A stretch of DNA of 64,000 nucleotides from Zunongwangia sp. HGR-M22 (GTDB lineage: Bacteria > Bacteroidota > Bacteroidia > Flavobacteriales > Flavobacteriaceae): the NCBI RefSeq assembly GCF_027594425.1, contig NZ_CP115159.1, positions 857,001-921,000 on the forward strand, in the 5' to 3' direction. The notes beneath the pieces are model-generated. The model did no database searches and had not been told where the DNA came from. It saw nothing but the letters and a program-made list of their open reading frames with translations. The position numbers were made by a program, and so were the translations under genes. This document shows positions 1 through 64,000 of the stretch, one piece after another; position 1 is the stretch's first letter; each line of letters opens with the position of its first letter.

Positions 1-1
1 T

Positions 2-1228
2 GAAAAAACAAAAGGTCTTGCTGAAGTTAAGTTTTTTAGAGCAATGGCTTATTTTAAGCTTGTAGAAAATTACGGAGGGGTACCATTAGTGCTGAATGCA
101 GTAACTGATATATCTACAGATTACCCGCGTAATACTGAAGAAGAAGTTTATAACCAAATATTAATGGATCTTGAAGAAGCTCTGGCAGGAGTTCCCGAAA
201 GTACAGAAGTTTATGGTCGTCTTACTAAGGATGCCGTTAGACATTTTATGTCTAAAGTATTACTTACTAAGGGCTACAAATCTTTTGGGGATGATAATGA
301 TTTTACTCAGGCAGCTGCCTATGCTGAAACTGTAATTAATAATCACCAACTTGTTTCTTCATTTCAGAGCTTGGTAAGCATAGAAAATCAAAGGAATTCA
401 GAAGTGATTTTTTCCTACCTATTTGGAGGAAATGCAGTATCTAGGGGATGGGGTAATTCAAAACATATGTTATATAAGTTTCGATTTTTTGATTATCCGG
501 GGTTAACCAGAAGTGTAAAAGGTTTAGGCCCAATGCCAACCCCATTTTTCTATAGTCTTTTTTCTGAAGAGGATGAGCGTGCAGCAGCAACATACAAAAG
601 AGTTTTATACGCTACCGAAGAAGATGTAGCAGAAGTAAATGATACTGAAGTTAATATTGCAGTTGGAGATACTGCTATATATTTTCCAAAAACAGCGTGG
701 ACACAAGCTGAAATTGATGCCGTACCTTATGCTGTAATCAATCCGGGGACTTACTTCAAAAATGATGGCGTAACACCAGTACACTATCCAATGTTTAGAA
801 AGTTTGATGATCCTACGATACCATTTACGCAGCCAGATCAAACCTCGCAAGGAGAAAGAGACATGGTTATAATGCGTTCAGGTGAAGCTTATCTATTTGC
901 TGCAGAAGCTTATTTGCAACTAAACGATAAATCTACAGCTGCAGAACGTTTAAACACAATACGGTCTAGAGCAGGATTGGATTCTTCTTTATCTTCTGAA
1001 GATGTGGATATTGATTTGATCCTAGATGAAAGAGCAAGAGAACTTGTTGGAGAAGTAAATCGTTGGATGGATCTAAAACGTACGGGCAAATTAATAGAAC
1101 GTGTATTAGAACATAATCCGCATGCCGCTTTAAATAACGCTATTCAGGAAAAACATCTTTTAAGACCAATCCCTCAGACAGAGATTGATAATACTGGAGG
1201 CTCTATAACCCAAAATCCTGGTTACTAA
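2..1228 (+). CDS. RagB/SusD family outer-membrane glycan-binding lipoprotein (5' end cut by window)
   Basis: The reading frame is open from base 2, so the N-terminus, with its signal peptide and lipobox, lies upstream of the window. The first visible stretch, AEVKFFRAMAYFKLVENYGG followed by VPLV, is the classic SusD TPR-helix motif. The C-terminus carries the other SusD hallmarks: RDMVIMRSGEAYLFAAEAYL, then LNTIRSRAG, then a LILDERARELVGE segment, then an ending in which RPIPQTEID precedes the final tyrosine. SusD proteins sit on the cell surface, bind oligosaccharide and form a lid on a SusC TonB-dependent transporter. That SusC gene is expected just upstream of the window. A strong terminator follows, so the glycoside hydrolase genes downstream may be a separate or read-through unit. 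Family assignment is firm; the substrate is unknown. Confidence 0.93.
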   Translation, partial: EKTKGLAEVKFFRAMAYFKLVENYGGVPLVLNAVTDISTDYPRNTEEEVYNQILMDLEEALAGVPESTEVYGRLTKDAVRHFMSKVLLTKGYKSFGDDNDFTQAAAYAETVINNHQLVSSFQSLVSIENQRNSEVIFSYLFGGNAVSRGWGNSKHMLYKFRFFDYPGLTRSVKGLGPMPTPFFYSLFSEEDERAAATYKRVLYATEEDVAEVNDTEVNIAVGDTAIYFPKTAWTQAEIDAVPYAVINPGTYFKNDGVTPVHYPMFRKFDDPTIPFTQPDQTSQGERDMVIMRSGEAYLFAAEAYLQLNDKSTAAERLNTIRSRAGLDSSLSSEDVDIDLILDERARELVGEVNRWMDLKRTGKLIERVLEHNPHAALNNAIQEKHLLRPIPQTEIDNTGGSITQNPGY

Positions 1229-1241
1229 TATTGTAATCTAT

Positions 1242-1274
1242 AAAAGCAGGCAGTAATGCCTGCTTTTATTTTAA
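1242..1274 (+). terminator. Rho-independent terminator after susD
   Basis: A perfect 10-bp stem, AAAAGCAGGC with GCCTGCTTTT, encloses the 6-nt loop AGTAAT and runs into a T-rich tail. It sits 14 nt after the SusD stop codon and separates the SusC/D part of the locus from the enzyme genes. Confidence 0.85.
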
Positions 1275-1326
1275 AAAAAGAATTATTATATAAGTTTAAT
1301 ACATTGGTACCCCAATACTTTTGAAT

Positions 1327-3636
1327 ATGAATTTTAAAAATTTCCGGCGTATTCTCACAGTCTGTTTATTACTCTTGTTGCTTTCCTGCAAAGTCAGTAA
1401 AACAGAAAAAACAGCTTCAGAAGAATATGTCGATAAAGTTTACCCCTTATTAGATACTGAAAATTCTAGATGGTTTTATTTTAGCTCTGCCAGCAGACCT
1501 TTTGGGATGGTTAATCTTAGCCCAGACACCCAGATCGATGGGGCTTGGGGTAGTGGATATCGTTACAATACCGATACTGTTAAGGGATTTAGTCATATAC
1601 ACGCTTGGCAAATGGCCGGACTTTCTATGATGCCAGTTATTGCGAAAGCTGATGACGATAAAATTTTTACTGATTTTTATTCGAAATTCGATCATAAAAC
1701 TGAAGAAATACATCCAGGATATCACAAACTTTTTTTAGATAGATATCAAATTGAAACTGAATTAACCAGTACTACTCGGGTAGGATTTCATAAATATAAC
1801 TATCAAAATAGTAATTCTCAGGCTTTATTATTCAATCTCAATACCACTTTAGGACCTTGTGATAATGCAGAAGGTTCGTTGGTTTTAGACAGTGAAAAAG
1901 TAGTATCAGGTTCATTTAAAATGACACCTACTAGTAGGCGTCCAAAAGCTTTAATTACTTATTTTAAAGTGCATTTTAATAAACCGGTGGCCTCAATTAA
2001 AAAAGATAATAATACCGGAAATTATTTGGTGACTTTTGAAGAGGATGCTGGCGAGTTAATGGCTAAAGTAGGAATTTCATATACTTCACCCGAGAATGCC
2101 AATTTAAATATTCAGTCAGAATTAAATCATTGGAATTTCGATAAAGTAGTAAAGGAATCAAGAGACCAATGGAACAAATTGTTAGGAAGAATTCGTGTTG
2201 AAGGTGGCGATAAAAAACAACAAAATCGATTTTATACCGATTTGTGGCATGCTTTGCAAGGAAGAAGAATCATTAGTGATTGTAATGGGGATTATCCAGA
2301 TAATACCGGCGATAATTTTAGAATAGGAAAGCTGCCATTAGATAAGACTGGAAGTCCACTTTTTAATCATTATAATTCAGATTCTTTCTGGGGAGCACAA
2401 TGGACTATTAATACGTTGTGGGGACTTGTATATCCAGGCATAATGAAAGAATTTATAATGTCCTTATTGCAGTATTACAAAGATGGCGGTTATATTCCAA
2501 GAGGACCTTCAGGAGGTAATTACACCCATGTAATGACGGGGGCATCTTCAACTCCCTTTATAGTAAGTGCTATACAAAGAGGATTAATTTCTGAAGACTT
2601 AGATAAAATTTACCAGGCATTAAAATTGAACCATATGCCTGGCGGAATTATGGCTAAAGCAGGTTATGAGCATGAAACTTCTATTGGTGGTGGCTTAGAT
2701 TATTATTTAGATAAAGGCTACGTTCCTTACCCATTGCTCGTACCAGAGGATGAATACGGAATTCATAAAGATGGTTCTAGTATGACTTTAGAATATGCTT
2801 ATCAAGATTATACGCTAGCCCAACTCGCCAAGAAATTAGAAAAACTGGAGGATTATACTTATTTTACAAAAAGATCGAAAAATTATAAGAATGTCTTTAA
2901 TAAAAATGTGGGTTGGATGTCTCCTAGAAAAGTGGACGGTAGTTATAGTGACAATTTCGATCCTTATCAATACGAGAATGGTTTTGTAGAAGCGAATGCT
3001 GCGCAAGCAACCTGGTTTGTTCCACACGATTTAAAAGGTCTTTCTTTGCTTATGGGAGGAAAAAAGCAAGCAATTTCGAAATTAAACAATCAGTTTATAG
3101 AAGCAGAGAAATTAGGTTTTACCTCGGGAACTTCCCACGATGCAGAATTACATCCTGAATATAGTAGAATACCTATTAACTACGGAAATCAACCTTCGAT
3201 AGAAACCGCCTTTGTTTTTACCAAATTGGGAAATCCTGAATTAACCCAATATTGGTCTAGAAAGATTGTAAATACTGTTTTTTCAGATCTATCTCCATCC
3301 AGAGGATATAACGGAGATGAAGATCAGGGATTAATGGGAAGTTTAGCTGTATTAATGAAATTGGGACTTTTTCAGATGAACGGAGGAACAGAGGAAGATC
3401 CTGCTTACCAAATAGGGAGTCCAATATTCGACAAAATTACGATCGATTTAAATTCCGATTTTTACGAAGGGAAAGAACTCAGTATCATTTCTAATAACAA
3501 TTCTGAGAAAAACATTTATATAGAGAGTGCTGAATTTAATAACAGGAAATTAGATTCTCTTGAAATTAAACATAGCGATTTAATAAAGGGTGGAGAAATC
3601 AGATTACACATGACGAATTCAAGGCATAAAAAATAA
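1327..3636 (+). CDS. GH92 family alpha-mannosidase, lipoprotein
   Basis: Exo-acting, calcium-dependent alpha-mannosidases of GH92 remove terminal mannose, most often alpha-1,2-linked. Seen here: a lipoprotein signal ending LLLLLLSC within the first 25 residues; the GH92 N-terminal motif RPFGMVNLSPDT followed by GYRY and GFSHIHAWQMAG; the central GYVPYP and TLEYAYQD motifs; NGFVEANAAQATWFVPHD; GNQPSIE; and GYNGDEDQGLMGS near the C-terminus. All are in the order expected for the family. Length (about 769 aa) is normal. The ATG at 1327 was chosen over an upstream in-frame TTG at 1321 because it directly precedes the signal peptide. The HAWQMAG variant, where many GH92 enzymes have an HLSGTG-like stretch, suggests a subgroup with altered specificity. 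First gene of a tight enzyme run (gaps of 44, 5, 1 and 26 nt to the following genes). Confidence 0.9.
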   Translation: MNFKNFRRILTVCLLLLLLSCKVSKTEKTASEEYVDKVYPLLDTENSRWFYFSSASRPFGMVNLSPDTQIDGAWGSGYRYNTDTVKGFSHIHAWQMAGLSMMPVIAKADDDKIFTDFYSKFDHKTEEIHPGYHKLFLDRYQIETELTSTTRVGFHKYNYQNSNSQALLFNLNTTLGPCDNAEGSLVLDSEKVVSGSFKMTPTSRRPKALITYFKVHFNKPVASIKKDNNTGNYLVTFEEDAGELMAKVGISYTSPENANLNIQSELNHWNFDKVVKESRDQWNKLLGRIRVEGGDKKQQNRFYTDLWHALQGRRIISDCNGDYPDNTGDNFRIGKLPLDKTGSPLFNHYNSDSFWGAQWTINTLWGLVYPGIMKEFIMSLLQYYKDGGYIPRGPSGGNYTHVMTGASSTPFIVSAIQRGLISEDLDKIYQALKLNHMPGGIMAKAGYEHETSIGGGLDYYLDKGYVPYPLLVPEDEYGIHKDGSSMTLEYAYQDYTLAQLAKKLEKLEDYTYFTKRSKNYKNVFNKNVGWMSPRKVDGSYSDNFDPYQYENGFVEANAAQATWFVPHDLKGLSLLMGGKKQAISKLNNQFIEAEKLGFTSGTSHDAELHPEYSRIPINYGNQPSIETAFVFTKLGNPELTQYWSRKIVNTVFSDLSPSRGYNGDEDQGLMGSLAVLMKLGLFQMNGGTEEDPAYQIGSPIFDKITIDLNSDFYEGKELSIISNNNSEKNIYIESAEFNNRKLDSLEIKHSDLIKGGEIRLHMTNSRHKK

Positions 3637-3680
3637 TAGAAGAAAATTGAGAATTTTATAAGAATTTAAATAATATTGGT

Positions 3681-5906
3681 ATGCGATATTTTTTTACTTG
3701 TTCTGTAATAGTGATGATACTTTTTTTAAGTTGTACTCAAAAAGAAGAGCAACATCACGAAAGCACAGCTGAATACGAATTATTAAAGAGAATACTTCCA
3801 GATCATGCCTCTCAATTTAAAGTAATTATTGATAGCACAAGTCAGGATGATTATTTTGAAATCTCTACTTCTGAAGATAAAATTCAGTTGAAAGGAAATA
3901 ATGGAGTTTCAATTGCTTCTGCTCTCTATTATTACATCAAAAACGTTACTAATGGGCAAATTACTTGGAACGGTGTTAATCTAAATTTACCAGAAGAACT
4001 TCCCTTAGTTTCTCAACCTATTTATAAGAAAACACCTTACGATTATCGATATTATCTAAATTATTGCACGTTCAATTACACGATGAGTTGGTGGGATTGG
4101 GAGCGATGGGAAAAAGAATTAGACTGGATGGCGCTTCATGGAATCAATATGCCATTAGCCATTACCGGTGAATCTTATATTTGGGATAAAGTATATCGAT
4201 CTTATGGATTTGAAGATGAAGATTTAGATCCATTTTTTAGCGGCCCTTCTTATTTTTCTTGGTTTTGGATGGGAAATCTAGACGGTTGGGGTGGTCCTTT
4301 ACCTAAAAGTTGGAAAGAAAGTCACAAAGAACTTCAGCTAAAAATATTAAAAAGAGCACGTGAATTAGGAATGACGCCCGTTTTGCCCGCTTTTACAGGT
4401 CACGTCCCAGCATCTTTCAAAAAGGTTTTTCCCAATGCTACTTTAAAACAAACCAATTGGGGCAACGATTTTGAGGATACTTTTATTTTGGATAGTAATG
4501 ATCCTTTGTTTTCAGAAATTGGTCAACGATTTTTAGAAGTTCAAACAGAGGTTTATGGCACCGATCATCTATACTCAGCCGATACTTTTAACGAAAATAC
4601 TCCACCGTCTAATGATCCTGAAGATTTAGCCAAACTCAGTAAAAAGGTTTACGAAAGTATGAAGACTGTAGATAAAGATGCGGTTTGGGTAATGCAAGGC
4701 TGGCTGTTTTATAGTCATCGTGATTTTTGGCAAGCTCCACAAATAAAAGGCTTGTTGGATGCAGTACCCGATGATTCTATGATTATTCTAGATCTGGCTA
4801 CAGAAATAGAACCTGTATGGAAAAGAACTGATGCTTTCTACGGAAAACAATGGATTTGGAATATGCTACATAATTTTGGAGGTAATATCACCATGTTTGG
4901 TCGTATAGAAACGGTAGCTACTGCTCCGGCTGAAGCATTAAATAGTAAAGACTCTGGGAAACTAAAAGGTTTGGGGCTAACTATGGAGGCGATAGAGCAA
5001 AACCCTGTTTTATATGAATTAATGGCCGATAATGTTTGGCGTAATAAACCAATAGATTTAAAAGACTGGTTAAAACAATATACTAAAAATCGCTACGGAA
5101 AAGAAGATGAAAAACTTTTACAGGCTTGGGATACTTTAGTAAATACGGCATATAACGGAAAAGTGATTAGAGATGGAGCTGAATCTATAATCGTGGCGCG
5201 TCCAACTATGGAAGGCTATAGGCGATGGGCAAGAACAAAACTAAATTATAAACCCGAGGAACTTTTACCGGCTTGGGATAAATTTATTGAAGTAGCCGAT
5301 AATTATAAGGATTCTGAAGGTTTTAAGTATGATCTTGTAGATCTAACACGGCAGATCTTGGCTAATTATGCCTTACCGTTACAACAACAAATTAGCTACG
5401 CCTATCAAAATAATGATAAGGAAGATTTTGACAAGTATAGCAATCAGTTTCTAGATCTTATTCACGGTCTCGATGAATTATTGGCTACTCAAAAGGATTT
5501 CTTATTAGGTCCTTGGCTAGCTAGTGCAAGGGAATGGGGAACAGATCCGCAAGAAAAAGCATTGTACGAACAAAATGCCCGCGATCTTATTACGCTTTGG
5601 GGAGGAAAAGATAACAGGTTGCACGAATATAGTAATCGACAATGGAGCGGACTTATGGCCGACTTCTATAAGCCCAGATGGGAACAATATTTTAAAGCTG
5701 TAAAGAAAGACTGGTCGAAGTTTGATCAGTCACAGTTCGATGAGAAAATCAAAGAATGGGAGTGGAATTGGGTGCAAACGGAAGAAGAATTTCCTACTCA
5801 ACCATCTGGAAGCGCTATTGGCAAAGCGAAGGAGCTATATAAGAAGTATCGAACTGATATTGTACCGCTAACAGAAAAGATGAAACCGATAGAATATAAC
5901 TATTAG
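3681..5906 (+). CDS. GH89 alpha-N-acetylglucosaminidase (NAGLU-like), lipoprotein
   Basis: Homologue of human lysosomal NAGLU, which removes non-reducing terminal alpha-linked GlcNAc. The first 20 residues form a lipoprotein signal ending LFLSC. GH89 landmarks are present in order: NYCTFNYTMSWWDWERWEKE (about residue 130) running into the WMALHGINMPLA helix; YFSWFWMGNLDGWGGPLP; the catalytic-acid region FNENTPPSNDP; WIWNMLHNFGGN; and the TMEAIEQNPVLYELMAD segment that corresponds to the nucleophile region. The length of 741 aa matches the family. The next gene starts 5 nt after its stop and encodes an HGSNAT-like acetyltransferase, the enzyme type that acts just before NAGLU in heparan breakdown. 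The catalytic glutamates are inferred from motif position and not from an alignment. Confidence 0.92.
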   Translation: MRYFFTCSVIVMILFLSCTQKEEQHHESTAEYELLKRILPDHASQFKVIIDSTSQDDYFEISTSEDKIQLKGNNGVSIASALYYYIKNVTNGQITWNGVNLNLPEELPLVSQPIYKKTPYDYRYYLNYCTFNYTMSWWDWERWEKELDWMALHGINMPLAITGESYIWDKVYRSYGFEDEDLDPFFSGPSYFSWFWMGNLDGWGGPLPKSWKESHKELQLKILKRARELGMTPVLPAFTGHVPASFKKVFPNATLKQTNWGNDFEDTFILDSNDPLFSEIGQRFLEVQTEVYGTDHLYSADTFNENTPPSNDPEDLAKLSKKVYESMKTVDKDAVWVMQGWLFYSHRDFWQAPQIKGLLDAVPDDSMIILDLATEIEPVWKRTDAFYGKQWIWNMLHNFGGNITMFGRIETVATAPAEALNSKDSGKLKGLGLTMEAIEQNPVLYELMADNVWRNKPIDLKDWLKQYTKNRYGKEDEKLLQAWDTLVNTAYNGKVIRDGAESIIVARPTMEGYRRWARTKLNYKPEELLPAWDKFIEVADNYKDSEGFKYDLVDLTRQILANYALPLQQQISYAYQNNDKEDFDKYSNQFLDLIHGLDELLATQKDFLLGPWLASAREWGTDPQEKALYEQNARDLITLWGGKDNRLHEYSNRQWSGLMADFYKPRWEQYFKAVKKDWSKFDQSQFDEKIKEWEWNWVQTEEEFPTQPSGSAIGKAKELYKKYRTDIVPLTEKMKPIEYNY

Positions 5907-5911
5907 AAAAA

Positions 5912-7051
5912 ATGCTTTTGAAAAATAAAATATCCAAACGCTTTTTATCGCTCGATGTTTTTAGGGGAATAACGATATGTTTCATGATTATTGTAAATTC
6001 CCCAGGAACGGGTGCGCCATTTTATGCTTCATTAACTCATGTAAGTTGGTTTGGATTTTCATTAGCAGATTTGGTTTTTCCTTCTTTTCTTTTTGCCATG
6101 GGAAATGCGATGGCATTCTCTATTCCGAAGTTCAAAAATGGCGACTCAAAAATTTTTTGGAAGAAAACGATTAAAAGAAGTTTACTGATTTTCCTGATTG
6201 GTTATTTGCTATACTGGTTTCCGTTTTTTGAGTTCGACCAGGAAAATGCATTAGTTTTAAAACCAATATCGCAAACTCGGATAATGGGAGTGTTGCAACG
6301 CATCGCTATTTGTTATTTTGTTGTAGCAGTTCTGGTTTATTATTTCAAGAGAAAAACCATAGCAATCATCGCTGTAGCAACATTAATTATTTATTGGATA
6401 CTATTGTATCTCTTAGGCGAAACCGGCAGGGAGTTAGAAATGGCAACTAATGGTGTTACATGGTTAGATCAAAAGATTCTTGGTGAAGCCCATATGTACA
6501 AAAAAGACCGAATAGTTTTTGATCCTGAAGGAATTTTAAGCACGCTGCCTTCCATAGTGAATGTAATTTGTGGTTATTTAGCTGGTGTTTTGATAAGAAA
6601 ACATGAAAAAACGCATAGAACTGTAGCTGAATTATTAGTTATTGGAGTGATGCTAATTGGTTTAAGCTTATTTTGGAATGAATTCTTACCATTTTCAAAG
6701 AAATTATGGACAAGTTCTTTCACCCTTTATACTGTGGGTATCGATTTATGTATTATTGGTTTTTTAATATTTATAATTGAATTAAAAAACATCAAATTTG
6801 GCACCTATTTTTTCACTGTTTTTGGTAAAAATCCCTTGTTTATTTATCTATTTTCAGAATTGTTTTTTATAAGCCTGTGCTTAATTCATACCCCTTCAGG
6901 AGAACGAGTTTTTGATTGGTTGAGTCAGCATGTTTTTCAGAATATTTATTCAGGGAGTTTTGGAGCCTTGCTTACCGCTTTATTCATCATGGGAGTTTGT
7001 TGGCTTTTGGGGTGGATATTAGATAAAAATAAAATATATATAAAGCTATAA
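5912..7051 (+). CDS. HGSNAT-like (DUF5009) membrane acetyltransferase
   Basis: A multi-pass membrane protein of 379 aa with roughly ten hydrophobic helices. It opens with the family signature RFLSLDVFRGITICFMIIVN, then LTHVSWFGFSLADLVFPSFL. His43 in LTHVSW lines up with the acetyl-accepting histidine region of eukaryotic heparan-alpha-glucosaminide N-acetyltransferase. That enzyme moves acetyl from acetyl-CoA across the membrane onto terminal glucosamine. The gene lies 5 nt after GH89 and 1 nt before GH115, so the three are surely co-transcribed and probably translationally coupled. In PULs this family is usually annotated only as DUF5009. The pairing suggests it N-acetylates a terminal GlcN so that GH89 can remove it. 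The family is solid; the reaction is inferred. Other acyl acceptors are possible. Confidence 0.82.
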   Translation: MLLKNKISKRFLSLDVFRGITICFMIIVNSPGTGAPFYASLTHVSWFGFSLADLVFPSFLFAMGNAMAFSIPKFKNGDSKIFWKKTIKRSLLIFLIGYLLYWFPFFEFDQENALVLKPISQTRIMGVLQRIAICYFVVAVLVYYFKRKTIAIIAVATLIIYWILLYLLGETGRELEMATNGVTWLDQKILGEAHMYKKDRIVFDPEGILSTLPSIVNVICGYLAGVLIRKHEKTHRTVAELLVIGVMLIGLSLFWNEFLPFSKKLWTSSFTLYTVGIDLCIIGFLIFIIELKNIKFGTYFFTVFGKNPLFIYLFSELFFISLCLIHTPSGERVFDWLSQHVFQNIYSGSFGALLTALFIMGVCWLLGWILDKNKIYIKL

Positions 7052-7052
7052 T

Positions 7053-10019
7053 ATGTTGGTTTTAAAAAAAGTAAGTTTATTTCTTACAATCTTCTTTTTC
7101 ATTTCTCAAATGCAGATTTGGGCGCAAGAAGTGAATTCATTTAGTTTAGTAGATGAGAATGAAATATCGACTATTGTAATCGATGATTCTGAAGCCGAAG
7201 TGGTTAAAATTGCAGGAAATCTTCTGAAAAATGATATCAAAAATATCAGCGGAAAAATCCCAAATTTAGGAAATTCACTCGAAGAAAATATAGTGTTAGC
7301 AGTAACCTTAGGCAAAAGCAAGTGGATTAAGCAACTTGTTTATTCCAACAAAATAGATGTCTCTGATATTGAAGGAAAGTGGGAAACTTATAAAATTCTC
7401 GTCGTAGAGAATCCATTTGATGAGGTGAAAAAGGCATTAGTTATTATAGGTTCAGATAGAAGAGCAACTGCCTATGGTTTGTTAGAAATTTCAAGAAAAA
7501 TAGGAGTTTCTCCATGGGAATGGTGGGCAGATGTAGTTCCTGAAAAATCGCAAAATATTCAGCTAAATATCGCTTCGGAAACTTTTGGAGAACCATCAGT
7601 AAAGTATCGAGGTATTTTTTTAAATGATGAAGATTGGGGACTTCAACCCTGGGCTGCGAATACTTTTGAGCCTGAAACTAATGATATTGGTCCCAAAACC
7701 TATGCTAAAGTTTTTGAATTGTTATTAAGATTGCGCGCCAATACCATTTGGCCGGCAATGCATTCTAGTACCAAAGCTTTCTATCACTATCCAGAAAATA
7801 AAAAAGTAGCCGACGATTATGCAATAGTTGTTGGAAGCTCTCATGCAGAGCCTATGTTAAGCAATATCAATGCAGAGTGGGATCATGAAACAATGGGGGA
7901 TTATCGTTACGATACCAATGCTTCGAGTATAAAAAAGTTCTTCGAAAAAAGAACAAAAGCGACTGCAAATTACGAAGGTATTTATACGCTGGGAATGCGT
8001 GGTGAACACGACTCTCCAATGATTGTGGGTAACGAAGATGTAGCTTCACAAGTAAGTTTATTGGAAAATGTAATTAACGATCAGCGCGAAATCCTGAAAA
8101 AATATAAAGCAGATTATCCAAATACTCCTCAGGCTTTTGTTCCGTATAAAGAAGTGCTGCATTATTATAAAAACGGATTAAAAGTTCCGCGTGATGTAAC
8201 GCTAATCTGGACAGACGATAATTATGGATATATAAGACAACTGAGTACCGAAAGCGAGCAAAATCGTAAAGGAGGATCGGGTGTTTACTATCATACTTCC
8301 TATTGGGGAAGACCACATGATTATTTGTGGTTAAATTCTACCAATCCGGTACTTATGTGGGAAGAGCTTCATAAAGCTTATTCTTTAAATGCCAGAGAAA
8401 TGTGGATTTTAAATAGTGGAGATATTAAGCCACATGAATATAATATTGAGCTTTTTATGGATATGGGCTGGGATATTTCAGCATTTGAGAAATCTGAAAA
8501 AGTTGAAAGCCATCAGTTGTCTTGGGCCAAAAGAGAATTTGGTAAAGAAGTTTCTTCCGCGATTAGTGAAATTATGAAAAGTTATTATCATCTAGCATTT
8601 CAGAGAAAACCGGAGTTTATGGCTTGGAGCCAGGTAGAGCCTGTGACTAAAAATAAGGAAACACAGTTATCTTCGATACATTATGGTGATGAGGTTACTA
8701 CGAGAATAAATCAATATCAGCAATTAGTTGCTTCCGTAGATAGCATTAAAAATCAGATAACTAATAATAGAAAAGATGCTTTTTATGAACTTGTTTATTA
8801 TCCGGTAAAAGCAGCTGCGGCTTTAAACAAAATGTGGCTTTACGCTTATAAAAATAAATTTGTTGCCACACAAAATAGAGAAAGTGCTAAATATTATGCG
8901 CAAAAATCTGCGGAAGCTTATGAAGCTATAGCGCAGATGACATCATGTTATAATGATTCCATTCAAAATGCAAAGTGGAAATATATAATGAATAAGTCGC
9001 CTCGTAATCTTCCGGTTTTTGATCAGCCAGCTTATATGGGTGTTAACTCTTCACAAGAATCAGGTATAGGTCTCTCCCTTGAAGGTCACGAAATGGAGTA
9101 TAATCAAAACACAACTAATGCGCATTCTGATGTGTTACCTGTTTTTAATGCGTATACTAATAATTCTTATTATATAGATGTGTTTTTAAAAGGAAAAGAA
9201 GCACAAAATTGGAGCACTAAAACTAACGTTCCGTGGTTGAAATTATCTAAAACCGAAGGAAAACTTTCTACTGAAAATCCTGAAGATCGAATAATAGTAA
9301 GTATTGATTGGGATTTAGTGCCAAAAGGTGAAGATAAAAAAGAAGCGCCACTAGGTCACGATTATCAATTAATTCCACCAAGTTTTAAGGTAAATACAAC
9401 GCTAGATATTCTTGCGAATAGCGAAAAAAAGACGGTTGGAATATCTGTTTTTAATCCAGAATTAAAAGAACTCAAAGAATATAATGGTTTTATTGAAGAC
9501 AAAGGTTTTGTGGTTATAAATGCAGAAAATCCTACTGAAAATAAAAAAGGAACTGAAACTTTCTGGGAGCCAATTCAGAATCTGGGATATACTGGAAAGG
9601 TAATGCAGGCGAAACCTTATAAAGCAGCGCCAATTGCGATAAATGATTCAGTATTAAAAAACAGCGCAATCTTATCTTATGATTTCTACACCTTCAATTA
9701 TGGTGAAGTAGCTATCCGTTTAGCAAGTTTGCCCACTCATCCTTTAAATGAAAATTACGGAGTTCGATGTGCGGTAGCTATAGATGACAACTCTCCAGAA
9801 ATAATCGATTTTGAAACACAAGGACGAAGTGAAGATTGGAAGGAAAATGTTCTAAGAAACCGAACGGTTAAGTCAATATCTTCAATTTTAAATAAACCTG
9901 GAAAGCATACTTTAAAAATTTATATCATTGATCCCGGACTTATGATTGATCAAATTTTAATAGATTTAGGCGGACTTAAAAATGCTTATGCTTTTCCTGC
10001 GGAAACTAAAAGTAAATAA
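7053..10019 (+). CDS. GH115 family alpha-glucuronidase, secreted
   Basis: GH115 enzymes remove alpha-1,2-linked (4-O-methyl)glucuronic acid from xylan and other branched glycans. The protein has a cleavable signal peptide (about 25 aa ending QIWAQE) and normal family length (988 aa). Motifs in order: ATAYGLLEISRKIGVSPWEW followed by WADV; the GIFLNDEDWGLQPWA stretch near residue 190; VVGSSHAEPML; GMRGEHDSPM; and LIWTDDNYGYIRQLS, all typical of the GH115 catalytic core. The C-terminal third is beta-rich, with a domain resembling the family's accessory C-terminal module. It begins 1 nt after the acetyltransferase stop. No lipobox is seen, so it may be periplasmic or secreted rather than surface-anchored. 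Confidence 0.9.
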   Translation: MLVLKKVSLFLTIFFFISQMQIWAQEVNSFSLVDENEISTIVIDDSEAEVVKIAGNLLKNDIKNISGKIPNLGNSLEENIVLAVTLGKSKWIKQLVYSNKIDVSDIEGKWETYKILVVENPFDEVKKALVIIGSDRRATAYGLLEISRKIGVSPWEWWADVVPEKSQNIQLNIASETFGEPSVKYRGIFLNDEDWGLQPWAANTFEPETNDIGPKTYAKVFELLLRLRANTIWPAMHSSTKAFYHYPENKKVADDYAIVVGSSHAEPMLSNINAEWDHETMGDYRYDTNASSIKKFFEKRTKATANYEGIYTLGMRGEHDSPMIVGNEDVASQVSLLENVINDQREILKKYKADYPNTPQAFVPYKEVLHYYKNGLKVPRDVTLIWTDDNYGYIRQLSTESEQNRKGGSGVYYHTSYWGRPHDYLWLNSTNPVLMWEELHKAYSLNAREMWILNSGDIKPHEYNIELFMDMGWDISAFEKSEKVESHQLSWAKREFGKEVSSAISEIMKSYYHLAFQRKPEFMAWSQVEPVTKNKETQLSSIHYGDEVTTRINQYQQLVASVDSIKNQITNNRKDAFYELVYYPVKAAAALNKMWLYAYKNKFVATQNRESAKYYAQKSAEAYEAIAQMTSCYNDSIQNAKWKYIMNKSPRNLPVFDQPAYMGVNSSQESGIGLSLEGHEMEYNQNTTNAHSDVLPVFNAYTNNSYYIDVFLKGKEAQNWSTKTNVPWLKLSKTEGKLSTENPEDRIIVSIDWDLVPKGEDKKEAPLGHDYQLIPPSFKVNTTLDILANSEKKTVGISVFNPELKELKEYNGFIEDKGFVVINAENPTENKKGTETFWEPIQNLGYTGKVMQAKPYKAAPIAINDSVLKNSAILSYDFYTFNYGEVAIRLASLPTHPLNENYGVRCAVAIDDNSPEIIDFETQGRSEDWKENVLRNRTVKSISSILNKPGKHTLKIYIIDPGLMIDQILIDLGGLKNAYAFPAETKSK

Positions 10020-10045
10020 GTCAGAACGATAGTTCCCTGAAATTT

Positions 10046-13000
10046 ATGCTTAAATACGCTGTTTTATTTTATTTTTTATTTGTTCAAATTTGTTTTGCTC
10101 AGGATTTAAAATTTGAACATTACAATGATACCTATGGGCTTTCTCATAATTCTGTGCGACATATTGTACAAGATGATAATGGATTTTTATGGTTAGGTAC
10201 GTTTGGAGGTTTAAATAGGTTTGATGGTTATCAATTTACGTCTTACTTAAGTGACGATAAAGGAAGTAATAGCTTATTGCACGACGACGTTACGGCATTA
10301 GAATTTAATAGCCAGACGAATAATTTGTGGATAGGAACCCGAAAAGGACTTACATTACTAGATCTGGATAAACAAAAGTTCACCACTTTTCTTCCCGATC
10401 AATCCAACGCCCACAGTTTACCAGATGAAGAAATAAGAGCAGTGTATCCAGATAGGCAAAATAATGTCTGGGTAGGTACTAAAACATCAGGTCTATTTTT
10501 ATTTAACCCATCTGAAGAAAAATTTATCAAAATACAATTATCAGGTTTTGAGTATGTAAAAGAAATTTTTGAGGATAGTAAAGGGAATTTATGGATTGGT
10601 AGTTTTGGCAATGTTGGTATTGCTAAAATTAGCAGAAAAGAAGACGGTTCAATTGAACATATTCGGTATTATAATTTACCAATTCCTAATTCAGAAGAAC
10701 TAAATCCGTATATAAACTTTATCTACGAAGATGCAAAAGGCGATCTTTTTGCCGGTACGCGTAAAGGATTATATAAATTTGATGGCGAAACTAATTCCTT
10801 TACTAATTTATACATAGAAGATCCAGTAATTAGAGAAAAGCTTGGTCCTTATTTTTTATCTGTTGCAAAAGCTCCAAATGGCAAATATTGGTTAGGTACT
10901 TTAGGAGGGCTTTTGGTGTGTGAAGCGCTTGAAGATATCTGTAAAGGAGATTTTTCTTGGAATTATGAAACACTTACCGATGATAGTTCCATAACCGATA
11001 ATCTAATTTATTCACTTTATTTTGATGCCTCCGGCGTTTTATGGATTGGTACAGAAGATGGATTAGATAAATATGATCCTTATGTGAATGAGTTTAAAAT
11101 TAGTAGGGAGATCTCTAAATTCATCAATGGGCAGGCGCCGCGAATTAGGGGATTTGCCAGCACCTATGATGATAAGGTTATCGTAGCAACATGGCATAAT
11201 GGTTTGTTTACTCACGCAAACGATGGCGTTAAACCACTTAATGGAATAAAAGAAAATATAGCAAGTATTTATTCAGCAGACGGTATTCACTTTTATTGTG
11301 GTTTATGGGATGGAAGACTACTTGTTTATAATTATAAAACCGGTTTTGAAAGAGTTATAGATGTTGGATTTAAAAATGCACCGATACTCAGTATTTTGAA
11401 GTACGATAACACGCTAGTAATTGGATCTTTTGGTGAGGGAATAAGGTTTATCAATGCCAGCTCTTTTACTCCAAGCGATATTGAACCTCTATTGCCTGAT
11501 TACGATATTAATAAAATAAAAAAATATAAAGATGAAATTTGGGTGGCTACAGAGGCCGGAGTAGTTGCCTACAATTTAAAGACAGCAGCAATAAACAAAT
11601 ATGAGCAAATTACCTCGCATCCAGAAATGCCATATGACAATGTAAGTGATATACTAATCGATGAAGAAAATAATACGATCTGGGCAGCCACACGATTGGG
11701 TTTAGCTCGGTATGATGCTAAAAAAGATCACTTTTCTAATCAGGAAATACCAAAGTCGTTAACCAACAGATGGGTCACAGATATTGTGGCTACACCCCAA
11801 GGAGATCTTTGGCTTAACCAAAATAATAATAGTATAGCAAAATATAATATTGCACAAAATACGACCAAGATTTATAATGTAAGAAGTGGTAATAGATTAG
11901 ATATTTTTAGCTCAAATGGATTTTTCAATTTCAATAACGAGAGTATATATTTAGCAGGGAAAGATGGGATTATTTATTTTACACCTTATCAAATTAGCGA
12001 AAATCTATTCAGTCCTAAACCTATTATAACAGAGTTTAAAGTTCAGAATAAAGAAATAATACCAGGAACTAAGATAGATGGGCATGTGCCGTTACAAGAA
12101 GATATCAATAAAAGTAAGAAAGTAAAATTGCAATATGCCAACAGAAGTTTTTCTATTCAGTTTGCGACGCCTTCTTTTACAAATGAACGTCTTAATAAAT
12201 TTCAATATAAATTAGAAGGTTTTGATAAAGATTGGATCGAAACAGGTAGTGATGTAAGAACTGTTCAGTATACAAATCTTTACCCTGGAGATTATATTTT
12301 TAAATTAAGAGCTAGTAATAGCAACGGTATATGGAGTGAAACTTCAGAATACAATATAGAGGTAGATCATCCATTCTGGCTCAGTTTTAAAGGTGTACTT
12401 CTTATCTTATTTTTTATAGGAATTCTTTTCTATTTTATAAGAAAACAAGTAAAAATAAGAATTGCGCTAAAGCGTGAATTGCTATTGGAAAAGGTAAAAA
12501 GAGAAAGAGACGAAAAGCTGAATAATGATAAACTTAGATTTTTTACTAATATTTCTCACGAACTGCGAACTCCTTTAACTCTTATTTTAGGTCCGGTAAA
12601 ACAAATATTAGATTTAAATAATCAAGACGAATATTTAAAAAGCAGAGCTAATCTTATCTATCAAAATGCAAATAGACTACTTAGATTGGTCAACCAGATT
12701 TTAGATTTTAGGAGGGCAGAAACTGGAGAATTAAAATTAAGAGTCCGACAGTCTGAAATTTTGGTTAGTACCAGGAATATTTTCAATTCATTTCTAGAAA
12801 TGGCTCATGCAAAAAGCATAAACTTGAATTTAAATGTCGAAGAAGAACAGATAATCTGTTGGATCGATATGGATAAATACAAAAAAGTGCTTTATAATTT
12901 AATGTCCAACGCTATTAAATTTACGAATAATCAGGGTAATGTTGATCTTTATCTAAGTTACAAAGGAGAAAATAACGAATATCTTTTTTTAGAGATTAGC

Positions 13001-14080
13001 GATGATGGTATAGGGATTCCTCCAGAAAGTCAGGAGAAAATATTTTCGAGATTTTATCAGGCAGAGAATAGTCAAGATAATACAACCGGGACAGGTATTG
13101 GTTTGTCTTTAGTAAAAGCATTAGTAGAAATCCATAAAGGCAGCATTTTCGTTAAAAGTGAGCCTGGCAAAGGCAGCATTTTCACAGTAGAAATTCCTAT
13201 AAAGAAAGATGCTTACAATACAGAAGATATTTTTGATTCTGTGCCTAAAGAAGTTGCCAATGAAGAATTTGTGCCAATTACGCAAATAGAAAATTCATTT
13301 GAGCCCTCTGTAAGAAAGATCGATCCTGTGATCAAGCATAAAATTCTAATCTTAGATGATAATGCTGAATTAAGAAAATATATTGCTGAATATCTTTCCC
13401 CTTTTTATAAAGTATATGAAGCCGAAAATGGGAAAGAAGGATTAGAAATCTGTAAAAATGAAAAACCTATTTTATGCGTTGCAGATGTTATGATGCCAGT
13501 TATGGATGGTTTCCAATTTGTAGAGGCTCTGAAGGCAGATGAAAATACCAGTCACATTGCAGTAATTTTATTAACCGCATTAGCAGAGAATGAAAACCGT
13601 ATCAAAGGATATAAAATTGGGGTAGATGGATATTTAGTTAAGCCTTTTGATCCTTCGTTGCTAAAAACCAGAATTGAAAATATTATCAAGATATATTATG
13701 ATCTTAAACAAAAATTTTCTGGTGACGAAGAGATAGATATTCTAAAGCTTGCTCACTCTCAAATCGATATAGATCTCATCACAGATATCAAAGCATTAAT
13801 AGATAAAAACATCAATAATCCAAAGCTTACGCCTAGTTTCATAAGTGATGCTATGGCAATGAGTTCCTCAAAGATTTACAGAAAAATAAAACAACTTACC
13901 GATGTTACGCCAAATGAGCTTATTCGCATTATTAGATTAAGAAAATCTATAGAACTTTTAAAGACAAAAAATTATAATGTGAGTGAAGTTGCCACAATGG
14001 TAGGCTTTAATGATCCTTTATATTTTAGCCGATGTTTTAAAAAGCAGTTTGGTAAATCTCCTAGTAGTTTTATAAAATAA
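10046..14080 (+). CDS. Hybrid two-component system sensor-regulator (HTCS)
   Basis: A single polypeptide that senses a glycan fragment in the periplasm and controls PUL transcription. Order of parts: signal peptide (about 18 aa); some 13 ligand-sensing two-component propeller blades (repeated DxxGxLWxGT-type motifs) to about residue 650; a Y_Y_Y domain around 690-765; one membrane helix near 777-797; HisKA with the phospho-acceptor motif FFTNISHELRTPL at about 832; HATPase with DDGIGIPPE and the TGTGIGLSLVK lid; a receiver domain from about 1096 with the phospho-acceptor Asp in VADVMMPVMDGF (about 1146); and a C-terminal AraC-type helix-turn-helix from about 1250. All key residues appear intact. 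It stands at the end of the enzyme run, 26 nt after GH115, and most likely activates this locus. Confidence 0.95.
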   Translation: MLKYAVLFYFLFVQICFAQDLKFEHYNDTYGLSHNSVRHIVQDDNGFLWLGTFGGLNRFDGYQFTSYLSDDKGSNSLLHDDVTALEFNSQTNNLWIGTRKGLTLLDLDKQKFTTFLPDQSNAHSLPDEEIRAVYPDRQNNVWVGTKTSGLFLFNPSEEKFIKIQLSGFEYVKEIFEDSKGNLWIGSFGNVGIAKISRKEDGSIEHIRYYNLPIPNSEELNPYINFIYEDAKGDLFAGTRKGLYKFDGETNSFTNLYIEDPVIREKLGPYFLSVAKAPNGKYWLGTLGGLLVCEALEDICKGDFSWNYETLTDDSSITDNLIYSLYFDASGVLWIGTEDGLDKYDPYVNEFKISREISKFINGQAPRIRGFASTYDDKVIVATWHNGLFTHANDGVKPLNGIKENIASIYSADGIHFYCGLWDGRLLVYNYKTGFERVIDVGFKNAPILSILKYDNTLVIGSFGEGIRFINASSFTPSDIEPLLPDYDINKIKKYKDEIWVATEAGVVAYNLKTAAINKYEQITSHPEMPYDNVSDILIDEENNTIWAATRLGLARYDAKKDHFSNQEIPKSLTNRWVTDIVATPQGDLWLNQNNNSIAKYNIAQNTTKIYNVRSGNRLDIFSSNGFFNFNNESIYLAGKDGIIYFTPYQISENLFSPKPIITEFKVQNKEIIPGTKIDGHVPLQEDINKSKKVKLQYANRSFSIQFATPSFTNERLNKFQYKLEGFDKDWIETGSDVRTVQYTNLYPGDYIFKLRASNSNGIWSETSEYNIEVDHPFWLSFKGVLLILFFIGILFYFIRKQVKIRIALKRELLLEKVKRERDEKLNNDKLRFFTNISHELRTPLTLILGPVKQILDLNNQDEYLKSRANLIYQNANRLLRLVNQILDFRRAETGELKLRVRQSEILVSTRNIFNSFLEMAHAKSINLNLNVEEEQIICWIDMDKYKKVLYNLMSNAIKFTNNQGNVDLYLSYKGENNEYLFLEISDDGIGIPPESQEKIFSRFYQAENSQDNTTGTGIGLSLVKALVEIHKGSIFVKSEPGKGSIFTVEIPIKKDAYNTEDIFDSVPKEVANEEFVPITQIENSFEPSVRKIDPVIKHKILILDDNAELRKYIAEYLSPFYKVYEAENGKEGLEICKNEKPILCVADVMMPVMDGFQFVEALKADENTSHIAVILLTALAENENRIKGYKIGVDGYLVKPFDPSLLKTRIENIIKIYYDLKQKFSGDEEIDILKLAHSQIDIDLITDIKALIDKNINNPKLTPSFISDAMAMSSSKIYRKIKQLTDVTPNELIRIIRLRKSIELLKTKNYNVSEVATMVGFNDPLYFSRCFKKQFGKSPSSFIK

Positions 14081-14161
14081 TGAAGCTGTAACTATGACTG
14101 ATAATTTGTAAATCCTTTAATCTAAATAATAAATCTAACATTACATTTAAAAATTAAAAAA

Positions 14162-15181
14162 ATGCAAAATAAATCTTATTTAAGTTCCATTGCGATATTT
14201 ATAATATCGCTATCATTAATTCAGTGCAAGCAAGCTGCTGAAGAAAAACAAACCGGAGATCAGCTTAAGGAATCTCCAGAAACTGTAATGATAAACAATC
14301 CAGTAGTAGATGGTGATTTTGCAGATCCATCTATTGTTAAGTACGAAGGTAAATGCTATATTTATGCAACCATCGATCCCTGGGGCGGGGAGGAGTTAGG
14401 TGTATTAGAATCTTCAGATTTCAAAAATTGGGAACAAAAACATATAGAATGGCCTACTAAAACGCTTTGTACAAGTCCTACTTCAAATGATAGTAAAGTT
14501 TGGGCACCTTCCGTAATTCAGGGTAAAGACGGGAAGTTTTACATGTATATTTCAGTAGGAAGTGAAGTTTGGGCAGGAGTTAGTGAGCATCCACTGGGAC
14601 CCTGGAAAAACATGAAAGAAGATAACTCACCACTAATTAAAGGAGATATGTTTCCTGAATATCACATGATCGATGCTGAGGTATTTATAGATGATGATAA
14701 GCAGGTGTACCTTTATTGGGGCTCGGGTTTAAATTGGGTTAATGGGCATTGCTTTGTGGTAAAGCTAGAAGACGATATGAAGAGTTTCAATAAAGAGGAA
14801 ATAAAAGATGTAACCCCTCCAAATTATTTTGAAGCACCTTTAATGCTAAAAGAAAACGGCAAATACTATTTAATGTATTCTGATGGTAAATGTACTAACG
14901 AAACTTATAAAGTACGTTATGCAATTGGCGACACACCATATGGACCATGGAAAGAAGGAGAGAATAGTCCGGTATTAACTACATCAGAAGATAAAACCAC
15001 TTTAGGACCTGGGCATCATACTGTTTTTAAAGAAGGTGATCAGCACTATATTCTTTACCATAGAATAAAAAATAACGAAGACGAGTTATTTAGAGAGCTT
15101 GCAATCGATAGTTTAAATTTTGATAATAACGGTAAAATAAAAAAAGTAAATCCTTCAGGTGTAGTTTTTTCGAAGATGTAA
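14162..15181 (+). CDS. GH43 family glycoside hydrolase, lipoprotein
   Basis: A five-bladed propeller enzyme of the GH43 type (arabinofuranosidase, xylosidase or galactosidase activities). A lipoprotein signal ends SLIQC (residue about 21). The general-base motif is seen in DGDFADPSIVKYEGKCYIYA, the second conserved Asp region in HMIDAEVFIDDDKQVYLYWG, and the catalytic acid in NYFEAPLMLKENGKYYLMYS. The late GPGHHTVF motif supplies the usual metal-coordinating His. The length of 339 aa is that of a single-domain enzyme. It lies 81 nt after the regulator gene and is followed by a strong terminator, so it ends the locus. The specific sugar cannot be told from sequence alone. Confidence 0.87.
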   Translation: MQNKSYLSSIAIFIISLSLIQCKQAAEEKQTGDQLKESPETVMINNPVVDGDFADPSIVKYEGKCYIYATIDPWGGEELGVLESSDFKNWEQKHIEWPTKTLCTSPTSNDSKVWAPSVIQGKDGKFYMYISVGSEVWAGVSEHPLGPWKNMKEDNSPLIKGDMFPEYHMIDAEVFIDDDKQVYLYWGSGLNWVNGHCFVVKLEDDMKSFNKEEIKDVTPPNYFEAPLMLKENGKYYLMYSDGKCTNETYKVRYAIGDTPYGPWKEGENSPVLTTSEDKTTLGPGHHTVFKEGDQHYILYHRIKNNEDELFRELAIDSLNFDNNGKIKKVNPSGVVFSKM

Positions 15182-15205
15182 TTTCAGCTATAATCTGACA
15201 TAACC

Positions 15206-15243
15206 AAAAAATCCTGAAATCTATATAGATTTCGGGATTTTTT
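15206..15243 (+). terminator. Rho-independent terminator ending the glycan locus
   Basis: A long near-perfect stem of about 18 bp reads AAAAAATCCTGAAATCTAT against ATAGATTTCGGGATTTTTT. It has A- and T-rich flanks on both sides, so it could work in both directions (GH43 on +, T9SS gene on -). The TTTCGGG core resembles the tmRNA terminator at 20501-20535. Confidence 0.85.
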
Positions 15244-15246
15244 ATT

Positions 15247-15258
15247 GTGGAGTCGGAG
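15247..15258 (+). repeat. 12-bp copy of the tmRNA 3' end (possible att half-site)
   Basis: GTGGAGTCGGAG here is identical to, and in the same orientation as, 20558-20569, which encodes the acceptor-stem 3' strand of tmRNA. No cloverleaf or other tmRNA sequence follows, so it is not a second RNA gene. Same-strand repeats of a tmRNA 3' end are the usual mark of an island integrated at ssrA. The match is short, so this is suggestive only. Confidence 0.4.
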
Positions 15259-15444
15259 TGAACGCTCAGAATTTGATATTACCAGTATTTATAGGGCTTC
15301 CTTAGCCTATAAATTTTCATGGATACCTAATTGGTAACCCGTTAATAAAATTAACGTTTTGATATATAGGTTGATGGATTTAGGTGTATAATTATAAAAT
15401 GAATATATAACCAGCAAGGATATGAATTTCTGGAATAATCTGAA

Positions 15445-18400
15445 TTAACGCTTCAGCGTAAAATGATTTTTATAAACTCGTCCATTTCCTAAATCAACGT
15501 GAAACCAATAATCATCTGAAGGCATTTGACCGGAATTAAACGTGCCATCCCAACCTGTATCTTGAGGAGTGAGTTGTCTAAGTAGTTTACCATAGCGATC
15601 GTAGATACTTATTGTAGCATAGGGAAATGCATCGATGCCTTCAATTTGCCAGTAGTCATTAAAGCCGTCGCCATTAGGGGTAAAGAATTTTTTATAATCA
15701 ACTAAAATCACTTCGTTAGAATCCGTTCCACATCCGGCTTTATCGCGTACTGTAACATCATACACACCACCCGAAATGAATGGGAATAGTTCGCTGTCTT
15801 GAAAATTAATGCCATCTATACTGTATTCAAAATCTCCTTCCCCTGAGGCTTGGATTTTTATATAGTTGTTATCAGACCAATCTGCAAAATCTACTTTCTG
15901 AATGGCTGGTGGTTCTGACCTTTTCAATTTAAAAGCATAAGAATTGGTACACATTATTCCATCTTGGTTTTCGCCAACGGTAAGTATGTAATCCCCTTCA
16001 AGACTTAGGTAAGCTTCTGAAGAATTGGAAATGATAGTACCTGTGGGATCCTCCCATTGCCAACTGTCAAAGGTTTCGCTTCTTGAAAGTCGTAAACCGG
16101 GTTCATTGTCACAAATCACAAAATTTTCAGCGATGTCTAGTTCTGGAAGTTCTTTTACTTTTAAGTCTAAAAAGGTTTCAGTAAAGCACAACGGGTTTGA
16201 ACTGTTTTCAACACGTATAGCAATACGTTGCGACCAGGCTGAAGTATTCTGAAAATCATCAGGAAGGGGCGATGATAATGCTGTTCCGTTTTTATCAAAG
16301 TAATAAATACTTAATCCAGTTTTCGAGCCAATGAGTTCTTGTTCGAGACTACTTAAATCAAAAGTGGAATACCCGTTCCCGGCATTACACGCAAAGCGCG
16401 TTGTGGGTTGATTGATTTGAGGTTTAGCAGATGTAATGAGGTTTAATTTTGTTTCTGCGTAGCAACCTGTTTGGGAGTTGGTTACCCGTACAGTAAGGGT
16501 TTCGGTGTTGGGAATGCTGTTGGTATACGGGTTGGGTAATGGGTTTGATAACGTATTTCCAGATGCATCATAATAGGTAACTTCCATTCCGGTTTGCCCG
16601 TTAAGCGCCAGGCTTTCAATTTGCGAGGTATCAAAATATTCGGAAATGCCGTCATTATTGTCGTCGCAACCAATGAGATCGGGGAGGCTTCCAATATTTG
16701 GTATATTACTCACAATAAGTTTAAGTGATGATTCTGAAGAACATCCAGTACGCGTGTTTAACACTTGAACCCTGATTGTTTCCTGATTGGAAACCTTATT
16801 GGACACCTTTTGTGGAAGTGGCTCCATGATTTGCTGGCCGTCTTCGTGTATTAGAGTAAGCTCAAGATCAGGCTGGCTACCCAAGAGGTTGTTTCTTAAA
16901 CTAGATATATCAAAAGTGGTGAATCCGTCTGTGTCGGTATCACAAAAGACAAGATCATCAATAGGGTTTATATGAGGTAATGGGTTAACAATAAGATCAA
17001 ATGAGGTTTCCGAATAGCAACACGGATTATCTGCATGAGCCACACGTACTTTAATAGTCTCTCGATTTATAACCCTATTGGTAAAGGGATTAGGTAAGGC
17101 ATCATAGCTTGTACCGGTACCGTCAATATAAGTTATAACTTTACCTGTTTGGCCTTGTAGGGCTTGCTGCTCAACATTGCTTAAATCAAAACCATTGGAA
17201 ATTCCTGTGCCGGCTGTTGTTTCACAGGTATAAACATCGTTGATACCGTAAGCGGTAGGGGGTTCTTTTACATCCATGGTTTCAGACAGGGATTCTATGC
17301 GACCATCTTTACCGGTAACCCGTGCGGTTATAGTGTAGGTGCCATCCTGTGAAAAATCATGATATGGTGAAAGCTGATTTGAGGTATTATCTGTACCTGA
17401 TGCCGGATCTCCAAAGTCCCATTGTACGCTAGCCAATTGTACGTCATCCTCAATGCTGAATTCTTTTAAAAACTCTGAGCAAATATTCGAAATACTCATA
17501 GAGAAAGTATTTGATTTATGTTTTACATCGCCAGTAACATTGATGTAAAAATTTGCGTCAGGAAATCCAAAGTCTGCTGTTGATCTGTATATATTATCAT
17601 GATTAGGTGTACAGTTGCGTTGCCATGAAGTGCCTGTATCTTGAGAAGAACCCGCTATAAATGCTACACCTTGACCACCAATTATACCTTTATGCACTTC
17701 TACAAGAATTCGTTTTACGCCTGAAGGAACAGTAACCGGAGTTTCAAAGTTAATAGTAATAACCTGAGATGAGCGCCCTATATCTGGCTGTAGCCGTTCT
17801 GTTTGACTACTACCTATTAAATCGTCTTCAGAAAACGAATAGGGAAAGTTATCGTCAATCTCGTATATATTAAAGGTTAAATTGGCTGTCCACCCAGTTT
17901 TATTAACAGCTACTTGTCCAGATTTGATAACAAATTCTTCATCATTTGAAATGCCATATTCTGCAAGTTGAAAGTCTCTGGCCCAATAAATAAAGCTGTC
18001 TTTACAGGAGTAAATATCGGTCTCTATAATGTCATCACAGGTATTGTGACTGAGACGGGTGGTTGAGCCCGTAAGTTCTAACGGAACGATGTCTGCTTTA
18101 GCATTAATATAAAAATTAGCATTAGGAATCGGTGTTGGCAGCTCATTCGTGTTTCGCCACAGATATCTCTGGTCACAACCCATATACCAGGATTCTCCGG
18201 TATCATTGGCTGTACCTGCTACTTTAAACAATGAAGATTCGGGATTGTAGTGGTCATCTTGTTTATGAAAAATTAGAATTATGTATTCATAATTTGCGGG
18301 AACCACGATAGGTTGCTCAAATTGATATGAGAATATTTCAGGTACTCCTGTAACAATCGGGGGGCTGCCCAGACCTCGCTGCCCCAGACTATTATAAGGG

Positions 18401-18693
18401 TTTTCATAGCCTGGCGTTTTACCATTATAATCTACAAAGCCTCCTACACTAAAATACATAGATGCTCCGGGATTTGTTTGCAGTAGCCCTATTTCAGCAG
18501 ATCGAATGAGTAGTTGCTCTCCAGGACCGACGCCAAAATCAGATACTTTAAAGATACGTGCCCATGATTCATCTTCCTCACATGATGGCATTCCAGAATC
18601 TATAAGATTAGTGCCTATATTATGGTCTAATGTTATTTGTGCAGTTAAGCACTGTAATGACAAGAAGAAAAGGAATAACAGTGTTTTTTTCAA
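15445..18693 (-). CDS. Large secreted protein with PKD-like domain and T9SS type B sorting domain
   Basis: 1082 aa with a cleavable signal peptide (MKKTLLFLFFLSLQCLTAQ). Two related beta-rich modules of about 190 aa come first; each carries an NFYIN/ADIVP- or GDVKH-type ending and a Cys-rich core. A PKD-like segment follows near residue 424 (VQWDFGDPASGTDNTS). Four diverged repeats of about 90-97 aa start near 486, 583, 671 and 767. Each opens with a cysteine and 'GxxTFDLS'-like wording and ends in a Cys-containing ETxVRVxN strand. The C-terminus (FFTPNGDGFNDYW onward, about residue 1001) is the gliding-motility C-terminal domain that targets proteins through the type IX secretion system (type B). 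It is probably a surface adhesin-like protein. No enzyme domain is recognised. It stands alone on the minus strand, in the segment between the two copies of the 12-bp tmRNA-end repeat. Confidence 0.85.
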   Translation of the reverse strand: MKKTLLFLFFLSLQCLTAQITLDHNIGTNLIDSGMPSCEEDESWARIFKVSDFGVGPGEQLLIRSAEIGLLQTNPGASMYFSVGGFVDYNGKTPGYENPYNSLGQRGLGSPPIVTGVPEIFSYQFEQPIVVPANYEYIILIFHKQDDHYNPESSLFKVAGTANDTGESWYMGCDQRYLWRNTNELPTPIPNANFYINAKADIVPLELTGSTTRLSHNTCDDIIETDIYSCKDSFIYWARDFQLAEYGISNDEEFVIKSGQVAVNKTGWTANLTFNIYEIDDNFPYSFSEDDLIGSSQTERLQPDIGRSSQVITINFETPVTVPSGVKRILVEVHKGIIGGQGVAFIAGSSQDTGTSWQRNCTPNHDNIYRSTADFGFPDANFYINVTGDVKHKSNTFSMSISNICSEFLKEFSIEDDVQLASVQWDFGDPASGTDNTSNQLSPYHDFSQDGTYTITARVTGKDGRIESLSETMDVKEPPTAYGINDVYTCETTAGTGISNGFDLSNVEQQALQGQTGKVITYIDGTGTSYDALPNPFTNRVINRETIKVRVAHADNPCCYSETSFDLIVNPLPHINPIDDLVFCDTDTDGFTTFDISSLRNNLLGSQPDLELTLIHEDGQQIMEPLPQKVSNKVSNQETIRVQVLNTRTGCSSESSLKLIVSNIPNIGSLPDLIGCDDNNDGISEYFDTSQIESLALNGQTGMEVTYYDASGNTLSNPLPNPYTNSIPNTETLTVRVTNSQTGCYAETKLNLITSAKPQINQPTTRFACNAGNGYSTFDLSSLEQELIGSKTGLSIYYFDKNGTALSSPLPDDFQNTSAWSQRIAIRVENSSNPLCFTETFLDLKVKELPELDIAENFVICDNEPGLRLSRSETFDSWQWEDPTGTIISNSSEAYLSLEGDYILTVGENQDGIMCTNSYAFKLKRSEPPAIQKVDFADWSDNNYIKIQASGEGDFEYSIDGINFQDSELFPFISGGVYDVTVRDKAGCGTDSNEVILVDYKKFFTPNGDGFNDYWQIEGIDAFPYATISIYDRYGKLLRQLTPQDTGWDGTFNSGQMPSDDYWFHVDLGNGRVYKNHFTLKR

Positions 18694-18755
18694 ATGATTT
18701 GATTTAAAACTGAAAAATAATCATTCCTTTCCAATTTAATCATTTAAAATTATGA

Positions 18756-19157
18756 TTAATAGAAAACCCTATCAATACTGCAGGGTTTAATTAACATTTT
18801 AATTCTTTCGCCCTTTACGTCTCTTTTTCGCCAGTGTGCGTCCTTATGACAGTCGCCTGCCATAATACAGCTGTAGGCTAGTACTTCATCGAGTATGGTT
18901 CCTAAGTTTTATTTCTGCATTTGTTCACGCAATGTTGCCGCCGATTTTTAGGCACTTGGCAGTTCAGAGATGTCAATCTCGTTTGAGAAAAACCGAATAT
19001 CCAAATCTGCTGTTTCTTACTTAAAATTAGCTTCGTCAGCCTTTTTCGCCAGATTAAGTTTGTGCTGACTATAATTCAGATTACGTACGGCTCCGTGGGA
19101 AACCAATCCAAGGTTTGATTTTGTGGTTGCACCGTAAAACTTCGGATAATCTTTAAA
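18756..19157 (-). pseudogene. Decayed C-terminal part of an RtcB-like RNA ligase gene
   Basis: One frame stays protein-like for about 400 nt but contains three internal TAA codons (19017-19019, 18948-18950, 18909-18911). Read through, it gives GLVSHGAVRNL, reminiscent of the RtcB SHGAGR active-site motif. It then gives NEIDISELPSA-stop-KSAATLREQM, where families of this type have a P-x-AYK motif, then NLGTILDEVLAYSCIMAGD and a basic tail. No upstream part of the gene is recognisable, so only the 3' third survives. A hairpin with arms AAACCCT and AGGGTTT (18764-18788) lies at its end. The RtcB assignment rests on remembered motifs and is tentative. That this is a dead coding sequence is more secure. 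Confidence 0.5.
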
Positions 19158-19284
19158 TCAATTTCTACAAAATTATCTATCTTAGAATATAAGAAAAACT
19201 GTAAATTTAGGGATTACAGGGATTTGTAGTGAGCTTAGTTTTCAAATAACATAATTTTTTGCGACGATATTGATCGTATTATCA

Positions 19285-19804
19285 TTAATTAAATCCTAAT
19301 TGAATTAATTTTATTAAGATCCAATTTTCGTCTTTCTGTTTGTATATACGAAGGTAATTATTTTGAACTTTTTCTTTTGAAGGTGAAGTGATAATATAGG
19401 GAGTACAAATCAAACCCCATTTTTTGTTATCACAAAATAGCGGTTTCGATATTCTTAGACTTGTTTGATTTATTTCGTTGCTTTCAACTAAAGGTATTTC
19501 TGCAACTATAGCCTGATTCTACTCTTTCTTTTCTAGTACAGCTATTTTCAGGGCTTCAGGATCACAATTTTTAATAAATCTTTAAATTGAGCCAAAATAT
19601 GTTTCTCTCCCATTACATTCCAATTATATTTAAGACTTTGTTCATTTAAAAAATTTAAATTCATGAAACTTGTCCAGGGTTGAAATTCATCTTGGATTCG
19701 CTGCTAACAGATGCAAAGATTTTTTCTACGATTTAGGTATTTTCTATTTGATTATAACCAATGAAAGCCCACAACATAAAGCTTATAAAGAAATATAATA
19801 TCAA
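19285..19804 (-). pseudogene. Decayed gene for a small secreted or membrane-anchored protein
   Basis: Pieces in different frames join into one plausible protein of about 170 aa. A hydrophobic N-terminus (LILYFFISFMLWAFIGYNQ) is followed by an in-frame TAA and then VEKIFASVSSESK. A frameshift near 19695 leads to DEFQPWTSFMNLNFLNEQ and LKYNWNVMGEKHILAQFKDL. A second frameshift near 19575 leads to NCDPEALKIAVLEKKE, then an in-frame TAG, then LVESNEINQTSLRISKPLFC and onward to the ending KDENWILIKLIQLGFN and a stop at 19285. Two stops and two frameshifts make it non-functional. No family is recognised. The ending resembles small flavobacterial secreted proteins of unknown role. The start is uncertain (TTG at 19804 or an internal ATG). 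Confidence 0.6.
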
Positions 19805-19924
19805 TTTAGACCATTAAACTAAAAAACATATATACTAAAAATAAATCGATCATATAAAAACGTTAATTCCACTAAATTGCAAATACTATTGGAAATTGCA
19901 CGAAATTTTAATTTGTTTTTTCTT

Positions 19925-20248
19925 CTAGTAAATAATGGGATAACGTCCTAGAAGTTGATTATTACGATAAACCTTAACTTCTTTTGCATTTTTAGGCTTA
20001 CTAATAGAATCTCTTATTTCCAATAGTCTTTCAATATTTCCATCAATATATATATCCTCGAATTCATTACTCCCAGAAACTCTAAATATCTTTCCCATTC
20101 GAGAATCTTTTATTTCTAATATTCTACCCTGAAAATTTGTAGACTTATAAATTTCAAATCTTACACAGGATCTTATAATAAAAAATGCAAAAATGAGAGG
20201 CGTTATTATTAAGATAAGAATTCTTACTTGTCTTTCTTTCTTTGTCAT
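19925..20248 (-). CDS. Hypothetical small membrane-anchored protein
   Basis: 107 aa. A short basic N-terminus (MTKKERQVR) precedes one clear membrane helix (ILILIITPLIFAFFII, residues about 9-24). The remaining soluble part of about 80 residues looks beta-rich (FQGRILEIKDSRMGKIFRV onward, then KEVKVYRNNQLLGRY). The reading frame is intact, while its neighbours on both sides are decayed. No family is recognised. It lies in the degraded segment downstream of tmRNA, 18 nt from a transposase fragment, so it may be island cargo. A role such as immunity or envelope maintenance would be a guess. Confidence 0.5.
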   Translation of the reverse strand: MTKKERQVRILILIITPLIFAFFIIRSCVRFEIYKSTNFQGRILEIKDSRMGKIFRVSGSNEFEDIYIDGNIERLLEIRDSISKPKNAKEVKVYRNNQLLGRYPIIY

Positions 20249-20266
20249 TTTTATAAAATTAGTAAT

Positions 20267-20470
20267 TCAAATTCTATTTATTTCTAAAACTTTTTTATCA
20301 CCTTGGTAATTCCTAATATTTGAGTATTTCCAATTTATAGTATTAGTTACAAAGCCACTTAACACAGGATTATTATGGATGTAATCTATTTTTGGTTTGA
20401 TAACCTTTTCACTACATAACTCTATAGGCTTTATGGTATTGCTAAAATTTAAAGTTTTTTTGGTATGCAA
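20267..20470 (-). pseudogene. C-terminal fragment of a REP-associated tyrosine (IS200/Y1-type) transposase
   Basis: The 67-aa frame contains KPKIDYIHNNPVLSGFV, then NTINWKYSNIRNYQGD, the highly conserved C-terminal signature of RAYT/Y1 transposases in Bacteroidota (I-D-Y-I-H-N-N-P-V followed by a WKYSS-ARNY-type motif). The catalytic HUH motif and tyrosine region, which lie N-terminal to this, are missing, so the fragment is inactive. It abuts the tmRNA terminator. RAYT proteins act on palindromic REP-type elements, and a strong palindromic element lies on the other side of tmRNA at 20988-21084. Confidence 0.75.
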
Positions 20471-20500
20471 TTATTGGATATTAAACATATTCCAATAAAT

Positions 20501-20535
20501 AAAAACCCCGTAAATCCTAAGATTTCGGGGTTTTT
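20501..20535 (-). terminator. tmRNA terminator
   Basis: The hairpin AAAAACCCCG ... CGGGGTTTTT is symmetrical, with A- and T-runs on both sides. It lies about 24 nt beyond the tmRNA 3' end in the direction of its transcription, so it most likely ends ssrA transcription. Confidence 0.85.
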
Positions 20536-20557
20536 GTTTGAATTTAATACTCAAAAA

Positions 20558-20569
20558 GTGGAGTCGGAG
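20558..20569 (+). repeat. tmRNA-end copy of the 12-bp direct repeat
   Basis: GTGGAGTCGGAG covers the tmRNA acceptor 3' strand plus one flanking base. It matches 15247-15258 exactly and in the same orientation, 5.3 kb away. See the finding on an ssrA-associated island. Confidence 0.4.
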
Positions 20570-20957
20570 GGGTTCGAACCCTCGTCCAAACAAGCAATTC
20601 AGAAGCTTTCTACACGCTTAGTTTTCACTTGGATTGTCGGGAAAAAATCTGGCTGAAAACGACCTAATCTTTTCCGTATCCTCAATTAAGTTTCAGAACT
20701 GCATCAAGATCCTACAGTTCCTATATTTACTTTATCGGTGCCTCTGGTGTGGACGCCGTAAATCAAGGCTTCCACGAGACATCTCGGCTCCCTACCTAGT
20801 AGGGACTAAGCAAACCTACTATGATTCGGTTACGCAGCCAAGGCGTAGTTATTCTCGCCGTTTAAAAAAGTGTGAAATATGAGATTTACGAGCTATATCC
20901 CAGCGCTCGACGTGCTTACAACTCAATTAGACTCGCTGTCAAAACCAAGTCGACCCC
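20559..20957 (-). ncRNA. ssrA: Transfer-messenger RNA (tmRNA)
   Basis: tmRNA rescues stalled ribosomes by acting first as alanyl-tRNA and then as an mRNA for a degradation tag. The 5' end reads GGGGTCGACTTGGTTTTGAC and the 3' end reads GGTTCGAACCCCTCCGACTC followed by CA. The first seven bases (GGGGTCG) pair with CGACTCC with one G-U pair. The T-arm GGTTCGAACC is intact. The terminal CCA is not fully encoded. An open reading frame inside gives the tag GENNYALAA followed by TAA. Size is about 399 nt, normal for a one-piece tmRNA. Protein-like ORFs across this stretch are not genes. Confidence 0.96.
20830..20859 (-). other. tmRNA proteolysis-tag reading frame
   Basis: On the minus strand the codons GGC GAG AAT AAC TAC GCC TTG GCT GCG TAA encode GENNYALAA and a stop. 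The ending ALAA is the universal ClpXP-type degron, and the whole tag closely resembles the Bacteroides-type tags. Confidence 0.93.
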
Positions 20958-20987
20958 ATTATGTAAAGAACATTGTACTTTGTATGT

Positions 20988-21084
20988 GGGCGTTCCGTTT
21001 GCCCTATCGGCCAAACGGCGGGCTATTCGCTTTTAGTTTTTGTTCGTTGCCTTACAAAAAGCTAACCGCTGCTATCCCTAACGC
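20988..21084 (-). repeat. Palindromic intergenic element upstream of tmRNA
   Basis: A 97-nt, unusually GC-rich patch. The outer ends GCGTT (20990-20994) and AACGC (21080-21084) are complementary. Inside lie a hairpin with arms CCGTTTG/CAAACGG and CC/GG inner pairs (about 20995-21018) and a second with arms close to TAGTTTTTGT and ACAAAAAGCTA (about 21034-21064). Similar 'GGGCGTT ... CCCTAACGC' elements recur, as far as I remember, between genes in Flavobacteriaceae. Here it lies 30-130 nt upstream of the tmRNA 5' end, so it could overlap the ssrA promoter. Protein reading frames through it are not convincing. Confidence 0.5.
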
Positions 21085-21387
21085 AAAATCGAAATTCAAT
21101 CAAACAAAGAACATTAATTCATCTTACCGTTTATAAAACAGTAAGGCCTGCAAAGGTACTATTAAATTTATATCTTTACTTAATAATCGAGATTTTAAAT
21201 ATTTTGTAACATTTTGAAAACCCACAAAAGTATTCGATCTCAAAATAGAAAGTTTAGATCATTAATTTTAAATTAGATAAACTAAACTTAATAGATTAAA
21301 CGCAGTACGAGATTAAAAAAAGTCCGCTGTTTTTGCAAATCTGGACTTTAAAGCCATCTAAATATTGAACAAAACCTAAACCATCCT
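21085..21387. other. Intergenic stretch, nothing recognised
   Basis: About 300 nt of AT-rich sequence between the palindromic element and the dehydrogenase gene. It must hold the divergent promoters for ssrA (or its upstream part) and the dehydrogenase. I see no gene, tRNA or clear -33/-7 pair. Confidence 0.5.
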
Positions 21388-22587
21388 ATGCTCAAATTCG
21401 CTATCATTCGAGAAGAAAAAACACCACCAGATCGTCGTGTAGTATTCTCCCCAAAACATCTCAAAAAAGCAAAAGATCAATTTCCCGAAGCTCAATTTAA
21501 GGTCCAGACTTCAGCTATTCGAATATTTAAAGACCAAGAATATCAAAACGAAGGATTTCAGGTTTCAGACGATATTAGTAATTGTGAGGTGATGATTGGT
21601 GTAAAAGAAGTGCCGATAGAAAGTTTAATTCCGAATAAAAAATATCTTTTCTTTTCCCATACCATCAAAAAGCAACCTTATAATCGTGATTTATTAAAGG
21701 CGATTTTGGATAAAAACATCGAGCTTTTTGATCACGAGGTGATTACCAGTGAAAGCGGAATACGACTTATTGGTTTTGGACGTTACGCGGGGTTGGTTGG
21801 AGCTTATAATGGATTTCGAGCGATCGGACTCAAAAACGAAATTTTCAATTTACCAAAAGCTGACGATCTTCCAGATCTAAATGCAATGTTGGCCGAATTA
21901 GATAAAATTAAAGTTCCGAATTTAAAAATAGTACTCACCGGTAGCGGAAAAGTAGCCCGTGGCGCTAAAGAAATTTTAGATCACCTAAAAATACGACAAG
22001 CTGAGGTTACCGAATATTTAGCTTCAGAATTTCAAGAGCCGGTTTATTGCCATATCGATGTGTTAGATTATAACAAACGCTTGGATGGCAAAGAAGGTAA
22101 TATTCCAGAATTTTTTAAAAATCCCGAGTTGTACGAATCAGATTTTTGGCGTTTTGCAGTAAGTAGCGATTTCTTTATCGCAGGCCATTTTTATGGGCAG
22201 GGCGCTCCTGTGTTTTTCACAAAAGAAGAGGCGAAAACCCCTAATTTCAGAATAAAATATATTGCAGATATTTCCTGTGATATTGCCAAACCAATCCCCA
22301 GTACCATACGTGCTTCCACAATCGCCGATCCTATTTATGGTTATGACCCTAAAACCGAAAAGGAAACCGATTACAAAAATCCTGAAGCAATTACGGTAAT
22401 GGCGGTCGATAATTTGCCCTGCGAATTGCCAAAAGACGCCAGTGAAGGTTTTGGCGAAATGTTTTTAGAACATGTGTTACCGGCATTTTTTAATAATGAT
22501 AAAAACGGAATTTTAGAACGCGCAAGAATGACCAAAGATGGCAAACTAACCCCTAGATACAGCTACCTACAGGATTTTGTGAGCTAA
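21388..22587 (+). CDS. Saccharopine/lysine dehydrogenase-type NAD(P)-dependent oxidoreductase
   Basis: 399 aa with the alanine dehydrogenase/pyridine-nucleotide transhydrogenase fold. The N-terminal domain begins FAIIREEKTPPDRRVVFSP, the typical 'REEKxPPDxRVxxSP' opening of lysine-type (LYS1-like) dehydrogenases. KEVPIESLIPNKKYLFFSHT provides the substrate-side His and Lys region. The nucleotide-binding loop is IVLTGSGKVARGAKEIL near residue 187. The C-terminal half contains KYIADISCDIAKPIPSTIRA. The family uses NAD(H) to interconvert saccharopine and lysine plus 2-oxoglutarate, or acts on related amino acids. In Flavobacteriaceae it is commonly found without a full saccharopine pathway, so the true substrate is uncertain. 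Followed 59 nt later by the M13 peptidase gene. Confidence 0.8.
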   Translation: MLKFAIIREEKTPPDRRVVFSPKHLKKAKDQFPEAQFKVQTSAIRIFKDQEYQNEGFQVSDDISNCEVMIGVKEVPIESLIPNKKYLFFSHTIKKQPYNRDLLKAILDKNIELFDHEVITSESGIRLIGFGRYAGLVGAYNGFRAIGLKNEIFNLPKADDLPDLNAMLAELDKIKVPNLKIVLTGSGKVARGAKEILDHLKIRQAEVTEYLASEFQEPVYCHIDVLDYNKRLDGKEGNIPEFFKNPELYESDFWRFAVSSDFFIAGHFYGQGAPVFFTKEEAKTPNFRIKYIADISCDIAKPIPSTIRASTIADPIYGYDPKTEKETDYKNPEAITVMAVDNLPCELPKDASEGFGEMFLEHVLPAFFNNDKNGILERARMTKDGKLTPRYSYLQDFVS

Positions 22588-22646
22588 AATGTAAAGTTAA
22601 TCCAATATTGTAACTTATAAGGACATTATTTTAATCACTACTTTTT

Positions 22647-24671
22647 ATGAAAATTAAAAAAACTACGTTACTTCTTCTGGGGTTGCTTTCTCTGGCCTCC
22701 TGTAAAAAGGAAGAACCTACTGAAAAAGAATTTATCGAAATTACCGGTGTCGATCATAGTTTAGAACCTGGCGATAATTTCTTTAGGTATGCAAATCGCA
22801 AATGGTACGATACGGTATCGATTCCAGAAACACAGGCTGGGGCAGGAGCGTACATGTTTATGAACTATCCGCAGCGACTTCGCTTACAAGGAATTCTGGA
22901 TAGCGTTTCACAAAGTGAAAATCCTAAAGGAAGTATTGCTCAAAAAGTGGGCGATTTTTATGCTTCGGGGATGGATACTTTAACAATCAACAAAAGAGGA
23001 TTCGAGCCTGTGAAACCAATTTTAAATGATATTGATGCTATTAACGATATTTCTGCTTTGATGCATTTTGTAGCTAAAGCCACGATATCGGGAAATACTT
23101 CAATCTTAAGTTTTTATGTTGGGCCAGATGATAAAAATAGTCAGATGAATATTGCGCATGCCGGTCAAACAGGAATTGGCCTGCCAGATCGGGATTATTA
23201 CTTCAGCGAAGATTCAGAAACCGTGGCGATTCAGGAAGCTTATAAAAAATATCTTTCAACATTATTTGAACTTACCGGAGTTAACGAAACTGAAGCTAAA
23301 AAGAAAGCCGATTTGGTATACGATATCGATAAACAGATTGCCGATTCACATAGAACCAGGATTGAGCGCCGAGATGTAAAAGCGAATTATAATAAGATGG
23401 CGGTGAGCGATCTTGCTCGGAAACAACCTAATATTGGCTGGAAATCTGTTTTAGACGATTTCAACGCACAAACCGATTCAATCGATATTGGGCAACCGGA
23501 ATATTATGAAAAGCTGAATTCACTTTTAAAATCTGTTCCGTTAGAAGATTGGAAGGTTTATTTAAAAGCACATACTTTAGAGAATTATGCCGATAATTTA
23601 AGTCGACCTTTTATAGATGCTGCCTTCGAATTTACTAAAGTGATTTCGGGGCAGGCAGTTCAGAAAACACGTGGGGAAATAATGGCGAGTGCCTTAGATG
23701 GATATCTTGGCGAAGCTTTAGGCCAATTATACGTTAAGAAATATTTTCCTGAAGAAGCTAAAGAGCGTATGCAGGAACTGGTTGATAATGTACAGAAAGC
23801 TTACGCGGCAAGAATCGAGAATTTGGAGTGGATGAGTGATAGCACCAAGATAAAAGCAAAAGAAAAGTTGGCTGCCATCACGAAGAAAATAGGGTATCCC
23901 GATCATTGGAAAGATTACGATAATGTGACTATCGATAGGGACGCTTATTTTGAGAATATTGTTTCTGCTTCTTCCGCAGCGTATCAACGTAATCTGGAAA
24001 AGCTAGTAAAGCCGGTAGATAAATCAGAATGGTTTACTACACCTTCAACGGTAACGGCATATAATAATCCTTCAGCAAACGAAATTGTTTTTCCGGCAGG
24101 AATTTTACAGCCTCCTTATTTTGATAACGACGCTGATGATGCTTTAAATTATGGTGGGATAGGAATGGTAATTGGGCACGAATTAACCCATACTTTCGAC
24201 GATCAGGGAGCGCAATTTGATAAAGAAGGGAATGTAAAAAACTGGTGGACAGATAGCGATTACGAGAAATTCAAATCGAAGATTCAACAGGTGATCGATC
24301 AATACAGTGAATTTACGGTATTAGATTCGCTTCATATAAAAGGCGCCATGACGGTTGGAGAAAATACTGCTGATATTGCCGGAGTGGCCGTTGCTTACGA
24401 TGCATTTAAGATGACAGAGCAGGGACAGGATACAACTAAAATTGGTGAGTTTACTCCCGATCAGCGATTTTTCCTTTCCGTAGCTAAAATATGGCGTGTA
24501 AAAATGAAAGATGAATTTTTACGATTATGGATTAATAATAATCCGCATTCGCCACCATCCTGGAGAGTTAATGGTCCATTGATGAATAGTACACCGTTTT
24601 ATGAAGCATTCGATGTGAAACCAGAGGATTCATTATACGTTAAGGAAGTGGACAGAATTGTGATTTGGTAA
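22647..24671 (+). CDS. M13 family zinc metallopeptidase (neprilysin/PepO type), lipoprotein
   Basis: 674 aa, the usual size of the family. A lipoprotein signal ends LLSLASC (residue about 19). The catalytic motif VIGHELTHTFDDQGAQFD gives the HExxH zinc site at about residue 510. ENTADIAG supplies the third zinc ligand (Glu) and Asp. The NAYYNP-like substrate motif appears as TAYNNPSANEIVFPAGILQP, and the C-terminus shows the expected RVNGPLMNSTPFYEAF stretch (R-V-N-G-P). These enzymes cleave oligopeptides in the periplasm or at the cell surface. It is followed by a terminator. Confidence 0.94.
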   Translation: MKIKKTTLLLLGLLSLASCKKEEPTEKEFIEITGVDHSLEPGDNFFRYANRKWYDTVSIPETQAGAGAYMFMNYPQRLRLQGILDSVSQSENPKGSIAQKVGDFYASGMDTLTINKRGFEPVKPILNDIDAINDISALMHFVAKATISGNTSILSFYVGPDDKNSQMNIAHAGQTGIGLPDRDYYFSEDSETVAIQEAYKKYLSTLFELTGVNETEAKKKADLVYDIDKQIADSHRTRIERRDVKANYNKMAVSDLARKQPNIGWKSVLDDFNAQTDSIDIGQPEYYEKLNSLLKSVPLEDWKVYLKAHTLENYADNLSRPFIDAAFEFTKVISGQAVQKTRGEIMASALDGYLGEALGQLYVKKYFPEEAKERMQELVDNVQKAYAARIENLEWMSDSTKIKAKEKLAAITKKIGYPDHWKDYDNVTIDRDAYFENIVSASSAAYQRNLEKLVKPVDKSEWFTTPSTVTAYNNPSANEIVFPAGILQPPYFDNDADDALNYGGIGMVIGHELTHTFDDQGAQFDKEGNVKNWWTDSDYEKFKSKIQQVIDQYSEFTVLDSLHIKGAMTVGENTADIAGVAVAYDAFKMTEQGQDTTKIGEFTPDQRFFLSVAKIWRVKMKDEFLRLWINNNPHSPPSWRVNGPLMNSTPFYEAFDVKPEDSLYVKEVDRIVIW

Positions 24672-24746
24672 TTTCTTCAGAATTAATCTTCCGTTAACAC
24701 GAAAACGATGACCAGGAAAAAAAATAGATCATAATTTGCAAAAAAT

Positions 24747-24783
24747 AAGGATTGGTTAAAATTGAATAAACCAGTCCTTGTTT
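24747..24783 (+). terminator. Terminator after M13 peptidase gene
   Basis: Arms AAGGATTGGTT (24747-24757) and AACCAGTCCTT (24769-24779) pair with one G-T pair and are followed by GTTTATT. Confidence 0.7.
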
Positions 24784-24828
24784 ATTGCTATCTACATTTG
24801 TTTAAATAGTTGAAATTTACCCAAAACA

Positions 24829-25653
24829 ATGAAAAGAAATCTTAGTGCCCTAATGCTAATTTGTTGCTTAACCAGCGCATTTGCTCAAACTAAATTGATG
24901 ACCTATAATATCAAATATGCCAATGAAAACGATGGTGAAAATAGCTGGTCGTATCGCAAAGATTGGATTACCAATCAAATTAAGTTTTACGAACCCGATG
25001 TTTTTGGAGTTCAGGAAGCACTGCATACGCAGATTGCATATTTCGATGAACAGATGCCTAATTACAAGTATATTGGCGTAGGTCGTGACAACGGAAAAGA
25101 AAAAGGAGAATACAGTGCGATATTTTATAATACTAACAAATTTGAAGTTTTAAAAAGCAATACATTTTGGTTAAATAAAAATCCAACCAAAATCAAGAAA
25201 GGTTGGGATGCTGTTTTGCCAAGAATTTGCACATACGGACTTTTTGAAAATAAAGAAAGCGGAGAAAAATTCTGGCATTTTAATGCGCATTTTGATCATG
25301 TTGGTGTAAAAGCAAGACAGGAAAGCGCAAAACTTATTTTCGCTAAAATTCAGGAGTTGAATACCGAAAACTATCCTGTGGTATTAACTGGCGATTTAAA
25401 TCTAACTCCAGAAACAAAAAGTATCCAGTATTTATCTGAAAAAATGCTTAATGCTAAAAGTGTAGCTGAACTTGTATTTGGTCCCACAGGAACTTATAAC
25501 GGATTTAATTTTTCAGAACCGGTAACCACAAAACTTGATTATGTTTTTGTTTCAAAAAATGGATTCAAAGTAAAGAAACATGCTGTTTTAAGTGATTCGA
25601 AAGATTTACATTATCCCTCAGATCATTTACCGGTGCTAGTGATTTTAGAATAA
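24829..25653 (+). CDS. Secreted endonuclease/exonuclease/phosphatase family protein
   Basis: 274 aa with a cleavable signal peptide (ends TSAFAQ). EEP fold motifs: LMTYNIKYANENDG at the first strand (metal-binding Asn); DVFGVQEAL with the catalytic Glu; FWHFNAHFDHVG; VVLTGDLNLTPE (Asp/Asn pair); and YPSDHLPVLV with the terminal Asp-His. The family includes nucleases, sphingomyelinases and inositol phosphatases. This exported, compact member is most like the 'YafD/Mg-dependent phosphodiesterase' group. The substrate cannot be told. It is monocistronic, with a strong terminator 20 nt downstream. Confidence 0.85.
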   Translation: MKRNLSALMLICCLTSAFAQTKLMTYNIKYANENDGENSWSYRKDWITNQIKFYEPDVFGVQEALHTQIAYFDEQMPNYKYIGVGRDNGKEKGEYSAIFYNTNKFEVLKSNTFWLNKNPTKIKKGWDAVLPRICTYGLFENKESGEKFWHFNAHFDHVGVKARQESAKLIFAKIQELNTENYPVVLTGDLNLTPETKSIQYLSEKMLNAKSVAELVFGPTGTYNGFNFSEPVTTKLDYVFVSKNGFKVKKHAVLSDSKDLHYPSDHLPVLVILE

Positions 25654-25674
25654 ATAAGTAATGGAGTTTATATG

Positions 25675-25706
25675 AAAAGCTATCTTTTGGATAGCTTTTT
25701 TTAATT
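25675..25706 (+). terminator. Terminator after EEP gene
   Basis: A perfect 10-bp stem, AAAAGCTATC (25675-25684) with GATAGCTTTT (25690-25699), is followed by T6. It lies between convergent genes and may serve both strands. Confidence 0.85.
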
Positions 25707-25743
25707 TCTAAAATTCAGAATCAGATCGCGATTGAATTACCTC

Positions 25744-26220
25744 TCAATTATTGAAAATTACCGACGCTTGAAAAATCCTTTGCCTAAAATCTTCAAAATT
25801 AAGCTCAAGAATTTGCTTGAAATCATAGTGATGAAAAGTATTCGCATTTTTACCAATATGGAATGAGCGATAATAATACCTAAAGTAATCGGGTAGAATT
25901 AATTTTCCCAAAATGATCGCTCCAAACATATAAGGACTGCGTTTACCGTTACCCAAGCATAAATATTGTAGCGCGATTTCATCTTCAACCTTGGTTCCGT
26001 AACCGCAAAGTGTATGATAGGCATCATGACGCTCTACTTTTGCGATTAGCTCAAAATTATTTTTATTCAGAAAGTGACCAAGATGATATCCAAAACTTTC
26101 TTGGGGATATTTTAGGAGATCAGAGGTGCTAATATTCCAAGGAATATGATCGCGTTTTAGCCATTTAGTGTATACTTTCTGAGTTTGATCGAATAACCAA
26201 TGAATTAATTTCTTTCGCAT
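25744..26220 (-). CDS. Coq4-like protein
   Basis: 158 aa. RHDAYHTLCGYGTKVEDE contains the HDxxH-x(11)-E metal-binding motif that defines the COQ4 family, followed by EIALQYLCLGNG as in the family. In ubiquinone-making organisms Coq4 binds a long-chain polyprenyl precursor and takes part in ring decarboxylation/hydroxylation within the Q-biosynthesis complex. Flavobacteria use menaquinone, so a different prenyl-lipid role is likely here. No signal peptide or membrane helix is evident. A 19-bp palindrome (26237-26255) lies 17 nt upstream of the start, matching sites in front of the neighbouring genes. It is the last gene of the minus-strand module. Family call good, function unknown. Confidence 0.72.
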   Translation of the reverse strand: MRKKLIHWLFDQTQKVYTKWLKRDHIPWNISTSDLLKYPQESFGYHLGHFLNKNNFELIAKVERHDAYHTLCGYGTKVEDEIALQYLCLGNGKRSPYMFGAIILGKLILPDYFRYYYRSFHIGKNANTFHHYDFKQILELNFEDFRQRIFQASVIFNN

Positions 26221-26236
26221 ATTGATTAATTTAAAG

Positions 26237-26255
26237 TGCTTTGAAAAACAAAGTA
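26237..26255 (-). promoter_or_regulatory. Operator-like palindrome, copy 3
   Basis: TGCTTTGAAAAACAAAGTA: arms T(A/G)CTTTG and CAAAGTA around a 5-nt spacer. It differs from the copies at 27381 and 28353 by one arm base and the spacer. It lies 17-35 nt upstream of the Coq4-like gene. Confidence 0.6.
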
Positions 26256-26274
26256 AATGAGTAAAATTTTTTGA

Positions 26275-27048
26275 TTAATGAGTGGTGGAATGATCTAAGG
26301 CTTTTATATCTTTTTTATACTTCTTAGGAAGTAGAAGTTCTTTTAATACATAATTCATTCTGAAAATTTTGCTTAGGCGATACAAAGGAAGTACACCAAT
26401 AAGCAGCGATTTATTTTTGAAGTTTAGTAAATGCCTCACCCTGGCAGGAGCCATTAAGGTTTGCGCCTCTAATAATAAAAAATAGCGGATGGCACCCAAA
26501 TTCTTTTTGTACTGAATAAAAAGATCTTCGGTGTATTTACTATATTCAAAATTCTGTTTCAGCTGAAGTTCGCGTTGTTTTTCCCAGGCTAAAAAATCTT
26601 CAGGTAGGCCTGCAATCTTCATTTGCTTGCCAACTCTCGAGAAAACTTCAAAAACTTCATTCTTTTCAGCTAAAGTCAGTTTACGTTCCAGTGCTTCAAA
26701 AGCTCTTATAGAATAATCAATAAGCATAAAAAGTACATCCCGATATGCCCAATCTGGTATTCTAGCACCGCGATTTTCTTCAACTTGACCATGAATTTTA
26801 TTCATCTGGTCAATCGCCTGGAAAGCAGCTTTTTCTTCAGCAAAAACAATTAGTTTTGCATAATTCACGGTAGAGAAGAGGCGACCTAAAGGATCTTTTG
26901 GAAGCCTGCCGGTGTAATACAACCAGTCTACCGCTTTATTTAATGCAAATTCTGCAGCAGCTCCGGCAAAAATAAAAAGTATAGTATCTGCCTTACCCCA
27001 AATTTCCCTAACGATAGATTGTTTGCTTGTGAAATATTTGGTTTCCAT
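26275..27048 (-). CDS. DUF2236/MpaB-like (oxygenase-type) protein
   Basis: 257 aa from the ATG at 27048, which lies 2 nt after the stop of the preceding gene. A longer frame starting at 27117 would overlap that gene, so it was rejected. The pattern REIWGKADTILFIFAGAAAE followed by FALNKAVDWLY, then DPLGRLFSTVNYAKLIVFA, then a conserved 'KIHGQV' region and IPDWAYRDVLFMLIDYSIRA matches the DUF2236 fold. Latex-clearing protein and MpaB oxygenases belong to this fold and bind b-type heme. In those enzymes a 'WVHA'-like motif supplies a heme ligand. Here the corresponding stretch appears to read MLIDYS, without the His, so heme binding is doubtful. It is probably soluble or peripheral. It is co-transcribed with the small membrane protein upstream. 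Confidence 0.65.
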   Translation of the reverse strand: METKYFTSKQSIVREIWGKADTILFIFAGAAAEFALNKAVDWLYYTGRLPKDPLGRLFSTVNYAKLIVFAEEKAAFQAIDQMNKIHGQVEENRGARIPDWAYRDVLFMLIDYSIRAFEALERKLTLAEKNEVFEVFSRVGKQMKIAGLPEDFLAWEKQRELQLKQNFEYSKYTEDLFIQYKKNLGAIRYFLLLEAQTLMAPARVRHLLNFKNKSLLIGVLPLYRLSKIFRMNYVLKELLLPKKYKKDIKALDHSTTH

Positions 27049-27050
27049 AA

Positions 27051-27368
27051 CTAATCCCAAAGTCCTACTTGCGCTAATGCAAAAACAAGGCTTAACCAAA
27101 AGATGAAGAGAAAGCAAAATCCGCAGAAAAGGTTAATTATATTTCCGTATTTATGGTCTTTAAAAAATAAATCATGGATCAGGTAATAAAATAAACCACT
27201 GCAGGCACCACCAATCGAAGTGGTAATTATAGGGATATACACCCAGCTTTCAATTTCGCCAACTATTAATAAGATGACTGCCAATAAGAGTAATGCAATT
27301 CCTGCTCCGGTAAGTGCTCGTTTAGAGGCCAAAGCGTAATTTAATTTCAATGGATGTTCTATAGTCAT
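27051..27368 (-). CDS. Small integral membrane protein of the palindrome-controlled module
   Basis: 105 aa starting MTIEHPLKLNYALASKRAL, with about three membrane helices (GAGIALLLLAVILLIVG; VYIPIITTSIGGACSGLFYY; IINLFCGFCFLFIFWLSLVF). The ATG at 27368 was chosen because an in-frame ATG at 27395 would lie inside the 19-bp palindrome at 27381-27399. That palindrome stands 13 nt upstream of the chosen start. The gene is followed 2 nt later by the DUF2236-like gene, so the two are coupled. No family is recognised. Confidence 0.65.
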   Translation of the reverse strand: MTIEHPLKLNYALASKRALTGAGIALLLLAVILLIVGEIESWVYIPIITTSIGGACSGLFYYLIHDLFFKDHKYGNIINLFCGFCFLFIFWLSLVFALAQVGLWD

Positions 27369-27380
27369 AATACATAATTT

Positions 27381-27399
27381 TACTTTGAATTTCAAAGTA
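27381..27399 (-). promoter_or_regulatory. Operator-like palindrome, copy 2
   Basis: TACTTTGAATTTCAAAGTA is a perfect palindrome with 9-bp arms around a single T. It lies between the end of the regulator gene and the start of the membrane protein/DUF2236 pair, so it can control an internal promoter. Confidence 0.65.
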
Positions 27400-27414
27400 G
27401 ATTAATAAAAAAAT

Positions 27415-27720
27415 TTAGTTTAGCTCGTTTCTCGATTTTATAATGCTTTCCAACGCATCGATATGCTTTTTAAATGCTAATTTCCCAAGTTTGGTCGCTT
27501 TGTATTTGGTGTTTGGTTTTCGATCTACAAAAGATTTTTGAACCTCAAGATATTCGGCTTTTTCAAGCGCTTTTATATGGCTGGCAAGATTACCATCAGT
27601 CACTGCTAAAAGTTCTTTTAACTGATTAAAACTCGCTTTTTCGTTTACCACTAAAACCGACATGATGCCCAAACGAATTCGGTGATCAAAAAGTTTATTT
27701 ATATTTTCTATAATACTCAC
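27415..27720 (-). CDS. Winged-helix transcriptional regulator
   Basis: 101 aa, entirely a winged helix-turn-helix domain of the ArsR/MarR-like 'winged helix DNA-binding' type. The first helix region is NINKLFDHRIRLGIMSVLV; the HTH is KASFNQLKELLAVTDGNLAS followed by HIKALEKAEYLEV, where DGNLASHI forms the recognition helix; and the wing is SFVDRKPNTKYKATKLGKLA. No ligand domain is present, so it probably responds through protein contact or simple dimer chemistry. It lies 22 nt after a membrane protein gene. This two-gene arrangement recurs in Bacteroidota. Three 19-bp palindromes in front of this module are its obvious candidate operators, which would make it autoregulatory. Confidence 0.87.
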   Translation of the reverse strand: MSIIENINKLFDHRIRLGIMSVLVVNEKASFNQLKELLAVTDGNLASHIKALEKAEYLEVQKSFVDRKPNTKYKATKLGKLAFKKHIDALESIIKSRNELN

Positions 27721-27742
27721 TTGCAGAATTTTTCTTCGGAAA

Positions 27743-28345
27743 TTATTTTTTCTGAAAATTCATTAAACTTCCGTAGATAATATGCAAAAGTCCGAATCCT
27801 ATCGTCCAAAACCAAAATCCGAATCCAGGAAAACAAGCGCAAATTAATCCAATTATTATTTCTGAAATTCCTAAATATTTAATGGTGCCAATCGTATATT
27901 TTGAAGCATTTAGCAAGGCCAGTCCATAGAAAATAAGCATCAGCGAAGGCGCAGCTTCAATTTGGCCTTGATTCAATTTTAAAAGAATATAAGCACCACC
28001 GGTAAGTAACGGAACCAAAAAATGGAAGACTAATCGCTTTGCGGTTTCATCCCAGATCTGCTCATCATTTTTCTTCGCTTCTTTTACAGAAAGAAAGTAT
28101 GCGGTAATTATACTAAACATTAAAACTAGCATTAATATAATCACTATTGGTAATAGAACTTCTGGGTTGGCCACATTTTGATCTTCTAATACATTCGATA
28201 AAAAGAATATTTTAGCAATACCTGCTCCAAGGATCGCATAGATGCCGGCCATAATTCCCGACGTGCCACTTAGAGAAAGAAAGCGCGAAGAGCGATTCAT
28301 TAAATTCCGGATTTCAGATAAATCCTGTGAATAATCTTTATTCAT
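27743..28345 (-). CDS. Integral membrane protein encoded with the winged-helix regulator
   Basis: 200 aa. After a soluble N-terminus (MNKDYSQDLSEIRNLMNRSS) come about five or six hydrophobic helices, for example SGIMAGIYAILGAGIAKIFF, VLLPIVIILMLVLMFSIITA and IGFGLLHIIYGSLM. Small membrane proteins of this kind are often paired with an HTH regulator in flavobacteria, but no function is established. The start codon lies 7 nt downstream of palindrome copy 1, so this gene leads the regulator operon. No enzymatic motif is seen. Confidence 0.75.
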   Translation of the reverse strand: MNKDYSQDLSEIRNLMNRSSRFLSLSGTSGIMAGIYAILGAGIAKIFFLSNVLEDQNVANPEVLLPIVIILMLVLMFSIITAYFLSVKEAKKNDEQIWDETAKRLVFHFLVPLLTGGAYILLKLNQGQIEAAPSLMLIFYGLALLNASKYTIGTIKYLGISEIIIGLICACFPGFGFWFWTIGFGLLHIIYGSLMNFQKK

Positions 28346-28352
28346 ATTAAAG

Positions 28353-28371
28353 TACTTTGAATTACAAAGTA
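28353..28371 (-). promoter_or_regulatory. Operator-like palindrome, copy 1
   Basis: TACTTTGAATTACAAAGTA has 7-bp arms TACTTTG/CAAAGTA and spacer AATTA. It is 7 nt upstream of the membrane protein start and overlaps a TTACTTTG sequence on the minus strand that is close to the Bacteroidota -7 consensus TAnnTTTG. Binding here would block the promoter. Confidence 0.65.
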
Positions 28372-28456
28372 AGTGTATAAAAATAAATTATGCAACTGAA
28401 TTTTGAAATTATAGTTTAAAAAAACAGTTGCATAATTTAATCAAAATATCTTCTCT

Positions 28457-29314
28457 TTACTTCACTATCCAAATTGGGATTTTGGCATTAGAAGTCGAAA
28501 GCTCATCGGTAACACTTCCCAGCATTAGGGAAGAAATGTTATTACTTCCTTTATCTGCAACCATCAGTAAATCTGCGCCACGATCTTGTGAATATTCAAC
28601 CAGCTTTTCAGCAATACTAGATTCTTTACTTTCTAAAGAATACTTTGCAATATCATATGGTTTATGCAAGCGCTTTACAAATTTCTCTAAGCGCTCTTCA
28701 CTATGTTTTTTAATCTTAGACTTCAAAGTTTCGTCTGATACATACGGCGAAAACTGCGCAGGTATATGATAAACATGGGCAGCCGTAACCTTAGCATCAG
28801 TGTTTTTTTGAATATAATCTACATTATTGTAAATTTTCATACAGCTTCTTGAAAAATCGGTCCCTATCCAAATATTTTCAATTTTATTTTGAGTTGTCTC
28901 TGGGATAATGATTATAGGGCATTTTACCATTCTTAATAATTTGTCGGTAAGCACGCCAGCACCTTCATAATCGATTTTATTACCAACAAGAATCATATCG
29001 ATATAGTATTTGTTTACGATATGATTAAATATGGATTCTGTGTAAGGATCTTCAGCAATCAGTGTGTCCCATTCTACATCGGCATCAAAACTGCTGTTTA
29101 TTTTCTCGCTAAGTTCATCACCAATAATTTGTTCCAGATCCAAATCTTTTAATTGCTCCTGAAACAATTCAGAAATCGCGTATTTCTTTACATTATGAGT
29201 GAAGTAAACCTTCTTTATGTTCAGTTTTTTGGCTAAAAAAGAAGCATATTTAATAAGGTGATCATCCATTGGTGATAAATCAAGCCCTACCAGTATATTA
29301 TTAATGTTAGTCAT
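28457..29314 (-). CDS. Universal stress protein with two UspA domains
   Basis: 285 aa made of two tandem UspA-type domains. The first begins NILVGLDLSPMDDHLIKYAS (residues about 6-145) and ends with the conserved VKCPIIIIP strand. The second begins NIWIGTDFSRSCMKIYNN and ends with ADKGSNNISSLMLGSVTDEL, whose G-S-x-T loop resembles ATP-binding members, and IPIWIV. Its first 8 nt overlap the end of the BCCT transporter gene, so translation is coupled. USP domains are often fused to or encoded with transporters. Here it likely senses nucleotide or stress state and modulates the transporter. Confidence 0.9.
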   Translation of the reverse strand: MTNINNILVGLDLSPMDDHLIKYASFLAKKLNIKKVYFTHNVKKYAISELFQEQLKDLDLEQIIGDELSEKINSSFDADVEWDTLIAEDPYTESIFNHIVNKYYIDMILVGNKIDYEGAGVLTDKLLRMVKCPIIIIPETTQNKIENIWIGTDFSRSCMKIYNNVDYIQKNTDAKVTAAHVYHIPAQFSPYVSDETLKSKIKKHSEERLEKFVKRLHKPYDIAKYSLESKESSIAEKLVEYSQDRGADLLMVADKGSNNISSLMLGSVTDELSTSNAKIPIWIVK

Positions 29315-30932
29315 TTTGATCGGCTTTTTTCAGGTTTCTTTTTTGTACTATATTTTTAACTACTTCTTCGTAATTTTCTTTTTGTTTTTGCTCTTTCTTC
29401 TTATTTAGTTTTTTCATGTCTTCGTTAAGTCCTTTGTATAAAGAGTAACACATGATGAGCAGAATAAAAGCAAAGGGGAGACCTGTTACAATCGATGCTG
29501 TTTGCAAGGCTTGTAGTCCACCTCCAATAAGTAAAACGGCTGCAATCGTACCTTCGGCGAATGCCCAGAAAATTCGTTGACTAATTGGTGAATCAATTTT
29601 TCCTCCTGAAGTTAAACTGTCTACTACCAAAGAACCAGAATCGGAAGAGGTAACAAAGAATCCTGCAATCAAGATCACTCCAACTACGTTAAGTACGGTA
29701 GCTAATGGAAACTGTTCTAAGAAAACGAAAAGGGCTGTAGCAACATCATCGTTTACTGCTTCAACAATAGCATTATCACCGGTTAAAACTTGTTGGATAG
29801 ATGCGCTACCAAAAGCTGAAATCCAGAAAAAAGTAATTAGAGAAGGAACGATAAGTACACCTAATGTAAACTCTCTAATGGTTCTACCTTTAGACACACG
29901 AGCAATAAAGGTTCCCACAAAAGGAGACCATGCAATCCACCAACCCCAGTAAAATACTGTCCAGTCGTTTTGCCATTTTGTGCCGGTAAAACTTTCTGTC
30001 CAGGTAGAAATCATAAGGAAGTCAGAAAAATAGTTTCCTGTGTTTTGTACGAAAGACTGAAATATAAAAATAGTTGGTCCTAATACTAAAACCAGTAATA
30101 ATAGAACAACCGCAATACGCATGTTCCATTCACTTAAAATTCTTACACCTTTATCTACACCTAAAACTACAGAAAGGGTGGCGACGGCAGTAATACCTGC
30201 AATTAATATCACCTGAGTAGTAATATCGTTGGTGATTCCAAAAACGTGTTCTACACCCGCAGCAATCTGTTGCACTCCAAATCCTAACGAGGTTGCAAGA
30301 CCAAAAAGTGTGGCTAAAACAGCGAAAATGTCAATAATATTTCCAATCCATCCGTGAATTTTATCGCCAATAAATGGATAAAATACCGATCTAATAGTAA
30401 GCGGTAGACCTCGAGAATAGGTGAAATAAGCTAAAGCTAAACCTACTAAAGCATAAATACCCCAGGCGTGGAATCCCCAGTGAAGAAAGGTGAAACTCAT
30501 CGCTTCACGAGCTGCTTCAACGGTACCACCTTCCGCCATTGGTGGCGTGTTAAAGTGGTTTATAGGTTCTGCAATACTCCAAAATAGTAATCCAATTCCC
30601 ATACCTGCGCTAAAAAGCATCGCAAACCAGGAACCTGTTTTAAATTCAGGTTTTGCATTTTGCCCACCAATTCTTAGGTTTCCAAATTTGCTAAATGCGA
30701 GATAAAGCATAAAGCCTAGGAAAATGTTTACTACGAGTATGAAAAACCATCCTCCGTTGTTGGCTACGTAATTTTGTACATTTTCGAATATTTTTTCTGC
30801 TTTTTTATCATAAATAAGTGTCAAGATAATACTCGCAATAATAATAATCGTGGATGTAAAGAAAACCGGACCGTTAACTTCGAGCCCAAAAAGGGACTTT
30901 CCTTCATCACTTCTTTTTACTTTTTCTGCCAT
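29307..30932 (-). CDS. BCCT family betaine/carnitine/choline transporter
   Basis: 541 aa with about twelve membrane helices. The family motif GMGIGLLFWSIAEPINHF is the glycine-rich substrate/sodium site. WGWWIAWSPFVGTFIARVSK followed by GRTIREF is the conserved TM8-loop signature. DSGSLVVDSL is in the expected late position. BCCT carriers import quaternary ammonium osmolytes such as glycine betaine using Na+ or H+. The C-terminus is short and strongly charged (KKLNKKKEQKQKENYEE), possibly an osmosensing tail. It lies 16 nt after a porin gene and overlaps the USP gene. The precise substrate is not determined by sequence. Confidence 0.95.
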   Translation of the reverse strand: MAEKVKRSDEGKSLFGLEVNGPVFFTSTIIIIASIILTLIYDKKAEKIFENVQNYVANNGGWFFILVVNIFLGFMLYLAFSKFGNLRIGGQNAKPEFKTGSWFAMLFSAGMGIGLLFWSIAEPINHFNTPPMAEGGTVEAAREAMSFTFLHWGFHAWGIYALVGLALAYFTYSRGLPLTIRSVFYPFIGDKIHGWIGNIIDIFAVLATLFGLATSLGFGVQQIAAGVEHVFGITNDITTQVILIAGITAVATLSVVLGVDKGVRILSEWNMRIAVVLLLLVLVLGPTIFIFQSFVQNTGNYFSDFLMISTWTESFTGTKWQNDWTVFYWGWWIAWSPFVGTFIARVSKGRTIREFTLGVLIVPSLITFFWISAFGSASIQQVLTGDNAIVEAVNDDVATALFVFLEQFPLATVLNVVGVILIAGFFVTSSDSGSLVVDSLTSGGKIDSPISQRIFWAFAEGTIAAVLLIGGGLQALQTASIVTGLPFAFILLIMCYSLYKGLNEDMKKLNKKKEQKQKENYEEVVKNIVQKRNLKKADQND

Positions 30933-30948
30933 ACTAAATTGTTAGTTG

Positions 30949-32109
30949 TTAAAAATAATATCCTATATTTATATTAAACCGAGCCTCCCATTTGGCATCG
31001 GGAGTTCCCACAGAGAAATCATCTACAAAATCTCCTCCAAGCCAGGAATGATTGTAACCAGCGGCATAATCGATGTAAGTATAAATCTGACCGGCGGTCA
31101 CTAAAATTCCGGTTACATTCATAAATGAGTCTCCAAAACTTTCTTCAGCTTTATCCATAAAACCAAAATCATTATAGAATTCCAAATTTGATATTGGTCC
31201 TATTTCAACAGGAACTTTTCTGCTAACTGCTAGCGTATACATATTAAAATCTGCTGCGACCTCGTATGGAGCGCCATATGCTGCGAATTTTAAAACGTTG
31301 CTATTCACGGTATCTGGTGTAGCGGGGTTATGTTCGATAATCATCCCTTGTGCCTTTACATTCCACTTTTCACCCAAGTATTCATAATGAAGGGCAAAAC
31401 CATGATGGTCTCCTGTTTCTTCAGTATCAATATTATAAATACCACCGTACTGTACAGATGTTCCTATCTGGTGATTTTTATTTTTGCCAAACTTATAAAT
31501 AAATTTACCGTTGAACTGATTAATTTCTTTATTTCTGCCAGCAATATCGTAAGAGTATCTAGAAGGAGATACTTCTGTATTGCTTCCAAATCGTAATTCT
31601 TCTGCGTTTTTGAAGAAAGCAAATTGATACTGGAAATCCTCTGAATCATGCATATATTTTATTCCCATGTCGTGGTCGTCCTCTAAGCCAACATAATAAG
31701 TGATATTGAAAAACCAGTTATGAGAATTGTATTGCTGAAGTCCGAATGGTACCTGAGTAAGTCCTACCTGAATTTGATCCTGCTTGTTAAAATTATAACC
31801 AACCCATCCTTGTTTTAGAAATCCTCCGCCAAAAGACTCAGAATACAGTCGATATTCTACATTTAAGAAGATGTCTTTATAAGATCCTTTTGCATTAATA
31901 CGGAACATGTCGTAGCCAAAATCGCCTCCACGTTTTTTTTGTCCCTCTTTCCAACTGGAGAGATTGTAATTAAAACGTAATGCGCCACCAATATCCAACT
32001 TGGGCTTTTCGGCTTCGTTGTCATTTTGCGCCATCACCGAGGAAAAGCAGAAAAGAAATGCAGTGCCTAAGAGTAATTTGTAAGTTTTAGAAAGTAAATT
32101 TTTGTTCAT
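30949..32109 (-). CDS. Outer-membrane porin-like beta-barrel (paralogue A)
   Basis: 386 aa with a signal peptide ending SSVMAQ. The mature protein starts with KPKLDIGGALRFNYNLSSWK and ends FNINIGYYF, the terminal aromatic residue typical of BamA-inserted barrels. Alternating amphipathic strands run throughout (FLNVEYRLYSESFGGGFLKQ, WNVKAQGMIIEHNP). It strongly resembles the next gene upstream (32244-33407) in length and wording. It is encoded directly before the BCCT transporter with a 16-nt gap, so it probably forms the outer-membrane channel for the osmolyte. No Pfam family is confidently named; it looks like the phosphate-selective porin/DcaP-like class. Confidence 0.8.
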   Translation of the reverse strand: MNKNLLSKTYKLLLGTAFLFCFSSVMAQNDNEAEKPKLDIGGALRFNYNLSSWKEGQKKRGGDFGYDMFRINAKGSYKDIFLNVEYRLYSESFGGGFLKQGWVGYNFNKQDQIQVGLTQVPFGLQQYNSHNWFFNITYYVGLEDDHDMGIKYMHDSEDFQYQFAFFKNAEELRFGSNTEVSPSRYSYDIAGRNKEINQFNGKFIYKFGKNKNHQIGTSVQYGGIYNIDTEETGDHHGFALHYEYLGEKWNVKAQGMIIEHNPATPDTVNSNVLKFAAYGAPYEVAADFNMYTLAVSRKVPVEIGPISNLEFYNDFGFMDKAEESFGDSFMNVTGILVTAGQIYTYIDYAAGYNHSWLGGDFVDDFSVGTPDAKWEARFNINIGYYF

Positions 32110-32243
32110 TCACTATGGTTTTAAATGATTTTTGCGAAACAATAAAAAACTGCCTCAAAAACCTAAAAATTAGTAAATTCTTAGATCATCTTTAGGAGGA
32201 ATTTATAGAATTATTTCCAAATAAACATTATACATCTAGTTTT

Positions 32244-33407
32244 TTAGAAGTAATACCCCACGTTAATGTTAAAACGAGCTTCCCATTTTACACCAGGATC
32301 ACCAGTAGAAAATTCGTTATCAAAATCACCACCCAGCCATGAATGATTGTATCCGGCCGCATAATCAATATAAGTGCTTATAGGTCCAGAATTTATAAGA
32401 ACTCCAAAGACGTTCATATACGATTCTGCAAAGCCATCAATACTTTTGTGCATATATCCAAAATCGTTATAAATTTCAATTTTTTCTACAAAATCTCTGT
32501 CGATGTTAATTAGGCGTGAAATTCCAAAGTTATAAATTTCAAAATCTGTAGCAACTTCATAAGGCGTACCATACGCACCCATTTGTATAATATCTCTGGA
32601 ATTGCCGGGAGCATTTTCAGGATTAAACTCGGCTTTAGTTGCCTGTGCTTTTATAAACCAATCTTCGGTTCTAAATTCATAATGGACTGCAAGAGCATAG
32701 CGATCTCCGGTTTCCTGGGTCTCAATATTGTAAATGCCGCCATATTGCGCAGAAAGTCCAATTTTGTGCATGCCGTCTAGATTGGGCTTGTAAACTATTT
32801 TTCCGTTAATTTGGTTGACTTCTTTATTTTTTCCTACAATATCATACGAATATCGACTAGATGATGCAGCGGAGTTATTACCAAAGGTCAATTCTTCACC
32901 ATTCTTGAAAAAAGCAGCATAGTATTCAAACATATCTCCTTTATATGAATATCGAACTCCCATATCGTAATCGTCTTCAAGACCTACATAATATGGAAGA
33001 TTTAAAAACCAGTTATGAGAGTTATAACGCTCGATCCCAAAAGGAACCTGTAATAAGCCAATTTGAATTTCTTGCTCTTCATTTAAATGATATCCCAGCC
33101 AACCTTGTTTTAAAAAATTTCCCCCAAATGCTTCAGAGTAAAATCGATATTCTGCATTTATATAAAGATCTTTATACTCTCCCTGCACAGCAAGACGAAA
33201 TAGATCGAAACCAAAATCGCCTCCTCTTTCCTTCATTTCTGGCTTCCAGGAAGATAAGTTGTAATTGAAGCGGAGGGCACCTCCTATATCTAATTTAGGT
33301 TTCGGTTTTTCATCGCTTTTTTCCTGGGCATTACATTCCTGAAGTGGTAAAAAGCATAAAATAAGTAAAGCAATGCAGTAGTTTTTTAGAGGTAGTTTTT
33401 GTTTCAT
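32244..33407 (-). CDS. Outer-membrane porin-like beta-barrel (paralogue B)
   Basis: 387 aa with a signal peptide ending QECNAQ. It shares with paralogue A the opening KPKLDIGGALRFNYNLSSWK, the middle GLEDD(Y/H)DMG, SRYSYDI(V/A)G(K/R)NKE and YGGIYNI(E/D)T(Q/E)ETGD stretches, and the ending KWEARFNINVGYYF. The gap to paralogue A is 134 nt with no terminator, so both copies are likely in one transcript with the BCCT and USP genes. The tandem arrangement indicates gene duplication. Confidence 0.8.
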   Translation of the reverse strand: MKQKLPLKNYCIALLILCFLPLQECNAQEKSDEKPKPKLDIGGALRFNYNLSSWKPEMKERGGDFGFDLFRLAVQGEYKDLYINAEYRFYSEAFGGNFLKQGWLGYHLNEEQEIQIGLLQVPFGIERYNSHNWFLNLPYYVGLEDDYDMGVRYSYKGDMFEYYAAFFKNGEELTFGNNSAASSSRYSYDIVGKNKEVNQINGKIVYKPNLDGMHKIGLSAQYGGIYNIETQETGDRYALAVHYEFRTEDWFIKAQATKAEFNPENAPGNSRDIIQMGAYGTPYEVATDFEIYNFGISRLINIDRDFVEKIEIYNDFGYMHKSIDGFAESYMNVFGVLINSGPISTYIDYAAGYNHSWLGGDFDNEFSTGDPGVKWEARFNINVGYYF

Positions 33408-33493
33408 TTATTCGGTTTTTTTTAAGTTACACTGAAATAAATTAATTCAGCATTAAATGCGTGATTTTAATATTTAATTAAAGTTTTTTCAAT

Positions 33494-33530
33494 AAAAAAG
33501 GCCCTCTAAAAAGAAGGCCTCGATATAATT
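33494..33530 (-). terminator. Terminator after the TlpA-type lipoprotein gene
   Basis: On the minus strand AGGCC ... GGCCT forms a short stem around a T-rich loop and is followed by T6. It ends the 33556-35475 transcription unit before the porin operon. Confidence 0.6.
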
Positions 33531-33555
33531 TTTGAAATAAACTATCTCAATTACT

Positions 33556-35475
33556 TTATGATTTGGCAAGTTCAATCATAATTTCAATTTCCTCAGCAAG
33601 TTTATCTGGATTTCCATTATATCCTACAGATTTAAATTTGATGCGGCCATCTGGTCCTACAACAAATTTCGTAGGAATTCCCGATACGCCATAAGCATCG
33701 ACAACTTTAAAATCGTTGCTATCTTCTACTTTTTCATCCATTAAAACATGGAAGTCGTATTCGTTAGATTCGATAAATTCGGTAACTTCTTTCATACGAG
33801 CATCTGGAGCTTGTCTTTCCCAAGTATCGATAAATAAGAATTTTACGTTTGGATTGTCCTGATTTGCAACAACAGCTTTTTGCATTCCCGGGAAGGAGCT
33901 TTTGCAAGGCCCACACCAGGTCGCCCAGAAATCTAGGATCACGGTTTTTCCTTTTAATTCACTTAGAGCAATTTCATTACCGTCAAGGTCTTTAAGTTTA
34001 AACTTGCTCGCCTCTTCATCGATCATCTTCTTCTTTAAATCGCTTTTAGCTTTAGCATGTCCTTTTTCTTCAAGCATCGCAAGTTCTTCTTCAAAGCCAG
34101 AAGTGTCTCCAGTAGCGGTATAGGCTTCTTTATAGTATTCTTTTAATTTTTCAGAACCTTTATTTTCGGCAATAAAAGCTGAAGCTTTTTCTTTAGCGAC
34201 ATCATATTGTTCGTCTTCTACTAAATATTGAATGTATTTTTCAGCAATCTCAGCATCGGCCATTTTCGATTTTGTAGCCATTTCCTGATATTTTATCGCT
34301 TCTTTTAATTGGTCTTGCTTATACATTATAGTTGCATAAGTGTCCTGATACATTGCTTTGCTATAATCTATATTGCTAGAATGCTGTGAAGCCGATTGTG
34401 TATTTGGCTTATCTTTGGCATCAATATTATCCATAAGATCTAGTGATTTTTTGGATAATTTCTGCGCCTTATCTAATTCTTTATCTTCTTCAGCTAGCTT
34501 CCATGCAATGCTGTTATAAACTGAAGCAGATCTCATTTTCATACCTATTTTTGAAGCATAATCTTCTGCTTTATCAATTTCACCTTCAGCAGCTAATTCG
34601 GTTGCAAGCATAGACAGCATGTAATCTCTAAACATATTGTCTTTGCCAATCTTATCCTGATAATCTTCAAAAACCTTTTCTTTTTCCGTAGCTCCTTTTG
34701 CTTGATACATTTTCGAATAAAAAGCCTGGCTAGCCATGGTTCCTTTTGGGAATTTTTCAGGAATTAAATTTTGAAGCGAATCGGCGGCTTCTTTATTACC
34801 AACAATAGAATTCATTCTATACAGATTGGTATAATCATCTTCAGTTAAAGAATCATTATCTTTTGCTGCCATCATTTGTTTTTCTACAAATGCAGTTGCT
34901 TTTTCTTTATCAGATTTGATAAGGCTAACGTAGTTGCTGCTCCATTTTTTTTCTAATTGGGGATCTTTTTTAAAGTCGGCTTCAAACTTAGAAGTGATTG
35001 AATCTTCTGGCATTTCAATATTGCCATAGCGATCGCCCTGGCTATACAAATTTGCAATTTGGGCATTGCTACCGGTAAGAGCATTACCTTCTTCATCATA
35101 AAGTGGAAGAACATAACCGTCTTTTTTATTACTGTCTTCTATACCATATTGTTTAAACTGAAAAGAAATTGCAGTAACTGTATCCGGGATTTTTATGCTT
35201 GAAGAATACATGTTAGCAGAATCTTTAAGGTCTAAATCTTGTGGGTAAATGCCGTTACTGGTCATAAAGTTAACGGTGCCTTTTACTTTTTCGTCTTCGG
35301 CCTGTGGGATACTATCTTTAGCGGTGTAGCTAATTTTTATGTCGTCTCCCGGTTGCGGGAATTCTTTACTAATATGCAACGCTCCTATATCTTTTCCTTG
35401 ATCTTCGGGCTCATTATTCTCGCAAGAAGTAAGCGCTGCACATAAAGCCAAAGCGGGCAATGCTAATTTTTTCAT
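33556..35475 (-). CDS. Lipoprotein with C-terminal TlpA/thioredoxin domain
   Basis: 639 aa. A lipoprotein signal ends CAALTSC (residue about 19). The middle 350 residues are helical and Lys/Asp/Glu-rich, with several TPR-like helix pairs (for example YLVEDEQYDVAKEKASAFIA). The C-terminal domain (from about residue 485) is a TlpA-type thioredoxin. It contains LKGKTVILDFWATWCGPCKS, with CxxC near residue 521, and the cis-proline region YGVSGIPTKFVVG. Such periplasmic disulphide reductases keep partner cysteines reduced or serve cytochrome c maturation. The long helical insert may be a docking platform. It is monocistronic. Confidence 0.88.
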   Translation of the reverse strand: MKKLALPALALCAALTSCENNEPEDQGKDIGALHISKEFPQPGDDIKISYTAKDSIPQAEDEKVKGTVNFMTSNGIYPQDLDLKDSANMYSSSIKIPDTVTAISFQFKQYGIEDSNKKDGYVLPLYDEEGNALTGSNAQIANLYSQGDRYGNIEMPEDSITSKFEADFKKDPQLEKKWSSNYVSLIKSDKEKATAFVEKQMMAAKDNDSLTEDDYTNLYRMNSIVGNKEAADSLQNLIPEKFPKGTMASQAFYSKMYQAKGATEKEKVFEDYQDKIGKDNMFRDYMLSMLATELAAEGEIDKAEDYASKIGMKMRSASVYNSIAWKLAEEDKELDKAQKLSKKSLDLMDNIDAKDKPNTQSASQHSSNIDYSKAMYQDTYATIMYKQDQLKEAIKYQEMATKSKMADAEIAEKYIQYLVEDEQYDVAKEKASAFIAENKGSEKLKEYYKEAYTATGDTSGFEEELAMLEEKGHAKAKSDLKKKMIDEEASKFKLKDLDGNEIALSELKGKTVILDFWATWCGPCKSSFPGMQKAVVANQDNPNVKFLFIDTWERQAPDARMKEVTEFIESNEYDFHVLMDEKVEDSNDFKVVDAYGVSGIPTKFVVGPDGRIKFKSVGYNGNPDKLAEEIEIMIELAKS

Positions 35476-35631
35476 TATGTTGGTGATTTATAAGTGGTTT
35501 AAGGTTGAAAATAGTTAAAATGAATAACTATTTTATGCATAAGCGTTTATTTAACATTTAGACTGAATTTTCAATAAAATAAATTAAGCTAGATGAATAA
35601 CAATTAAAAATAGCTTCGATTTTTGATAAAA

Positions 35632-35660
35632 GCACAAAGGCTCTAAATTTCTTAGAGCCC
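35632..35660 (-). terminator. Terminator after kdsA
   Basis: A perfect 8-bp stem, GGCTCTAA with TTAGAGCC (35639-35646 and 35652-35659), lies 50 nt beyond the kdsA stop on the minus strand. The T-run is interrupted, so efficiency is uncertain. Confidence 0.6.
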
Positions 35661-35709
35661 TTATTTATCATATTTTAATGAAAATTTAAATGTCTTTAAA
35701 TATCGCCTA

Positions 35710-36528
35710 TCAAAACGTATTAATGGTTTGTCGAATAGCAACAAGATTAGTCATCAACTTTTCCAAATATTTTAAGTCGAGCATATTTGCGCCGTCACTT
35801 TTTGCATTTGCGGGATCAAAATGCGTTTCAATAAATAAACCATCTACATTATTCACCACTCCGGCTCTGGCAATAGTTTCGATCATATCTGGCCGACCAC
35901 CAGTAACACCGCTGGTCTGGTTTGGTTGTTGCAAACTATGGGTTACATCCAAAACCGTTGGTGCAAATTCTCGCATGGTAGGAATTCCTCTAAAATCAAC
36001 AATCATGTCTTTATAGCCAAACATGGTACCGCGATCGGTTACCATAACCTGTTCGTTATTACAATCGGTAACTTTGTTCACAGCGTGTTGCATAGCTTCT
36101 GGGCTCATAAACTGGCCTTTTTTAAGGTTAACAGTTTTACCAGTTTCTGCAGCGGCTACTACAAGATCGGTTTGCCTTACTAAAAATGCAGGAATTTGTA
36201 GAATATCAACATATTCTGCAGCTAGTTTTGCATCGTTTATTTCGTGAATGTCGGTAATCGTGGGGACTTTAAAAGTTTCTGAAACTTTTCTTAGAATTTT
36301 AAGTGCTTTTTCATCACCAATCCCGGTAAAACTGTCTATTCTAGATCGATTTGCTTTTTTAAAACTTCCTTTAAAAACGTAAGGAATTTTCAGTTTATCG
36401 GCAATTTCAACAACTCTTTCAGCAATTTTCAAAGCCATATCTTCACCTTCAATAGCGCAAGGACCGGCTAGAAGGAAAAAGTTGTCTGACTTGGCATTAT
36501 GTATTTGTGGTATGTTTTCTAACTTCAT
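35710..36528 (-). CDS. kdsA: 3-deoxy-8-phosphooctulonate (KDO-8-P) synthase
   Basis: 272 aa, a single-domain DAHP/KDO8P synthase barrel. It condenses phosphoenolpyruvate with arabinose 5-phosphate, the first committed step of KDO synthesis for the lipopolysaccharide core. Motifs: FFLLAGPCAIEGEDMALKIA at the N-terminus; VFKGSFKKANRSRIDSFTG with the PEP-binding Lys/Arg set; KKGQFMSPEAMQH; MVTDRGTMFGY; FAPTVLDVTHSLQQPN; and DGLFIETHFDPANAKSDG. The motif set is that of KdsA and not AroG. It is monocistronic, with a terminator downstream. Confidence 0.96.
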   Translation of the reverse strand: MKLENIPQIHNAKSDNFFLLAGPCAIEGEDMALKIAERVVEIADKLKIPYVFKGSFKKANRSRIDSFTGIGDEKALKILRKVSETFKVPTITDIHEINDAKLAAEYVDILQIPAFLVRQTDLVVAAAETGKTVNLKKGQFMSPEAMQHAVNKVTDCNNEQVMVTDRGTMFGYKDMIVDFRGIPTMREFAPTVLDVTHSLQQPNQTSGVTGGRPDMIETIARAGVVNNVDGLFIETHFDPANAKSDGANMLDLKYLEKLMTNLVAIRQTINTF

Positions 36529-36686
36529 TGGTTCAACTAATTAATTCAGCAAAGATAAGATTTTAAAATCCACTAATTATATTTTACCATATATATGGCG
36601 AAATTCAGCACTTTTTATGAAAAAGGACATGGTAAGTTTTTTGACGATCAAAGGTCTATTTTTTAAGCGGAATTATATTGGTTAGC

Positions 36687-36809
36687 ATGGGAAGCTTTTT
36701 AGCTTATAATCAGAATGATGAAATTAATTTTTTTGCTTATTTATTTCTGTTTGTTGGATTTATTTATCTGGTTATTTTTAGCTATTTTACAATTAAAAGC
36801 TTAAATTGA
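36687..36809 (+). CDS. Possible very small membrane protein (40 aa)
   Basis: An ATG-to-TGA frame encodes MGSFLAYNQNDEINFFAYLF and continues with LFVGFIYLVIFSYFTIKS. That gives two hydrophobic helices separated by a short polar turn. The frame is open a further 15 codons upstream, so a non-ATG start or a frameshifted longer gene is possible (another frame from 36597 reads MAKFSTFYEKGHGK before stopping). It may be a real microprotein or the tail of a decayed gene. Base composition alone cannot decide in this AT-rich gap. The rest of the 36529-36927 interval holds the typA promoter region. Confidence 0.25.
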   Translation: MGSFLAYNQNDEINFFAYLFLFVGFIYLVIFSYFTIKSLN

Positions 36810-36843
36810 TTGTAACTAATTGTAAAACAATTTGTTACTTTTG
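36810..36843 (+). promoter_or_regulatory. Possible Bacteroidota-type promoter upstream of typA
   Basis: TTG at 36810-36812 and TACTTTTG at 36836-36843 fit the -33/-7 pattern (TTG, 23-nt spacer, TAnnTTTG). A second -7-like box, TATATTTG at 36898-36905, lies closer to the typA ATG but lacks a TTG at the right distance. Either could drive typA. Confidence 0.35.
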
Positions 36844-36927
36844 GATCATTATTTTTCAATAATATAAATTTAGGCTTTATATAGCGAAAAATAGCTGTAT
36901 ATTTGCGCCCTTTAAAAACAGGCTTTT

Positions 36928-38730
36928 ATGGCAGCTATTAAAAATATTGCAATTATTGCACACGTTGACCACGGTAAGACTACCCTGGTTGATAAGATCA
37001 TGTATCATTGTCGTTTATTTAGAGAAAACGAAAATACTGGTGACCTTATTTTGGATAATAACGATCTTGAGAGAGAACGTGGTATTACCATTACTTCTAA
37101 AAACGTATCTGTAGTATATAAAGATACAAAGATTAACATTATTGATACTCCTGGTCACGCCGATTTTGGTGGAGAGGTAGAGCGTGTGTTAAATATGGCA
37201 GATGGTGTTTTACTTTTAGTAGATGCTTTTGAAGGGCCTATGCCACAAACTCGTTTTGTATTACAAAAAGCAATCGATCTAGGTTTAAAACCTTGCGTTG
37301 TGGTAAATAAAGTTGATAAAGAAAACTGTACTCCAGATGAGGTTCACGAAAAAGTATTCGATCTTATGTTCGAGCTTGGAGCAGAGGAGTGGCAGTTAGA
37401 CTTCCCAACAGTTTATGGTTCTGCAAAGAACAACTGGATGAGTGAAGACTGGAAAAACCAGACAGAAAATATCGAACCATTATTAGATATGGTTATCGAG
37501 CATATTCCTTCTCCAAAAGTAGATAAAGACGGATCGCCGCAAATGCTAATTACGTCTTTAGATTTCTCTTCTTTTACAGGAAGGATCGCAATTGGTCGTT
37601 TACAACGAGGAATTTTAAATGAAGGAATGAATGTTTCTTTGGTGAAAAGAGACGGTTCTATTAAGAAAACAAAGATTAAAGAGCTTCATACTTTTGAAGG
37701 TTTAGGCCGTAGAAAAGTGGAAACAGTTGAAGCCGGTGATATTTGTGCGGTTGTAGGTTTAGAAGGGTTTGAAATTGGTGATACTATTGCTGATTTAGAA
37801 AATCCCGAAGGTCTTAAAACTATCGCTATTGATGAGCCTACAATGAGTATGTTGTTCACGATTAATGACTCTCCTTTCTTTGGAAAAGATGGTAAATTTG
37901 TGACATCAAGACATATTAAAGATAGACTTACCAAAGAATTAGAAAAAAACCTTGCGCTTAGAGTTCATGAAACAGATAGTGCTGATAAATTTTTAGTTTA
38001 TGGACGTGGTGTACTTCACTTGTCTGTACTTATCGAAACTATGCGTCGTGAAGGATATGAACTTCAAATTGGGCAACCACAGGTAATCATCAAAGAAATT
38101 GATGGTGTTAAATGTGAGCCGGTTGAAGAATTAACTATCGATCTTCCAGAAAATGTTTCTGGTAAAGCGGTAGAAATGGTAACACTTCGTAAAGGAGAAA
38201 TGTTATCTATGGAAGCTCGTGGTGAGCGTATGGTTTGTGAATTTTTAATTCCATCTCGTGGAATTATCGGTTTACGTAATCAGTTATTAACTGCTACTGC
38301 TGGTGAGGCTATTATGGCGCACCGATTTAAAGAATATCAACCATTAAAAGGAGGTATTCCAGAGCGTTTAAATGGATCTTTAGTTTCTATGGAGAAAGGT
38401 ACCGCAATTCCTTATTCTATTGATAAACTTCAGGATCGTGGTAAATTCTTTGTAGATCCAGGTGAAGATATTTACGAAGGTCAGGTTATTGGTGAGAACT
38501 CACGTCAGGACGATATGGTTGTGAATATCACTAAAACTAAAAAGCTTTCTAACGTTCGTTCTTCAGGAGCAGATGATAAAGCGAAAATTGTACCAGCAAT
38601 TAAGTTTTCTCTGGAAGAAGCTTTAGAATACATTCAGAAAGATGAGTATGTAGAAGTTACACCAAATCATTTAAGACTTCGAAAGATTTATCTAACAGAA
38701 AATGACAGAAAAAGAAATAAAATTATCTAA
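36928..38730 (+). CDS. typA: Ribosome-associated translational GTPase TypA/BipA
   Basis: 600 aa, the standard length. The GTP-binding motifs are [16 protein letters not shown] (G1), RGITI (G2), DTPGHADF (G3) and NKVD (G4). Elongation-factor domains II and III follow ([37 protein letters not shown]). The C-terminal domain specific to TypA includes [20 protein letters not shown] followed by IMAHRF. The protein binds the ribosome and aids late 50S assembly and growth under stress and cold. The gene is monocistronic and ends in a strong terminator. Confidence 0.97.
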
Positions 38731-38758
38731 TCGATAGTTTTATACTGAAATAGAAGAA

Positions 38759-38791
38759 ACCTCACAGTCCTAAACTTGTGAGGTTTTTTTA
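38759..38791 (+). terminator. Terminator after typA
   Basis: The stem AACCTCACA ... TGTGAGGTT (38759-38767 and 38779-38787) is followed by a T-run. Confidence 0.85.
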
Positions 38792-39010
38792 TGGTCGACG
38801 GTTTACAGCTGTCAGCCTTCAGCTTCATTCAAAATTCAATATTTGATTAACTGAACAATCATCACATTTTCAAATTATCAAATTTATTTTTCAGCTTTCA
38901 GCGATCAAAATTTAATATTCAACATAGATAGATTATCGAATCACCGCATTGTCACATCATTACATTATCCATATCTAACTTCTCACTTCTGATCTCTAGA
39001 AAAAAGACCT
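38792..39010. other. Intergenic stretch with low-complexity repeated words
   Basis: No gene is visible. Two related units occur (CAGCTTCATTCAAAATTCAA near 38820 and CAGCTTTCAGCGATCAAAAT near 38892), each followed by runs of ATC-ACATT and CAAATT words. This looks like an intergenic simple-sequence remnant and not like an RNA gene. The remaining bases up to 39086 hold the promoter of the CNGKC locus, where no clear -33/-7 pair is seen. Confidence 0.4.
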
Positions 39011-39086
39011 AAATTTTAACTAATATGAAGTCTATAAAATCAGGGTTTAAGTTGAATAGAAATACCGTTTTGCCTATTTTTACAGC

Positions 39087-39452
39087 GTGAAATATTTGTT
39101 TCCCATATTCGCTTTTTTGATCTTGGTAAAGCCCGTTTTTCCGGTGGTGGACTACGTGCTTAATTACGATTATATCGCTAAAGAGTTATGCGAAAACAAA
39201 GAGCGTCCAGAATTGGCCTGTAACGGGAAATGTTATTTAATGCAGGCGCTTGCAGAAGCTTCAGAAGAAGAATCTGAACAGAAAAAAGAATCTTCAATTA
39301 AAAAAGTAGACATTCCTCTTTTCTATACAGAGAAAGTCGTGCTAATAAATAACAATCAGGAAACTGAAATGGTAGCGCATAGCTTTATATTTCTACCTCA
39401 GTTTTACCATTTTCAGAATTCACAGGAATTTTTCCATCCTCCCATTGTTTAA
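39087..39452 (+). CDS. Small membrane protein with C-x(11)-CNGKC motif (paralogue 1)
   Basis: 121 aa. An N-terminal membrane segment or uncleaved signal (YLFPIFAFLILVKPVFPVV) is followed by DYVLNYDYIAKELCENKERP and ELACNGKCYLMQALAE. This leaves three cysteines spaced C-x(11)-CNGKC just outside the membrane. A charged Glu/Lys linker leads to a C-terminal part ending in FFHPPIV. The start codon is GTG, supported by alignment with paralogue 2 (39977-40348), which begins MRYLG at the same place. The cysteine cluster suggests metal handling or redox. No named family is known to me. It is the first gene of a set leading to MbnP and a di-heme peroxidase. Confidence 0.7.
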   Translation: MKYLFPIFAFLILVKPVFPVVDYVLNYDYIAKELCENKERPELACNGKCYLMQALAEASEEESEQKKESSIKKVDIPLFYTEKVVLINNNQETEMVAHSFIFLPQFYHFQNSQEFFHPPIV

Positions 39453-39517
39453 GTTTAATTGCTGAATTTCTAAAATTCGGTTCGATTTTTATTCAATATT
39501 AAACTTAAAGATTTTCA

Positions 39518-39955
39518 ATGAAACTTATTTATAAAGCAGCATTACTACTTAGTTTTGCCACACTTGCCCATTCTTGTGCAGAAGATACTTCAGCAAAGAA
39601 AAAAGAATACGATAATTTATTCCATGAGGTTTTGGATATTCACGATGAAGTAATGCCAAAGATGGCTGATATTCCTGAACTGTCGAAGCAACTTAAAACC
39701 ATCGCAGATACTAGTGCTTCCGCAGAAAAATATATGCAAGCTGAAAAAAAGCTTCAAGAAGCAGACAAAGTGATGATGGATTGGATGCATAGCTTTAGCG
39801 ACGAATTTGTGAAGGATAAAGCGCAAGTTCAGAAAATGAACAATGAGCAACTTCAGCAGCGAATTGATGCATTAGAAGAAGAGCTAGAGGACGTTAAGGC
39901 GATGCAGGAGAAAGTAGATTCCAGTATCGAAAACGCAGAGAATCTTATTCAATAA
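39518..39955 (+). CDS. Helical lipoprotein of unknown function
   Basis: 145 aa. A lipoprotein signal ends LAHSC (residue about 20). The rest is almost entirely charged helix, including KKEYDNLFHEVLDIHDEVMP, MQAEKKLQEADKVMMDWMHS and the heptad-rich QQRIDALEEELEDVKAMQEK, consistent with a coiled coil. Similar proteins are sometimes labelled 'viral A-type inclusion protein' for their coiled coil only. The HDE and MDWMHS stretches give His/Met residues that could touch copper, but that is speculation. It is placed between the two CNGKC paralogues, 65 nt after the first and 21 nt before the second, so it is probably part of the same unit. Confidence 0.7.
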   Translation: MKLIYKAALLLSFATLAHSCAEDTSAKKKEYDNLFHEVLDIHDEVMPKMADIPELSKQLKTIADTSASAEKYMQAEKKLQEADKVMMDWMHSFSDEFVKDKAQVQKMNNEQLQQRIDALEEELEDVKAMQEKVDSSIENAENLIQ

Positions 39956-39976
39956 TCCTATTTTTATCGATTCTAC

Positions 39977-40348
39977 ATGCGATATTTAGGCCTTTTCGTG
40001 GTCTTATTTATCCTGTTGAAACCAGTATTGCCGGTTGTGGACTATATTTTCAATTATGATTATATAGTAACCCAGTTATGTATTAACCGTGATCGCCCAG
40101 ATTTGGCTTGTAACGGTAAATGCTATTTAATGCAATCGCTGGCAGAAGAGGCGAATAAAGAGCACGATAAAAAACAAGCAAACTTAGAAAGTAGGTATAA
40201 GCTTCCCGTGCTTTATTTTGAAGATCATCAGTCAATTTTCGATAATCTGACGGATGTTTCCATAAATAAGGCTAAAGTTACGATGCCGTATTTTGCTTCT
40301 TATAGTTTCTTGTTTTCCAAAGACGATATTAAGCCTCCAATTGCTTAA
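39977..40348 (+). CDS. Small membrane protein with C-x(11)-CNGKC motif (paralogue 2)
   Basis: 123 aa, clearly related to 39087-39452. It has the same N-terminal hydrophobic segment (LFVVLFILLKPVLPVV), then DYIFNYDYIVTQLCINRDRP and DLACNGKCYLMQSLAE, a charged linker and an ending DDIKPPIA that mirrors HPPIV of paralogue 1. Conservation is strongest from the membrane segment through the CNGKC motif, which marks that part as functional. Both copies flank the helical lipoprotein gene. The function is unknown; a membrane-anchored metal-binding or thiol role is inferred. Confidence 0.72.
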   Translation: MRYLGLFVVLFILLKPVLPVVDYIFNYDYIVTQLCINRDRPDLACNGKCYLMQSLAEEANKEHDKKQANLESRYKLPVLYFEDHQSIFDNLTDVSINKAKVTMPYFASYSFLFSKDDIKPPIA

Positions 40349-40431
40349 AATTCATTTATAAAATTGGCAATATTGATTCTTAAACTTAGAGTCGAGAGCC
40401 ACTGGTATGTCCAAATTTTAATAAACAATCG

Positions 40432-40458
40432 CTGCTATACCTATAAAATTGATAGCAG
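40432..40458 (+). promoter_or_regulatory. Inverted repeat before the MbnP-like gene
   Basis: Arms CTGCTAT (40432-40438) and ATAGCAG (40452-40458) with a 13-nt spacer end 15 nt before the MbnP start. It could be an operator or a 5'-UTR hairpin. It is a single copy, so the call is weak. Confidence 0.3.
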
Positions 40459-40473
40459 TATAAATTGAAAAAA

Positions 40474-41277
40474 ATGAATTTTAATTATATAAAAATAAGT
40501 CTTCTTTTTTTAGTTGTTTCCTTTGCTGCATGCTCATCAGACGATGATGCTGTGGATACCGCAACGGGTGAAAATGAAGTTAGAATCGGGTTTGATAATG
40601 GCGTTAATGGTGATGATCTTTTATTAGGTTCGTCTACATATACAAACTCTAACGGTGAAGTTTTAACTATAAATCGTTTCAATTACATTGTCAGTAATTT
40701 TGTGTTAATCGATGCTGAAGGAAATGAATATACTTATCCTAAAGATGAAAGTTATTTTGTGATAAGTGAAGAAAATGATCTTACTGAAGTGAGTCTAAAA
40801 AACATTCCTGCGGCAGAGTATGTAGCTGTCAAATTTGGTGTAGGAGTAGATCAAGAAAAGTATCAACAAGGTGCTGAAGGACAAGGTGATTTTTTAGAGA
40901 TTGCAGAGAACAACGAGATGATGTGGTCGTGGCAAGCGGGTTATAAATTTTTGAATTTTGAAGGAACTTTCACCTCAGAAACTGTTACTGAAGCAACAAA
41001 CTTCAAAATCCATATGGGAAGCCACGGTAGTAGTTTAGATAACTATCGTGAAGTGATTTTAGATTTACCATCGAGAGCATTGGTTAGCGATAAGCTGAGC
41101 CCGGTAATTCACATGGCCGTAGATGCGAATAAAATTTTAGACGGTAAGAACAAGATCAAACTTTCAGAGAAAGCGATAGTGATGATTGATGAAGTTAAAA
41201 GTCCGCAAATTTCAGAAAATGTTAGCAGTATGTTTCGCGTAGATCATATACATAACGGAGAAAATATTCAGCATTAA
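40474..41277 (+). CDS. MbnP-like copper-associated lipoprotein
   Basis: 267 aa from the ATG at 40474 (an in-frame TTG at 40465 is less likely). A lipoprotein signal ends FAACSS. The MbnP-family pattern is clear: INRFNYIVSNFVLIDAEGNE; the strand set around EVSLKNIPAAEYVAVKFGVG; and the diagnostic MMWSWQAGYKFLNFEG, with tryptophans near residues 151 and 153. In methanotrophs MbnP binds copper after a tryptophan is converted to kynurenine by its di-heme partner MbnH. A di-heme peroxidase gene follows here by 76 nt. The HIHNGENIQH tail adds histidines. Family call good; copper binding is inferred from the family. Confidence 0.82.
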   Translation: MNFNYIKISLLFLVVSFAACSSDDDAVDTATGENEVRIGFDNGVNGDDLLLGSSTYTNSNGEVLTINRFNYIVSNFVLIDAEGNEYTYPKDESYFVISEENDLTEVSLKNIPAAEYVAVKFGVGVDQEKYQQGAEGQGDFLEIAENNEMMWSWQAGYKFLNFEGTFTSETVTEATNFKIHMGSHGSSLDNYREVILDLPSRALVSDKLSPVIHMAVDANKILDGKNKIKLSEKAIVMIDEVKSPQISENVSSMFRVDHIHNGENIQH

Positions 41278-41353
41278 TAAACTTTGAGCGAACCAGATCT
41301 GGCATTTTGTTCTGTTACAGAATGCCTTGGTTTGCTTCAAAATATTTAAAAAA

Positions 41354-42410
41354 ATGATGAATAATATGAAGAAAATCGTATTGCCGATATTGGTGATTTT
41401 TGGTCTATTCTCTTGTAGTGATGATGAAGGTGAATATGTTGCCATCAATCGCGAGTTGGATGTAAATATACCTTCAAATTTCCCTGCTATTCAATACGAT
41501 CTAAGTGCAAACCTGCCAACCGAGAAAGGATTTGAGCTGGGCAAAAAATTGTTTTATGATGGGAAACTGTCCACAAACGGATTTATTTCTTGTGGGTTTT
41601 GTCACGAGCAGCGATTGTGCTTTTACGCATCACGGCCATCAATTTAGCCACGGTATTGATGATCTGGAGGGAACGCGAAATGCTCCTGCAGTTCAGAATA
41701 TAGCATTTCAGAAAGAATATGCCTGGGATGGTGCCACTTCACATTTAGACTTATTTCCAATTATCCCGATTACCAACGAGGTCGAAATTGGAGAAACTGT
41801 CTCTAATGTGATTGCTAAACTAAAGTCTGATGGCGAATATCCTCGATTATTTGCTGAGGCTTTTGAAAACGGCGAGGTAAATAACGAATATTTCTTTAAA
41901 GCCTTATCGCAATTTATGGTGATGATGATTTCATCAAACTCTAAATATGATAAATATGTTAGAGAAGAAGAAGGCGGTACATTTTCTGAAACCGAGAAAT
42001 TAGGTCTTGGTATTTTTAAACAGAAATGCGCTACCTGCCATAAAATGGATCTGTTTACTGATGATGCTTTTAGAAATAACGGATTGCCACCATATCCAGG
42101 AATTAATGATATTGGAAGAGCTGAAGTAACTGGAAGCGCTGCCGATAATTATAAATTTAAAGTACCCAGCTTACGTAATGTAGCGATTACCGCACCTTAT
42201 ATGCATGATGGTAGGTTTGGGAGTCTGGAATCTGTACTTAATTTTTACGATAACGGTGTGCAGGAATCAGAAACTTTAGATCCTATTTTAAAACAAAACA
42301 ATCGATTAGGAATCGATTTGAACAGCGAAGAAAAAGCCGCGTTAATTGCTTTTCTGAACACACTAACCGACGACGAATATTTAAATGATAAACGATTTGC
42401 CGAATATTAA
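41354..42410 (+). pseudogene. Di-heme cytochrome c peroxidase (MauG/MbnH-like), interrupted by a frameshift
   Basis: Two overlapping frames make one protein of about 350 aa. The first frame gives a lipoprotein signal (LFSCSDDEGE), then LGKKLFYDGKLSTNG and the first heme site in SCGFCHEQ. The second frame resumes with CAFTHHGHQFSHGIDDLEGT, then RNAPAVQNIAFQKEYAWDG. It goes on to the second heme site KCATCHKMDLF and VPSLRNVAITAPYMHDGRFG. The frames join if one base near 41612 is skipped, exactly between CHEQ and the AFTHHGH motif. As written the gene yields a truncated mono-heme fragment of under 100 aa. It is either a true mutation or a sequencing error; the rest of the second frame shows no decay. 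Without the shift it would be the natural partner of MbnP. Confidence 0.85.
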
Positions 42411-43398
42411 ATATACACTATCGATAATAATAATAATGTTTTGCTTTTATTTAGTGAAAGCTGAAACATCAAAAGATTCTACTGCCGTATTCTCTAATTT
42501 CAATTTTGAATACGACGATTGTGACGTATGCGGTTGCGGTAGTAGTGGCGGGAGTATGGGTTATGGTACTATTGGAAATGGTGATTTTGTAGGTCTACGT
42601 TATATTCATCAGCAATATAAATCTAAAGACGGGATTTATAATAATTCCCCATGGATCGATGAAAATTTTAATACGCTGCAAGCCTGGGCAAGAATTCCGG
42701 TGACTAGAAAAATTAAAGTCAATGTAATTGTGCCATACCATTTCCATAATCGTGAGTTTAACGACGGAAGCACTCAGGATATTAATGGCTTGGGAGATAT
42801 TAGTATTCTTGGTTTTTATAAGTTGATTTCACCAAAATTAGATGGATTTTTACCTGAACAACAAACAAAATTTAAGCATAATCTTGAAGTTGGAGCCGGA
42901 GTAAAATTGCCTACGGGAGAATACGAACGATCCAATAATGAGGGAAGTGTTAACCCAAGTTTTCAGGTAGGAACAGGAAGTTGGGATATTCTTTTTGCAA
43001 GCAACTATTCGGTTTCTTATAATAATTGGGGATTGGGAGCTCTTGCAAATTATACCATTAAGACTGAAAACGAAAAAAAATATCATTTTGGAGATCAGTT
43101 TACTTATGGAATAAATCTTTACCGCAGTTTTATCACCATGAATGCAAAGACGTTTACGCCAATATCTATTACCCCGATTTTGGGTCTCTCAGGGGAGGTT
43201 TTTGGCGAAAATAAAAGTTATGGTTTGCCGGTTAAAGACACCAAAGGCGATATTTTATTTAGCCGAATAGGCGTAGAATCTAATTATGGTAAAATTTCAG
43301 GAGGCGTAAATCTTATGCTGCCTGTGAGTCAAAACTTAAATGCAGGAAATGTTGAAGCTAAAATGCGATTAGGAATTCACCTGAATTTCGTATTGTAA
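42385..43398 (+). CDS. Outer-membrane beta-barrel protein with Cys-rich N-terminus
   Basis: 337 aa with a signal peptide (LSIIIIMFCFYLVKA). The mature N-terminus contains DDCDVCGCGSSGGSMGYGTI, a CxxCxC cluster with a glycine-rich turn that could bind a metal. The remainder is a series of amphipathic strands (NVIVPYHFHNREFNDGSTQD; LEVGAGVKLPTGEYERSN) ending LGIHLNFVL, as in outer-membrane transporter-like barrels found next to MbnP genes. The start overlaps the end of the peroxidase gene by 26 nt, so the genes are coupled. An internal ATG at 42436 would truncate the signal and is less likely. A terminator shared with the convergent ftsE-like gene follows. Confidence 0.75.
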   Translation: MINDLPNIKYTLSIIIIMFCFYLVKAETSKDSTAVFSNFNFEYDDCDVCGCGSSGGSMGYGTIGNGDFVGLRYIHQQYKSKDGIYNNSPWIDENFNTLQAWARIPVTRKIKVNVIVPYHFHNREFNDGSTQDINGLGDISILGFYKLISPKLDGFLPEQQTKFKHNLEVGAGVKLPTGEYERSNNEGSVNPSFQVGTGSWDILFASNYSVSYNNWGLGALANYTIKTENEKKYHFGDQFTYGINLYRSFITMNAKTFTPISITPILGLSGEVFGENKSYGLPVKDTKGDILFSRIGVESNYGKISGGVNLMLPVSQNLNAGNVEAKMRLGIHLNFVL

Positions 43399-43414
43399 TT
43401 TTATAAAATTGAAT

Positions 43415-43451
43415 AAAAAAAGCTGCTAATTTTAAAATTAGCAGCTTTTTT
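43415..43451. terminator. Bidirectional terminator between convergent genes
   Basis: A near-perfect long palindrome, AAAAAGCTGCTAATTTT with AAAATTAGCAGCTTTTT, serves the outer-membrane protein gene on + and the ATPase gene on -. Confidence 0.88.
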
Positions 43452-43539
43452 ATATAAAATCGTCTCTCAAATTTAGAAAGTTGGAATAAATAGTTTACTA
43501 GCTTCTAACAGCGAAGCGATCCAATATCTAATTTCTAAC

Positions 43540-44223
43540 TTAAACTGTTTTCTGCACGACTTCAAAGACACGTTGGCCGTCACATTTCAGGGTTTTAGAA
43601 GGATATTTTAATAATAGCGCATAATCGTGAGTAGCCATTAAAATAGTGTTTCCATTTCGGCTAATTTCTTGTAAAACCTGCATCACTTCTACAGAGGTTT
43701 GCGGATCTAAATTTCCGGTAGGCTCATCTGCCAGGATTAATTCAGGATCATTTAAAAGTGCACGGGCAATGGCAACGCGTTGTTGTTCTCCACCAGATAA
43801 TTGATAAGGGAATTTAAATCCTTTGGTTTTCATGCCTACTTTTTCTAAAACAAAGTCAATTTTTTGATCCATATTGGCTTTGTCTTTCCAGCCGGTCGCT
43901 TTTAAAACAAATAATAGGTTGTCTTTAATATTTCGATCGGTAAGTAATTTGAAATCCTGAAAAACGATCCCTAATTTTCGTCTTAAATATGGGATATCTT
44001 TTTCTTTAAGTTTTCTAAGATTAAAGTCTACGATACTTCCTTCGCCTTCAGTTAAAGGTAAATCCCCGTATAGTGTTTTCATAAAACTACTTTTACCCGT
44101 ACCGGTTTTCCCAATAAGATAAACAAATTCTCCTTTATTTACAGTCACATCAACTTCAGAAAGAATAAGATTCTCTCTTTGGTAGATTGCCGCATTTTTC
44201 AATTCAAGAACAACATTAGACAT
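43540..44223 (-). CDS. ftsE: FtsE-like ABC ATPase
   Basis: 227 aa, a lone nucleotide-binding domain of the FtsE/LolD class. Walker A is GKTGTGKSS, the signature is [16 protein letters not shown], Walker B is [12 protein letters not shown], and the switch His is in MATHDYALL. FtsE with FtsX regulates peptidoglycan hydrolysis at the division septum. FtsX is not next to it here, which is usual in Bacteroidota. It is monocistronic. The lack of the FtsX partner leaves LolD-type alternatives open, but the sequence ([17 protein letters not shown]) is FtsE-like. Confidence 0.82.
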
Positions 44224-44475
44224 ACATCAAAACTTTTCAGAATACATAATTCAGGCTAAAAAATACATTGCTAGTTTCTCTAATCTTAATGATATTTCAG
44301 CCTTGGATAATCGAAGTCGAAAAACTGACTTCAGATTATAAAATTACGGGTAAATATACAGTTTTAGTACACTGGGCAATTACTTTTTTTACCATTAACA
44401 TAATTATAGTGTTTAAATGGCGTTTAGAAATAAAGCATTAAATTATCTTTGATCATCAAACTTAAAAAACTATAA

Positions 44476-47400
44476 ATGACAACTGGCAAATCTTACCTAT
44501 TTGTTGTTTTCTTTTTCGTGGCTAGCTTTGGTTTTTCTCAGCAATCGGCCATTTACACCAATGATCTTGTAAAATTTAATAAGGCGTTAGAACTGTACAA
44601 TAACGAGCAGTATTTGGCGGCCCAAAAGATTTTTGCAGATGTAAAAGAAGAAGCAACTGACGAGAAAATTAAAGGCGACTGTGCATACTATGTGGCTAAT
44701 GCTGCTGTAAGGCTTAACCAACCCGGAGCAGATGAACTTATGCAACGTTTTGTTTCCCGATACCCTACCAGTACAAAAACAAATTCAGCCTATCAAGATG
44801 TGGCGACGTATTATTTTAATACCGGTAAATATCCACAAGCACGCAAGTGGTATGATATGGTAGACGAAAAAAGTATAAGCCGTGGCGACATGGATAAATA
44901 TTACTTTAATAAAGGATATGTTTATTTTCAAACCGATGATCTAGATCAGGCTAAAAACTATTTTAATCGTGTTATAGATTCTAAAGAATATGGCGCGCAA
45001 GCGAAATATTATATAGGATACATGGCTTATGAGGCTAATGATTACGATCAGGCCAATCAATATTTTGATGAGGTAAAAGGTGATGCTCGTTATGGTAAAG
45101 AACTTTCTTATTACCAGGCCGATATGAATTTTAAGTTAGGGAATTTTGAGAAAGCCATACAGCTTGGTAAAGAGCAGCTTCCAAAATCTAATGTGATGGA
45201 AAAATCACAGCTTAATAAAATTATAGGGGAAAGTTATTTCAACCTAAAACAATACGATCAGGCAATTCCTTATTTAAAGGAATACGAAGGCGTAAGAAGA
45301 AAGTGGAATAACACCGATTATTACCAATTAGGTTATGCGTATTATAAGCAGGGTGATTATGCCAATGCGATTTCAGAATTCAATAAAATTATTGACGGGA
45401 AAAATGCGATTGCTCAAAATGCGTATTATCATTTAGCGCAATCTTATCTAGAATCTGGGCAAAAACAGCAAGCTTTAAACGCATTTAAAAATGCCAGTGA
45501 AATGGATTTTGATGCGAAAATAAAAGAAGATGCGATGCTGAATTACGCAAAATTGGGATACGAAATAGGGAATAGTTATGAGAGTCCGTCGAAAGTTCTA
45601 ATCACTTTCTTAGAAACGTATCCAAATTCGGCAAATAAGGCTGAAGCAGAAGAACTTTTAATTAATTCGTTTATCACCTCTGGGAATTTTGAAGAAGCGA
45701 TGCAGCTTTTAGAAAATAACAGAAATTTTGCTGATAAAGTAGCCTATCAGAAAGTTGCTTATTACTACGGAATCCAACTTTACGAAGAAGGGGATTATTA
45801 TGAAGCGATCAAGAACCTTGATAAAGCTTTAAAAGAACCTCGTGATCCAAAAATAACTGCAAAAGCAACCTATTGGAAAGCTGAAAGCGAGTTTAATGTG
45901 AATAGAATCGACGATGCCATTATCGGATATAAGGAATTTAGCGGAATGAGCGCCGCAGCCGGAACCGAAGAAAAAGCCGATTTAGATTACAATATTGGGT
46001 ATGCGTATTTTAAGAAAAACGAATATGCACGTGCCATCGATTATTTTAAAAAGTATGCTGAAAATAACCAAAATGACATGGTTAAAAGAAACGATGCGTA
46101 CTTAAGATTGGGAGATAGCTATTTTGTAAACAGCCAGTATTGGCCAGCAATGGAATCTTATAATTCTGCGATCGCAAATGGCGTAAGTAATGCAGATTAT
46201 GCAGCATTCCAAAAAGCAATTAGTTACGGATTTGTAGATCGTAATGAACGTAAAATTGAAGATCTTTCAGGATTTAATAGTAGTTATCCAAGATCTGCTT
46301 TTCGTGACGATGCCCTGTACGAATTAGGGAATACCTACGTAGCCACCAATAATACCTCTCAGGCAATTTCAACTTACGATCGTTTAATTAGAGAAGTGCC
46401 GGGAAGTGCTTTAGTACCAAAAGCAATGTTGAGACAGGGATTAATTTACTATAATGGAAACCAAGGCGAAAAAGCTTTAGGCCGATTTAAAAAAGTAGTA
46501 AACGATTATCCAAATACTCCAGAAGCTATGGAAGCGGTCTCTACCGCCAGAAATGTGTATGTAGATTTAGGAAGAACCGATGAGTATGCGAGTTGGGTAA
46601 AGAAGATTGATTTTGTTGAAGTAACCGATGCCGATTTGGATAATACTACCTATGAAGCTGCCGAAAATCAATATTTAGCCAACAATACTTCTAAGGCAAA
46701 ATCTAATTTTGAAAAGTATTTAAGAAGTTTTCCTAACGGAATCCACGCTATAAATGCAAACTATTATTTGGCAGAGATTCAATATCGGGAAGGTGCAAAA
46801 GATGCATCGGTTTCTCATTTTAAATATGTAATTGATAAACCAAATAACGAATTTACTGAACAATCTTTAGCACGACTTTCTCAAATTTATCTTGAAAAGT
46901 CTAAATATCGGGAAGCAGTACCATTATTGCAGCGTTTAGAAAAAGTGGCTGGGGATACCCAAAATACGATTTATGCACAATCGAATTTGATGAAATCTTA
47001 CGACGAGATGAATCAACCTCGCGAGGCTGCAGCGTATGCAGATAAAGTGCTATCGAATACTGAAGCAGATAAACAGGCAAAAACAGATGCCCAGCTAATC
47101 GTTGCGAGATCTGCAATTAAATCTGGTAACGAAGCTAAAGCGAAACAAGCCTATGCTGAAGTTCAAAAAACAGCTACAGGAGAATTAGCGGCCGAGTCTT
47201 TATATTATGATGCTTATTTCAAAAATAAAAGCAATAACTACGAAGCTTCAAATGCTGCGGTACAGATATTGGCCAAAGATTTTTCAGGATATAAAAAATG
47301 GGGAGCGAAAGGTTTAGTGCTTATGGCGAAGAATTTTTATGCCCTTGGGGATGCTTATCAGGCAACTTACGTTTTAGATAACGTAGTTAAGAATTTTGCC

Positions 47401-47499
47401 CAATATCCGGAAATCGTTCAGGAAGCAAAACAAGAGCTTTCTAAAATTAAAGCTGAAGAGGCCAAAACTAATTCTTCAGTACAAACCGGAAACAATTAA
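44476..47499 (+). CDS. Large periplasmic TPR protein
   Basis: 1007 aa with a signal peptide (ends FGFSQQ) followed by some twenty tetratricopeptide units filling the whole length, for example YYFNKGYVYFQTDDLDQAKN and YYQLGYAYYKQGDYANAISE. No other domain is seen. Tyr/Asn-rich repeats suggest a tall superhelical scaffold in the periplasm. The gene lies 33 nt before a plugless outer-membrane barrel gene, so the two proteins probably act together, perhaps in envelope assembly or gliding/secretion support. It is transcribed divergently from the ftsE-like gene. The specific role is unknown. Confidence 0.85.
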   Translation: MTTGKSYLFVVFFFVASFGFSQQSAIYTNDLVKFNKALELYNNEQYLAAQKIFADVKEEATDEKIKGDCAYYVANAAVRLNQPGADELMQRFVSRYPTSTKTNSAYQDVATYYFNTGKYPQARKWYDMVDEKSISRGDMDKYYFNKGYVYFQTDDLDQAKNYFNRVIDSKEYGAQAKYYIGYMAYEANDYDQANQYFDEVKGDARYGKELSYYQADMNFKLGNFEKAIQLGKEQLPKSNVMEKSQLNKIIGESYFNLKQYDQAIPYLKEYEGVRRKWNNTDYYQLGYAYYKQGDYANAISEFNKIIDGKNAIAQNAYYHLAQSYLESGQKQQALNAFKNASEMDFDAKIKEDAMLNYAKLGYEIGNSYESPSKVLITFLETYPNSANKAEAEELLINSFITSGNFEEAMQLLENNRNFADKVAYQKVAYYYGIQLYEEGDYYEAIKNLDKALKEPRDPKITAKATYWKAESEFNVNRIDDAIIGYKEFSGMSAAAGTEEKADLDYNIGYAYFKKNEYARAIDYFKKYAENNQNDMVKRNDAYLRLGDSYFVNSQYWPAMESYNSAIANGVSNADYAAFQKAISYGFVDRNERKIEDLSGFNSSYPRSAFRDDALYELGNTYVATNNTSQAISTYDRLIREVPGSALVPKAMLRQGLIYYNGNQGEKALGRFKKVVNDYPNTPEAMEAVSTARNVYVDLGRTDEYASWVKKIDFVEVTDADLDNTTYEAAENQYLANNTSKAKSNFEKYLRSFPNGIHAINANYYLAEIQYREGAKDASVSHFKYVIDKPNNEFTEQSLARLSQIYLEKSKYREAVPLLQRLEKVAGDTQNTIYAQSNLMKSYDEMNQPREAAAYADKVLSNTEADKQAKTDAQLIVARSAIKSGNEAKAKQAYAEVQKTATGELAAESLYYDAYFKNKSNNYEASNAAVQILAKDFSGYKKWGAKGLVLMAKNFYALGDAYQATYVLDNVVKNFAQYPEIVQEAKQELSKIKAEEAKTNSSVQTGNN

Positions 47500-47532
47500 A
47501 ATATAACCTAACAACAATTTAAGCAATCATAT

Positions 47533-49266
47533 ATGAAATTTGTTTCAATAAAAAGAAGCTTGTTTTTATGTCTGTTTTTAGTGAGCGGCTTTGCATTTGC
47601 TCAGGATCCAATCGACAGCGAAACAGTAACGGTGGTGAAACCCTATTCACCGTCGGTTAGGGAAGCTTCCAAAATAAAAGCAGTACCGGGAAAAGCCGAT
47701 TCGGTTAGTACCACAAAAAAATCAGTAAAATATAATATTTTTTCTGTTCCGGTAGCATCAACTTTTACACCGGTTAAAGGTAGAGCAACCAGAGTAGAGC
47801 GTGAACGTGCGCCCAAAGCTTACGACAATTATGCAAGTTTAGGCTTAGGTAATTATACTAATGTTTTGGCTGAATTTTATAGTAATATCGAAGTAAATCG
47901 CGATCAGAATTTCGGGGTTTATTTGCTTCATAATTCGTCTCAGGGAGGTATAGATGGAGTATTATTGGATAATAAATTCTACAATACTTCACTGAATCTT
48001 AACTACGGAAGTAAGGATCGTGATTATTCCTGGAATACAGAGCTTGGTGTTCAACATCAATTATATAATTGGTATGGGGTTTCTGAAGAATTACCACTAA
48101 CGGATACTGAAATTCTTTCTATAGATCCCCAGCAAAACTATTATTCGGTATTTGGTGGCGGTAATATTGAATTTTACGATTCTTTTTTCAAAAGAGCTGA
48201 TCTTGAAATTCGACAAACAGGTGATGCTTCTGGCACTTCAGAACAAAAAATAGATTTAAACAGTACGCTCGAATTTAATATCGCAGATGAATTAATTACC
48301 ACAGATATTCAGGCTAACTTTTTGAATGGATCTACAGATAGATTTTATGCTGCTGATATAGAAAATAAATATAGTTTTTTGAACGTGGGAATCAATCCAA
48401 GTTTATTGATTTTGAGAAATGACCTAACCTTAAATATAGGAGCAGCGTTTTTCTATAGTTCAGATATAGAGAATAGTGATGGCAATTTTTATTTATATCC
48501 AAAAGTAACGGCAAGTTATAAATTAGTAGAAGATTATTTTACACCATATGCTGGTTTAGAAGGTGGGTTGAAACAAAATTCGTATTACGATTTTGTACAA
48601 CAAAATCCATATGTGTCTCCCACATCCATGGTGGCACCAACAGATAATCTTTACAATTTTTATCTAGGAGCTAAAGGGAAGTTGACTAATACAATTTCCT
48701 ATAATTTTAGAGGAGGGTATAATGCAGAAGATGTTAAACCACTTTTTGTAAAGAATAATTATGATCCTACTATTGGTGAAGGTTATGCTTATGGAAACTC
48801 TTTTGGTGTAGTTTATGACAATGTAAAAACGCTTTCGTTTTACGCAAATGTTAGTGTAGATGTAAGTGATGATTTTAGATTGGGTATTACCGGAGAATTT
48901 TTTGATTACGATACCGATATTCAAGATGAAGCTTGGAACCTGCCAGCATATAATGCCGATTTAACTGCCGATTATCAAATCACAGATAAGTGGTATGCCG
49001 GCGCAAATTTATTTTTAGTAGGGCAGCGAGAAGCGATGGGTATCGTAGATAACCGTCCCGTAGATGCAGGTATCGATAGGGAGCCAATCACTTTGGATAG
49101 TTATTTTGATGCAAATGCTCATTTTGGTTATCGCATCAACGATCAATTTACTGCATTTGTAAAAGGTAGTAACCTTTTAAATAATGATTATCAACAATGG
49201 AGTGATTTTCAGGTTCAGGGAATTCAAGTTCTAGGTGGAGTAACCTACAAATTTGATTATAATTAA
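47533..49266 (+). CDS. TonB-receptor-like outer-membrane barrel lacking the plug
   Basis: 577 aa with a signal peptide ending FAFAQ. A proline-rich basic stretch follows (TVVKPYSPSVREASKIKAVP). Then come only barrel strands, with the typical ending in AFVKGSNLLNNDYQQWSDFQ and a final aromatic strand (VTYKFDYN). The usual N-terminal plug domain and carboxypeptidase-like domain of TonB-dependent receptors are absent, and no TonB box is evident. It is coupled to the TPR gene. Likely a structural barrel or a partner anchoring the TPR scaffold to the outer membrane. Terminator downstream. Confidence 0.8.
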   Translation: MKFVSIKRSLFLCLFLVSGFAFAQDPIDSETVTVVKPYSPSVREASKIKAVPGKADSVSTTKKSVKYNIFSVPVASTFTPVKGRATRVERERAPKAYDNYASLGLGNYTNVLAEFYSNIEVNRDQNFGVYLLHNSSQGGIDGVLLDNKFYNTSLNLNYGSKDRDYSWNTELGVQHQLYNWYGVSEELPLTDTEILSIDPQQNYYSVFGGGNIEFYDSFFKRADLEIRQTGDASGTSEQKIDLNSTLEFNIADELITTDIQANFLNGSTDRFYAADIENKYSFLNVGINPSLLILRNDLTLNIGAAFFYSSDIENSDGNFYLYPKVTASYKLVEDYFTPYAGLEGGLKQNSYYDFVQQNPYVSPTSMVAPTDNLYNFYLGAKGKLTNTISYNFRGGYNAEDVKPLFVKNNYDPTIGEGYAYGNSFGVVYDNVKTLSFYANVSVDVSDDFRLGITGEFFDYDTDIQDEAWNLPAYNADLTADYQITDKWYAGANLFLVGQREAMGIVDNRPVDAGIDREPITLDSYFDANAHFGYRINDQFTAFVKGSNLLNNDYQQWSDFQVQGIQVLGGVTYKFDYN

Positions 49267-49289
49267 GATCTTGTAATTTAAGCGAGAAT

Positions 49290-49319
49290 AGGCGATCAGG
49301 TAACTGGTCGCCTTTTTTA
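49290..49319 (+). terminator. Terminator after TPR/barrel operon
   Basis: AGGCGATCAG pairs with CTGGTCGCCT (one G-T pair), has a 4-nt loop GTAA and is followed by a T-run. Confidence 0.85.
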
Positions 49320-49481
49320 TTTTAGAAGACTATAAATATCTGCTATAATTCTTACAATCAATTTAAAAACTTCTTAGTTTTGCCGTAAATTGATAACAAT
49401 AACAAAACATTGGATCAATAAAATTAACAATGTTTGTATGTTAATTTGCATCCAAATTTGTCAATAACGTAAGAGAATTTA

Positions 49482-50606
49482 ATGGCTAAGAAATTCAAAC
49501 GAATTAACCGGGATCGTCCTTATCTAAACATCCTGGATTTTCTTGTAAAAGAAAGAACGTTCCTGGGGATTATTATGGTGGGAATTATCGTTGCAGGAAT
49601 TTCTACTGGTTATGGTAGAGCAGCGATGTGGGTAGGTTTCTTTTTTGCGGCATACGCTACTGTTGCCAATGATAGTATCCAATCATTAGGAACTTTTATA
49701 GAGAGTAATAAGGCTCGAAAATGGTGGATTCTCTGGCTTTTTGTAGGGGCAATCTTTTTGATAACCGTTACGTGGAGTTTTATTAATTACGATGGAGATG
49801 TTACCTATCAGCGTCTTTTAAATCCAGACGGTACATCAGATTATCCCCATCCAGAGAAATTTAGTTTCTTCCAGATCATTGCTCCATTGGTACTTCTTAT
49901 TCTTACCAGAATGCGAATGCCGGTATCGACTACATTCCTTATTTTAAGCGTTTTTAGTGCCGATACATCAGGGATAACCTCTGTGATAGGTAAAAGTTTA
50001 TCAGGCTATGTTATGGCTTTTATTTTGTCTTTTGCAGTATGGTATTTGTCTTACAATGCAATTAGAAAATTCTTTAAGAGCCGAAAAGCCCATACTGGAT
50101 GGATGGCAATACAATGGATTGTAAGCGGTTCACTCTGGGCCGTATGGGTAATGCAGGATGGTGCTAATATTGCGGTATTTTTACCAAGACATCAAAGTGT
50201 ATTTCAGTTTATCATATTTGCAACCACTATATTTTTGGGACTTGGTTTGCTTTTTTATTTACGTGGCGATCGTATTCAGGAAGTGGTTAGCGAAAAGTCA
50301 AGAATTTCTGATATTCGTGCAGCTACACTGGTAGATTTAACCTATGTAATATTATTGATTTATAAACTATTTATTAGTACTGTTCCTATGAGTACTACCT
50401 GGGTATTCCTTGGGGTTATTGGTGGTCGTGAAATTGCGATAAGTCTTGCTCGTAAGAAAAAGGGAAAGAAGCATAGAAATAAGGCTTTTAGATTAATAGG
50501 TCGAGATTTTGCTTATGCCTTTTTAGGGCTAATTATTTCGGTAGCTCTGGCAGCAGCGGCAAATAAGAGCATTCGGGATGCAATCTTTGCAGGTATAGCG
50601 GGCTAA
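49482..50606 (+). CDS. PiT-like (inorganic phosphate transporter-type) membrane protein
   Basis: 374 aa with about ten membrane helices. Two half-molecule motifs recall the PiT family: VANDSIQSLGT near residue 61 (PiT: GANDxANxxGT) and VPMSTTWVFLGVIGGREIA in the second half (PiT: PVSTTH...G). A middle motif, RMRMPVSTTFLILSVFSADT, repeats the P-x-STT signature. The N-terminal soluble segment is basic (MAKKFKRINRDRPY). Because the key GAND is VAND and the His after STT is missing, the substrate may not be phosphate. It is monocistronic with its own terminator. Confidence 0.68.
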   Translation: MAKKFKRINRDRPYLNILDFLVKERTFLGIIMVGIIVAGISTGYGRAAMWVGFFFAAYATVANDSIQSLGTFIESNKARKWWILWLFVGAIFLITVTWSFINYDGDVTYQRLLNPDGTSDYPHPEKFSFFQIIAPLVLLILTRMRMPVSTTFLILSVFSADTSGITSVIGKSLSGYVMAFILSFAVWYLSYNAIRKFFKSRKAHTGWMAIQWIVSGSLWAVWVMQDGANIAVFLPRHQSVFQFIIFATTIFLGLGLLFYLRGDRIQEVVSEKSRISDIRAATLVDLTYVILLIYKLFISTVPMSTTWVFLGVIGGREIAISLARKKKGKKHRNKAFRLIGRDFAYAFLGLIISVALAAAANKSIRDAIFAGIAG

Positions 50607-50646
50607 ATTCTCAAACATTTTCTTAGAAAACATATAATTTCAATCA

Positions 50647-50680
50647 AATGCACCTTAGCTGAGGTGCATTTTTTATTTTT
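50647..50680 (+). terminator. Terminator after PiT-like gene
   Basis: A perfect 9-bp stem, AATGCACCT (50647-50655) with AGGTGCATT (50662-50670), is followed by T4ATT. Confidence 0.88.
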
Positions 50681-50701
50681 ACATTTATCTAAAATTAAAC
50701 T

Positions 50702-52327
50702 ATGCATAAATTTTTTACAATTTTAATATTAGCAATTGGCCTTTATTCCTGTAATTCTAAACAGAAAGTAGATTTGATTGTAACTAATGCAAAAATATAT
50801 ACTGTTGATGAAGGTTTTTCTATTGCTGAAGCTTTTGCAGTGAAAGATGGCAAGTTTGAAGCTATTGGAACTACTTCAGAAATTACTTCAGGATACGTAG
50901 CTCAGAAAACAGTAGATGCAGAAGGAAAAGCGGTATATCCCGGTTTTATAGATGCACATGCACATTTTTATCGATTGGGTCTTCAGCAGCAAATGGTCAA
51001 TCTGGTTGGTACTAAAAGATTTGAAGATGTAGTAGCGAGAATTGTTGAATTTCAGCAAAAAAATGGAAAAGATTTCATAACCGGTGGCGGTTGGGACCAA
51101 AACGATTGGGAGAATAAAGAATTTCCAACCAAGGATACTTTAGATCGATTGTTCCCGGATACGCCTATCGCTATAAGCCGAATAGATGGCCATGCGCTTT
51201 TAGTGAATCAGGCAGCTTTAGACAAAGCAGGGATTACTAAAGAAACTACTTTTGAAGGTGGTGATATCGAACAGAAAAATGGTGAATTAACCGGGATTAT
51301 AGTAGATAACCCCATGCAGTTAATTTTTGATGCGCAACCAGAACCTAGTTTAGAAGACATAGCGCTAGCACTTCTAACCGCGCAAAAAATGTGTTTTGAA
51401 TATGGCTTAACTACAGTTGTAGATGCGGGTATAGATCGTGATGTTATAGAACTTATGGATAGCTTGCAAAAGCATGATGATTTTAAAATGAGAATCTATG
51501 CGATGATTAGCAATACTGAAGAGAACCTGAACTATTATCTGGATAAAGAGCCATATAAATCTGATCGTTTGAATGTACGTTCGGTTAAATTTTATGGAGA
51601 TGGAGCGTTAGGGTCGCGTGGGGCAGCTTTAAAGGAGGAATATAGCGATCGTCACGGTCATTTTGGAGCGTTACTTTCTCCTATTGAAGATTTTAAAAAA
51701 GTAGCAGCTCGAGTAGCCAACTCTAAATATCAATTAAATACACACGCCATTGGAGATTCAGCAAATTATGTAGTTTTAAAAACTTATGACTCTTTATTGA
51801 AAAATGAAGCTGACAGAAGATGGCGAGTAGAGCATGCACAAATTATTGATGAGGATGATTTTAAATATTTCAGCAAAAATATAATTCCTTCAGTACAACC
51901 AACACATGCAACTAGCGATATGTATTGGGCAGAAGATCGACTGGGTGAAGATCGCTTAAAAGAAGGTGCTTATGCCTATAAAAAATTATTGAATAAGGCA
52001 GGATTAGTAGCTTTAGGAACAGATTTTCCGGTAGAGAAGGTGAGTCCGTTTCTAACTTTTTATGCTTCCGTAGCAAGAAAAGATATCGATAATTATCCTG
52101 AGGATGGTTTTATGATTGAAGAAGCATTAAGTCGTGAAGAAACTTTAAAGGGGATGACCATCTGGGCTGCTTATGCCAATTTTGAAGAAAATGAAAAGGG
52201 GAGTATAGAAAAGGGTAAGTTTGCCGATTTTATAATCCTAAATGAGAACATTATGGAAGTTGATGTAACTGAAATTCCAGACATAAAAGTTATAGGAACT
52301 TACGTAGGCGGAGAAAAAGTATTTTAA
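50702..52327 (+). CDS. Amidohydrolase family lipoprotein (YtcJ-like)
   Basis: 541 aa. A lipoprotein signal ends IGLYSCNS. The metal-dependent amidohydrolase core shows [13 protein letters not shown] (HxH), [19 protein letters not shown] (typical of the YtcJ/'amidohydrolase 3' group), [20 protein letters not shown] and [17 protein letters not shown] with the catalytic Asp. The C-terminal beta domain closes with [16 protein letters not shown]. The group hydrolyses N-acyl or cyclic amide bonds; exact substrates are unknown. Being exported, it likely acts in the periplasm. It lies 44 nt before the PPIase gene with no terminator between them. Confidence 0.87.
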
Positions 52328-52370
52328 AAAAATAGAAAACATTATCTTTGCTGAAATTAAAAAGAAAAAA

Positions 52371-53303
52371 ATGGATAACGGAATATACGCTAAGTTTCAT
52401 ACCACTAAAGGTGAAATTTTAGTAGCATTAGAATATGAAAAAACTCCAGGTACGGTAGGAAATTTTGTTGGTCTTGCTGAAGGTAATTTAGAAAACGGAG
52501 CAAAACCACAAGGAACGCCATATTACGATGGATTGAAATTTCACCGTGTAATTCCTGATTTTATGGTGCAGGGAGGAGATCCTCAGGGAACTGGTGTTGG
52601 TGGTCCTGGATACAAATTTGAAGATGAAATCCATCCAGAACTTAAGCATGATGCTCCTGGAAAATTATCAATGGCAAATGCAGGTCCTGGAACTAACGGA
52701 AGTCAGTTTTTTATTACGCATGTAGAAACTCCTTGGTTAGACGGGAAACATACTGTTTTTGGAAGTGTAGTAGAAGGACAGGATATCGTAGATAAAATTG
52801 CGCAGGGCGATAAAATAGAAAAATTAGAAATTATTCGTGAAGGCGAAGATGCTAAGAACTGGAATGCTGTCGAAAGCTTTCGCCAATTTAATGGTGCAAA
52901 GGCAGAACGTGAAGCAGCAGCTAAAAAGCAACAGGAAGAATTGATTGGTGAATTAGCACAAGGTTTCGAAAAAACTGAAAGCGGTTTACGTTTTAAAATC
53001 GAAAAAGAAGGAGATGGTATAAAAGCAGAAAAAGGAAAAACCGTTTTGGTACACTACAAAGGTCGTTTAGCAGATGGTACTGTTTTCGATTCTTCTTACA
53101 AAAGAAATCAACCTCTTGAATTTCCTGTTGGAGTAGGGCACGTAATCGCTGGTTGGGATGAAGGTATATTAAAGCTAAAGGTTGGCGACCAGGCAAGATT
53201 TGTTATTCCTTCTCATCTTGGTTATGGTGAACGTGGTGCAGGTGGTGTAATTCCTCCAAACGCTACGCTGGTTTTTGATGTAGAATTGATGGATGTTAAA
53301 TAG
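52371..53303 (+). CDS. Cyclophilin-FKBP fusion peptidyl-prolyl isomerase
   Basis: 310 aa with two unrelated isomerase domains in one chain. The N-terminal cyclophilin (about 1-165) shows [31 protein letters not shown] and the [10 protein letters not shown] stretch. A charged linker (residues about 170-200, [19 protein letters not shown]) leads to the C-terminal FKBP. That domain has [18 protein letters not shown], then the [18 protein letters not shown] core and [19 protein letters not shown]. Active-site residues of both look intact. No signal peptide is present, so it is cytoplasmic. Such dual-family immunophilins are known in a few lineages, including flavobacteria. Confidence 0.94.
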
Positions 53304-53318
53304 TATATACATAAGCAT

Positions 53319-53353
53319 AAAAAAAAAGCTGCTCGATCGAGCAGCTTTTTTTA
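53319..53353. terminator. Bidirectional terminator between convergent genes
   Basis: A perfect palindrome, AAAAAGCTGCTCGATCGAGC continuing to AGCTTTTT, lies between the PPIase (+) and peroxiredoxin (-) genes. Confidence 0.88.
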
Positions 53354-53370
53354 TTTCAGATTCCTAAAAA

Positions 53371-54012
53371 TTAGTCCAAATTTGGTTGTGGAGTCATTCT
53401 TAAGTATGGTTTTACTTCTTTATACCCTTTAGGAAAAAGGCCTTTAGCATCTTCATTAGAAACTGCCGGACTAATAACAACATCTTCACCATGTTTCCAG
53501 TTCGCTGGAGTGGCTACTTTGTGATATGCAGTTAATTGTAACGAATCGATTACACGTAAGATTTCTTCAAAATTTCTACCAGTACTTGGTGGATAAGTGA
53601 GCGTTAACTTTACTTTTTTGTCTGGATCGATAATGAAAACAGATCTTACGGTAGCTTTATTATCTTCGTTAGGATGAATCATCCCATAAAGGCTTGATAC
53701 ATTTTTATCTTCATCCGCTATAATTGGATAATTAAGCTTAACTTCCTGAGTTTCTTCGATATCTTTAACCCAACCTTTATGCGATTCTAAATCATCAATA
53801 CTTAAAGCAATGGGTTTTGTATTTCGCTTATCAAATTCAGCTTTATAATTTGCCACTGTTCCCAACTCGGTTGTACAAACTGGCGTATAATCTGAAGGGT
53901 GAGAAAATAAGATTCCCCAACTATCACCTAAGTAATCGTAAAAGTTGATTTTGCCTTCTGTGGTTTCCGCGTCAAAATTTGGCGCTGTATCCCCTAATTT
54001 TATATTGCTCAT
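53371..54012 (-). CDS. 1-Cys peroxiredoxin (Prx6 type)
   Basis: 213 aa. HPSDYTPVCTTELGTVANYK gives the peroxidatic Cys (about residue 46) in the Prx6-type PxxxTxxCT context. No other cysteine occurs in the protein, so it is a true 1-Cys enzyme that needs an outside reductant. The C-terminal dimer-forming part (YPPSTGRNFEEILRVIDSLQ; ANWKHGEDVVISPAV) is complete. It reduces peroxides and lipid hydroperoxides in the cytoplasm. The next gene on the same strand is a second thiol-redox protein 154 nt upstream. Confidence 0.93.
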   Translation of the reverse strand: MSNIKLGDTAPNFDAETTEGKINFYDYLGDSWGILFSHPSDYTPVCTTELGTVANYKAEFDKRNTKPIALSIDDLESHKGWVKDIEETQEVKLNYPIIADEDKNVSSLYGMIHPNEDNKATVRSVFIIDPDKKVKLTLTYPPSTGRNFEEILRVIDSLQLTAYHKVATPANWKHGEDVVISPAVSNEDAKGLFPKGYKEVKPYLRMTPQPNLD

Positions 54013-54166
54013 AATCTGATCTTTTTTAATTTGAATTCAAAATTAAAGAAAATTCAATTAAATAACCTATTAAGTCGATAGGATAAAGATGATTTATGAA
54101 AAATTTAACCTAGGCTTGATATTTAATAGAGGGCTAGTTAATTTTGGTTCTTTTTCGTTTAGAAAT

Positions 54167-54727
54167 TTAAGCCTGCTTCCATTTAATATTACAACCAATG
54201 CTTGGTTTTTGATCTTCAGAAACTGCTCTACCTGCAAGGATGGCTTCCATTGCATTTCTTAGATCTTTCCCTGTAACAGGTTTTTCATTTCCTGGTCTAG
54301 AATCATCTAACTGGCCGCGATAAGCGAGTTCTAAATTCTCGTCGAAAAGAAAAAAATCTGGTGTACAAGCCGCATCGTAAGCTTTGGCTACACTTTGATC
54401 TTCATCATATAAATACGGGAAAGTATAACCTTCATCTTTAGCATTTTGTTTCATTAATTCAGGACCGTCTTGTGGATAGTTTTCTACATCGTTGCTGGAA
54501 ATTGCTACGATTCCGAATCCTTTTCCCTGATATTCTTCACCTAGTTTCGTGATTTCTTTGTTTACATGCTTAACAAAGGGGCAGTGATTACAGATAAACA
54601 TTATTAAAGTCCCCTTGGGGCCTTTCAGCGCTTCTAAATCGAATGTTTTATCGGTTACGGTATCATGTAATTCGAAGGCTGGCGCTTTTGTTCCAAGGTC
54701 CAGCATATTTGATGGTGTACGTGCCAT
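54167..54727 (-). CDS. Thioredoxin-fold redoxin protein (AhpC/TSA-like)
   Basis: 186 aa. LIMFICNHCPFVKHVNKEIT carries a CxxC (CNHC) at the position of the thioredoxin active site, followed by FGIVAISSNDVENYPQDGPE and the TPDFFLFDENLELAYRGQLD strand. This matches the widespread 'thioredoxin family protein' of about 180-200 aa related to peroxiredoxin/ResA. The redox partner is unknown. No signal peptide is seen. It shares a 67-bp divergent promoter region with csaA. Confidence 0.85.
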   Translation of the reverse strand: MARTPSNMLDLGTKAPAFELHDTVTDKTFDLEALKGPKGTLIMFICNHCPFVKHVNKEITKLGEEYQGKGFGIVAISSNDVENYPQDGPELMKQNAKDEGYTFPYLYDEDQSVAKAYDAACTPDFFLFDENLELAYRGQLDDSRPGNEKPVTGKDLRNAMEAILAGRAVSEDQKPSIGCNIKWKQA

Positions 54728-54794
54728 ATTTTTTACTTTAAATTTACAAATTTGTACTCTAGAATATTTAAATTTCGAGAGAAATACAAATGCT

Positions 54795-55130
54795 ATGGAA
54801 ATAAGTTGGAGAGACTTTGAGAAAGTGGAAATGCGAGTAGGGACTATTATTGAAGTTATAGAATTTCCCGAGGCTAGAAAACCAGCCTATAAATTGAAAA
54901 TCGATTTTGGAAAACATATTGGTTTTAAAAAGACTTCTGCCCAAATCACCACTAACTACAAACCACAAGACTTAATGGGAAAGCAGGTTGTTGCTGTGGT
55001 TAATTTTCCTGATAAGCAAATTGCAAATTTTATGAGTGAGTGTTTGGTTATGGGCGCCGTTGGCGATCATAATGACATCACATTAATCGAACCCGGTTTG
55101 CATGTAGAGAATGGACTAAGAATTGGCTAA
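54795..55130 (+). CDS. csaA: tRNA-binding protein/chaperone CsaA
   Basis: 111 aa. WRDFEKVEMRVGTIIEVIEF opens a stand-alone EMAP-II/OB-fold tRNA-binding domain, followed by PAYKLKIDFGKHIGFKKTSA, the QITTNYKPQDLMGKQVVAVV strand set and SECLVMGAVG. The start at 54795 gives the standard CsaA length; a longer in-frame extension from 54615 would run into the divergent gene and is rejected. CsaA binds tRNA and is reported to have chaperone activity in Bacillus. Its stop is only 5 nt from the convergent ktrA stop. Confidence 0.9.
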   Translation: MEISWRDFEKVEMRVGTIIEVIEFPEARKPAYKLKIDFGKHIGFKKTSAQITTNYKPQDLMGKQVVAVVNFPDKQIANFMSECLVMGAVGDHNDITLIEPGLHVENGLRIG

Positions 55131-55135
55131 TAAGC

Positions 55136-55843
55136 TTATAGATTTCTCTCGTTTTTCTCTTGATCTTCTAAAAGTTTTCTCATGTCTTTTTTGTTGCCGT
55201 AGATCACCATAATATCATCTTTATATAATTTGGTCTCTGCTGAAGCAACTCCTTTGATATTGGTGATTTTTTTAGGTGCACCAAGGTCGTTTTTGCCTTC
55301 GGTGATTTTCATTGTTGTAAGAATTATCAAATTATAATCTTCCCTAAAACGAATATCTTTCAACATCTTATTGTCGTATTGTTTAGGCACCTGAATTTCG
55401 ATAATACCGTAATCTTCGTTAAGCTCAAAACTATCTATTACACCACGCATGTTTAGTTTCTTAGCCCAACGTTCGGCAGTTTCTTCTTCAGGATGTATAA
55501 TTTCATCTACGCCCATAGCTTCAAGAACCATTTCCTGCAAACCTTGCTGTGCCCGGCTAATAAGTCTTTTAACATTCAGCTTTTTCATCAATGCAGTGGC
55601 CATAACATTGGCGCCCTTATTTTCGCCTATAGCTATTACAACCACATCTGTATCTCTTATTGGTAAATTGGATACTGCAGCAGAATCTGTTCCGTCAAGA
55701 TTAATAGCATGCGTAATCTTATCTTTAATGGCCTCTATACGATCCATGCGCAGATCTACGCCAATAACTTCATTATTTAGTGCGGTTAGCTTTTGAGCTA
55801 AAGATGAACCAAAGTTTCCTAATCCAATAATGATATATTTCAT
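55136..55843 (-). CDS. Potassium-channel gating RCK protein (KtrA/TrkA type)
   Basis: 235 aa. The N-terminal Rossmann domain is YIIIGLGNFGSSLAQKLTAL followed by NNEVIGVD (GxGxxG plus acidic ligand). The C-terminal RCK-C domain ends VASAETKLYKDDIMVIYGNK. It is a one-unit (KtrA-length) regulator that forms a ring under the KtrB pore and opens it on binding ATP or c-di-AMP. It lies 7 nt downstream of the pore gene. Confidence 0.92.
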   Translation of the reverse strand: MKYIIIGLGNFGSSLAQKLTALNNEVIGVDLRMDRIEAIKDKITHAINLDGTDSAAVSNLPIRDTDVVVIAIGENKGANVMATALMKKLNVKRLISRAQQGLQEMVLEAMGVDEIIHPEEETAERWAKKLNMRGVIDSFELNEDYGIIEIQVPKQYDNKMLKDIRFREDYNLIILTTMKITEGKNDLGAPKKITNIKGVASAETKLYKDDIMVIYGNKKDMRKLLEDQEKNERNL

Positions 55844-55850
55844 AATGTTA

Positions 55851-57614
55851 TTAGTTAATTAAAACTTCCTCTGTAGGGTATTTGTAATTTAAGTGTTTAA
55901 CGTCGGAAAGAAATGCTGCCATGATAGTAAGCATGCTTACTCGGCCGGCAAACATGGTTGCTACCAATACTATTTTTGAAGCGCTGGAAAAGCTTCCGGT
56001 AATCCCTAAGCTTAATCCCACGGTACTATATGCCGATATACATTCGAAAGCGACGTCCAAAAGGTGCATTTCAGGATCGAAATAAGAAATTAATAAAATA
56101 GCGAAACCAACAAAAAGCATCGATAAGCTCATTATAGCAAAAGCTCTACGTAATGAGTTATTTGCAATTTCCCGGTTATAGACTTCTACACGATCTTTTC
56201 CTTTTGCCAAACTCAGGAAATTAAGAGTTGCAATAGCTATGGTACTAGTCTTTATACCACCACCTGTAGATCCTGGCGAGGCTCCAACCCACATTAAAAA
56301 CATAATAACCATAATGGTAGAGAAATTAAGTGCGCCCATGTCTACAGAGTTAAAACCGGCAGTTCTGGGAGTGGAAGATCCAAAAAATGAGGCTGCTAAT
56401 TTTCCAAAGAAATTATAATCTTTTAAGGTATTATTGTATTCAAAAAACATGAAAAATACCATTCCGCCTACTAACAACACAGCTGTGGTAACTAGCACGA
56501 TTCTTGAATTTAAATTTAAAACCCAGGGCATATTTACCGGTTGATCTGGTCGTTGTAAACGTAGGAAATTCTTTTTCACAAAATATTTTCCGAATTTGTA
56601 GATATTTAAAACAATTGGAAATCCTAAACCACCTAAAATAAACAGTACTGCAAGAATGATATGTAGCGGAAAGTTTAGGCGATATTCTGGTTGATATAAA
56701 CTATATTCTAAAGTAGAGAAACCAGCATTACAGAATCCTGATATTGTATGAAAAATCGAGAAGAAAATACGATCTCCTATAGTATCAAATAATTTTGGAT
56801 CCAGACTGAAATAAATAAATACAGCGCCAATAAACTCGAATATAAAAGTTATAAATAAGATCTTTTTTAAAGCAGAAAAAACTTCACCAATAGTTTCAGA
56901 ATCGGTTACGTTTTTCATCATTAATTGATTTTCGTAAGAAGTGCTTCCTCGAAAAAAGTAACTAAAGTAGCTAGCGAAAGTCATAATTCCCAGTCCGCCT
57001 AGCTGTATCAAAATTAAAAGAATCGTTTGTCCAAAAAGGGTAAAATAGCTACCTGTGTCTACAACAATTAATCCCGTAACGCATACAGCACTGGTAGATG
57101 TAAATAATGCGTCAAGAAAAGAAATTCCATCATGAGTAGCCTTTGGCAACATAAGGCAAAGAGTACCCAATATAATTAGTATCAAAAAGCTTAATATGAA
57201 AAGTTGCGCAGGATTGATGTCTTTGCGGTTTATTTTCAATTCAAATCGCGAAAGTTCCCGGACAAAATAAACGATAAGAACCAGATAGATCCATCCCATT
57301 TTATTAAAGAACTCAAAGAAAATGATATTTTCTCGTATAAAATTAACTTGAGCAAGGGCAAGCAAACTAAAGAGACTGAAAATAACGGTATCGAAAACCT
57401 TAACTTTTTTATCAAATATTTCGTTAGAGATAAAATATCTTATAGCAATTGAAGGTATTCCTAAGAGAAGCGCAATAAAATAAAATGTCCTAATTTCAAC
57501 CTGAATAAATTTATCGTGCGAAAAACCTAAATCGAAAATAACAGCAACTACCGCAAAAAAGCTTAGCCAAAAAGAAAACCTTCTTAGGTATTTTAAAATC
57601 TTAAATTTACTCAT
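55851..57614 (-). CDS. Potassium uptake pore subunit (KtrB/TrkH type)
   Basis: 587 aa, longer than a minimal KtrB because of extra N-terminal helices (residues about 1-110). Four selectivity-filter loops are visible: SAVCVTGLIVVDTGSY, GFCNAGFSTLEYS, RTAGFNSVDMGALN and SAYSTVGLSLGI, each with the key glycine. The M2-type helices are intact. With KtrA it forms a Na+- or H+-dependent K+ uptake system for osmotic adaptation, which fits with the BCCT osmolyte operon elsewhere in the window. Confidence 0.92.
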   Translation of the reverse strand: MSKFKILKYLRRFSFWLSFFAVVAVIFDLGFSHDKFIQVEIRTFYFIALLLGIPSIAIRYFISNEIFDKKVKVFDTVIFSLFSLLALAQVNFIRENIIFFEFFNKMGWIYLVLIVYFVRELSRFELKINRKDINPAQLFILSFLILIILGTLCLMLPKATHDGISFLDALFTSTSAVCVTGLIVVDTGSYFTLFGQTILLILIQLGGLGIMTFASYFSYFFRGSTSYENQLMMKNVTDSETIGEVFSALKKILFITFIFEFIGAVFIYFSLDPKLFDTIGDRIFFSIFHTISGFCNAGFSTLEYSLYQPEYRLNFPLHIILAVLFILGGLGFPIVLNIYKFGKYFVKKNFLRLQRPDQPVNMPWVLNLNSRIVLVTTAVLLVGGMVFFMFFEYNNTLKDYNFFGKLAASFFGSSTPRTAGFNSVDMGALNFSTIMVIMFLMWVGASPGSTGGGIKTSTIAIATLNFLSLAKGKDRVEVYNREIANNSLRRAFAIMSLSMLFVGFAILLISYFDPEMHLLDVAFECISAYSTVGLSLGITGSFSSASKIVLVATMFAGRVSMLTIMAAFLSDVKHLNYKYPTEEVLIN

Positions 57615-57767
57615 ACACTACTTAGATTGGGTAGTTTTCAGTTGGTTTAATAAGTGCTAAGAAGACTTTTAAATTGAGCGCAAGATAAAGAGAAATGCAT
57701 AAATAGCGAGGAAGTTTGTTTTAAATAAAACAAAAAATTAAATCCGAATTACGAGTTACGGTAAAAA

Positions 57768-57803
57768 AATAAAAAGGGAACTATCGAAATATAGCCCCCT
57801 TTT
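57768..57803 (-). terminator. Terminator after M14 peptidase gene
   Basis: On the minus strand AAAGGG...CTATATTTCGATAG...CCCTTT forms a stem with mismatches near its middle and is followed by TTATTTTT. Confidence 0.7.
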
Positions 57804-57837
57804 TTATCTAATTTTAATTTTCAGTATTCTAATTCTA

Positions 57838-60357
57838 TTACATATGATCACCAAAGAAAATTGCATTCATAAGTAACTTATTGGTTCCGTACCAAAAAGC
57901 TCTAAAATTGGTGTTGTCTGTAAAATAAATTACGTTTCCTCTGCCAAGGCTTCCTTTTTTGAATGGAACGGTGTTTTTGATTTCCTCATTTTTTTCTTCG
58001 CTAATATATCCACTCAATAAGGGATCGTTAGTATACTGGATGGGATTATTATAGCTTTGATCATCTGCTTCGATAAAAGTAGTGGTATTTCTAAATAAAG
58101 CTAAATGATCGCTGGTATAACCAAAAGCGATAGGGTGAGAACGATCTAACTTTGCTTTAAAAATAGCTCCACCAATTCCCTGTGCTCCATAAAAATCACG
58201 ACGTTGCTCAAAGCTTACGTTTTTTGCTTCAAGATCATTAGTTTTAATTTCTAAATCCAAAAGTTTATTAGCATTTAAGAATCTAGCAGCATTTCTGTAA
58301 GCGATTAAAGTTCCGCCGTTTTTGATCCAGGTTTTTAATTTTTCAGTGTCACTTTCGCCTAATGCAGCCCCCCAACTATTCACTAAAATAATATCGGTGT
58401 AACGGCTAAGATCTGCCCTTCCAAAATTACGAGTATTCAATTTTGTAACTTTAATATCGTAGCGTTGATCGAATAAATGCCAAATTTCTCCGGCATCATA
58501 AGGAGTAACACCTTCACCAACTAAAAGCGCGATTTCCTGATTTTCTAACGGAAGGAAAAATCGACTTCCTAAATTAATTCCTGAAGTTAATCCTGTACCA
58601 ACCGCATCAATTTCAATATTAGAAGATTCAGCAACGTTTTTGATAAAATCGAAAAGCTCTTCTTTATTAAGTTTCTGGTTCTGAACCGGAATCATAATAC
58701 TTCCGTAGTCATATTGCTTATTTTTTGTTCCAAATTCCTGCATCGCTACTTTGGCTCGTAATCCTTTATTTAAGACCATATTTAACGCCTTTGGCGCATT
58801 ATAATCGTGCCATTCCATAACGTAAGCGTAATCGCTTTTTTCTACGGAAGGAATCGCTGGTTTTTCTAATTCAGTGATTCTTTTTCCTGCATTTGTTAAA
58901 GAAGCATCTTCGGTATAATCTACATTGAAAGCTAAAGGAAATGTCCAAGCTGAGATATCGTAGAATAAGCTATCCTTAAAACTGGTTCTTTTTTCGAACA
59001 TGGCTTGTACCAATCGATGCTGACGTTGATTTTTTGGAATGATATAAGAAGAACCTGGTTTGTAGGTTTTTCCGTTCTCGGTAAATTCTTCTGTTACAGG
59101 ATGAATTTCAATTTGGTGTCTTTTCATAATTTCAGCTAAGTAGTAAGCTGAATTTGCATCTTTACTGCTACCAAAAGCCCAGGCTCCTTTACCGGCAGAA
59201 TTTCTGGCGTTTTTATAAAAATCACGCTGATAATTCAACAATTTTACTCGCATGTTTTTGGCTGCTTTTAAAGTAGAAAGTGCTGCGGTAAATTGGTTTC
59301 TAATGGTGAAAGGAAAAGTCAAAATTCCGTTATCGGTTTCCTGAGCATGGCCACGAGAACTAGCCTGCTCGAATAAGATTCCGATACTTCCGTTGATGTC
59401 TGGGAATGTAGAGCCTTTTCCGTAGTAAAAATCATCATAGCTTTCTTCAGTAAAATAAAAACTTCCTAATTTGTCAAAAGCTTCGGCATGATAATTTCCT
59501 ATTTCCCGAGTTAATTCCTGGTTTAAATCTGGTGTTAATGGATGTGTTCTTGATGGAATTCCCGGTTGAAAGAAAAATGAAGCATTAGAGCCCATCTCGT
59601 GATGATCGGTTAAAATGTTAGGATACCAATCGTGAAATGTTTTGATTCTCGCTCTAGATTCTGGCAATTGTGCTGGCAACCAATCTCGGTTAAGATCGAA
59701 CCAATAATGGTTGGTACGCCCACCAGGCCAAACTTCGTTGTATTCGCGATCTTGTGGATCTGCATTAATATTTGCACTACGATTGGTATTTGCCCAGTAG
59801 GCAAAACGTTGCAGACCATCTGGATTAAAAGAGGGATCAAAAAGAATAATGGTGTTTTCCAATAATTCTTGAATCTCTTCGCCTTCAGCCGCAGCCAAAT
59901 GATAAGCAGCAACCAAAGCAGCATTGGTGCCGCTGGGTTCATTCCCATGAATCGAAAATCCCTGATTCACTATAATCGGCATATCTTCAGTATTAATATC
60001 TTCAGATCCTGCTTCCACTAAAGCTTTATGATTTTGGCGAATTTGATCTATGTTTTTAATATTCTCTTCCGAAGATATGGTTAACAACAATAAAGGTCTG
60101 CCTTCGTAAGTGGTGCCACGATTTTCTAAGCTAATGCGTGGGGATACTTCAGCAAGTTTTTTCATGTAATTCACCAATCTGTCGTGGCTAACATGCCATT
60201 GGCCAGGTACAAAACCTATCACATCCTGAGGTTTGGGGATTGTAGGATTGTAAGTAATATTTTTTGGCAAATAGTAATCGAGTGTTAAGGTATCGAAGTC
60301 CTGTGCCTGCGAAGCAATAGAGAAAATAATTAATAAAAGTGTAATAACTCTTCTCAT
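57838..60357 (-). CDS. M14 family zinc carboxypeptidase, secreted
   Basis: 839 aa with a signal peptide ending ASQAQ. The catalytic domain is at the N-terminal side: SIHGNEPSGTNAAL gives the zinc ligands His and Glu (about residue 137); DPSFNPDGLQRFAYWANTNR and WFDLNRDWLP form the substrate pocket; ILTDHHEMGSNASFFFQPG gives the third ligand His; and GILFEQASSRGHAQET carries the catalytic Glu. The C-terminal half (about 400-839) includes a glutamine-amidotransferase-like segment (DIILVNSWGAALGESDTEKL). This two-part layout is common in Bacteroidota M14 proteins of about 830-860 aa. Terminator downstream; 78 nt after the PUR gene. Confidence 0.92.
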   Translation of the reverse strand: MRRVITLLLIIFSIASQAQDFDTLTLDYYLPKNITYNPTIPKPQDVIGFVPGQWHVSHDRLVNYMKKLAEVSPRISLENRGTTYEGRPLLLLTISSEENIKNIDQIRQNHKALVEAGSEDINTEDMPIIVNQGFSIHGNEPSGTNAALVAAYHLAAAEGEEIQELLENTIILFDPSFNPDGLQRFAYWANTNRSANINADPQDREYNEVWPGGRTNHYWFDLNRDWLPAQLPESRARIKTFHDWYPNILTDHHEMGSNASFFFQPGIPSRTHPLTPDLNQELTREIGNYHAEAFDKLGSFYFTEESYDDFYYGKGSTFPDINGSIGILFEQASSRGHAQETDNGILTFPFTIRNQFTAALSTLKAAKNMRVKLLNYQRDFYKNARNSAGKGAWAFGSSKDANSAYYLAEIMKRHQIEIHPVTEEFTENGKTYKPGSSYIIPKNQRQHRLVQAMFEKRTSFKDSLFYDISAWTFPLAFNVDYTEDASLTNAGKRITELEKPAIPSVEKSDYAYVMEWHDYNAPKALNMVLNKGLRAKVAMQEFGTKNKQYDYGSIMIPVQNQKLNKEELFDFIKNVAESSNIEIDAVGTGLTSGINLGSRFFLPLENQEIALLVGEGVTPYDAGEIWHLFDQRYDIKVTKLNTRNFGRADLSRYTDIILVNSWGAALGESDTEKLKTWIKNGGTLIAYRNAARFLNANKLLDLEIKTNDLEAKNVSFEQRRDFYGAQGIGGAIFKAKLDRSHPIAFGYTSDHLALFRNTTTFIEADDQSYNNPIQYTNDPLLSGYISEEKNEEIKNTVPFKKGSLGRGNVIYFTDNTNFRAFWYGTNKLLMNAIFFGDHM

Positions 60358-60384
60358 AATGTTATTTGGTTTGAGGTATGAAAC

Positions 60385-60415
60385 AAAAAAACCGCCTCTG
60401 GTTAGGAAGCGGTTT
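60385..60415 (-). terminator. Terminator after PUR gene
   Basis: On the minus strand AAACCGC ... GCGGTTT is followed by a T-run. It lies in the 78-nt gap before the M14 gene, so the two genes are probably separate units. Confidence 0.8.
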
Positions 60416-60435
60416 GTAATTTATAGAAACTTTTT

Positions 60436-60813
60436 TTAAATATCGTCAAAGCTAACATCTGTAAAATTCTCGGGAGCAGCTTTTGCTTCTACAGCACCAG
60501 TACCTTCGTAAGTTGGTTTAAAGTCTTTCTGGTGGCGCTCACTAATTACTTCTTCGCCTTTTTCATCAAGAATAAAATCTGTCATTTCTTGAAGAATTTC
60601 ATTGAATCCTGCAAAATCTTCTTTGTAAAGGTAGATTTTGTGTTTCTTGTAATAGAAAGATCCATCATCATTAGTGAATTTCTTACTTTCTGTAATGGTT
60701 AGGTAGTAGTCGTTGGCACGAGTCGCTCTAACATCAAAGAAATAAGTTCTTCTTCCTGCTCTTAATACTTTAGAGAATATTTCTTCTTTCTCCATCAATC
60801 CCTTGTCGCTCAT
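60436..60813 (-). CDS. PUR family (DUF3276) nucleic-acid-binding protein
   Basis: 125 aa. IFSKVLRAGRRTYFFDVRAT, then NDYYLTITESKKFTNDDGSF, then IYLYKEDFAGFNEILQEMTD form one PUR repeat, the fold of eukaryotic Pur-alpha and of the Borrelia protein BpuR. The acidic/disordered tail (KAAPENFTDVSFDDI) follows. These proteins dimerise and bind single-stranded nucleic acid. They are nearly universal in Bacteroidota. The exact RNA or DNA targets here are unknown. It is monocistronic. Confidence 0.92.
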   Translation of the reverse strand: MSDKGLMEKEEIFSKVLRAGRRTYFFDVRATRANDYYLTITESKKFTNDDGSFYYKKHKIYLYKEDFAGFNEILQEMTDFILDEKGEEVISERHQKDFKPTYEGTGAVEAKAAPENFTDVSFDDI

Positions 60814-60889
60814 AAAATAAAATTCTTTAAATGGTTTAGTAAAGTTGCCTTCAAAAATCTAAAAAAAATTAACATTTTACAAGTAATTT

Positions 60890-62647
60890 TCACATTTCTT
60901 TCTCATTTAACTGTTTTGCGTACAGTTCTTTATAATAACCTTCTTTTTTAATTAGCTCATCATGTGTGCCCTGTTCCAAAATTTCGCCATCTTCTAGGAT
61001 AATTATTCGGTCGGCATTTTTTGCTGAAGAAATCCTGTGACTAACGATAATGGTCGTTTTTTCTCTTGAAATCTGAAATAGATTGTTAAGTATTGCTTCT
61101 TCGGTTTCCGTATCTACGGCTGAAAGGCAATCGTCAAATAACAAAATTTGTGGATCCTGAATAATAGCTCTAGCGATGGAAACTCGCTGTTTTTGTCCTC
61201 CAGATAAGGTGATCCCTCGTTCGCCAAGTACCGTTTCGTATCCTTTGCTAAATCCTTCTATGTTTTTGTGAACAGAAGCCGTTTTTGCAGCTTTCACAAC
61301 TTCCTGGTCGGTAGCATCTGTTTTTCCGAACTTGATATTATTACCGATAGAATCACTAAATAGGAAAGCATCTTGCGGTACATAACCAATACTGCGTCTT
61401 AGATTATCTAAGTTTAAATTCTGAACATTTTTGCCATCTACTTCAATAGCTCCTTCATCTACATCATACAGGCGACCAATAAGATCGAGTACCGTAGATT
61501 TACCAGAACCTGTTTTACCAATAATCGCTAAAGTTTCTCCTTGATTTACTTCAAAAGAAATATTCTTTAAAGCGGTAATATTTGTGTCGTCGTAGGTAAA
61601 GGTCACATTTTTAAAGTTTATTTTACCCAATATTTCATCCTCGGTTTCTTTGTGATTTTTAATTTCGGGTTCGCTGTCTAAAAATTCGTTTATACGTTCT
61701 TGTGAAGCTTCGGCTTGTTTAACTAAAGACGTCACCCATCCAATAGAAGCTACCGGCCAGGTAAGCATATTTACGTACAGTAAGAATTCTACTATAATAC
61801 CAAGATTATCAATTTGTCCTGTAATATATTGTCTCCCGCCGATATAAATTACAAGTACATTACTAATACCTATAAGTAATACCATTAACGGAAAGAAAAA
61901 TGCCTGAACTTTTACAAGATCAATATTTTTATCTCGGCTGGTATTAGAAAGATCGGTAAAATTATCATCGGTTTGCTGCTCGAGTCCATACGATTTAATA
62001 ACCGCAATTCCGCTAAAACTTTCCTGTGTAAAGGTGTTAAGTTTAGATAAATACTGCTGAACAACTGTACTGCGTTTTTGGATTGAAATACTAAGTTTGT
62101 AAATGGCAAACGATAGTATTGGCAGAGGAATCACCGTGTACAACGTTAAAATAGGTGCAGCCTGTATCATAAAGATTAATACTACGATGGTAGAGGTAAG
62201 TGTAGTTACCGTATACATTATAGCAGGCCCCAGGTACATCCTTACTTTGGTAACATCTTCACTTATCCGGTTCATTAAATCTCCGGTACGATTTTTCTTA
62301 TAGAAATTAAGCGATAATTCCTGATAATGTTTAAAAACCACGTTTTTAAGATCGTACTCAATATGTCTGGAAACTACGATAAAAGTCTGTCGCATTAAAA
62401 AAGTAAAAAACGCAGAAATTAGGGTAGAACCAACCAGCAATAAAATATTCTTAACAAGCTCTGCTTTTAACGTATCATAATTGGTAAGTTCACCATTAAC
62501 ATATTGCTCGATAGCATCGGTAGAATTACCAACAAGTGGAATAAAATATAGCCCGAAAATTCTCGAAATAATCGTAACCACCAATCCGATTAGCAATTTC
62601 CACTTGTATTTTAGAAAGAATTTATTGAGTGTTCTTAAATGTTTCAT
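60890..62647 (-). CDS. ABC-type exporter, fused membrane and ATPase domains
   Basis: 585 aa. Six membrane helices fill residues 1-310; the loop HYQELSLNFYKKNRTGDLMN is the usual coupling-helix region before 'GDLMNRISED'. The ATPase domain carries Walker A GKTGSGKST, Q-loop YVPQDAFLFSDSI, signature LSGGQKQRVSIARAI, Walker B ILLFDDCLSAVD and the H-loop IIVSHRISS. It belongs to the MsbA/lipid-drug exporter class (half transporter that works as a dimer). The substrate is unknown. Confidence 0.93.
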   Translation of the reverse strand: MKHLRTLNKFFLKYKWKLLIGLVVTIISRIFGLYFIPLVGNSTDAIEQYVNGELTNYDTLKAELVKNILLLVGSTLISAFFTFLMRQTFIVVSRHIEYDLKNVVFKHYQELSLNFYKKNRTGDLMNRISEDVTKVRMYLGPAIMYTVTTLTSTIVVLIFMIQAAPILTLYTVIPLPILSFAIYKLSISIQKRSTVVQQYLSKLNTFTQESFSGIAVIKSYGLEQQTDDNFTDLSNTSRDKNIDLVKVQAFFFPLMVLLIGISNVLVIYIGGRQYITGQIDNLGIIVEFLLYVNMLTWPVASIGWVTSLVKQAEASQERINEFLDSEPEIKNHKETEDEILGKINFKNVTFTYDDTNITALKNISFEVNQGETLAIIGKTGSGKSTVLDLIGRLYDVDEGAIEVDGKNVQNLNLDNLRRSIGYVPQDAFLFSDSIGNNIKFGKTDATDQEVVKAAKTASVHKNIEGFSKGYETVLGERGITLSGGQKQRVSIARAIIQDPQILLFDDCLSAVDTETEEAILNNLFQISREKTTIIVSHRISSAKNADRIIILEDGEILEQGTHDELIKKEGYYKELYAKQLNEKEM

Positions 62648-62722
62648 CCTTAAAATAGATCTCTAATTTTTAAGAATATGATATTTTAACCATTATTTAA
62701 TGATGTTAAATTAAAATATTCT

Positions 62723-62730
62723 TATTTTTG
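62723..62730 (+). promoter_or_regulatory. -7 box upstream of leucine dehydrogenase gene
   Basis: TATTTTTG matches the Bacteroidota -7 consensus TAnnTTTG. It would place transcription start near 62737, which argues for the ATG at 62786 over the earlier in-frame ATG at 62744. No clear TTG sits at the right -33 distance. Confidence 0.4.
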
Positions 62731-62785
62731 CAGCGTCATTTTTATGAAATTCAAAAATGACATTAATTTTAAAAACCCGCAAATT

Positions 62786-63889
62786 ATGCAAGTTGATGTT
62801 TTAAATGCTAAAGAACTTAAAAAAGCTGCACCAGTGTTTGGACAGCTTTCGTTCGATAATCATGAACAGGTTGTATTTTGTAACGACAAAGATACAGGAT
62901 TAAAAGCAATAATAGGTATTCATAATACAGTTTTGGGACCGGCGCTTGGTGGTACAAGAATGTGGAATTATACCAGCGAATGGGAGGCATTAAATGATGT
63001 ATTACGTTTATCTCGTGGGATGACATTTAAGAGCGCAATTACCGGTTTAAACCTTGGTGGTGGTAAGGCGGTAATTATGGGAGATGCAAAAACTCAAAAG
63101 ACTCCAGAGTTAATGAGAAGATTTGGGCAATATGTAGATTCTCTTAGCGGAAAATATATCACAGCTGAAGATGTTGGTATGGAAACTTCAGATATGGATA
63201 TTGTAAGAGATGTAACTCCTTATGTTGCGGGAATTTCTGAAGAAAGAGGAGGGACAGGAAATCCTTCACCAGTTACTGCTTATGGCGTGTTTATGGGAAT
63301 TAAAGCAGCAGCTAAATATAAGTTTGGTACAGATGAACTTGAAGATCGTACTGTATTAGTACAGGGAATAGGTCACGTAGGTGAAGCTTTAGTAGAGTAT
63401 TTAACAAACGACGGTGCAAAAGTTTATATTACCGATATTAGCGAAGAACGTTTGCAGGAAGTACGTAATAAATATGGTGCAATTATTTTTGATGAAGCCG
63501 ATATTTATAGCGCCCATGTAGATATTTATGCACCATGTGCTTTAGGAGCTACAATCGACGATGAAACTGTAAATCGTCTAAACTGTAAAGTTGTTGCAGG
63601 TGCGGCAAACAACCAACTAGCAGATGAGGTAAAACATGGCCAGATTTTGCGCGAAAGAGGAATCGTTTATGCGCCAGATTTTCTGATTAATGCCGGAGGA
63701 ATAATAAATGTGTATGCTGAATTGGAAAAATACAGCAAACAGGAAATTATCTCTAAAACAGAAAATATTTATAATACAACCTTGCAAATCCTTGAAACAG
63801 CGGCAAGGGAAGACATGACGACTCATTTTGCAGCGCTTAAAATTGCGAAGCAAAGAATTGATGATAGAAAAAAATCAAGTTTGAAGTAG
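62786..63889 (+). CDS. Leucine dehydrogenase (Glu/Leu/Phe/Val dehydrogenase family)
   Basis: 367 aa from ATG 62786. A start at 62744 would add 14 residues but leave almost no 5' leader downstream of the -7 box. GPALGGTRMWNY and RLSRGMTFKSAITGLNLGGG followed by KAVI contain the catalytic lysines. VLVQGIGHVGEALVEYL is the NAD-binding glycine motif, and LINAGGIINVYAELE is the usual late signature. The enzyme reversibly deaminates branched-chain amino acids, linking their catabolism to 2-oxo acids used for branched fatty acids. Terminator downstream. Confidence 0.92.
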   Translation: MQVDVLNAKELKKAAPVFGQLSFDNHEQVVFCNDKDTGLKAIIGIHNTVLGPALGGTRMWNYTSEWEALNDVLRLSRGMTFKSAITGLNLGGGKAVIMGDAKTQKTPELMRRFGQYVDSLSGKYITAEDVGMETSDMDIVRDVTPYVAGISEERGGTGNPSPVTAYGVFMGIKAAAKYKFGTDELEDRTVLVQGIGHVGEALVEYLTNDGAKVYITDISEERLQEVRNKYGAIIFDEADIYSAHVDIYAPCALGATIDDETVNRLNCKVVAGAANNQLADEVKHGQILRERGIVYAPDFLINAGGIINVYAELEKYSKQEIISKTENIYNTTLQILETAAREDMTTHFAALKIAKQRIDDRKKSSLK

Positions 63890-63917
63890 CCAGAATCAAA
63901 ATATTGATATTTTTGCA

Positions 63918-63946
63918 GGGCGAAAGAATAATCTTTCGCCCTTTTT
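63918..63946 (+). terminator. Terminator after leucine dehydrogenase gene
   Basis: A perfect 10-bp stem, GGGCGAAAGA with TCTTTCGCCC, a 4-nt loop and T5. Confidence 0.9.
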
Positions 63947-63973
63947 AAATTCTAAAAAAGTTCTTTTACAGTT

Positions 63974-64000
63974 ATGTTGACAAGAAGACATATTCGAGTT
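63974..64000 (+). CDS. nusB: Start of nusB (transcription antitermination factor), cut by window end
   Basis: The last 27 nt read ATG TTG ACA AGA AGA CAT ATT CGA GTT, that is MLTRRHIRV, the highly conserved opening of flavobacterial NusB. Only nine codons are visible, so the call rests on this short signature and the upstream terminator. Confidence 0.75.

Follow-up and report, generated by a model that had tools for sequence, protein, structure and literature searches.

A winged-helix regulator, a membrane protein and a repeated palindrome appear to unite membrane- and lipid-related genes in Zunongwangia and other Bacteroidota

Operons combining a DUF2809 (Skillet Lipocone) gene with a six-transmembrane (6TM) protein and a winged-helix (wHTH) regulator are already in print, and isoprenoid-lipid or exopolysaccharide roles were predicted in 2025 for them and their flanking genes (PMC12419801, section 26). 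The main text of that paper contains no occurrence of CreD, Coq4, MPAB, "palindrom-" or "operator". PadR/HAAS two-component systems also consist of a separate membrane sensor and a small winged-helix regulator, with release by a membrane signal proposed. CreD of the CreBC-CreD envelope system is described as needed for envelope integrity in Stenotrophomonas maltophilia (PMC4689548).

The locus studied here lies in a window of 64,000 nucleotides from Zunongwangia sp. HGR-M22 and comprises five genes on the minus strand. TM200 (27743..28345) is a 200-aa polytopic membrane protein with an N-terminal helix and six more predicted, and is the proposed partner and sensor of HTH34 (27415..27720), a 101-aa winged-helix regulator with a GTG start. 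By description, this pair matches the published 6TM protein adjoining a wHTH regulator (PMC12419801). DUF2809 is missing from the window cassette but is found in 33 of 51 mapped cassettes; CreD, the commonest large cargo gene, occurs in 28, and DUF218 (ElyC-like), the counterpart of the flanking isoprenoid/exopolysaccharide genes, in 12, all in loci chosen by motif or by MPAB, so that cargo counts are not a census. CreD is thus common to CreBC-CreD and the present system, which differs in having an HTH_34 regulator and a palindromic operator, and a search of the window genome gave no match to CreD. The same genome has one DUF2809 match, unlinked at C1:3880143 and without an operator. DUF1361 had no match there either, but its control likewise matched nowhere, so this negative does not establish absence.

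The original prediction was aware of no published pathway built like this. The core association has been published, whereas the operator, the regulon and this cargo were not found in open-access PMC, covered mostly by title and otherwise through passages of text. A broad search there yielded nothing on the regulon by title, DUF2236 together with Bacteroidetes returned nothing, and the papers listed for a half-site text search had unrelated subjects as judged by title. Hits for CreD, bacteroid, winged helix and DUF4153 were mostly on rhizobial bacteroids and hence of little use. Apparent CreD literature in flavobacteria proved a false lead, the matches in two Flavobacterium papers being to "CRediT".

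HTH34 belongs to HTH_34 (PF13601), scoring 104.6 bits against a cut-off of 27 over profile positions 1-80 of 80. It is not a PadR protein by the same kind of search (13.1 bits, cut-off 27), and PH1061 (1ub9) is its only solved-structure match at E<=0.001. Two more proteins of the genome, at 32.3 and 29.5 bits, pass the cut-off for HTH_34, and therefore family membership by itself cannot single out HTH34. TM200 has no Pfam family above cut-off, and no HAAS-type family is among its matches listed at E<=0.1. Its AlphaFold model (mean pLDDT 80.7, but 54-62 for the N-terminal 30 residues) places helices at 3-22, 27-47, 61-92, 100-125, 129-150, 154-171 and 176-199; searches gave no PDB fold at E<=0.001 and no convincing sequence match. 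PADLOC matches to Csa3-like and ThsA-like proteins (best 1.4e-5) were read as mere winged-helix and transmembrane likeness.

Three 19-bp palindromes, the putative operators, stand on the minus strand where the original prediction had placed them, as rechecking of the coordinates confirmed. Operator 1 (28349..28371, extended to 23 bp; core 28353-28371) heads TM200-HTH34 and has no mismatch to TACTTTGN5CAAAGTACTTT. Operator 2 (27377..27399; core 27381-27399), with a perfect core, heads TM105-MPAB; it lacks the CTTT extension carried by the other two and has three mismatches to the extended motif. Operator 3 (26233..26255, extended; core 26237-26255) heads Coq4L and has one mismatch to the extended motif. 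The gaps to the ATG codons of TM200 (28345), TM105 (27368) and Coq4L (26220) are 7, 12 and 16 nt, within the 7-17 nt of the original prediction. At up to three mismatches the window contains 8 strand-hits of the 19-mer where 2.04 are expected, a number reached in 2 of 100 shuffles; the extended 23-mer gives 5 against 0.09, reached in none of 100. Across the whole 4.04-Mb genome, TRCTTTGNANNNCAAAGTA is fully matched at these three sites only, so the claim that there is no fourth copy holds. Two further places match at one mismatch, and the 39 strand-hits at up to two mismatches, compared with 31 for the reversed control, are near background.

Copy 1 had been said to overlap a TAnnTTTG-like -7 box. 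This is roughly right, since the overlapping TTACTTTG differs from TAnnTTTG at one base; a TTG sits 20 nt farther upstream of it. A sigma-70 consensus scan showed no excess (10 found, 12.1 expected), and the sole match of an Rfam scan was tmRNA. A terminator-like hairpin on the plus strand (25674..25700), between Coq4L and a convergent Exo_endo_phos gene, is weak evidence, because one such site was found where 1.8 are expected by chance.

The link between palindrome and cassette was followed across 299 genomes of the family. The exact motif is present in 109 of them, its reversed control in 6, and TM200 is encoded in 148 (E<=0.001). Every one of the 109 motif genomes has TM200, and none of the 151 genomes without TM200 holds the motif (Fisher p about 1e-48, for genomes that are related and hence not independent). 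Of the 39 genomes that encode TM200 and lack the exact motif, 20 were fetched for inspection; at TM200 all 20 retain a copy that keeps 12 or more of the 14 fixed bases, and 18 have a second before cargo. At the level of the phylum, TM200 is found in 37 of 40 motif genomes, and in the other three HTH34 adjoins a different membrane protein and has the operator on its opposite flank. TM200 and HTH34 are both present in 51 of 51 mapped cassettes, the next commonest gene in 35.

The comparison also shows that the full operator is larger than the palindrome and directional: TACTTTG-N5-CAAAGTA-CTTT. The CTTT, on which the original prediction was silent, is part of the conserved element in relatives and faces the gene at 60/60 TM200 sites and 66/85 cargo sites; the mirror AAAG stands upstream at 0/60 and 2/85. 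A TTG lies 24 nt before the palindrome at 26/60 TM200 sites, which is where a -33/-7 promoter lying beneath the operator would have it. This promoter picture does not fit the cargo sites, where the TTG is found at just 5/85. Operators at loci without TM200 and HTH34 head, in seven of seven cases, families also known from linked cassettes, with gaps of 9-99 nt and the CTTT toward the gene in all seven. Elsewhere, operator-headed genes encode CreD, DUF4153, DUF2809, DUF1361, DUF218, Coq4-like, DUF2236, DoxX-like and exosortase-like proteins. In a phylum search, 2 of 28 loci were without a sensible member: at L219 just an 11-codon frame follows the operator, and at L211 a radical-SAM/B12 gene lies on the side that the CTTT faces.

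The sequences themselves show the operator and where it lies, its tie to the cassette and the unlinked members, and on this comparison one regulated system under HTH34 is strongly supported. Its restriction to five genes was too narrow. Judged by sequence, the five genes are the Zunongwangia edition of a wider regulon, not a closed pathway. Probably the palindromes are operators of HTH34, which would repress its own and the cargo operons with TM200 as signal input. Because the operator overlaps the -7 box and start region, repression is favoured over activation, and we infer that HTH34 acts as a repressor.

The cargo of the window begins with TM105 (27051..27368, start set to the ATG at 27368), a 105-aa small hydrophobic protein and first gene of the DUF2236 unit, without family matches above cut-off and present in 3 of 51 cassettes. 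MPAB (26275..27048), a 257-aa DUF2236/MPAB_Lcp_cat protein (PF09995, 36 bits against 23), is a predicted heme enzyme whose R56, T60 and H86 are invariant in 36/36 sequences. LcpK30 is described as having conserved R164/T168, the proximal ligand H198 and a distal Lys ligand, K167 (PMC6311187). MPAB has the same Arg, Thr and His, with identical R-T spacing and an R-H spacing of 30 compared with 34; H86 is equated with H198 from its place and spacing in the sequence and not from superposed structures. The distal Lys is absent, the residue before the conserved Thr being Ser in 35/36 sequences and Thr in 1/36. By fold, MPAB comes closest to t-anethole oxygenase (8s1j) and Lcp (5o1l), at E 0.008 and 0.04, and nothing reached E<=0.001; both proteins share R-x3-T and a later His with it, and the Lcp chains listed are longer (371-375 aa). 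The DUF2236 profile matched no PDB sequence at E<=1, and the resemblance was seen by fold search. DUF2236 often lies outside the regulon, since 62 of 80 named loci are without TM200 in the surrounding stretch examined, and 58 of 80 have no strict operator in the interval that starts 3.5 kb ahead of the gene and ends 150 nt inside it.

Coq4L (25744..26220) is a 158-aa Coq4-like protein that passes the PF05019 cut-off (32 bits against 22.9) over profile positions 124-214 of 221 only. Bacteroidota use menaquinone, and a role for Coq4L in ubiquinone synthesis is therefore unlikely. It carries HDxxH-x11-E, given as the COQ4 metal motif in PMC9774615, and H65, D66, H69 and E81 are invariant in 21/21 sequences.

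These ligand residues bear on the original proposal that the system deals with an isoprenoid lipid. Such a role is plausible: the motifs of MPAB and Coq4L are intact, Lcp is among the best folds of MPAB, the predicted targets of the DUF2809/6TM/wHTH operons are the head groups of isoprenoid lipids (PMC12419801), and operator-headed units with MPAB and Coq4L follow each other in Zunongwangia and two Mesonia loci (L132, L140). A dedicated pathway of all five genes, with Coq4L binding a polyprenyl lipid for cleavage by the DUF2236 protein and HTH34 sensing that lipid, is nonetheless unlikely. MPAB and Coq4L co-occur in just 5 of 51 cassettes, Coq4L being found without MPAB in 15 and the reverse in 4; genes without a known isoprenoid link are headed by the same operator; and the closest fold of MPAB is that of an oxygenase whose substrate, taken from its name, is not isoprenoid. 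Because the cargo varies greatly, a common function is uncertain.

It is also conceivable, though we judge it improbable, that HTH34 is an activator, or that TM200 is just another cargo gene and HTH34 is itself the receptor of a small ligand. Direct ligand binding is possible for small winged-helix proteins, and the sign of regulation is predicted from sequence. However, with just 7 nt between it and the ATG, the operator covers a -7-like box and the likely start site, and TM200 accompanies HTH34 in every mapped cassette, as no other gene does. We consider it highly improbable that another regulator, such as an HxlR-type protein, binds the palindromes or that they represent a special promoter class, with HTH34 linked incidentally: a one-mismatch look-alike in the own genome lies between a small regulator gene, which we take to be HxlR-like, and an SDR-like gene, and promoter-like bases overlap the motif, but the motif depends strictly on the cassette in the 299 genomes, is conserved at unlinked copies and still flanks HTH34 in the three phylum genomes without TM200.

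Under the preferred reading, repression by HTH34 with TM200 as input, an HTH34 dimer would bind TACTTTG-N5-CAAAGTA with CTTT as a directional third half-site, cover the -7 box and start region and so repress both the operon that encodes it and at least one cargo operon, whether nearby or elsewhere in the genome. TM200, made from the same transcript, would sense the state of the membrane or envelope and hold or release HTH34, possibly via its conserved N-terminal helix. This helix is a weak candidate for the contact: when the three alternative HTH34 partners were compared with it by hmmsearch, two gave E 0.06 and E 0.75, the third was not among the six matches listed, the second-best score fell to a non-partner frame, and the hhalign probability was 4.9 percent. 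Derepression would supply more membrane- or lipid-active proteins, in Zunongwangia the small hydrophobic protein, the putative DUF2236 heme oxygenase and the predicted metal-binding Coq4-like protein, and elsewhere CreD, DUF4153, DUF2809, DUF1361 or DUF218. More tentatively, there may be a phylum-wide, one-step membrane-to-DNA module, in which an exchangeable six-helix membrane sensor holds a winged-helix repressor by its N-terminal helix; that repressor would act at a directional operator of three half-sites and govern interchangeable enzymes of the envelope and of polyprenyl lipids, among them a heme oxygenase and a Coq4 working without ubiquinone.

Taken together, our comparison suggests that in many Bacteroidota HTH34, TM200 and one repeated palindrome control changing sets of genes related to membranes and lipids. 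Widespread, little-known membrane proteins, namely CreD, DUF4153, DUF2809, DUF1361 and small ones, thereby gain a putative operator and regulator along with a candidate sensor. Two puzzling enzymes would be tied in as well, a Coq4 whose metal site is intact, found in a menaquinone-using phylum, and a DUF2236 heme-type enzyme.

The five genes of the module all run leftward, with palindromes between and ahead of them. The three 19-bp palindromes (operators) of the original prediction were confirmed at the places it gave, all on the minus strand: 7 nt upstream of the start codon at 28345 of the 200-aa membrane protein (TM200), 12 nt upstream of that at 27368 of the 105-aa small hydrophobic protein that opens the unit of the DUF2236 protein (MPAB), and 16 nt upstream of that at 26220 of the Coq4-like protein (Coq4L). 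In the genome-wide motif search proposed with that prediction, full matches to TRCTTTGNANNNCAAAGTA in the closed 4,040,619-base genome were confined to these three sites, and one mismatch admitted two further places; with up to two mismatches, the tally of 39 strand-hits was close to the 31 for the reversed control. The extended 23-mer, which adds a downstream CTTT, gave 5 strand-hits in the window against 0.09 expected. The one-mismatch copy TACTTTGTAACAAAAAGTA (G000:C1:2344319-2344337; L005 1501-1519) stands between an SDR-like gene and a 118-aa regulator, which we take to be HxlR-like, and is perhaps a look-alike operator belonging to that regulator.

Across the family, TACTTTGWWWWWCAAAGTA is present in 109 of 299 genomes (reversed control in 6) and TM200 in 148. 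All 109 are among the 148, and the motif is absent from the 151 genomes that lack TM200 (Fisher 1e-48, which overstates independence, the genomes being related). Of the other 39 genomes with TM200, all 20 that were fetched have a near copy (at least 12 of 14 fixed bases) at TM200, one of them (L246) at +127 of a TM200 frame that appears over-long. The 101-aa winged-helix regulator (HTH34) is present in all 20, and a second near copy lies ahead of cargo, the operator-headed genes other than TM200-HTH34, in 18 (exceptions L242 and L253). Among 395 genomes of the phylum, the motif occurs in 40 (control 1) and TM200 in 125, including 37 of the 40. The remaining three (L259, L260, L261), from outside the family, pair HTH34 with another membrane protein (197-203 aa), unrelated to TM200, and carry an operator on HTH34's far side; same-strand genes follow it in L260 and L261, none of at least 50 codons in L259, and in L259 and L261 an exact operator also precedes that other membrane protein. 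In two of the three, the genes following encode a protein of 261-268 aa that looks secreted and one of 736-740 aa.

The phylum motif search yielded 28 new loci. In 25 of them phmmer placed TM200 or a cargo family at the site or next to it; in L238 the partner of HTH34 is a different one, and at L211 and L219 phmmer gave neither. At L211 (1501-1519) the operator's CTTT faces a radical-SAM/B12-binding gene, and a histidine kinase gene lies on the operator's opposite side.

HTH34 accompanies TM200 in 51/51 cassettes (the window plus 50 of 60 loci chosen by motif or MPAB, not a census), and any other gene family in at most 35. The same-strand genes within 6 kb include DUF1361 (35), DUF2809 (33), CreD (28), Coq4L (20), a 95-aa hydrophobic protein (19), DUF218 and DUF4153 (12 each), and MPAB and c11 (9 each). 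CreD, an envelope-integrity protein in S. maltophilia as described in PMC4689548, and DUF4153 replace each other: one is found in 40/51 cassettes, both in none. Ten of the 11 cassettes with neither, including the window, have Coq4L and/or MPAB, and CreD has no match in the window genome. Mesonia oceanica and M. aestuariivivens (L132, L140) have three operator-headed units, TM200-HTH34, MPAB and Coq4L-CreD. The best 80 named DUF2236 matches that were kept are headed by Zunongwangia mangrovi at 77 percent identity, and the set may lack the records closest to the window. In 22 of these 80 loci the strict operator occurs somewhere from 3.5 kb before the matched start to 150 nt past it (control 0), so that DUF2236 is a member only sometimes. 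These include Saprospiraceae, Dyadobacter and Chitinophaga, and ten lack TM200 in the stretch examined. Ahead of the window's cassette (28457-30932) stand a Usp-family gene and a presumably BCCT-like transporter gene, a pair also seen in several Zunongwangia, Mesonia and Salegentibacter loci and not in most mapped family loci; a tmRNA gene lies at 20556-20957 on the minus strand.

Seven motif-picked stretches hold an operator but neither TM200 nor HTH34. All seven operators lie 9-99 nt ahead of a gene from a family also present in linked cassettes, with CTTT toward it: four c11 (95-aa/187-aa family), one Coq4L, one exosortase-like and one DoxX-like, whose DoxX score falls short of the Pfam threshold. 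L107 has a second gene on the opposite side, 87 nt away. An eighth, L126, picked through MPAB, precedes MPAB. In 7/7 genomes of the motif-picked stretches, TM200 lies on a separate contig or over 0.5 Mb distant, the pattern expected of a trans-acting regulator.

When 60 distinct TM200 sites and 85 cargo sites were aligned in gene direction, CTTT immediately followed the palindrome in 60/60 and 66/85, and the mirror AAAG preceded it in 0/60 and 2/85. The element therefore comprises three half-sites, TACTTT...AAAGTACTTT, and is directional. If the Flavobacterium sigma-A box TAnnTTTG is set at -12 to -5, as in PMC9723704, it falls together with the left half-site, so a bound protein would cover both box and start site. 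TTG starts 24 nt ahead of the palindrome at 26/60 TM200 sites versus 5/85 cargo sites, and a run of at least six T lies just upstream of 55/85 cargo operators versus 9/60 TM200 operators; the box-covering picture suits TM200 sites better than cargo sites.

HTH34 (PF13601, 104.6 bits), MPAB (PF09995, 36 bits) and Coq4L (PF05019, 32 bits) have Pfam families, whereas TM200 and the 105-aa protein have none over cut-off, and no NCBIfam model reached cut-off for any of the five. Two more proteins of the genome exceed the HTH_34 cut-off (32.3 and 29.5 bits). Coq4L H65, D66, H69 and E81, invariant in 21/21 sequences, correspond to the HDxxH-x11-E metal motif of COQ4 as given in PMC9774615. MPAB R56, T60 and H86, invariant in 36/36, match the order and R-T spacing of the conserved R164/T168/H198 of Lcp, H198 being the proximal heme ligand according to PMC6311187, but Ser (35) or Thr (1) replaces the distal lysine of Lcp. 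The predicted MPAB structure (pLDDT 88.6) best matches t-anethole oxygenase (8s1j, TM 0.62, E 0.008) and next Lcp (5o1l, TM 0.51, E 0.04), with nothing at E<=0.001 in the fold search; the likeness of the model to the former warns against presuming an isoprenoid substrate. An isoprenoid-lipid role of the module, as originally suggested, is possible.

For the Lipocone superfamily, operons that combine DUF2809 with a 6TM protein, a wHTH regulator and genes for isoprenoid lipids or exopolysaccharide were described in 2025 (PMC12419801). Likened by that paper's description of its proteins, the window cassette is very probably of this kind, although it has no linked DUF2809; the single DUF2809 of the genome lies away from the cassette without an operator. 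The main text of PMC12419801 and the literature searched gave no operator, direction, strict cassette dependence, unlinked members or Coq4L/DUF2236 cargo.

HTH34 would sit on the operator and repress its own unit and the cargo units, and TM200 would be the membrane partner giving it input; in HAAS/PadR systems, as outlined in PMC12419801, a membrane sensor frees a small regulator. The TM200 N-terminal helix, which the model places ahead of the first membrane helix with a low pLDDT of its own (54-62), is conserved at 3.45 bits per column versus at most 3.41 for the best transmembrane helices (66 sequences). Three unrelated HTH34 partners start with a similar-looking helix, with weak statistics, one non-partner frame outscoring two partners; we therefore hold the sensing step with moderate confidence. 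The original prediction of one regulated system is strongly supported in its regulatory part by the comparison of genomes, and the system proves broader than five genes: an operator regulon that, judging from sequence and with high confidence, would be under HTH34.
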